Program-made: the position numbers and the translations under genes
The notes under the pieces: generated by a model
Seen by the model: only the letters and a program-made list of their open reading frames with translations
Database searches by the model: none
What the model was told of the DNA's origin: nothing
Origin: a virus
Reading direction: 5' to 3' (one strand)
IMG/VR virus record: IMGVR_UViG_3300036823_000025
Coordinates: 1 to 26,470 of that record
Length of the DNA: 26,470 bases
Part shown: positions 1 to 26,470 of the stretch, piece after piece
Position numbering within the stretch: position 1 is the first letter of the stretch
Layout of the letters: each line of letters begins with the position of its first letter

Positions 1-886
1 GGCTCGGGCCGCGCACGTACTTCGAGCACCCCTCGGCGACCAGGCGGCGACCCATCGCGGTGACGATCGCGCTGTGCCGGCCCGGGTGGAAGAAGGACGC
101 GCCGGGGAACGGCTCGAGGTGCGCGGCAGGCGCAGGCGTCGGCTTGGCCGGGGCAGGCTTGGCCCACTGCGGGTCGGCCGACACGATGCCGCCCGGGTAC
201 GCCGGGTAGCCGTACCCGTAGACGTAGGTGTCGCGGCGCGCCCGCTTCTTGAGGTAGACGCCGTCGCCCTCGCTGCTGCCGTTGTCGTTGGTGTTGCCCT
301 CGACGGTGTAGATGTAGGTGTCGTCGTAGGCGTAGACGATGCCGGTGTGCGCACCGCCGCCCGCGCCGTACAGCACCTGAGCGCCGACGGCCGGGTACTC
401 CGACCACCGCTTCTTCGCCTTCCAGAACGCCACCGAGGTCGGGCAGGACGCGGTGACCGGGTACGACCCGGCCGGCATGCCGCCCTCCTGGAAGCCGTAG
501 GACGTGAAGACGTTGCACCACGGCTGGCCCTCGCTGGACACCCAGGCCAGGCCCGGGACCTTCGCGGCGAACTTCTCGATGTTGTCGTAGTGCCCGGCCT
601 TGTCCTTGCCCTCGTGGTAGCCGACCTGGGCCGTCACGGCAGCGATGACCGCGGCGGCGGTGCCGGGGGTGACCTTGGCGGCCGTCCGCTTGGTCGTCCG
701 GCGGGGCGCGGGCGCTGACTCCGCGTCGGGTGCCTCCTCGACGACGGTGTCCGGGGTGCCGGACTCCGGGTCGCGGCCGGTGCTGACCGGAAGGTTGGCA
801 CCCGGGCCCGGGTCGCCGCCCGTCGGGGCGTAGACCGGGCTGTCGTCGGGGACCGGTGGGCTGTCGGGTTCGGTCTCGGTGCTCAT
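1..886 (-). CDS. CHAP-domain endolysin with C-terminal peptidoglycan-binding domain (partial, runs off left edge)
   Basis: Reading the minus strand from ATG 886 gives 295 codons with no stop before the window edge. Residues 1-70 are a Pro/Asp/Glu-rich, probably disordered extension. Residues 78-215 form a CHAP amidase/endopeptidase domain: catalytic Cys124 in QPWCNVF, His180 in GAHTGIVY and a polar third residue near EGNTN (196-200). A Pro/Ala linker (242-257) leads to the start of a peptidoglycan-binding repeat (FFHPGRHSAIVTAMGRRLV, 265-283). CHAP lysins cut cell-wall peptides or the sugar-peptide amide bond, so this is the phage lysis enzyme. AAGGAG lies about 6 nt before the ATG. It is the last gene visible in the leftward late operon; no holin is in view. 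The enzyme class is clear from the motifs; the exact bond cut is not. Confidence 0.88.
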   Translation of the reverse strand, partial: MSTETEPDSPPVPDDSPVYAPTGGDPGPGANLPVSTGRDPESGTPDTVVEEAPDAESAPAPRRTTKRTAAKVTPGTAAAVIAAVTAQVGYHEGKDKAGHYDNIEKFAAKVPGLAWVSSEGQPWCNVFTSYGFQEGGMPAGSYPVTASCPTSVAFWKAKKRWSEYPAVGAQVLYGAGGGAHTGIVYAYDDTYIYTVEGNTNDNGSSEGDGVYLKKRARRDTYVYGYGYPAYPGGIVSADPQWAKPAPAKPTPAPAAHLEPFPGASFFHPGRHSAIVTAMGRRLVAEGCSKYVRGPS

Positions 887-957
887 GGTGCTCTCCTTGT
901 GACGGTGGGACCGTGGGGAGGTTCAGGGGTGCTGCGCAGGGCAGCGCAAGCGGCAGC

Positions 958-1782
958 TCAGGCGGCGAGGCGCAGCTGGATGAGGTCGATCTCCGAACGC
1001 AGGGCGTTGTAGGTCGACAGGCGCATGTAGAAGTAGCCGCCGTCACCCCAGCCGTCGGTCCAGGAGTTCCGGACCTTGATGACGGTCTTCTCGGGGACGA
1101 CGTGGCCGTCCGCGTCCTGGACGACCGAGACCAGCGCGACGACGCAGACCTCGTGGCCGCCGGCGACACCGGAGGAGGCCCAGTTCGCGTCGCTGTCGAT
1201 GAAGCCGTCGGCGTCCGGGGTGAAGAAGGCCTGGAGCCAGGGCATCCCCATGAGGACGCCGCCGAGCTGGAGCAGCGACGCGAAGTCGTCCGCGTTCGTC
1301 GCGTGGACGTAGTTGTCGATCAGGCCGCGGCGCTTGAGGACCGTGGCGATGCCCAGACCGGAGCTGCCGCAGTCGGTGGGCGGCCACTGCTCGCCGGGGT
1401 CGTCGTCGGCCTTCGTCGCGTCGCTGTAGAGCGCGATGGCGAACTTCTCGGCCGGGACGGGGCCGGAGGTGTCCAGGCCCGCGGTGGTGAGCTTGGCCAG
1501 CGGAAGGAGCACGGACAGCGCGGCCGTGCCGCCGTTGCCGGTGCAGGAGCCCAGCGCGTCCGGGTTGCCGCCGCCCTTGACGACGTCACCGGCCCGGATG
1601 CCCTGCGCGTGCAGGTCCTCCTGGTCCAGGACCGGAACCTTCGGCGCCCACTCGACCGGCTTGAGGACCGCGGTGGGGTCGTGGCGGTGCAGGTAGGCCA
1701 GGCTGCGCCCGTCCAGGCGCTGGTGCCGGCCGAGCTTCGGGTGGTGCGGGTACTGCCTGGTGATGACGCCGTTCTGGTGCAC
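958..1782 (-). CDS. Papain-like C1-family cysteine peptidase (phage-encoded)
   Basis: This 274-aa protein carries a full papain-type triad: Cys80 in ALGSCTGNGG, His210 in GGHEVCVVAL and Asn239 in RNSWTDGWGDGGYFYM. Those are the hallmarks of peptidase family C1 (clan CA). There is no signal peptide or membrane segment, so export would need a holin or virion packaging. The motif usually reads DQGxLGSC, with the oxyanion-hole Gln six residues before Cys. Here DQ is at 53-54, separated from LGSC by about 22 extra residues, and Pro74 sits at the usual Gln position. The start is GTG at 1782; only a weak GGGGAG lies upstream. It sits between the tail fiber and the endolysin, which suggests a role in lysis, virion maturation or host entry. 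The family assignment is strong; the biological role is unknown. Confidence 0.85.
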   Translation of the reverse strand: MHQNGVITRQYPHHPKLGRHQRLDGRSLAYLHRHDPTAVLKPVEWAPKVPVLDQEDLHAQGIRAGDVVKGGGNPDALGSCTGNGGTAALSVLLPLAKLTTAGLDTSGPVPAEKFAIALYSDATKADDDPGEQWPPTDCGSSGLGIATVLKRRGLIDNYVHATNADDFASLLQLGGVLMGMPWLQAFFTPDADGFIDSDANWASSGVAGGHEVCVVALVSVVQDADGHVVPEKTVIKVRNSWTDGWGDGGYFYMRLSTYNALRSEIDLIQLRLAA

Positions 1783-1814
1783 TGGTGGGTCCGCTCTCCC
1801 CGCGCCCGACTGAA

Positions 1815-1907
1815 TCAGGTCAAGCTGCGAGTCCCCGAGACCAGCAGTCCCTCGAGGCCGCTGCCGTCCCGGAGGGCGGCGTGCGGGCGGGGTGGAGGGT
1901 CACCCAT
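1815..1907 (-). CDS. Candidate 30-aa small ORF between fiber and C1 peptidase
   Basis: An ATG at 1907 opens 30 codons ending in TGA at 1815. The third-codon-position GC is about 83%, as in the neighbouring genes. No ribosome binding site precedes it, but TACCCT (a TANNNT -10 hexamer) ends 7 nt upstream of the ATG. That spacing would start transcription at the ATG itself, as in the leaderless mRNAs common in actinomycetes. It fills part of the 167-bp gap between the fiber and peptidase genes. No domain is recognisable. It could be a chance ORF. Confidence 0.25.
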   Translation of the reverse strand: MGDPPPRPHAALRDGSGLEGLLVSGTRSLT

Positions 1908-1949
1908 CGGGCTCAGGGTAGCGAGGGGTCGGCAGGTGCCTTCCCCGGG

Positions 1950-3818
1950 CTACAGGGAGTACAGGACGTTGTTGAGGCTCACCCACGGCGGCAGCACGCC
2001 GGTCCCGGTGCCGACGACGTCGAAGGTTCCGTCGGTGTCGAAGTCGAGCTTGAGCGAGGACAGCGACGAGGAGGCCAGCGAGCAGCCAGCGGTGACGGTC
2101 CGCTTGGACGCGGGACGGTAGTCGCTGATCAGTGCGGCAGCCAGTGGCTTGCCGCTGTTGGCGATTGTGGTGCCGCTGTAGGTCAGGTTCAGGCCGCCGC
2201 GCCACTGGACGAACTTCGTGCCCAGGATGTTGATCACCCTGTACTGCGGGGTGCCGTTGCTGTTGCCGTTGCCGGTGTACCCGCTCGCCAGCGTGGGACT
2301 CGTCCAGTTCTGGACCAGGCCGATAGTGGTGCTGCCGAACTGCAGGCTGTCGCTGCCGTCGGCGACCAGGAGCGTTTCGCCGCCGCTGCCGTTGGCGATC
2401 AGGCCCGTGTACCCGAGGAACAGCCCCATCGAGCCGGTGGAGAAGGAGAAGCCGCCTAGGGTCGTGCCGTTGCCGGCTTCGATGTTGAGCGAGGCGGCTC
2501 CGTCGCCGGTGTCAGCGGTGGTGATGTTCATCGTCGGCATGGGCCCGAACTCGTCGGGGAACACAGACTGGAACATCTGCCCGGGGGTGACCTCGGAGCC
2601 GTTGCCGGAGTACCACACGATGCCGGGCGGGAAGACCTCTCCGTCGCCGTAGTCGTAGCCCTGAGGCACGTGCGGGACCAGTTCGACACGGCTCCCCGAC
2701 GCGGCGGTGCGGATGTCGGCGCCGGTGATGGTCTTACCGTCGATCGCCGTGGCCGACAGCAGGGTGGCGGTGATGGCCCCGGCCGCGATCTCGGTTGCCG
2801 TGATGGTGCCGGCCGCGATCTGCCCGGCCGTGATCGTATTCGCGGCGATCTTCGCAGCCGTGACCGCCCCGGCGTTCAGCGCGGTGGTGGTGACGGCGTC
2901 CGCAGCGATGGCCGTGGCGTCCACGGCTCCGGCTGCGATGTTGCCGGCGAGGATGGTGTTGGCCGCGATCTGGGTGGTGGTGATGGCCCCGGCCGCGATC
3001 TGCCCGGCCGTGATGGTGTTCGCGGCGATCTTCGCAGCCGTGACCGCGCCAGCCGCGATCGCGCCTGCGGTGACCGCCCCTGCCACCAGCTGCGAGGTGT
3101 CGACAGACGCCGGGGCAATCGCGGGGCCCGTCACCGATTCGGAGGCCAGCGCTGCGGCCGTGACCGCGGCGTCGGCGATCGCACTGGCCGTCACAGCATC
3201 AGCGGCCAGGGCGGCAGAGTCGATCGCCCCCGTAGCGACCTTGGCCGAGGTGACGGCGTCGTCCGCGAGCTTGACCGTGGTGATGATGCCGTCGAGGACG
3301 TCGTCGGCCACCACCTCGGTGGGGCCGAACGGGCCAACCTCGTCTGAGGCCGCAGAGGCCGTACCTGAGGTGTTCCGCGACAGCAGGACAACGTAGCGCT
3401 CACCGTCACACGGAACCGTTAGGGTGCCGCCGCGCGGCGACTCCAGGGTCCCCTGCAACGTCGTGCCGTCCGGAGTGAAGCCGCTCACGGCAGAGACGTG
3501 AATCTCCACCCGGGCGAAGTCCAGCGGTGCCGGCGAGCCGTCCGCGAAGGCCCCATCCCACGCGGCCGAGATGCCCCCGAGGATCGACGCCACCACCGGG
3601 TTCGTGGGGACCGGTGGCGTCGGACCGTTCGTCGCGGTCATGGCCGTGGTGCCGTCCGGCTGCTGGCCGATGATGGCCCGAAGGCTCCCAGTTCCGTCGT
3701 ACACCTGGACCGCGGTGTTCTCGATGGACGCGTTGACCAACTTCGGGGACCGCGTCAGCACACTGACGCGCCGTTCGAGGGTCGCGATCCTCGCACCGAT
3801 ATCAAGCTGACTAACCAT
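1950..3818 (-). CDS. Tail fiber / receptor-binding minor tail protein with decapeptide repeats
   Basis: The product is about 622 aa. Residues 1-30 resemble a short helical oligomerisation segment. Residues 68-160 look like a fibronectin-III-like domain. Residues about 174-373 are twenty tandem 10-residue repeats with pattern (I/L)A-xx-A(I/V)T-xxx, such as IAAGAVTAAK and IAANTITAGQ. The C-terminal 240 residues are Gly/Ser/Thr-rich beta sequence, ending with a segment (FVQWRGGLNLTYSG ... ISDYRPASKR) of the type seen at trimeric siphophage fiber tips. The likely role is host recognition at the tail tip. ATG 3818 is preferred over GTG 3824 because AGGA lies about 10 nt before the ATG. It follows the hub gene after a 12-bp gap. 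The role is confident; the receptor is unknown. Confidence 0.85.
   Translation of the reverse strand: MVSQLDIGARIATLERRVSVLTRSPKLVNASIENTAVQVYDGTGSLRAIIGQQPDGTTAMTATNGPTPPVPTNPVVASILGGISAAWDGAFADGSPAPLDFARVEIHVSAVSGFTPDGTTLQGTLESPRGGTLTVPCDGERYVVLLSRNTSGTASAASDEVGPFGPTEVVADDVLDGIITTVKLADDAVTSAKVATGAIDSAALAADAVTASAIADAAVTAAALASESVTGPAIAPASVDTSQLVAGAVTAGAIAAGAVTAAKIAANTITAGQIAAGAITTTQIAANTILAGNIAAGAVDATAIAADAVTTTALNAGAVTAAKIAANTITAGQIAAGTITATEIAAGAITATLLSATAIDGKTITGADIRTAASGSRVELVPHVPQGYDYGDGEVFPPGIVWYSGNGSEVTPGQMFQSVFPDEFGPMPTMNITTADTGDGAASLNIEAGNGTTLGGFSFSTGSMGLFLGYTGLIANGSGGETLLVADGSDSLQFGSTTIGLVQNWTSPTLASGYTGNGNSNGTPQYRVINILGTKFVQWRGGLNLTYSGTTIANSGKPLAAALISDYRPASKRTVTAGCSLASSSLSSLKLDFDTDGTFDVVGTGTGVLPPWVSLNNVLYSL
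2700..3299 (-). repeat. 30-nt tandem repeat array coding fiber decapeptides
   Basis: About twenty degenerate 30-nt units lie inside the tail-fiber gene. The element ggccgcgatc or a close variant recurs every 30 nt on the plus strand, for example at 2781, 2811, 2961 and 2991. The stretch 2811-2868 is repeated at 2991-3048 with only about three mismatches, offset exactly 180 nt (six units), which suggests a recent internal duplication. The unit encodes one decapeptide turn, so copy-number change would lengthen or shorten the fiber shaft in frame. Confidence 0.9.
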
Positions 3819-3830
3819 GATCACTCATTC

Positions 3831-4931
3831 CTATGTCGCTGAGCCGTAGTTGAAGGAGCCCGCCGGGGCGAGTGCCACGTCGACGAGCTCCAAGTTGCCG
3901 TCACCCTGCGGCCGCACCTGGTACCCGGTGATCCGCATCCACGCGTCCAGGTCGGTCCACTGGTCGTGGATGACGACCCGCACGTCGTCGCCGACGTCCC
4001 ACGAACCGACCGGGGCCGCCGGGGTGTCCCGGATCGTCAGGGTGTCGATCGTGCCCATCTGCTGACGCCACAGCCGCTCAGCGTTCGCCCGCGCGGTCAG
4101 CGTCGCCCCGGACGGGATGTCCGGCAGCTGCAAAACCGACTCCAGGCGCAGTCGGCCGTTCCGCACGGCCGACACCGACCGGGCCATGTCGCGGCCCTCA
4201 CCGGTGCCCGTCGCGATGACGACCTGCGCGTAGTCGTCCCCCGAGTACGCGATCGGCGGGGAGGAGACGACGTTGATCCCGGTCATGAAGACGATGTCGG
4301 TACGCCGGCGGCCGAGCCGCGGGTACCCGAGCCGCACCCTGCGGGTCGGCAGCCCGTCGGTGCCCCAGTCCGACTGGTCGGTGTAGTCGGGGTGGTCGTC
4401 GCCGCTGACGAGGTTGTCGATCTGCTCGCCGAGGTTCGGGACGTCCCACACGTTGAAGGCGAGCGGCTCGGCCGGGGTGCCGACCGTCGCCGTGCTGGTG
4501 GTGGGATCGACGACGACGCCCAGGTTCCCGTCCGGCTGCTCCTGTGCGTACGCCCAGATGTCCCGGATGACCTTGCAGGGGTCCGCGTTGACGTACGGGG
4601 CCCTGGCGTTGAGGTTGCCGGTGACATCGAACCGCTTCTGCGGGTAGCTGGACCAGCCGGCGCCCTCGACGGCGTACGACGGCCCCTGTGGGGTGGCCGT
4701 CCAGGCCAGCCCGCCCCACATGATGCGCCCGTTGCGCTCGACGAACAGGCACCGGTTCCCCGGGTCCAGCATGCCTGGGTCCTCGGCGATCAGCCGTGGT
4801 GCCAGCGTCCCCGAGAACGCGCCGGGCCCGTTGAGGTCCGGACCGTACGAGACGTCCTTGAACGGCAGCGCGGAGGCCACCATCGAGCCGGTGAGCGCGT
4901 CGGTGGTGAAGTACCGGTAGGAGCCGCTCAC
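3831..4931 (-). CDS. Gp37-like tail hub / minor tail protein
   Basis: This 366-aa protein resembles the siphovirus Gp37-like (ReqiPepy6-type) tail proteins that occupy the tail-tip hub. The N-terminus (YRYFTTDALTGSMVASALPF, then YGPDLNGPGAFSGTL) and the C-terminal part (WDVGDDVRVVIHDQW, WMRITGYQVRPQGDGNLELV) match that pattern of beta-rich hub domains. The start is GTG at 4931, which overlaps the upstream stop as GTGA. A longer open frame upstream (to 5249) is contained in the preceding gene and has no ribosome binding site. It follows the tail-tip protein and precedes the fiber, the usual place for a hub or tail-associated protein. No peptidoglycan-hydrolase motif is visible. Confidence 0.75.
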   Translation of the reverse strand: MSGSYRYFTTDALTGSMVASALPFKDVSYGPDLNGPGAFSGTLAPRLIAEDPGMLDPGNRCLFVERNGRIMWGGLAWTATPQGPSYAVEGAGWSSYPQKRFDVTGNLNARAPYVNADPCKVIRDIWAYAQEQPDGNLGVVVDPTTSTATVGTPAEPLAFNVWDVPNLGEQIDNLVSGDDHPDYTDQSDWGTDGLPTRRVRLGYPRLGRRRTDIVFMTGINVVSSPPIAYSGDDYAQVVIATGTGEGRDMARSVSAVRNGRLRLESVLQLPDIPSGATLTARANAERLWRQQMGTIDTLTIRDTPAAPVGSWDVGDDVRVVIHDQWTDLDAWMRITGYQVRPQGDGNLELVDVALAPAGSFNYGSAT

Positions 4932-5866
4932 ACGATCCCCTCGAGGAACTCCACGTCGGCGATGAACGTGGTGGAGGCGTCCGCGCCGGCAGTTGCCGGG
5001 CCCGGGTTGGAGGTGATCTGAATCGTCATCGTCAGGTTCTGGTTCGTGCCCCTGTACCCGACCGGGATGGCGAAGGAGTCGGCTACCTCGAGCGGGACGC
5101 GGTGGATTCCCGCGATGCTGTTGTCGTCCAGGAACACGGACTGCAGGGCGACGGAAGAGCCGAGCTTCGCCGCGACGTTCCCGGCCACGCCGGTCGTCGA
5201 CAGGCGAATCCCCGACATGCGAATCGAGACCTTCGCGCTGGTGGCCCACGCCGGCACCGGGACGGCGAACGTCGGCCCGCTCGGCATCGCGACCGGGCTG
5301 CTCTGGGTGCCCGTCACCGTGACCAGGCTGGACGGGGAGTAGGTGTACAGGCTCCGGCTGGTGCGGGGGTTCGCGAGCTGCCGCAGGTCGGTGATCATCG
5401 CGTTGGTGATGGTCGACGTCGACGGGGGGATCGCGATCCGGGCCAGCGGGATCGCCGTCATCCCCGCGGGGGGCTGCGTGGCCGTGCTGGCCACGTTGCT
5501 GACGATGTCGAAGAACACGATCTGGTCGGTGGCCGGGTCCAGGCTGCCCTCGTACTCCGGGTCGAGCACCCGCAGGACGACCATGTCGTACCTGGTGGAC
5601 CCGCCGGTCGAGGCGATGCCGATGGTGTCCGCGCCGACGTTGGACGCGGTGTACGCGCCCTGGAACGCGTCGGCCTGCCCGTTGATCGTCGCGGTGCCGC
5701 TGGCCATCTGCACGCCGGCGCCCGGTGTGCCCTCTTGGGTGACCTTGAGGTCGGCGCCCTGCGAGATGCCCTGGTTTCCGCGCGCCAGGGCGTACGTCAT
5801 GAGCCGGAACTGCTGCGCGGGATGGGATGCGCCGTCGGTCAGCAGCGGCGCCTGGGACAGGGTCAT
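4928..5866 (-). CDS. Minor tail / baseplate protein
   Basis: This 312-aa beta-rich protein has two parts. Residues 1-165 form an N-terminal domain (ALARGNQGISQGADLKV, then RYDMVVLRVLDPEYEG and QIVFFDIVSN) typical of actinophage tail-tip proteins. Residues 190-312 are a Thr/Ser/Val-rich domain resembling a jelly-roll or carbohydrate-binding fold. GAGGAG sits about 7 nt before ATG 5866 and overlaps the end of the preceding Dit gene. It overlaps the next gene by 4 bp (GTGA). Its position between Dit and the hub protein suggests a structural or receptor-contact role at the tail tip. I recognise the type from context more than from a specific family motif. Confidence 0.65.
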   Translation of the reverse strand: MTLSQAPLLTDGASHPAQQFRLMTYALARGNQGISQGADLKVTQEGTPGAGVQMASGTATINGQADAFQGAYTASNVGADTIGIASTGGSTRYDMVVLRVLDPEYEGSLDPATDQIVFFDIVSNVASTATQPPAGMTAIPLARIAIPPSTSTITNAMITDLRQLANPRTSRSLYTYSPSSLVTVTGTQSSPVAMPSGPTFAVPVPAWATSAKVSIRMSGIRLSTTGVAGNVAAKLGSSVALQSVFLDDNSIAGIHRVPLEVADSFAIPVGYRGTNQNLTMTIQITSNPGPATAGADASTTFIADVEFLEGIV

Positions 5867-5876
5867 GCGTGTCTCC

Positions 5877-6773
5877 TCACAGAGCCTTGTAGGCGTCGCG
5901 CCACACCACGGACAGGCGGGCGGTGTTGGTCAGGTCCACGGCGTTCCACCGGATCTCGCTGGTGCCCGCGGGGAGCTGCATCAGGTCGATGCGGGCCTGC
6001 GCGGTGAGCAGCCCGGCGGCGTTGCCGCCGCCGTCCCAGGTCACCGACCGGCTGCCGGGCCGGGTGTCGATGGTCACGGTCCGGCCCGTGGGGATGGTGC
6101 CGCTCAGCGCGATCGTGCGACCGGACTGGACGTCGGTGATGACCGGGTTCGAGCAGGGGCCGGCCACGGTGAACACGGGCCAGGTCGGGGCGTCGCCCTC
6201 GTTGGTCAGCCACCCGGGGCGGGCGGTCGACCCGCCGCCGGAGCTGACGACGATCGGGGCCACGATCGGCGCGGAGAAGCCGCCGCCGGGGACGTAGCCG
6301 AGGCCCATGGTGATCGAGTGGTCCTCGTCCCCGTAGAACCGCGGGTCGGTCGCCCGGAACTCCAGATCCAGCGGCACCCACCCAAAGACGATCTGGGCCC
6401 AGGTCGGGTCGCACAGGGTCATGCGGCCGCGCAGCGTCTTGGTGATGCCTCCGGGCCACTGCACCCGGAACTCCTCGGTAGCACCTCCGACCAGGCGCAC
6501 CGACGCCTCGTCAGCGCTCGCCTGCAGCTGCTCCACCACGGCCCGGCACGCCGCCGCGTCACCGGGGATCCTGACCGCACAGTCGATCTTCACTGTGCGG
6601 GCGTCGTAGTAGTCCAGGCCCGGGAGTGTTCCGTCGTCGGTCGGGTTGTCCTCGTCGGAGGAGTCCCGCAGCGGCGGCCGGCCCAGGCCGGACACCTCCG
6701 TGATCCGGACCTGCGTCCCCCGGCCGATGACGACCCCACCGATCTCCATCTGCAAATCCGTCAGCGCGGTCAT
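5877..6773 (-). CDS. Distal tail protein (Dit-like, siphovirus tail family)
   Basis: The 298-aa product has the two-domain layout of Dit proteins. The N-terminal half (MEIGGVVIGRGTQVRITEV, then RTVKIDCAVRIPGD) resembles the ring-forming domain. The region LDLEFRATDPRFYGDE (about 134-149) is a typical linker of this family. The C-terminal half (WPVFTVAGPCSNPVITD, TVTIDTRPGSRSVTWDG, PAGTSEIRWNAVD) matches the galectin-like domain. Dit rings join the tail tube to the tail tip and bind the hub. The ATG at 6773 overlaps the tape measure stop (ATGA). A gene directly after the tape measure is the usual Dit position. Confidence 0.82.
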   Translation of the reverse strand: MTALTDLQMEIGGVVIGRGTQVRITEVSGLGRPPLRDSSDEDNPTDDGTLPGLDYYDARTVKIDCAVRIPGDAAACRAVVEQLQASADEASVRLVGGATEEFRVQWPGGITKTLRGRMTLCDPTWAQIVFGWVPLDLEFRATDPRFYGDEDHSITMGLGYVPGGGFSAPIVAPIVVSSGGGSTARPGWLTNEGDAPTWPVFTVAGPCSNPVITDVQSGRTIALSGTIPTGRTVTIDTRPGSRSVTWDGGGNAAGLLTAQARIDLMQLPAGTSEIRWNAVDLTNTARLSVVWRDAYKAL

Positions 6774-9700
6774 CGGTTCTTCACCCCTCCCCTGCTCGAA
6801 CGCCGGGCCTGCCAGGCGACGGTCGCGGCGATCTCGTTGGCGCTGGCGCCGGACTTCGTCACCGGGATGGTGAGCTGCCCGATCACCGGGGCGGCCTGCT
6901 GGATGATGACGACTGTCCCGCCGGCCGCGTGCGCGGTCCCCAGCGGGATGCCGAACTTCCCCGCCACCGTCGTCAGGACCCGGGTCGAGGCGGCCCGCTT
7001 GGACGCGGCGAGCGGCATGTACGCCTCGCCCTGGGTGGACGGCTCGGCGAACTTGATGCGCCCGGACGGGACCGCCCCGTAGATCCCCGGCTCCCAGATA
7101 CCGCCGTCCGCGTACGCCAGGCCCTTGTCGGCCTTCCCGAGGTCGCCCAGGAACCGGGCGCCGCGCTTGCCCAGCGAGGAGGTGATCTGCGCGCGGGCCT
7201 TGTCGCCTACGGCGATGATCTCGTCTTCGCCCAGACCGGTCGCCGAAGCCACCGCGTGGATCCCGGTGCTCGAGGTCTTCACGGCCGCGATGATCTGTAC
7301 GAGCTCGCCGAGCTGCGTGCTGTCCAGCAGCGCCGCGTTCTTCTTCGCGGCCGCGTTCGCCTTCGACGCCGAACTGCTGCTCTTGACCGCCTGCGCGGCG
7401 ACGGCCTGCGCCGCCGCGTCGCCCTGCCCGGCCAGCTGCGTCGCCAGGTCGCCGTACCCCATCGACGCCAGCTTCGACAGGTTGGCCTGGAAGGACGCGC
7501 TGGTCGAGTTGGCCGAGCTGAGCTGCCGCGTGTAGTCCGCCAGCGTCGCCTGAGCCGTCGGGCCCAGCGCCTTGAGGTTGGCGACGATGCTGGCGAACTG
7601 CTTCTTCGAGGCCTTCGCCAGCGACGCCACCAGGCCCTCGCCGGACGCACCCATCGACCGCAGGGTGTCCTCGACATCACCGCCGGCCTTCGCGCCGATC
7701 GCCGACAGGTTCCGCTCCCATGCGGCCGAGGCCTTCACCGACGCCGCGAGGGTCCGCTCGAACTGGGCCAGGGTGACGTGGCCCTTGGACTTTGGGTCAG
7801 CAGCCGACAGCACGTCAGAAGCGCTGTAGGCGCTGTCGGCCGGGTCGCTCGGGGTGTACGTGAAGCCGCCGCTGTCGAAGTGCTGGACCCTGCGCAGTCC
7901 CCCAGACAGGCCACCGTTGGCGAATGCCACGACGCCACCGAACCGCTTGACGACCTCCTTGACGATGGCCTTCGACCGGCCGCGCTTCGTCGCACTGAGG
8001 GGTACGTATGCCTCCCCGGCAGTCTCAGGCTCCGACCACACGCGGATAGGTCCGCCCTTGCTGGTGATCTGCGCCACATGGTTCTCGGATCCGCCAGCGA
8101 AGTAGTCGACGACGGCACCGTTCGCGTAGCCGTACCCGTTCGCGGAGGTATACGAGCCCTTGGGGCCGGTGTAGCCCTCGAGGACCCCGTTGTACTTGAC
8201 CGTGACGGTGATCGACTTGCCGTGTACGGAATTCACGGCGTTCTGCACTGCGCGGGCGCCGTTCAGGGCCTCGGAGTCGTCGACCACCAGCTTGGTGGAC
8301 TTGCTCGCGGGTACGGCCTCGACGCTGGCCAGGTACGCAGCCAGGCCCTTGGTGGCCGTGGCCTTGTCCAGGTTGATTTGGATCTTGCGCGACCCTGGCA
8401 GCGTCTTGACGGTGAACCCGAGCTGCTGGAGTTCCTTCTGCGCGTTCGCGTCCAGCGTGTCCACGACGATGTGCTTCGTGCCGGGGATCGCCGAGAACTG
8501 CGCCTGAATCGCGACCAGGTCGGCCATGGCCGCCGGCAGCCCGACGGTCTTGAGGATCAGGGACGTCTGGCCCGGGATCAGGCCCATGGAGTCCGCGACG
8601 CCCTTGGCCTGCTTCGCCGTCAGGCCGTACTTCTCAGCGATGTCGATGGCACCCTTGCGCCCCTTCGACATCTCCGCAGTGGCGGCCGCGATGGACTGCG
8701 GCAGGGTCTTCCCGGCGTTCTGGGCCAGGGTGAATGCGGACGCGGCGGCGTTGGTCGCCCCGTCGGCGACGTCCGACAGCGAGTTGTAGAGCTGGTTGCC
8801 GTTGACGGTGGTGGTGTCGATGGCCCCGTTGGTCTGGAGAAGGGCCTTGCCCCACCCGCCGGTCTTCTTCGTCGCGGAGTCGACGGCGCTGTTGGCGCTG
8901 AGGATCGCGGAGTTCATCCGGGCCTCGGCGGCCTGGAGACTGATGCTGCCGCCGGAGAGTAGGTCCAGGGCCTGCTTGAGGTCGCGGGTGCGCTGGTCGG
9001 CGTCGTCGGTGGCTGAGGCCAGGTCGGCCACGGTGTTCTTGAGGGTGCCGAAGGCAGTCGAGGTGGAGGCGCTGGACTTGGCCGCATCGTTGAAGGCCAT
9101 GGCGTCGGACTGGGCCTTGGTGAAGTCCCCGGACATGCCCTTAAGCTCGCCGGACAGCTTATGCGCAGCCTCAGCCTGGCTGTTGTAGTAGACAGTGTCG
9201 ACCTTGCCGCCAGGCAGGATGACGGTGGTCTGCTGGGACGCGGCGAGGTCGTCCAGGCGGCCGCGCAGCTGGTCGACGCTGTCGCCCTGGTCGGTGTAGG
9301 CGTTGGTCAGCTCGGCCAGGGAGACGCCGGCGGTGCTGGCCAGGTCGACCAGGCGCGTCTTGCCGTCGGCCAGCTTCTTGTCCTGCAGGATCTGCGCCGC
9401 TGTGGAGCGCACGTTGTCGCTGACCGCGCCGTTGGAGTCCCGCAGTGCGGACGACAGGTTCTCGATCGCGGCTTCGTGCGCCTGCGCGGCCGCGGCCGCG
9501 GCCTGCTGATGCGATGCCAGGAGGCCGAGCCCCAGCGTGAACCCGACCAGGGCGAGCCCGGCCGGGCCGCCGAGGGCACCCATCAGGCCTGCGCCGGCGG
9601 CCTTGATGCCGACGCCAGCCGCCTTGAGGCTGCCGGCCACGGTGCCGCCGAACGCCGACGCGTTGACCCGGGCAGCGGAGAACGCCTGCCCCATCTGCGA

Positions 9701-11806
9701 GAGCACGGGCACCCGGCTGCCCAGGACGCGCACCGCGGCGCCCATGGTCGTCATGCTCTGCCCGGCGTCGTTGGCGTACATCCGGGTCAGGCGGATCTCG
9801 TCCGACATGTTCCGCAGCCCTGTGCGCGCCGACAGCGCGGAAGCGGCGATGGCGGGCCCGATACGGCTCGTAAGGAGGATCGCTGCGATAGCTGTCTGCA
9901 CCGGGCTGGGCAGCGAGGAGAACGCCTTGACCAGCACGCCCACGGCCTTACCGGCCGGGACGAGAACACCCGACAGGCCGCTGATGGCCTTGAGGCCGAG
10001 GTCTGCCGCGGTGACGACGATCTGGAGAGCGTTCGCGGCACCGTTGCCGCCGGTCTCGACGTCGGTCAGGGCCGAGCCGATCGGCTCCAGGCCGTGTTCG
10101 AGGTTCGTCAGGACCGTCTCAAGGGTTCGGGCGGCGTTGACGAGCAGCAGGATCCCGGTCGCGGCGACGCTCTCGCCGATGTGCTCGAGCGGGCCGATCA
10201 GCTTCTCGGCGTCGTCGGCCAACGCACCGAGCCCGTGGTGGACCTTCGATTCCAACTCCGGGCCGAACAGGGTGGCCAGGTCGGTGCCGTAGGTGATCGC
10301 CTTCGCGGCCCACGGCGTCACCGAGGCCATGCCGCCGGTCAGCTCGCGGGTGATCTTCTCCAGCGCCGGGGACATCGCGGTGTAGAGCGTCAGCCCGGTC
10401 TGCTTGGCCTGGGTCTTGAGCTGCGTCATCGCGCCGGTCAGGCCCTTGGACTGCGCGGCGGTCAGGGCCTGGGCCTTGCCGACCTGAGTCACCTGGGCCT
10501 GCGCGGCCGTGAACCCGACCAGGCCTTGCTCTGCCAGCGCGGTCATACCGGACAGGCCGGTCTTGCCGTACGCCTTGGTCACGGCCGCGGCGAAGTCCTT
10601 CGGAGAGAGCTTCTCCTGCGCGGCGTGGAGCTGCCCGATGACGTAGGTCAAGCCCTTGAACTGCCCTTGGCCGTCGAACGCGCTGATGTTGAGGGTGTCC
10701 AGGCCCTCCTGCATCTGCTTGGTGGGCTTGGACATGTTCGCGAACGCGGTCCGCAGGGTGGTACCGGCCGTCTGGCCGATGATGCCAGCCCTGCCCAGCG
10801 CGACGACCGCGGCCGCCGTGTCCTCCAGGCTGACGTGCAGGGATTTCGCGAGCGGGCCCGCGTACTTCATGGCGTGCCAGATGTCGTTGATGCCACCAGA
10901 CGCACCGGTCGACGCGCCGGCGAGGACGTCGGCGGCGTGGGCTGCGCTGTTCGCTCCGAGGCCGAAGTCGTCCAGGGTGTCACCGAGGTACTTGGCGGCG
11001 TCGGCGGCCTTGATGTGCAGGCCGGCCTGGAGTGTCAGCGCGGCCCGGTCGGCGGCGATGGACGCGTCGGCGTTGAATCCGGCCTTGGCCAGGTCGACCA
11101 TGGCCTCCTCGGCGTCCTTGGCAGTGGACGCCGGCAGGGAGAGGTCGCTGCCCAGCTGCTTTGCTGCCGCGGCCGCGCGGAGCATCTGCGGCGCCGTGGC
11201 GCCCGTCGTGGCCTGGAAGGTGTTCAGCTCCTGGGCTGACTCGTTGCCGAGCTTGATGAGCGCAGCACCACCGAACAGCAGCGCGCCGCCGGCCAGGAGC
11301 CCAGCCAGGCTCTTGACCCGGCCGAACACCCCGGTCGCAGCCGAGCCGATCCGTCCCAGGCTCGTCTCCGCGACGGCTCCCGACGCACGGACCTCGGTGG
11401 CCATGGTGGTGGAGCTGACTCCGAGCCGGGACACCCCGGCGGCCGCGCTGGCCACCTCCCGGGCGGCGACGCGGACCTGGGTGGCGAACGCTGTGGACGC
11501 GGCCGCGGCCTGCCGCTGAGCGCGCGCCGCTGCGGTGGCACCCTCGCCCAGCCGTCCGAGGCGGGTGGCCGTCGCGGTGGCCTGCGTGCCGGCAGCCCGC
11601 TGCTCGCGAGTCGTGGCCGCGGTGACGTCGCCGAGCGTCGCCACCCGGCGGGCAGTCCCGGCCGAGGCCACACCCAGGGTGTCGATCCTGGCCTGGGCCT
11701 GCTCAGTCTCCAGACCGGCAGTGCGCGCGGCCGCAGCAGTGCCCTTGAGAGCACCGAGGAGCGAGGAGGCCTGCGCGCGCACCTCGACGGACAGGTTCCA
11801 CGTCAC
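6770..11806 (-). CDS. Tail tape measure protein
   Basis: At 1678 aa this is the longest gene, as expected for a tape measure protein, which sets tail length and takes part in DNA ejection. Residues 1-160 are Ala-rich helical or coiled-coil sequence. A hydrophobic segment lies at 167-185. The region about 185-480 resembles the TP901-type phage tail core (FQATTGATAPQMLRAAAAAK, SLEDTAAAVVALGRAGI, LSGMTALAEQGLVGF). Another hydrophobic stretch occurs near residue 755. The C-terminal part contains two copies of a GEAY(V/M)PL-SA-KR motif, near residues 1262 and 1592, each beside a Gly-rich segment. The start is GTG at 11806 with GAGGTGG just upstream, 30 bp after the chaperone fusion stop. At about 0.15 nm per residue the tail would be near 250 nm, which is an inference. 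Confidence 0.93.
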   Translation of the reverse strand: MTWNLSVEVRAQASSLLGALKGTAAAARTAGLETEQAQARIDTLGVASAGTARRVATLGDVTAATTREQRAAGTQATATATRLGRLGEGATAAARAQRQAAAASTAFATQVRVAAREVASAAAGVSRLGVSSTTMATEVRASGAVAETSLGRIGSAATGVFGRVKSLAGLLAGGALLFGGAALIKLGNESAQELNTFQATTGATAPQMLRAAAAAKQLGSDLSLPASTAKDAEEAMVDLAKAGFNADASIAADRAALTLQAGLHIKAADAAKYLGDTLDDFGLGANSAAHAADVLAGASTGASGGINDIWHAMKYAGPLAKSLHVSLEDTAAAVVALGRAGIIGQTAGTTLRTAFANMSKPTKQMQEGLDTLNISAFDGQGQFKGLTYVIGQLHAAQEKLSPKDFAAAVTKAYGKTGLSGMTALAEQGLVGFTAAQAQVTQVGKAQALTAAQSKGLTGAMTQLKTQAKQTGLTLYTAMSPALEKITRELTGGMASVTPWAAKAITYGTDLATLFGPELESKVHHGLGALADDAEKLIGPLEHIGESVAATGILLLVNAARTLETVLTNLEHGLEPIGSALTDVETGGNGAANALQIVVTAADLGLKAISGLSGVLVPAGKAVGVLVKAFSSLPSPVQTAIAAILLTSRIGPAIAASALSARTGLRNMSDEIRLTRMYANDAGQSMTTMGAAVRVLGSRVPVLSQMGQAFSAARVNASAFGGTVAGSLKAAGVGIKAAGAGLMGALGGPAGLALVGFTLGLGLLASHQQAAAAAAQAHEAAIENLSSALRDSNGAVSDNVRSTAAQILQDKKLADGKTRLVDLASTAGVSLAELTNAYTDQGDSVDQLRGRLDDLAASQQTTVILPGGKVDTVYYNSQAEAAHKLSGELKGMSGDFTKAQSDAMAFNDAAKSSASTSTAFGTLKNTVADLASATDDADQRTRDLKQALDLLSGGSISLQAAEARMNSAILSANSAVDSATKKTGGWGKALLQTNGAIDTTTVNGNQLYNSLSDVADGATNAAASAFTLAQNAGKTLPQSIAAATAEMSKGRKGAIDIAEKYGLTAKQAKGVADSMGLIPGQTSLILKTVGLPAAMADLVAIQAQFSAIPGTKHIVVDTLDANAQKELQQLGFTVKTLPGSRKIQINLDKATATKGLAAYLASVEAVPASKSTKLVVDDSEALNGARAVQNAVNSVHGKSITVTVKYNGVLEGYTGPKGSYTSANGYGYANGAVVDYFAGGSENHVAQITSKGGPIRVWSEPETAGEAYVPLSATKRGRSKAIVKEVVKRFGGVVAFANGGLSGGLRRVQHFDSGGFTYTPSDPADSAYSASDVLSAADPKSKGHVTLAQFERTLAASVKASAAWERNLSAIGAKAGGDVEDTLRSMGASGEGLVASLAKASKKQFASIVANLKALGPTAQATLADYTRQLSSANSTSASFQANLSKLASMGYGDLATQLAGQGDAAAQAVAAQAVKSSSSASKANAAAKKNAALLDSTQLGELVQIIAAVKTSSTGIHAVASATGLGEDEIIAVGDKARAQITSSLGKRGARFLGDLGKADKGLAYADGGIWEPGIYGAVPSGRIKFAEPSTQGEAYMPLAASKRAASTRVLTTVAGKFGIPLGTAHAAGGTVVIIQQAAPVIGQLTIPVTKSGASANEIAATVAWQARRSSRGGVKNR

Positions 11807-11836
11807 GGGCCCACCTCGCTCTCTGCTGTCGAACTG

Positions 11837-12789
11837 TCAGGACTTCCTGCGTCTGCGGGCCGCGGCTTCCTGCTCCCGGGCCTCCTCGTGCTCCGCGTAG
11901 GCCTCGAAGGGCACCAGCGAGACCTTCACGCCGTAGCCGTTCGCCCCCTGCGGGATGCTCTGCCGTGCCTCCTCGAGGGCCTCGCAGCCGTGGCACCGGA
12001 CCGGCACAGGCACGTAGGCGTCCAAGTCGCCGCCGACACGCGGGTTCCACTCCTCGTCACGGGTCCCGCAGGACGAGCAGACCGAGGCCTGCCACTCGCG
12101 CCAGGCGCGGGCCTTCTTCCGGTCCTCGGCACTCCAGCGGCCGTCGCCGCCGAGGAACTGCGAGTGAGGGATGCCCCAGCGGTCGCACAGATCGAGGTCC
12201 GCCCGTAGCTGCGGGTCATCCCTCAGCCTTTTCCCAGGTCAGACCGCTTGACCATCTGCACGCTCAGCGCTGCCCCGAACAGGTCGTTGGCGTCCATGCC
12301 GCCCCAGATGTCCAGGAGCTCGGTGGCCTCCTCGACGCTCATCGGGTCGGTCACCGTCGCGGCGATCAGCGCCGGCGCGAAGGTCTCCGGGTTCCAGTCG
12401 TGCCCGTCGGCGGTCTGCTGCTCGGTGGGCGGGTGCGCGAGGATGAGCGCGTCGTAGACCGGGCGCGGCAGCGAGCGCATCATCAGCACCTCGGACGCGT
12501 TGGTGAACGCCTCCTCGGCCGTCTTCGCCTCGGCCGCGGCCTCGTCCGCGCTGGCCGCCAGGTCGTTGTCGGTCGGGTCGTTGTCGGCCATGTGGCGCAG
12601 GTTCTGCGCCCGCGCGGCCTTGCGGAGGTAGGCGTCGCGGGTGGCCTCGTCCTCGGTGATCCGGAACGGGCGCTCGGCCAGCTTCCGCTGACGGAGGCGC
12701 TCCATCTTCTGGGCCCAGTGGGCGTCGAGCGCGACAGCGTCCGCCGGCGGGACATCCGCGGAGGTGGTCGTCTTCTTGGGAGTGGACAC
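11837..12789 (-). CDS. Tail assembly chaperone G-T fusion made by -1 frameshift
   Basis: Translation starts at GTG 12789, slips -1 at GGGAAAA (12235-12229) and continues in the overlapping frame to the stop at 11837. This gives 187 + 130 = about 317 aa. The T extension reads RLRDDPQLRADLDLCDRWGI, then PHSQFLGGDGRWSAEDRKKA, with a zinc-finger-like pair CSSCG ... CHGC. This LCDRWGIPHSxFLG pattern is typical of actinophage T-type chaperones. The extension has no start of its own with a ribosome binding site, which supports the frameshift. In lambda and relatives, gpG and gpGT bind the tape measure protein and recruit tail tube subunits. It lies directly before the tape measure gene, as the family requires. 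Confidence 0.85.
12223..12789 (-). CDS. Tail assembly chaperone G (unshifted product)
   Basis: The zero-frame product is 188 aa, ending LGKG-stop at 12223, just after the slippery site. It is mainly helical. The N-terminus is charged and Thr/Lys-rich; the central part is MERLRQRKLAERPFRITEDE; the C-terminal half (PETFAPALIAATVTDPMSVE, ELLDIWGGMDANDLFGAAL) is the conserved chaperone core. It is expected to be made in large excess over the G-T fusion. AGGAG lies about 7 nt before the GTG start at 12789. The gene follows the major tail protein, separated by a strong hairpin. Confidence 0.85.
   Translation of the reverse strand: MSTPKKTTTSADVPPADAVALDAHWAQKMERLRQRKLAERPFRITEDEATRDAYLRKAARAQNLRHMADNDPTDNDLAASADEAAAEAKTAEEAFTNASEVLMMRSLPRPVYDALILAHPPTEQQTADGHDWNPETFAPALIAATVTDPMSVEEATELLDIWGGMDANDLFGAALSVQMVKRSDLGKG
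12229..12235 (-). other. Programmed -1 ribosomal frameshift site GGGAAAA
   Basis: On the minus strand the zero frame reads CTG GGA AAA GGC TGA, so the heptamer G GGA AAA fits the X XXY YYZ slippery rule. Slipping back one base enters the T-frame, which stays open for 130 codons. The zero-frame stop follows just one codon later. The position near the 3' end of gene G matches lambda-type G/GT frameshifting. Confidence 0.87.
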
Positions 12790-12826
12790 AGGGGTCTCCT
12801 GGGTGCGTTGAGGGAGAGGTGGTGTG

Positions 12827-12881
12827 CCCGGTCGGCGTCAGTCGCCTACATGCCGATGCCAGTGGTGCGGCGCCGACCGGG
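12827..12881 (-). terminator. Hairpin between major tail protein and chaperone genes
   Basis: Arms 12827-12837 and 12871-12881 form a perfect 11-bp GC-rich stem (CCCGGTCGGCG with CGCCGACCGGG) around a 33-nt loop. It lies 13 bp after the major tail protein stop and 38 bp before the chaperone start. No U-tract follows on the minus strand, so it may act as a partial terminator or as an mRNA-stabilising structure that favours major tail protein expression. Confidence 0.55.
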
Positions 12882-12893
12882 AGCAGGTGGGGA

Positions 12894-13394
12894 TCAGGTC
12901 GCGGCGGCCGGCACGGCAGCGCCCTGGACGGGGCGTTCGAGGATTGTGCACATCACGGTGAGCTTCGCGGCGTCGTTGTCCGTGGTGTACGCGGGCGCCT
13001 GCGAGCCGACCTGGATGTGGAAGATGTCCATCGACGCGGAGGCCGGGACGTCGCCCTTGCGCAGGATCACGACGAAGGCTTCGGTCCCCTTGGCGAACAG
13101 CGCCTCGAGGTCGGCGTCGATCTCGTCCTCGTAGAGCGTGAAGCTGCTGCTGTCGGCCTTGTCCGACCCGGGGATCTGCGAGTCGAAGTCGTCGCTCATG
13201 TCCGGGGTGTCGATGGGCTGGTTGGCGAGACTCCAGCCGTCCACGGTGGCGATGGCGCTGGTGAAGTCGACGCCAGCGGTCAGCTCGGCCCGGGTCGGGA
13301 TGAGCGTGTCGGAGGCGACGGCCGGCAGCAGGAGGAACTTGCTCTTGCCCCGGCGGGAGAACTTCTTGACGGGTCCTGTGAAGGTGGTGGTCAC
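12894..13394 (-). CDS. Major tail (tube) protein
   Basis: The product from GTG 13394 is 166 aa. It begins TTTFTGPVKKFSRRGKSKF and is mostly beta strand (FTSAIATVDGWSLANQPIDT, ADLEALFAKGTEAFVVILRK, FHIQVGSQAPAYTTDNDAAK). It ends with an Ala-rich tail. Size, the conserved order of segments and position between the tail terminator and the chaperones identify a tail tube subunit. A longer in-frame start (13478) is possible, but the added N-terminus is Arg/Gly-rich and does not resemble the family. The Shine-Dalgarno of the GTG is weak (GGGG about 7 nt upstream). A hairpin follows the gene. Confidence 0.8.
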   Translation of the reverse strand: MTTTFTGPVKKFSRRGKSKFLLLPAVASDTLIPTRAELTAGVDFTSAIATVDGWSLANQPIDTPDMSDDFDSQIPGSDKADSSSFTLYEDEIDADLEALFAKGTEAFVVILRKGDVPASASMDIFHIQVGSQAPAYTTDNDAAKLTVMCTILERPVQGAAVPAAAT

Positions 13395-13512
13395 GGCGTG
13401 GCCCCATTCCGGGGCGCACTGCTGCCCCTTGTCACGGCTGTGGGTACGGCCACCGAGAGGGGTGGTACGTCCGCGCAACTGGGACCGCCGCGGTACGGGG
13501 AAGCCGCCCTGG

Positions 13513-13941
13513 TCAGGGGGCGGCGCTGGTCAGGTCGAGCCTGATCCGCAGTACGTAGCTCACGATAGCTGCGGAGGGATCACTGGTATCCCCGGGCTCT
13601 GAGTCGACCGCACGGCAGAACACCTTCGCGCCGGGGACGGGGATGTCGTTGAGCCACTGGCCGGTGGACTGGTCGCGTTCGATGAACGCCCGGGACGCCT
13701 TGTCGGCCAGCCACAGGGCCTGGTCGAGCTGCTCGGCCACGCACTTGACCTGTAGGACCGTCGAGGAGTCCTCGTTGAGGTCGCTGTACGGGGCGCCGTC
13801 GGGCCGGTGGCCGACCAGGTCGAGAACGTAGTACGGCGGATCGGGGTTCCCGTCCGGGATGCGCCCCTCCCCGACGGGCCGGTCGACGGCGGTGGTGAGC
13901 ATCGCTGCGCCCGCGGTCAGGACTGCCAGACGGTCGATCAT
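13513..13941 (-). CDS. Tail terminator-like protein
   Basis: The 142-aa product has the usual size and position of a tail terminator (gpU-type), directly before the major tail protein. Such proteins cap the finished tail tube and join it to the neck. Typical segments are PPYYVLDLVGHRPDG (35-49), an SSTVLQVKCVAEQLDQALWL segment (59-78) and PSAAIVSYVLRIRLDLT near the C-terminus. The ATG at 13941 overlaps the upstream stop by ATGA. The following 118-bp gap to the major tail protein holds only a weak 5-bp inverted repeat (13450-13465). Confidence 0.7.
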   Translation of the reverse strand: MIDRLAVLTAGAAMLTTAVDRPVGEGRIPDGNPDPPYYVLDLVGHRPDGAPYSDLNEDSSTVLQVKCVAEQLDQALWLADKASRAFIERDQSTGQWLNDIPVPGAKVFCRAVDSEPGDTSDPSAAIVSYVLRIRLDLTSAAP

Positions 13942-14138
13942 GCTGCGCTCTCCTGCTGCTCGATGAGCTCGCGGCCGTCCAGCGACGCGTGCACATACTG
14001 GGTGACTGGCAGCCCGTCAGCCCGCGTGATCTCCTCCGGCCTGGGCCCGCAGACACAGTCCGGGCCCTGGGTGTGCGCCGCCGCGTCGTCCAGCGGGACG
14101 ACGTGCGCCACGAGGTACACCGCCCACCCGCCGCTCAC
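13938..14138 (-). CDS. Small connector-region protein with CxC motif
   Basis: This 66-aa protein starts at GTG 14138 (GTGA overlap with the previous stop) and ends overlapping the next gene. It contains HTQGPDCVCGP (22-32) followed by QYVHASLDGRE. A small protein with a His-plus-PDCxCGP pattern in this slot is common in actinophage connector clusters. The Cys and His could bind metal, but no function is known. Tight coupling on both sides suggests co-translation with tail-neck genes. Confidence 0.7.
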   Translation of the reverse strand: MSGGWAVYLVAHVVPLDDAAAHTQGPDCVCGPRPEEITRADGLPVTQYVHASLDGRELIEQQESAA

Positions 14139-14536
14139 AGCACAGCCTCGACGGCCTTGCGGAGAGCCTCCTGCACACCGGGCTCCCAGACGTCGATGGA
14201 CGGCTGGACGTGCGGGAACGGGGGCTGGTTGTAGACCCGGCCGATCGAGTCCGTGTCAGCGAACCCGTACTCCAGGCGGCGCCCCTGCGGTTTCATCGTG
14301 CCGACCGTGACGACGCCTCCGGCGACCAGCGGCCGCGGTACGACCTTCCAGGAAGCGATGTACTTCCCCGTGATGATGTTCGGCCCCGGCCGGCCAGAAG
14401 CGTGCGCGATGATCAGGGCCCGCAGCAGGGTGGCCTCGTGCTTGAGGGCACCGCGCAGCGCGACCGGCACCGCGGCCGCGGCCTCCTCGAGCGCGTCGGC
14501 CAGCTGCCCGAAGGTCGTGAACTCCCGGTCAGGCAT
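14135..14536 (-). CDS. HK97 gp10-like head-tail / tail completion protein
   Basis: This 133-aa protein has the pattern of HK97 gp10-type neck proteins. A helical N-terminal half (FGQLADALEEAAAAVPVALR, then LKHEATLLRALIIAHASGRPGP) precedes ITGKYIASWKV and a short beta segment. The motif YGFADTDSIGRVYNQPPFPH (about 90-109) matches the G-x-x-xPPxPH segment of the family. The C-terminal helix ends in a conserved amphipathic stretch. Gp10-like proteins complete the tail and help it join the head. The ATG at 14536 overlaps the upstream gene by 8 bp. Confidence 0.75.
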   Translation of the reverse strand: MPDREFTTFGQLADALEEAAAAVPVALRGALKHEATLLRALIIAHASGRPGPNIITGKYIASWKVVPRPLVAGGVVTVGTMKPQGRRLEYGFADTDSIGRVYNQPPFPHVQPSIDVWEPGVQEALRKAVEAVL

Positions 14537-14969
14537 CTGGGTCGGCCGCCTTCGGCTTGACGGCCTGGATCCAGGTCACCCGCAGGACGATCTGAGACGA
14601 CGCCAGGGACTCGTCCAGGGCGCGCCAGGTCCGGCCCACCAGGGCGTCGTCCCGAGCGGAGACGACGACCTCGACGACCGCGTCGCGCGGAACCAGCGGG
14701 GCGCTGACCGGGGTGAGCATCCGGTAAACCGAGCGCGGATTGTCGCGCCACGCCTGCAGGGCGTACGGGGCCGAGATAGGCGGCTGCACACCGCTCGGGT
14801 AGATCGCGCCTGCGTCCTGGTAGAGCACGGCCGGTTCCGCGTCGCCGAGTTCCCCGGTGCTGGTGTCCAGGACGCGGCCGCCGCTGGACGGCTCGGTCAC
14901 CCTGATGGTGTCCAGCAGCAGCATGTCCTCCATCGCGGGCATCAGGGCCCGCAGGTCCAGTCCGGTCAT
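14529..14969 (-). CDS. Head-tail stopper-like protein (DUF6093-type)
   Basis: The 146-aa product starts at ATG 14969 (ATGA overlap). The segments LLLDTIRVTEPSSGGRVLD and VYRMLTPVSAPLVPRDAVVE are typical of actinophage DUF6093-type proteins, a small beta-barrel type that closes the head-tail channel. It lies between an unknown connector-region gene and the gp10-like gene. The alternative start at 14987 would add six residues and lies inside the upstream gene. The family name rests on pattern memory, not on a search. Confidence 0.65.
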   Translation of the reverse strand: MTGLDLRALMPAMEDMLLLDTIRVTEPSSGGRVLDTSTGELGDAEPAVLYQDAGAIYPSGVQPPISAPYALQAWRDNPRSVYRMLTPVSAPLVPRDAVVEVVVSARDDALVGRTWRALDESLASSQIVLRVTWIQAVKPKAADPDA

Positions 14970-15346
14970 CGCTGCCCCTGGGCCCATTCCAGGAGCTGCG
15001 CGAGCATCGCCCGCGTCAGTTCGCCCGGCTCGCCGTCGAGGTCGCGGTTCAGCGCCGCCCGGTCCAGTGCGGCCGAGTCGATCCCTGCGAGGAACTCGGC
15101 GGCGTCGAGGGCGGGCTGCCCGACGACGACGCGCGCCAGGCCCTCCAACGCTGTGCTGTGCTGCGGGGCGAGCTGGAGCACGACGATGGGCAGGTCCCCC
15201 GGTCCCTGCTGCACGGTGTAGCCGCGCACCAGGTGCGAGATGTCGGTGCCGTCGAGCTCGATCGAGCTCGCGCCCAGGTCGGTGCCGATCGTGATGGTGC
15301 GCAGCTTGCCGGGGTGCTGCTGGAGAGTCTGGTCGTCATCGCTCAT
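14966..15346 (-). CDS. Hypothetical connector-region protein (126 aa)
   Basis: The start is ATG 15346 with AAGGAG about 9 nt upstream (minus strand AAGGAGCACCAGCGATG). The longer frame to 15523 is the shadow of the upstream gene. The N-terminal half is beta-rich (LRTITIGTDLGASSIELDGT, DISHLVRGYTVQQGP, PIVVLQLAP) and the C-terminal half is helical (LEGLARVVV, FLAGIDSAALDRAALNRDL). It overlaps the previous gene by 11 bp and the next by 4 bp. It is probably a head or connector accessory protein, but I do not recognise a family. Confidence 0.7.
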   Translation of the reverse strand: MSDDDQTLQQHPGKLRTITIGTDLGASSIELDGTDISHLVRGYTVQQGPGDLPIVVLQLAPQHSTALEGLARVVVGQPALDAAEFLAGIDSAALDRAALNRDLDGEPGELTRAMLAQLLEWAQGQR

Positions 15347-15638
15347 CGCTGGTGCTCCTTGGGGACGTGGTGCGGGTGCGGGCGTCGGGCATCGTGCCGA
15401 GACATTCGCCGTGGTCGCAGGGCTGCATGGCGATCTCGTGGTCACTGGTGGTGGAGCTCTCCGGCGGCGCGAAGCCGAAGGCCGGCCGCGGCGGCGGCGC
15501 GTCCTGCGGGCTGGCCGGCGCAACCGCGACGAACAGCAGCAGCGCGGTACGCGCAGCGGCCTCGCGCTGCCGGCGGGTGAACGCGAAGCCCGTCACGGTG
15601 ACGGTGCGGGCCTCCGTGGAGATGTGCAGACGGGACAT
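15336..15638 (-). CDS. Hypothetical protein (100 aa) with CDHGEC motif
   Basis: The ATG at 15638 overlaps the upstream MuF-like stop (ATGA). The N-terminal 45 residues form a beta-then-helix pattern (LHISTEARTVTVTGFAFTRR, then QREAAARTALLLFVAVAP). A Pro-rich linker leads to CDHGECLG, a possible small metal site, and a charged tail. It is co-translated with head and connector genes. No function can be assigned. The C-terminal 11 bp overlap the next gene. Confidence 0.65.
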   Translation of the reverse strand: MSRLHISTEARTVTVTGFAFTRRQREAAARTALLLFVAVAPASPQDAPPPRPAFGFAPPESSTTSDHEIAMQPCDHGECLGTMPDARTRTTSPRSTSDER

Positions 15639-16480
15639 CACGGTAGGTCTCCAGGGGTGAGATCTGCTGTGTACGGGACGAACTCCCGGATACAGCCCGG
15701 GTGCGCGATGGGGTACTGCGCGGCATCGTCGACGGTGCGAACGGTGCCGTTGGCCAGGTCCGGGTCGTCGTGGGAGACCCACCCGCACTCGTCACCGTCG
15801 ACGACCTCGACGAGGAACACCCCGAGGTCGTCGCGCGAGGTGGCGGCGGCACCGGTGTTCGCCGCGGTGGCGACCTGCGCGGTGAGCGCTGAGGTGAGCC
15901 ACGCGGCGACGGGGTACCGGGACAGGTTGCTGTAGATCACGAACGCCAGGGGGTACGCGGCCAGCAGGGCGGCGATGTCCGGCCCCTCGGCCGCCGTGGC
16001 GGCGGTACGCACCGCCCGGCCGAAGGCCTGCGCACGCCGGACGGTCTCCAGCACGCGCGACGCCAGCGCGGTGTGCGCCGCAGCCGTCATCGCCGACAGG
16101 GCCGCCTGGTGCACGGCCGTCCAGGAGAACAGCGTCGTCGGCTCGCCCGCCCGGCGCAGCGCCTGCACCGCGCCGTCCCGGTAGGCGATCGGCAAGTCCA
16201 CCGAGGCCCACTTGTCGACGGCCGCCAGCGCGTTCCGGTTGAAGACCGCGACAGCGGAGTTCCACAGGCTCAGTTCCCGGGCCAGCAGCGGGGAGACCAC
16301 CCGGCGCGAGACGGTGGGACGGCTCGTCGAGGCTTGCAGGACGGCCAGCAGCCCGTCCCTCGCCGCGATGAGGACGGCCCAGGCCGCGCTCATGGTCGCG
16401 CTGGCCTCCCCGATCATCGCGATCAGGGCGGCGTCGCGGACGACGTCCCGCGCGGACGGGCGCACCGCGGTGGTGGTCAC
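15638..16480 (-). CDS. MuF-like minor head protein
   Basis: This 280-aa protein starts at GTG 16480 (GTGA overlap). It is helical for about 210 residues, as in the portal-associated SPP1 gp7/Mu F group. The C-terminal region carries the conserved pattern VEVVDGDECGWVSHDDPD, NGTVRTVDDAAQYPIAHPGC and a final RE-F segment. Family members contact the portal and may enter the cell with the DNA. Unusually, the gene lies among the connector genes, not directly after the portal. The 293-aa version starting at 16519 would overlap the upstream gene more and lacks a ribosome binding site. Confidence 0.8.
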   Translation of the reverse strand: MTTTAVRPSARDVVRDAALIAMIGEASATMSAAWAVLIAARDGLLAVLQASTSRPTVSRRVVSPLLARELSLWNSAVAVFNRNALAAVDKWASVDLPIAYRDGAVQALRRAGEPTTLFSWTAVHQAALSAMTAAAHTALASRVLETVRRAQAFGRAVRTAATAAEGPDIAALLAAYPLAFVIYSNLSRYPVAAWLTSALTAQVATAANTGAAATSRDDLGVFLVEVVDGDECGWVSHDDPDLANGTVRTVDDAAQYPIAHPGCIREFVPYTADLTPGDLP

Positions 16481-16818
16481 CGGGTGCGCCTGGTCGGGAC
16501 GAGCCGAATGGCCGCCCACCCCGGGCCGGAGTCGCCGACCGGCCCGGTCGGCGGGTCGTCCGGCGCGGCCGGGTTCCCGGCTTCCAGGGCGGCGATCTGC
16601 GCCTGCATCGCGGTCACGTTCGACGAGTTGTCGACGCTCACCACCCCGGTCAACGTGACCTTGAGCGGGGAGCCGATGAGCGCGGCGATCCGGATGCGCA
16701 GCACCTCGAGCGCGACGGCGCGCGCGGAGTGCAGCCGCTGGTACCGGTTGTCGAGGTCAGCGGTGTCGGTGCTCTCACCCAGCTGGGCCAGGAGCCACTT
16801 GAGCGTCTCGGAGGTCAT
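16477..16818 (-). CDS. Head-tail adaptor/connector protein
   Basis: This 113-aa product begins TSETLKWLLAQLGESTDTAD, followed by LDNRYQRLHSARAVALEVLR, two helices typical of small adaptor (gp15/gp6-like) proteins that sit below the portal ring. The C-terminal 40 residues are Pro/Gly-rich and probably extended. The ATG at 16818 has a modest GGG-rich site upstream. The gene follows the hairpin that closes the capsid module and overlaps the MuF-like gene by 4 bp (GTGA). The connector identity is inferred from size, helices and position. Confidence 0.7.
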   Translation of the reverse strand: MTSETLKWLLAQLGESTDTADLDNRYQRLHSARAVALEVLRIRIAALIGSPLKVTLTGVVSVDNSSNVTAMQAQIAALEAGNPAAPDDPPTGPVGDSGPGWAAIRLVPTRRTR

Positions 16819-16851
16819 CGGTTCCCTGCCCTTCGCCTGGTCATGGGTGTG

Positions 16852-16906
16852 CCGGGGGCGCGGGTGTCCCTGCGGGATGCACCACGTCCCGCACCCGCGC
16901 CCCCGG
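16852..16906 (-). terminator. Strong hairpin after the capsid module
   Basis: Arms 16852-16866 and 16892-16906 form a perfect 15-bp GC-rich stem. The 25-nt loop itself holds a TCCC-TGC-GGGA mini-hairpin (16867-16877) and an alternative GGGA/TCCC pair. It starts 5 bp after the stop of the gene behind the major capsid protein. No U-tract follows on the minus strand, as is common in high-GC actinomycetes. It likely attenuates transcription after the highly expressed capsid genes or protects their mRNA 3' end. Confidence 0.7.
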
Positions 16907-16911
16907 GGCTT

Positions 16912-17247
16912 CTACTTGGCTGCCGCGTCGCCCTTGGGCGTGTTGCGGCGGCCGGTCGGCCGCTTCACCGGCTCCGGGGCAGTCTCCACGACGGGAGGCT
17001 CCTCCGGGAGGGTGTCGGCGGCCGGGGTCGGTGACGGCTCCGGGTCGGGGACCGGTACGGACGGGTCGCCCTCGCTGGGACGGGTCGCCTGCTCGGGTTC
17101 GGGCAGGACACCGCCCTCCCACGCGTCCGGGTTGGTGATCTTCTCCGCGATCCACGGCACCGGCTCGGAGCCGACCGGAAGCACGATGTTCCGGCCGGAC
17201 TCCGGGTCAGTGACGTGGACGGCGCGCGCTAGGCGCCCCCTGTCCAT
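16912..17247 (-). CDS. Small protein following major capsid gene (111 aa)
   Basis: The ATG at 17247 overlaps the major capsid stop (ATGA). Residues 1-50 (ARAVHVTDPESGRNIVLPVG, VPWIAEKITNPDAWEGGVLP) match a recurring actinophage protein that follows the capsid gene. Residues 50-100 are an acidic, Pro-rich low-complexity region, ending in a basic tail RPTGRRNTPKG. Translational coupling to the capsid gene suggests an accessory head protein. Its role is unknown. The longer frame to 17769 is the shadow of the capsid gene. Confidence 0.7.
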   Translation of the reverse strand: MDRGRLARAVHVTDPESGRNIVLPVGSEPVPWIAEKITNPDAWEGGVLPEPEQATRPSEGDPSVPVPDPEPSPTPAADTLPEEPPVVETAPEPVKRPTGRRNTPKGDAAAK

Positions 17248-18314
17248 CAGTCCCCGTCCGGGGCCAGGACGGTCGCGGTGATGTGGATGTCCGGCACGTA
17301 CAGCACCGGCATCCCGACGGCGACGCCTCGGGTGTAGATCTGCACCGGGTCGTCCTCGACCTTGGTGACGACCAGGATCCCCGGGGCCTCCTCCGCGGTG
17401 ATGGCCGCGTCGGTGCCGCTGGAGAGCTGGATGCCCTCCGCTGTGAGCCCGTAGAGCGTCTCGCCCCACTGGGTGTTCGGGATCCCCGGGATCATGATCC
17501 AGAGGTTGTCGGGCAGGACGCGGACGTAGTTGCCGTTCTCGTCGAAGACCTGCACGTCGTACAGCTGCACCGGCGGCAGGTTGTACCGGGCACGCACGGT
17601 GTTGACCTGGTCCGGGGCCAGCGTCGCCGTCGGGGTGGTGCCGCTGGTGCCCGTGTTGAAGAACGCCGCGCGGTACTCCAGGCTGCTCGCCAGGGTGGAC
17701 AGCGCGCGCAGGGAGGTGATGACGCGGCCCGGCGTCGGGGCGCCGCTGGTGCGCAGGTACGCCATCCACCGGAGCTCGTCCGTCAGCGGCGTGGCACCCT
17801 CAGCGTCGGACCAGTACGTCGAGACCGTCGGCATGTTCGCGTCGGGGACGTTCCAGTCGACCTCGATGTCGGTCAGACCGGCCAGCGGCACCACACCGGT
17901 CGCCAGGAGCTTGCCCGCAGCGAGTTCCTGCGTGGTCCGGATCGACTCGACGTGACGTTCGACGTCGTTGTACAGCTGCTCCTGGAACTGGGTAGCGTCC
18001 TGGCCGTGCGAGATGTTGAAGAGGATGGTCTCCATCTCCGACACCGTCAGGGTCTGGCCCAGCGGGGGCAGCATGCCCTCGGACACGACGCGCGTGGCCT
18101 GACGGGTCGCCAGCGCCGTGGGAGCGCCGAAGGACCGGAAGCGGGCCGCGTTGACCTGCCGACGCCCGGAACTGGTCTGGAACTTGATGTTCGGGATCGA
18201 CCGCTGGCGCAGGACGTCCAGGGTCAGCGCGAAGTCGGCCCGGGTCGGCAGCGCGCGCACGAACGCGTTGATCTCGGTGGGGTTGAGCTCCCGCAGGAGC
18301 AGGTCGAGGTCCAT
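17247..18314 (-). CDS. Major capsid protein (lambda E-type, HK97 fold)
   Basis: This 355-aa protein matches the lambda gpE-type capsid family. The N-terminal helix (LLLRELNPTEINAFVRALPT) is followed by IPNIKFQTSSGRRQVNAARF, typical of the N-arm and first strands. Residues 110-160 form the spine helix region (TQFQEQLYNDVERHVESIRT). The C-terminal part (VLPDNLWIMIPG, WGETLYGLTAEGIQL, QIYTRGVAVGMPVLYVPDIH) matches the P- and A-domain order. It assembles the icosahedral shell. AGGAG lies about 9 nt before ATG 18314. It sits just after a gpD-like decoration gene, as in lambda. Confidence 0.9.
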   Translation of the reverse strand: MDLDLLLRELNPTEINAFVRALPTRADFALTLDVLRQRSIPNIKFQTSSGRRQVNAARFRSFGAPTALATRQATRVVSEGMLPPLGQTLTVSEMETILFNISHGQDATQFQEQLYNDVERHVESIRTTQELAAGKLLATGVVPLAGLTDIEVDWNVPDANMPTVSTYWSDAEGATPLTDELRWMAYLRTSGAPTPGRVITSLRALSTLASSLEYRAAFFNTGTSGTTPTATLAPDQVNTVRARYNLPPVQLYDVQVFDENGNYVRVLPDNLWIMIPGIPNTQWGETLYGLTAEGIQLSSGTDAAITAEEAPGILVVTKVEDDPVQIYTRGVAVGMPVLYVPDIHITATVLAPDGD

Positions 18315-18335
18315 GGTGGATGTCTCCTGTGGGGG

Positions 18336-19070
18336 TTAGCGCCAGTGGACGGAAGCCGTGGTCGAGGCCACGTCCTCCGGCGCGAGCGGGATGGGGAGCA
18401 GGTGGGCGTAGACCTCGCAGCGCCACAGCAGCGCCGCGCTGCTGTGCGTGGAGCCGGGCGCGAACGCGGTCTCGTCGGCGAGGAACCCGGCCAGGGTCTG
18501 GGTGCCGTCAGTGGCCGTCGCGGTGCCGCCGCCGGTGACGGTGGCCACGGTGACGGCCGGGGACGACCCGCCCGTGAGAGACGACGTCGCCGTCATCTGC
18601 GCGGGGTTGTCCTGGAAGTAGTCGCCACCGAAAGCGACGGTCCAGGGACCGCCAGCGCTGCCGGTGACCGTCACGTCGCCCGGGGCGATGTTGGACAGGG
18701 CCTCGAGCGCGGTCTGCACGGCCGCGGCGGTGGCGCCGGAGGCGATGGCCCCGGTGGTCTGGCCGCTGAACGTGAGGGTGAACGTGCCGCCCGTGGGGCT
18801 GCCGCTGATGGTCACGCTCTGCGTCTCGGACGTCGGCCCGGAGTACGGGGCGTAGAGCCCGGAAGCGGTGACCTTCCCGAGCGCGAGCCCGGACTTGAGG
18901 ATGTTCCTGGGCTGCAGGAACGTTCCCGGGTCGTAGTGCACCCCAGACGTGAACTTGGTCAGGTCGAGGGTGATGCTGTTGGTCTCCTGGAGACCGACGC
19001 GGCTGGCCAGCCAGGCCCTGCCCGCGGTCGCGGTCTCGTTGACGATCTGCACGGGTGCAAAGTCGTTCAC
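18336..19070 (-). CDS. Capsid decoration-like protein with an inserted beta domain
   Basis: This 244-aa protein precedes the capsid gene, the place of lambda gpD. The outer parts resemble a gpD-like trimer: ILKSGLALGKVTASGLYAPY (57-76), then QTLAGFLADETAF (191-203) and ALLWRCEVYAHLLPI (213-227). Between them, residues about 80-187 are an extra beta-rich domain (SVTISGSPTGGTFTLTF, then AAAVQTALEALSNIAPGDVT) of a type found repeatedly in actinophage structural proteins. Decoration proteins stabilise the shell; the insert would project outward. The start is GTG 19070 with GGAG about 10 nt upstream. The gpD assignment and insert boundaries are inferred from motif and position. Confidence 0.72.
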   Translation of the reverse strand: MNDFAPVQIVNETATAGRAWLASRVGLQETNSITLDLTKFTSGVHYDPGTFLQPRNILKSGLALGKVTASGLYAPYSGPTSETQSVTISGSPTGGTFTLTFSGQTTGAIASGATAAAVQTALEALSNIAPGDVTVTGSAGGPWTVAFGGDYFQDNPAQMTATSSLTGGSSPAVTVATVTGGGTATATDGTQTLAGFLADETAFAPGSTHSSAALLWRCEVYAHLLPIPLAPEDVASTTASVHWR

Positions 19071-19188
19071 GACTGCTACTCCTCATGGTGGCGTGGTACT
19101 TATGCCGGCGCTGCGGTCGTTCGCTGCGCGTCCACGAGGGGCGTGGTCCCAGAACTACAGGGGGTCGTACGGTCTGTGTGCGGTGCCG

Positions 19189-19968
19189 CTACTTCGCGGC
19201 CGGCTGCTGGATGTGGCCGCGGGCGACGAGCCGCTTGTGGGCTCGCTCGCGGGCGGCGTCCGGGGTCGTCGCGCCGGGGCGCGGCATTCCCGGTGCCGGG
19301 GCACCGCCGGGAGCAGGCGGCACGGCCGGTACGGCCGCGGTCCCGCCGAAGTAGATGGGGCGCCGGGTCTTGAGGGCCTCGGCGGCGGCGAGCAGCGCGG
19401 CGTCGTCGGCGTCGTCGGCCACGCTCCGCTGGAGCAGCAGAAGCGCGTCGTCGAGGTCGTCGCCGCTGGCACCCAGGCTGGCCAGGACGCGGGTGTGGCG
19501 GGCCTCGCGCTGCGCGACAGCAGTGGCCTGCTGCTGCGTCAGGAGCGCGGCCCGGTCGTCGACGAGAGCCTTCTCCCTGCGCTCGAGGTCGGTCAGCTTG
19601 GCGTCCTCGGCGGCCTTGACGTCCAGGAGGTACTTCTTGAGCGCGTCGCCGTCGGTCAGCCCAGCGTCCTTCGCGAGGGCATCGAGCGCGGACCGCTCGC
19701 CCGCGCGCTGGCCCTGGGCCTTCTCCCTGGCAGCGAGCGCGGTCACCTCGTCCTGCGTGAAGATCTTCGCGGCCGGGGGGACCACCACCGGGGCGGGCGG
19801 CGTGGGGACCGGGACGGGCGGTACGGGCGGAACCGGCGGGGTTCCGGTGCCGCCTTCGCCCGGTTCCGGCGCACCGCCGGCCATGACGAGGATGGGGCGT
19901 CCGTCACGGCGGTGGCCGAGCACGGTGCCGGGGACAGGGCGCAGGCGGGGCAGGGTGGTGCGGTGCAT
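19189..19968 (-). CDS. Scaffolding-like head protein
   Basis: The likely start is ATG 19968 (259 aa), with GGAGG about 10 nt upstream; the longer frame lies inside the portal gene. The N-terminus is basic, followed by a Pro/Val-rich linker (41-68). A helical, coiled-coil-like middle (IFTQDEVTALAAREKAQGQR ... TDLERREKALVDDRAALL) is typical of phage scaffolds, and the C-terminal third is Pro/Gly-rich with a basic tail (AHKRLVARGHIQ). It lies between portal and capsid genes, the standard scaffold position. No protease motif is visible. Scaffolds guide procapsid assembly and leave the shell. Confidence 0.75.
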   Translation of the reverse strand: MHRTTLPRLRPVPGTVLGHRRDGRPILVMAGGAPEPGEGGTGTPPVPPVPPVPVPTPPAPVVVPPAAKIFTQDEVTALAAREKAQGQRAGERSALDALAKDAGLTDGDALKKYLLDVKAAEDAKLTDLERREKALVDDRAALLTQQQATAVAQREARHTRVLASLGASGDDLDDALLLLQRSVADDADDAALLAAAEALKTRRPIYFGGTAAVPAVPPAPGGAPAPGMPRPGATTPDAARERAHKRLVARGHIQQPAAK

Positions 19969-20033
19969 GGTGTCGAGTCCTCCACCAGTCGATTGCTGCG
20001 ACGCCCCCGCGCCTGAGCAGATAGTAGGCACGA

Positions 20034-21932
20034 TCACGATGCTGCCTTCCCCCCGGTCAGTTGCGTGGGCGGCGAGGAGCGGTTGTCCTCGGCCCCGTTG
20101 CCCGCGTCGGTGGGCGGGAGCTGGGTGTCGGCGGGGGTCGGCGGCAGGACGGGGACTGGCGGCGTCGGCGGGTCGCCGGGGAGGTTGAGGAACTCCCGGA
20201 CCGCGGTCTGGTCGCCGGTGGCGTCGGCCAGTTGCCCGGCTTGCTCGAACGCGCGTTGCTGGATCCGCTGGATCTCGTCGGCAACGTCGTCGATCGGGAA
20301 CCCGGCGTCGACCAACATCCTGATGCACGTCTCCAGCGACAGCACATGGGCGGCGTAGCCCTCGGTCACCTCGTTGAGGACGGCCGCGCGGTCGGTGGGC
20401 GTGTAGGAGCCGAAGACGATGCGAGCGGGGACGACCGGCCCGGTCCAGTCCGGGTGGTGTCCGGCCATGAACAGGCGCTGCCCGAACTTCATCATCAGCA
20501 GGTACTTGTGGTCCCTGGCCAGGCGCATGACGCCCACCAGCGAGTCCAGCGGGCCGAGGCTCAGCTGCAGGGCGTACCCGGACGGCAACTCACCGGGGTC
20601 CAGGGTGCCCATGGCCACCGCGGGGATGCGCAGCACGATCGCGGCCCGGTCGCGCAGGTCAGTGCGGTAGTTCCGGAGCTCGGCGAGCATTAGCGACGTG
20701 TCGACGGTGCCCATGCCGCCGCCTTCGCCGAGGGTGAGGACCATTCCGGGCGAGTACTCGACGATCTTCTGTTGGGCGCCGCTGATGTCCTTGCCCCAGA
20801 TCGCGACGATCGGCAGCCCGGTCGTCGCCGCGGCGTGCGCGGCGTCGGTGTCGGCACCGGCGAGCTCGTCGAAGACCTGGAGAGCGGGCGCGAGGCTGCT
20901 CTTGCCCCAGTGGCCGTCGTGCGGGATGGAGTTGGCCAGCCCGATGACGGGGACGAAGTCGACCTGGAGGTCCAGGCGGTCCAGGACCTGCCCATCGGGA
21001 CGGACGGCGATGGTGGCCTTGCTGAGGTCGAGGTCGTAGACGTCGCCGCCGCCGATGTCCTTGAGGTTCCAGGTGGCGTCGGTCAGGTAGCAGGTCACCG
21101 CGGCCGGGGTGTCGTTCCATGGGTACTGGCGCACGATGCCGCCGCTGACCGGGTCGACCTGGTCGCCAGGCGTCATGAGCGGGAAGCCCTCGGCGTCGGT
21201 GATGTACCGGCGGGCCGGGCGGTCTGACTCCGTGTCGGTGACGGTGGCGGGCCCGATCGGGCCGAGCTGGTAGGTGATGCGGCGGATCTGGTCGACCGAC
21301 CCCTCCTTGCGCGGGTCGGCCGGGATCTCCCAGGCCAGGTGGACCGTCTCGGGGTAGTCGCCGGAGTCGCCGCCCATGTCGTCGATCACGGGGAAGAAGA
21401 ATCCGGGGTCGATGACGGACAGGCGGGGCCGCTGCTTGGCCGGGTCCCAGGCCATCAGGTAGACGACGTCACCGAGCAGGACGGCCTTCCGCTCCGCTTG
21501 GAGCATCCGGACGGACAGCAGCTCGTCCTGCGCCCACTCGCGCAGCCGTTCCTGCACTGCGGCCGCGTGCGCGGACTCCGGCGTCGGGTTGTCCGCGTCC
21601 TCCTGCTCCGCGCCGGGCACGACGATCTGCTGATCCTCGCCGAGGACGTTGGCGACGATCAGGTCGACCACCGCGGACGGGTCGCCGAACTCGCGCCGGT
21701 CCAGGGCCTCGGGGACGCCGGCCATGGAGGCCAGTTCCCCGGCCTGGTTGTTGTCGTAGGCCGCGAGCTGCGTGTAGGCGGCCAGGCGGCGGCGGTCCTC
21801 CTCGGGGATCCAGGACCGGGTGGAGCCGGGGAAGGCGCGCTCGTTGGGGCGGCCGCTGTTCCGGGGGTCGCTGAACGCAGGCTTGAAGTTCAGCCACGAC
21901 CACGCATCCACGACGAACTGGCGCAGGCCCAC
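20034..21932 (-). CDS. Portal protein
   Basis: The 632-aa product is of portal size and resembles the SPP1 gp6-like portal group. Conserved parts include the N-terminal segment before LIVANVLGEDQQIVV (95-109), the wing region (RMLQAERKAVLLGDVVYLMA, then LSVIDPGFFFPV) and the stem region (ALQLSLGPLDSLVGVMRLAR, DHKYLLMMKFGQRLF). The C-terminal 60 residues are Pro-rich. The portal forms the dodecameric channel for DNA entry and binds the terminase. GTG 21932 is preceded by GAGGGG about 8 nt upstream. It follows the terminase gene after a 72-bp gap. Confidence 0.9.
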   Translation of the reverse strand: MGLRQFVVDAWSWLNFKPAFSDPRNSGRPNERAFPGSTRSWIPEEDRRRLAAYTQLAAYDNNQAGELASMAGVPEALDRREFGDPSAVVDLIVANVLGEDQQIVVPGAEQEDADNPTPESAHAAAVQERLREWAQDELLSVRMLQAERKAVLLGDVVYLMAWDPAKQRPRLSVIDPGFFFPVIDDMGGDSGDYPETVHLAWEIPADPRKEGSVDQIRRITYQLGPIGPATVTDTESDRPARRYITDAEGFPLMTPGDQVDPVSGGIVRQYPWNDTPAAVTCYLTDATWNLKDIGGGDVYDLDLSKATIAVRPDGQVLDRLDLQVDFVPVIGLANSIPHDGHWGKSSLAPALQVFDELAGADTDAAHAAATTGLPIVAIWGKDISGAQQKIVEYSPGMVLTLGEGGGMGTVDTSLMLAELRNYRTDLRDRAAIVLRIPAVAMGTLDPGELPSGYALQLSLGPLDSLVGVMRLARDHKYLLMMKFGQRLFMAGHHPDWTGPVVPARIVFGSYTPTDRAAVLNEVTEGYAAHVLSLETCIRMLVDAGFPIDDVADEIQRIQQRAFEQAGQLADATGDQTAVREFLNLPGDPPTPPVPVLPPTPADTQLPPTDAGNGAEDNRSSPPTQLTGGKAAS

Positions 21933-22004
21933 AATGGTCCCCTCGATCGGCCCCGCGCCGTGATCCCGAGAGTAGCCGTGCTGATGATCTGGCCTTCCCT
22001 GTGC

Positions 22005-23585
22005 TCAGCGGCGGCCGACCAGGGGGGCGTGCTGACGGACGGCCTGGCCGACGGCGGCCGATGACGGATCAGCGAGCTCGGTGAGCGCGTGGACGGCGGC
22101 GTCCATGCGGTCCGGGGAGTCCATGCCGGCCATCCAGGTGACCATCTGCCCTTCAAGCTCGGGGTAGTCGGGGTTCGTGAGCGAGGGGCCGACGTGGTGG
22201 ACCTTGCCTTGGGAGTAGAGCTGCGCGATCGGCTCAGCCCTGAGCCTCTTGCCCTGCTTGGCCCGGACGTCCTTGATCAGCGGCATGAGCATGCCGCCGG
22301 TCTCGCCCTGGCGCTCGAGCTGCTGCCAGGCCTGCTTGAGGATCTGCGCGGCCATGTCGCCGCCGAAGTTCCCCTCGACGACCAGGGCGTCGGCGTGCAG
22401 CTCGATCGCGAGACGGCACGCCGCCAGACCCCACGCCTCGGCGCCCATGGTCGCGGAGCGGTCGGCCAGGACGTAGAACTCCCCTCGGTTGTCGCGGCCG
22501 GCCGCGCAGAGCCCGGTCTCGTCATTGCGGAGGGTGTCGCCGCCGGCGGGGTCGACGGCGACGACGACCCGGGTCATGTGGATGCCGGGCAGCGCGTCGC
22601 GGCTGACCCGGTTGTTGGTGATCCACGCCCACTTCCACACGCCGCCCTCGAGCGGGCGCGGCTGCTGCTGATAGAGGGCGTACCAGACGCGTTCGCCGAC
22701 GGTCTGGCGGGTGAGTTCGAGTTCGTCGAGGCCGTACTGCTGCGGCCAGAGCGGGGCGCCGACGGGTCGGCCGAGGATGTCGGTGGCGCTGTCGGCGATG
22801 GCCGGGAGGTCGATGGTGACCCAGCGCTCAGGCTGGGTTTCCAGGAGGCGCCCGGACAGGTCGTCCTCGTGCCACCGGGTGTTGATCAGGATGACGGAGG
22901 CGTTGGGGGCGCGGCGGGTGAAGAAGACGGCGCGGTACCACTCCCAGACCCTGTCGCGCTGCGCCGGGCTGGCGGAGTCGTCGACGCCCTTGAACGGGTC
23001 GTCGATGATGCCGAGGTTGAAGCCCTTGCCGGTGAGGCCGCCGCCGACGCCGGCGGTGACCATGCCGCCGCGGACGCTGCTGCCCTTGGGGGCGAGCAGG
23101 TCGAACCGGGACGCGGACCGGGATGCGGGGTGCAGTTGGATGCCGAGGCTGCTGGCGTTGTCGCGGAGTTGGTCGCGGACCCATCGGCCGCTGTCGTCGG
23201 CGAGGTTCGCGCCGTAGGAGGCGAGCATCACGCGGTGGGTGGGGTTGCGGCGCAGGTACCAGAGCGGCCCCCACCGGGAGGCCCGCTGCGACTTCCCGTG
23301 CCGCGGCGGCATCGTGATCATGATGTTCATGCGCTCACCGGCGGCGATGCGCATGAACGCGTTGTCGATCAGGTCGAGGTGCGGGGCCTGCATCTCGGCG
23401 CCGCCGGTGAGCGCCGCGGCCATGCCGCCCGGGGACCGGTCCATCGCCATCCGGCGTTCCTCGACCGCGAGGCGGGCCCGGACCGGCGGTGACGCGGCCT
23501 CAGCGACGGCATAGCGCTGCGCTGCGGGCATGGCTCGGTACGCCCGCAGTAGTTCCGTCTCGCGCTGTTCAGCCTTCCTGCCCAC
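22005..23585 (-). CDS. terL: Terminase large subunit (ATPase and nuclease)
   Basis: This 526-aa protein has both terminase domains. In the ATPase, Walker A is MPPRHGKSQ (92-100), Walker B is LGIIDDP (191-197) and the coupling motif is INTRWHEDD (234-242). In the RNase H-like nuclease, Asp345 (VVAVDPAGG), Glu404 (VVEGNFGG) and Asp495 (DRMDAAVHAL) are the likely metal ligands. It pumps DNA into the procapsid and cuts concatemers. The GTG start at 23585 overlaps the small subunit by 17 bp, and GAGGA lies upstream. All key residues are intact. Confidence 0.96.
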   Translation of the reverse strand: MGRKAEQRETELLRAYRAMPAAQRYAVAEAASPPVRARLAVEERRMAMDRSPGGMAAALTGGAEMQAPHLDLIDNAFMRIAAGERMNIMITMPPRHGKSQRASRWGPLWYLRRNPTHRVMLASYGANLADDSGRWVRDQLRDNASSLGIQLHPASRSASRFDLLAPKGSSVRGGMVTAGVGGGLTGKGFNLGIIDDPFKGVDDSASPAQRDRVWEWYRAVFFTRRAPNASVILINTRWHEDDLSGRLLETQPERWVTIDLPAIADSATDILGRPVGAPLWPQQYGLDELELTRQTVGERVWYALYQQQPRPLEGGVWKWAWITNNRVSRDALPGIHMTRVVVAVDPAGGDTLRNDETGLCAAGRDNRGEFYVLADRSATMGAEAWGLAACRLAIELHADALVVEGNFGGDMAAQILKQAWQQLERQGETGGMLMPLIKDVRAKQGKRLRAEPIAQLYSQGKVHHVGPSLTNPDYPELEGQMVTWMAGMDSPDRMDAAVHALTELADPSSAAVGQAVRQHAPLVGRR

Positions 23586-24117
23586 CGGCGTCCTCGCCGG
23601 GAACCGGGGCCTGCGGGGTCTGGTCGACCGGGGGCTGGTCGCCTGCTGCCTGGATCAGCTTCTGGAGTTCGTTCAGCTGCGGCACTTCGAGTTCCAGGCG
23701 GCCGCCGTCCGGGCCGGTGATCTGGGTGACTGTCGGGCGGTCCAGGCCGTGGAGCTTCCGGTACTCGGCACCGATCTTGAGGCCGGTCTCGATCGCGCGC
23801 AGCTTTGCGGTGGGGTCGATGCGGCCGTGCTCGCAGTCCTCGCAGTGCAGGTCGTTGGTGACCATCGGCCAGACCTCGGCGTGCATCCGCTCAAGGCGCG
23901 CGGCCTGGATCTGCCGGAGCTCGTTGACCTTGTCGGCCTGGAGCTTCTCGGCAGCCTTCATCGCACGCCAGAGGTCCTTGCTGGCCGTCTTGGCGTTGCC
24001 CTTGTACGCGGGGATCCTCTCGGCGATCTCCTCGAACGAGGCGCCGCCGATCTTCATGGCGACGGCGGCGGCGCGGCGCTGCGCGGTCTCGGTGCGCTTG
24101 GCGGTGGATGCGGGCAT
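23569..24117 (-). CDS. terS: Terminase small subunit
   Basis: From ATG 24117 the product is 182 aa. An N-terminal helix-turn-helix-like region (AMKIGGASFEEIAERIPAYK, then GNAKTASKDLWRAMKAAEKL) would bind the packaging site. A central helical part (KVNELRQIQAARLERMHAEV) would drive ring assembly. A CEDC pair near residue 92 could bind metal. The C-terminus (QLNELQKLIQAAGDQP) is a plausible large-subunit contact. An ATG at 24204 would add 29 Gly/Arg/His-rich residues unlike the family, so 24117 is preferred, although neither has a clear ribosome binding site. A 14-codon ORF ends 2 nt before 24117 and may couple translation. Confidence 0.85.
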   Translation of the reverse strand: MPASTAKRTETAQRRAAAVAMKIGGASFEEIAERIPAYKGNAKTASKDLWRAMKAAEKLQADKVNELRQIQAARLERMHAEVWPMVTNDLHCEDCEHGRIDPTAKLRAIETGLKIGAEYRKLHGLDRPTVTQITGPDGGRLELEVPQLNELQKLIQAAGDQPPVDQTPQAPVPGEDAGGQEG

Positions 24118-24119
24118 GG

Positions 24120-24164
24120 CTACGCCGCCGTCCGGGTGACGGCGGCCGGGCTGGTGCTGCCCAT
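24120..24164 (-). CDS. Candidate 14-aa leader ORF coupled to terS
   Basis: On the minus strand AGGAG sits about 9 nt before ATG 24164. The frame runs 14 codons to TAG (24120), which is followed by CC and then the terS ATG. terS itself has no clear ribosome binding site, so re-initiation after this leader is plausible. It could also be coincidence. Confidence 0.22.
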   Translation of the reverse strand: MGSTSPAAVTRTAA

Positions 24165-24222
24165 GGCTGGCGCTCCTGCTCTCCCCGCGCCGATTCCCCA
24201 TCATGAGCGCTGATCGCGTGTC

Positions 24223-24657
24223 ATGATCCCCCGCATGGTGGGGATTCGGGCGGGACGAGCAGGTGCAGCTGTGCTGCTGGGTGCGGGGCTACTGGCCGGC
24301 GCGGCCGGCTGCGGGGGCGACAGCGGGAACAGCGGGCAGCCGCTGGGTGCACCGTCGTCGCTGTCTGCTTCGCTGCGGCCGGTGGTGGAGCGCGGGTTGG
24401 CCCAGGCGAACGGACCGGTGCCGGGGAAGCTACGGGCGGCGGACAGCGGGACGCCGGGCCGGCCGGAGCTGACGGCCTACCGCACGGAGGTGTTGCAGTT
24501 CGCGATGCTGTGCACCGTCCCGGACGACCAGGTGCAGGCGCTGGCCCAGCAGGCGAAGGCGTCGTGGAAGCAGCCGTCGCTGCTGGCCGCGCTCAAGGAG
24601 ATCGAGCTGCGGGTGTCGGCCGGCGTCTCCTGTACGGACGCCGCCGCGGGGTCCTGA
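24223..24657 (+). CDS. Small secreted lipoprotein, divergent from the terminase genes
   Basis: This 144-aa protein starts with basic residues, then a hydrophobic stretch (AAVLLGAGLLAGAAGC) ending at Cys30, a lipobox-type site (A-A-G-C, with Ala replacing the usual Leu at -3). A Gly/Ser-rich linker follows, then a helical domain with Cys97 and Cys137 that could form a disulfide. It should be anchored outside the membrane. It is one of only two plus-strand genes here and is followed 7 bp later by a strong hairpin, so it is its own transcription unit. Prophages often express such lipoproteins as superinfection-exclusion factors, but no specific family is recognised. ATG 24235 is an alternative start. 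Confidence 0.72.
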   Translation: MIPRMVGIRAGRAGAAVLLGAGLLAGAAGCGGDSGNSGQPLGAPSSLSASLRPVVERGLAQANGPVPGKLRAADSGTPGRPELTAYRTEVLQFAMLCTVPDDQVQALAQQAKASWKQPSLLAALKEIELRVSAGVSCTDAAAGS

Positions 24658-24664
24658 CTTAGTG

Positions 24665-24698
24665 GGGGTGGTCCACCGTGCAACCGGTGCACCACCCC
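24665..24698 (+). terminator. Hairpin terminator after the lipoprotein gene
   Basis: GGGGTGGT (24665-24672) pairs perfectly with ACCACCCC (24691-24698). Inside it, after a C-C mismatch, CACCG (24674-24678) pairs with CGGTG (24685-24689) around a 6-nt loop. It starts 7 bp after the lipoprotein stop and has no U-tract. Its symmetry could stop transcription from both strands, insulating the late operon from the region to its right. Confidence 0.75.
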
Positions 24699-24754
24699 AG
24701 GAAGGCCGCGGTCCGGGCGCCGGTGCCCATCCGGTTCGGGGGCGGTTCCTTCGT

Positions 24755-24828
24755 GGCGGGAGCCGGGTTCGCACCGGCGCCTGCGGTCTGATGGGGCGAC
24801 CGCCGAGGTACTGCTCCTCTATCCCGCA
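24755..24828 (-). tRNA. tRNA-like cloverleaf with enlarged anticodon loop
   Basis: The minus strand folds into a cloverleaf. Six acceptor pairs (24827-24822 with 24761-24756) are flanked by a T/C mismatch. T8 and A9 follow, then a 4-bp D stem (GAGG/CCTC) with loop AGCAGTA, a G at position 26, a 5-6-bp anticodon stem (GCGGTC/GACCGC), a 4-nt variable loop and a 5-bp T stem (GCCGG/CCGGC) with loop TGCGAAC. Conserved bases T8, A14, G15-C48, A21, T54, C56 and A58 are present. Odd points are G at 55, no GG pair in the D loop and a 9-nt anticodon loop (central triplet CCA) without T33. It may be a degenerate phage tRNA or a tRNA mimic. Confidence 0.4.
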
Positions 24829-25023
24829 TGCGCGCGGCACCGGGTTGTCCTTCGGCGCGGGGGTGCTCGAAAGGACGGGCCCGGTGCCGGGCGGCTGCTG
24901 TGCTGATCGCAGAGGTCTCCCAGGCTCCGCTCGGGGCTCGGCCTGCCCTGCGAGGGCACACAGAGATCATGTGATGAATCGCAGGATCGGCATACCCCGG
25001 CTACCCCGAGCGGTCCGCGCGGG
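24829..25023 (-). other. Non-coding stretch between tRNA-like element and small gene
   Basis: No convincing gene is seen in these 195 bases. A short hairpin GCCCT-GCG-AGGGC lies at 24945-24957 and an imperfect inverted repeat ATCA-TG-TGAT at 24967-24976. The motif ATCGCAG occurs near 24906 and again near 24980. A packaging (cos or pac) site would be expected on this side of the terminase genes, but I cannot identify one by eye. Confidence 0.3.
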
Positions 25024-25275
25024 TCAGTTCAGTGGGAGTGAACCCCGGGCGCGGTTCAGGAAGCCGAGGATCTGCGCGGCCGGATCCGTCAGGGCGTCGG
25101 CGGATTCGGCGTAGGCCAGTGTCCGGGCGCCGCCGCGGTGGTGGTCGTGGCCGGGGGTGGTGCTGTCGTCGAGGAGCGGGCCGGCGGGGATGGGCGCGAT
25201 GGAGTGGGAACGCTCCCAGTTCTGCCCGGGGATCCGCTGGGCCGGGACGCGGGCGAGCTGCGGGTTCATGGGCAT
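25024..25275 (-). CDS. Small hypothetical protein (83 aa)
   Basis: ATG 25275 has an excellent ribosome binding site: GAGGAGG ending 5 nt upstream on the minus strand. The protein has an N-terminal Pro/Arg segment (QLARVPAQRIPGQNWERSHS), a Gly/His-rich middle (STTPGHDHHRGGARTLAY) and a helical C-terminus (ADALTDPAAQILGFLNRARG). There is no signal peptide, membrane segment or known motif. It is divergent from the regulator gene across a palindrome-rich region, so the regulator may control it. Small genes next to XRE regulators of this kind are common in Streptomyces, but this one does not resemble the usual DUF397 partner. Confidence 0.6.
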   Translation of the reverse strand: MPMNPQLARVPAQRIPGQNWERSHSIAPIPAGPLLDDSTTPGHDHHRGGARTLAYAESADALTDPAAQILGFLNRARGSLPLN

Positions 25276-25373
25276 GGTGGCCTCCTCGACGGTTGTGCAT
25301 GCGCACCGCAGCGCCGTGGTGCTGTGCGTGGTGCGGTCGTCTCTGCTGTCGAGGCCGTGCCGTGCTTGATCAT
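25266..25373 (-). CDS. Candidate 35-aa ORF upstream of the small gene
   Basis: ATG 25373 is preceded on the minus strand by GGGGGAGG about 11 nt upstream. The ORF runs 35 codons, Thr/Ala/Arg-rich, and its TGA overlaps an internal ATG (25269) of the 83-aa gene in ATGA form. That arrangement would allow translational coupling. The sequence is of low complexity, so it may be a chance ORF. Confidence 0.22.
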   Translation of the reverse strand: MIKHGTASTAETTAPRTAPRRCGAHAQPSRRPPCP

Positions 25374-25400
25374 GGTGTGCGGTGCCTCCCCCCTACACGT

Positions 25401-25434
25401 GCAGTACTGCCGCGATTACTTGGCGTGTGCACAC
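25401..25434. promoter_or_regulatory. Pair of perfect 10-bp palindromes (candidate operators)
   Basis: GCAGTACTGC (25401-25410) and GTGTGCACAC (25425-25434) are both perfect palindromes with centres 24 bp apart, in the divergent region between the 83-aa gene and the regulator gene. An imperfect relative, GTGCATGCGCAC, lies at 25295-25306 just upstream of the 83-aa gene's ribosome binding site. They could bind the XRE regulator encoded to the right or a dimeric phage repressor. The assignment is inference from symmetry and position only. Confidence 0.35.
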
Positions 25435-25511
25435 CGAGCGCATGCGGTCCCTGGCGTTGGGTGACCAACTGCTGGGACGTCAGGGATATCACGGGGAGCT
25501 GACCAGTGGTG

Positions 25512-25539
25512 AGGAAGTGGGAGTTCCTGTCGGTAGCAT
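25512..25539 (+). promoter_or_regulatory. Candidate regulator promoter with overlapping inverted repeat
   Basis: TAGCAT (25534-25539) fits a TANNNT -10 hexamer and lies about 41 nt before the regulator ATG. The expected -35 position (about 25510-25516, TGAGGAA) is a poor match to consensus. It is covered by an inverted repeat AGGAA-N7-TTCCT (25512-25528), which would suit autoregulation by steric block. Confidence 0.3.
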
Positions 25540-25580
25540 GAAAAGTCGCCCCCGGGTGAGCCGACAGACCGGAGCCGAGC

Positions 25581-26470
25581 ATGGAAGACGACGACCACTC
25601 TGCGCAACTGAAAGAGCTGCTGACCGCAAAACGTGCAGCTGTCGACCCGGCATGGTTCGGTGAGCGCCTGGACCAGTTCTCCCCGCGGACCGGGCCCGGC
25701 CTGACGCAGCACGACCTCGGGACGCTGACCGGGAAGTCCGGCCGACACGTGGGGAACCTGGAGTCCGGGCGGGCCGCGAACCCCTCGGCGGTGTGGCTGG
25801 AGTCCATCGTCACCGTGCTGGGCATGTCCCCCGACGAACGGATCCTGCTCTACCGCCTCGCGGTCGGCCACGACCCGTTCCCGGACCTGACCCTGACCAC
25901 GCTGCCCAGCGGCGTCCGGCCACCGTGGGAGGCGATCCTGCAGGCGACCGCCTACCCGGGTTACGTCTCCGGCCCGTTCTGGGACGTCGAGTTCTGCAAC
26001 TCCCAGTACGAGGAACTCCTGCCCGGGTTCGACCTGGCCGGGCACCGCAACGTCATGCGGTACTGCCTGCTCGACAAGGACGCCCGCGAGAACCTGCTCC
26101 TGAACTGGCTCGAGGACTGGGCTGTCCCGATGGTGGCCCAGGTGAAGTCGGCGATGCCGATCCTGCGCGAGCACGAACGCATGCAGGCCCTGGTCGAGGA
26201 CCTGCGCACCGACGCGGTCGTCGACCGGCTCTGGCGCGGCATCCCCCACGACGTGATGACGAAGGTCCACCCGAACGGGGACCAGCGCGCGATCTGCCAC
26301 CCGCGGTTCGGCCGACAGACGCTCTACATCGCCGCGTCGACGCCGATGGGGTACGACGGGCACCGAATCATCGTCCTGGTGCCGACCGCGATGCCGGCGC
26401 AGCCGTCCGCGTCGGCGCAGATGTGGCGCGGGTACGGCACCGCGGCCGCGGGCGCTGCCGAGGCGATGCG
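25581..26470 (+). CDS. XRE-family regulator with MmyB-type ligand-binding domain (partial, runs off right edge)
   Basis: ATG 25581, with GGAG about 6 nt upstream, opens 296 codons with no stop before the window edge. Residues 26-95 are a Cro/C1-type helix-turn-helix (GLTQHDLGTLTGKSGRHVGN, followed by LESGRAANPS). Residues about 118-270 resemble the MmyB-like (MLTR) C-terminal domain: AYPGYVSGPFWDVEFCNSQY, NWLEDWAVPMVAQVK, then FGRQTLYIAASTPMGYDGHR. Such regulators are abundant in Streptomyces, where several control secondary metabolism or morphology; the ligand here is unknown. It may be a phage regulator or a host gene flanking a prophage. The family call is strong; its link to the phage is inferred. 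Confidence 0.85.
   Translation, partial: MEDDDHSAQLKELLTAKRAAVDPAWFGERLDQFSPRTGPGLTQHDLGTLTGKSGRHVGNLESGRAANPSAVWLESIVTVLGMSPDERILLYRLAVGHDPFPDLTLTTLPSGVRPPWEAILQATAYPGYVSGPFWDVEFCNSQYEELLPGFDLAGHRNVMRYCLLDKDARENLLLNWLEDWAVPMVAQVKSAMPILREHERMQALVEDLRTDAVVDRLWRGIPHDVMTKVHPNGDQRAICHPRFGRQTLYIAASTPMGYDGHRIIVLVPTAMPAQPSASAQMWRGYGTAAAGAAEAM

What the first reader, a model, noticed from the sequence alone, without database searches (positions are those of the whole stretch)
958..1782. Phage-encoded papain-like C1 peptidase with a displaced oxyanion-hole segment
Cys80, His210 and Asn239 with the NSWTDGWGDGGYF segment define a C1 peptidase, an uncommon gene type in a tail-lysis cassette. The usual DQGxLGSC motif is split: DQ (53-54) is followed by about 22 extra residues before LGSC (77-80), so the usual oxyanion Gln is absent from position -6. 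It could be a virion maturation protease, an entry enzyme or a lysis auxiliary.
Basis: partly seen in the sequence, partly recalled or inferred. Interest (0 to 1): 0.62.

Follow-up and report, generated by a model that had tools for sequence, protein, structure and literature searches.

The report
Phage papain-like protease with loop insertion
A Streptomyces virus carries a papain-type protein-cutting enzyme beside its cell-bursting gene; such enzymes are widespread in viruses of these bacteria, but this branch has a conserved 20-residue loop inserted next to the active site that I did not find described before.

Summary
The gene is real and the main residues are as stated: 274 aa, Gln54, Cys80, His210, Asn239. 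A confident AlphaFold2 model (mean pLDDT 93.8) has the papain fold, closest to xylellain (Z 21.1). (1) The gene type is not uncommon in actinophages: relatives occur in Gordonia, Arthrobacter, Mycobacterium and Streptomyces phages and in over two dozen Streptomyces phage-plasmids, often next to an endolysin gene (at least 30 of 37 loci with the insert and 29 of 47 without). A 2023 paper already reports xylellain-type C1A peptidases in Caudoviricetes. (2) The split motif is a conserved trait of a clade: 42 sequences share the insert (20 extra residues); a tree built without those columns needs one gain. (3) The oxyanion Gln is not lost: Gln54 is invariant in all 99 sequences, while position -6 is Gln in 56/57 ordinary relatives and never in the clade. 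Gln60, inside the insert, is also invariant in the clade. Most likely this is an active C1 endopeptidase with an extra ordered loop beside the active site, made with the late genes and helping lysis; a virion or intracellular role is not excluded.

The parts
958..1782 (-). C1 (papain-fold) cysteine peptidase gene, 274 aa, GTG start
1669..1782 (-). residues 1-38: N-terminal extension; in structural alignments residues from about 12 onward overlap the end of the pro-segment of procathepsins/xylellain, the mature-enzyme counterpart starts at about residue 39
   Evidence: model ranges 12..274 against proenzymes, 39..274 against mature enzymes; pro-segment role is inference
1621..1623 (-). codon of Gln54, invariant; counterpart of papain oxyanion-hole Gln19 by alignment
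   Evidence: 99/99 sequences
1555..1620 (-). residues 55-76: loop of 22 residues where ordinary relatives have 2 (20 extra), with a short helix 64-67 in the model
1603..1605 (-). codon of Gln60 inside the insertion, invariant in the insertion-bearing clade (42/42)
1543..1545 (-). codon of catalytic Cys80
   Evidence: 99/99
1153..1155 (-). codon of catalytic His210
   Evidence: 99/99
1066..1068 (-). codon of catalytic Asn239
   Evidence: 96/99; Gln in three pZL12-like members
2..886 (-). endolysin, cut by the contig end; downstream neighbour
   Evidence: (phrog_9589, E 1.5e-72)
1950..3824 (-). tail fibre protein; upstream neighbour
   Evidence: phrog_892, E 6.5e-28

Best explanation
The gene encodes a xylellain-like C1 cysteine endopeptidase of a pZL12-like Streptomyces phage (a phage-plasmid lineage, or a prophage related to it). 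Shown by sequence and model: papain fold; Cys80/His210/Asn239 conserved; Gln54 invariant; a clade-specific 20-residue loop between Gln54 and the catalytic helix; position between tail fibre and endolysin. Inferred: Gln54 still lines the oxyanion hole, and the loop bulges out beside it at the active-site cleft, probably shaping substrate access or holding the N-terminal extension. Inferred: the enzyme is made late as a cytosolic protein (no signal peptide), with its N-terminal 38 residues acting as a short pro-segment. It gains access to the envelope with the endolysin once the holin acts, and cleaves wall-associated proteins or peptide parts of the wall, so helping lysis and release. Estimated likelihoods: active-type C1 peptidase fold 0.95; Gln54 as oxyanion residue 0.8; lysis-stage role 0.45.
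For: Fold: AlphaFold2 pLDDT 93.8, pTM 0.92; xylellain 3ois Z 21.1, rmsd 2.8 over 214 residues; family profile against xylellain E 1.2e-12. Triad and Gln54. Single gain of the insertion. Lysis context: own neighbour is an endolysin. Endolysin relative within 3 kb on the same strand in at least 30/37 insert-bearing and 29/47 other loci, in many of the latter with the match starting within 3 bases of the peptidase stop codon. 43 downstream genes are dominated by endolysin families. Gordonia phages keep lysin A - small gene - C1 peptidase - holin. No hydrophobic N-terminus. Papain-fold matches in the viral structure library include a lysin A and proteins named N-acetylmuramidase and peptidoglycan-binding, and a papain-like N5 domain of mycobacteriophage LysA is described (PMC6116114).
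Against: Several relatives lie far from lysis genes: among tRNA genes and HNH endonucleases (Shaeky, Sycamore, Wakanda), in the right arm of mycobacteriophages, next to terminase or thymidylate synthase. So the enzyme does not depend on that context and may act inside the cell. Neighbouring genes also include tail fibres, so gene position does not separate lysis from virion roles. Three pZL12-like members have Gln for Asn, and three others a changed Trp, in the NSW motif, so activity may be lost in some.
Confidence: 0.5

Rival explanations
1. Virion-associated peptidase: the protein is packaged at the tail tip with the fibre and trims tail proteins during maturation, or digests surface proteins of the hypha at entry.
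For: Gene follows the tail fibre directly in the pZL12-like lineage. In other lineages the genes upstream include families annotated virion structural or tail protein (phrog_13989, phrog_1887) and two large recurrent families (phrog_5313 unknown, phrog_24476 phosphodiesterase).
Against: In Gordonia phages the gene lies between lysin A genes and the holin, and in Mycobacterium and several Streptomyces phages it is nowhere near tail genes. No virion proteomics found.
Confidence: 0.25
2. Intracellular accessory protease that degrades host or rival-phage proteins (takeover or counter-defence), carried as a movable accessory gene.
For: Patchy contexts: tRNA arrays with HNH endonucleases, right-arm accessory regions, beside terminase or thymidylate synthase; no export signal.
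Against: Dominant linkage to endolysin genes and late-gene position in this window.
Confidence: 0.22
3. Oxyanion hole rebuilt: Gln60 of the insertion, not Gln54, stabilises the oxyanion, and Gln54 is only structural.
For: Gln60 is invariant in all 42 insertion-bearing sequences; position -6 is never Gln in them.
Against: Gln54 stays invariant in both clades (99/99), which is expected if it keeps its role; Gln60 has no counterpart in ordinary relatives.
Confidence: 0.12

Closest known systems
Xylellain (Xylella fastidiosa, PDB 3ois), short bacterial xylellain-type C1A peptidase
   Same: Papain fold over residues 11-274, Z 21.1; an N-terminal extension before the mature-type start; GSCT-N after the oxyanion Gln; same triad order.
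   Different: Xylellain has the ordinary DQGRIGSC spacing; the window protein has 20 more residues there; about 20% identity; xylellain is cellular, this one is phage-borne.
Actinophage 'cysteine protease'/phrog_16701 peptidases (Gordonia Forza/Morgana/Lilbeanie, Arthrobacter Mufasa8, Mycobacterium Indlovu, Streptomyces Shaeky/Sycamore)
   Same: Homologous over most of the length, 29-36% identity, same N-terminal GRxxxxDxRS motif, Gln, Cys, His, Asn; often in the lysis cassette.
   Different: DQG-x-[LV]-G-[SM]-C without the insertion in the five aligned here.
pZL12 gene 46c and homologues on Streptomyces phage-plasmids (pZL12, pCQ3 and others)
   Same: 48-55% identical, same insertion, same neighbours (Dit, minor tail, gp37-like, tail fibre upstream; lysis genes downstream).
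   Different: Some have NSH or QSW instead of NSW; annotated only as hypothetical protein.
Lpg2622 (Legionella, PDB 6a0n/6a0q)
   Same: Best Foldseek E-value (1e-10), C1 peptidase with LDQG-xx-GSC.
   Different: Ordinary spacing, larger; cellular.

Membership tests
Peptidase family C1 (papain fold), xylellain-type | Papain fold | tested here: met
   Model pLDDT 93.8; xylellain Z 21.1, many cathepsins Z 15-18
Peptidase family C1 (papain fold), xylellain-type | Catalytic Cys, His, Asn in that order in conserved motifs | tested here: met
   C80 99/99, H210 99/99, N239 96/99 in the family alignment
Peptidase family C1 (papain fold), xylellain-type | Detectable sequence homology to known C1 peptidases | tested here: met
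   Family profile finds 3ois E 1.2e-12 and 6a0n E 2e-7; phrog_16701 peptidase E 9.5e-23
Peptidase family C1 (papain fold), xylellain-type | Pfam PF00112 score above the curated cut-off | tested here: inconclusive
   19.2 bits against a cut-off of 20.7 for this protein alone; 29 of 57 aligned relatives match PF00112 at E <= 0.01, best 3.1e-9
Peptidase family C1 (papain fold), xylellain-type | Gln side chain in the oxyanion hole | not testable with these tools
Peptidase family C1 (papain fold), xylellain-type | Thiol-peptidase activity | not testable with these tools
   needs purified protein
Canonical papain active-site spacing (Gln six residues before Cys) | Gln at position -6 of the catalytic Cys | tested here: not met
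   Pro74 at -6; in the clade 0/42 have Gln there, against 56/57 of ordinary relatives. It is therefore filed as a spacing variant.

The most novel reading that the evidence does not exclude
The clade has rebuilt the oxyanion side of a papain active site: the conserved loop with invariant Leu57 and Gln60 supplies a catalytic or gating residue, making a C1 subfamily with a different way of stabilising the oxyanion or of locking the zymogen, used in phage lysis.
Probability: 0.1. Interest if true: 0.55.

Novelty: new variant of a known kind. Interest (0 to 1): 0.32.

Why it matters
The oxyanion Gln at -6 is among the steadiest spacings of papain-like enzymes; a whole phage clade that tolerates 20 conserved residues inside it shows where the fold can take an insert beside the active site without losing its catalytic residues. 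The recurrent pairing with endolysins suggests that a proteolytic step may be a common, untested part of lysis in phages of actinobacteria.

Tried and rejected
Loss of the oxyanion Gln: rejected as the default reading, because Gln54 is invariant in 99/99 sequences. Private oddity or sequencing error of this contig: rejected, 41 other sequences share the insert. Multiple gains of the insert in the clade: the tree needs only one (that branch has SH-aLRT 94, just under the starred level of 95, quick method, no bootstrap). A relative outside the clade (L064) has an unrelated shorter insert of 11 extra residues at the same place, so the site accepts insertions more than once. A disulphide C138-C213: both Cys together in only 13 of 42 clade members, so not a conserved pair. 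Single-sequence search of viral contigs found nothing because its patterns were specific; alignment queries found hundreds. Papers on virion proteomics of such proteases or on this insertion: none found in the held library.

Full report
Observation. The ORF at 958-1782 (minus strand) is a 274-aa protein with a GTG start and strongly coding base composition. Between Gln54 and Leu77 there are 22 residues, where ordinary relatives have two, so the net insert is 20 residues.

Identity. Pfam sees only the C-terminal papain segment, just below its cut-off (19.2 against 20.7 bits); PHROGs gives a peptidase family, phrog_16701, E 9.5e-23. An AlphaFold2 model from 57 aligned sequences has mean pLDDT 93.8 and pTM 0.92. 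Its best structural matches are xylellain (Z 21.1, 214 residues, rmsd 2.8) and procathepsins (Z 15-18), with residues from about 12 aligned to proenzymes and from about 39 to mature enzymes. Foldseek ranks Lpg2622 and xylellain first, and the family profile finds both in the PDB by sequence (E 2e-7 and 1.2e-12). It is a xylellain-like C1 peptidase.

The insertion. I collected relatives from phages, plasmids, IMG/VR contigs and bacterial genomes. In the 99 different sequences aligned, Gln54, Cys80 and His210 are invariant and Asn239 is present in 96. Forty-two sequences carry the insert, nearly all with 23 residues (22-24) between DQ and [GA]SC where ordinary relatives have 3; position -6 from the Cys is never Gln in them, whereas it is Gln in 56 of 57 others. 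Inside the insert Leu57 and Gln60 are invariant (42/42), and position 62 is Ile or Val; a short helix 64-67 is modelled and the region has high confidence (blocks 51-80: 96, 94, 92). On a tree built without the insert columns the carriers form one side of a branch, one change (SH-aLRT 94; shuffled mean about 32). So the 'displaced oxyanion-hole segment' is an old, conserved loop insertion between a retained Gln and the catalytic helix. A review of papain-like enzymes notes in general that the catalytic helix can be joined to the core by long insertions (PMC10318531).

Context. The window's contig is a virus record of 26,470 bases. The best matches of its terminase are 61-70% identical and lie on 85-93 kb Streptomyces and Kitasatospora plasmids, nearly all of which also carry the peptidase, and its Dit, minor tail and gp37-like genes keep the pZL12 order. 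Thus it is a pZL12-like phage. The peptidase lies between a tail fibre gene and an endolysin. This is a recurrent arrangement: a conservative BLAST-seeded count finds an endolysin relative within 3 kb on the same strand in 30 of 37 insert-bearing and 29 of 47 other loci (a lower bound for detection at each locus, but related genomes, and seeds taken from some of the same loci, inflate the number of independent cases). The downstream genes of 43 relatives are dominated by endolysin families, and Gordonia phages have the gene between lysin A and holin. Yet some relatives lie elsewhere: among tRNAs, in right-arm accessory regions, near terminase or thymidylate synthase.

Mechanism. The most likely reading is a late-made cytosolic C1 endopeptidase, with a short N-terminal pro-like segment and no hydrophobic signal, that reaches the wall with the endolysin and cleaves wall proteins or peptides; I put the lysis-stage role at 0.45, a virion role at 0.25 and an intracellular accessory role at 0.22. 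The loop probably shapes access to the cleft. All of this beyond fold, residues and context is inference.

Known or new. Xylellain-type C1A peptidases in Caudoviricetes were already reported in 2023 (PMC10380794), annotated phage records call such genes cysteine protease, and a cysteine protease-like endolysin was described for Gordonia phage BetterKatz (PMC4982276). The insert-bearing clade itself I did not find described, within the limits of the held library. It is a new variant of a known kind.

Noticed in passing
L001, L026, L105 (NSW changed to QSW) and L013, L015, L016 (NSH), pZL12-like peptidases: A few insertion-bearing relatives have Gln for the catalytic Asn or His for the Trp of the NSW motif, hinting at altered or lost activity in one sublineage.
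   Followed up: partly
L064 peptidase at about 4935-5846: A relative outside the clade has its own shorter insertion (DQGSYFDPITKKRISLGSC) at the same place.
   Followed up: no
L003 3968-4828, L112 4004-4636, L113 3863-4573: Ordinary-type relatives sit beside or inside tRNA gene arrays with HNH endonucleases in Streptomyces phages.
   Followed up: no
24223-24657 and 25581-26468, plus strand: Beyond the terminase end, a short lipoprotein-like ORF and an MmyB-type helix-turn-helix regulator run opposite to the phage genes; this may be bacterial flank of a prophage.
   Followed up: no
L116 4792-9200: In the phage-like stretch of a 152 kb linear Streptomyces plasmid the peptidase lies between a glycoside hydrolase family 6 gene and a LysM endolysin plus holin, with a poly-gamma-glutamate hydrolase further on.
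   Followed up: no
about 2740-3260, minus strand: The tail fibre protein carries many short repeats of the ITAGQIAAGAIT type.
   Followed up: no
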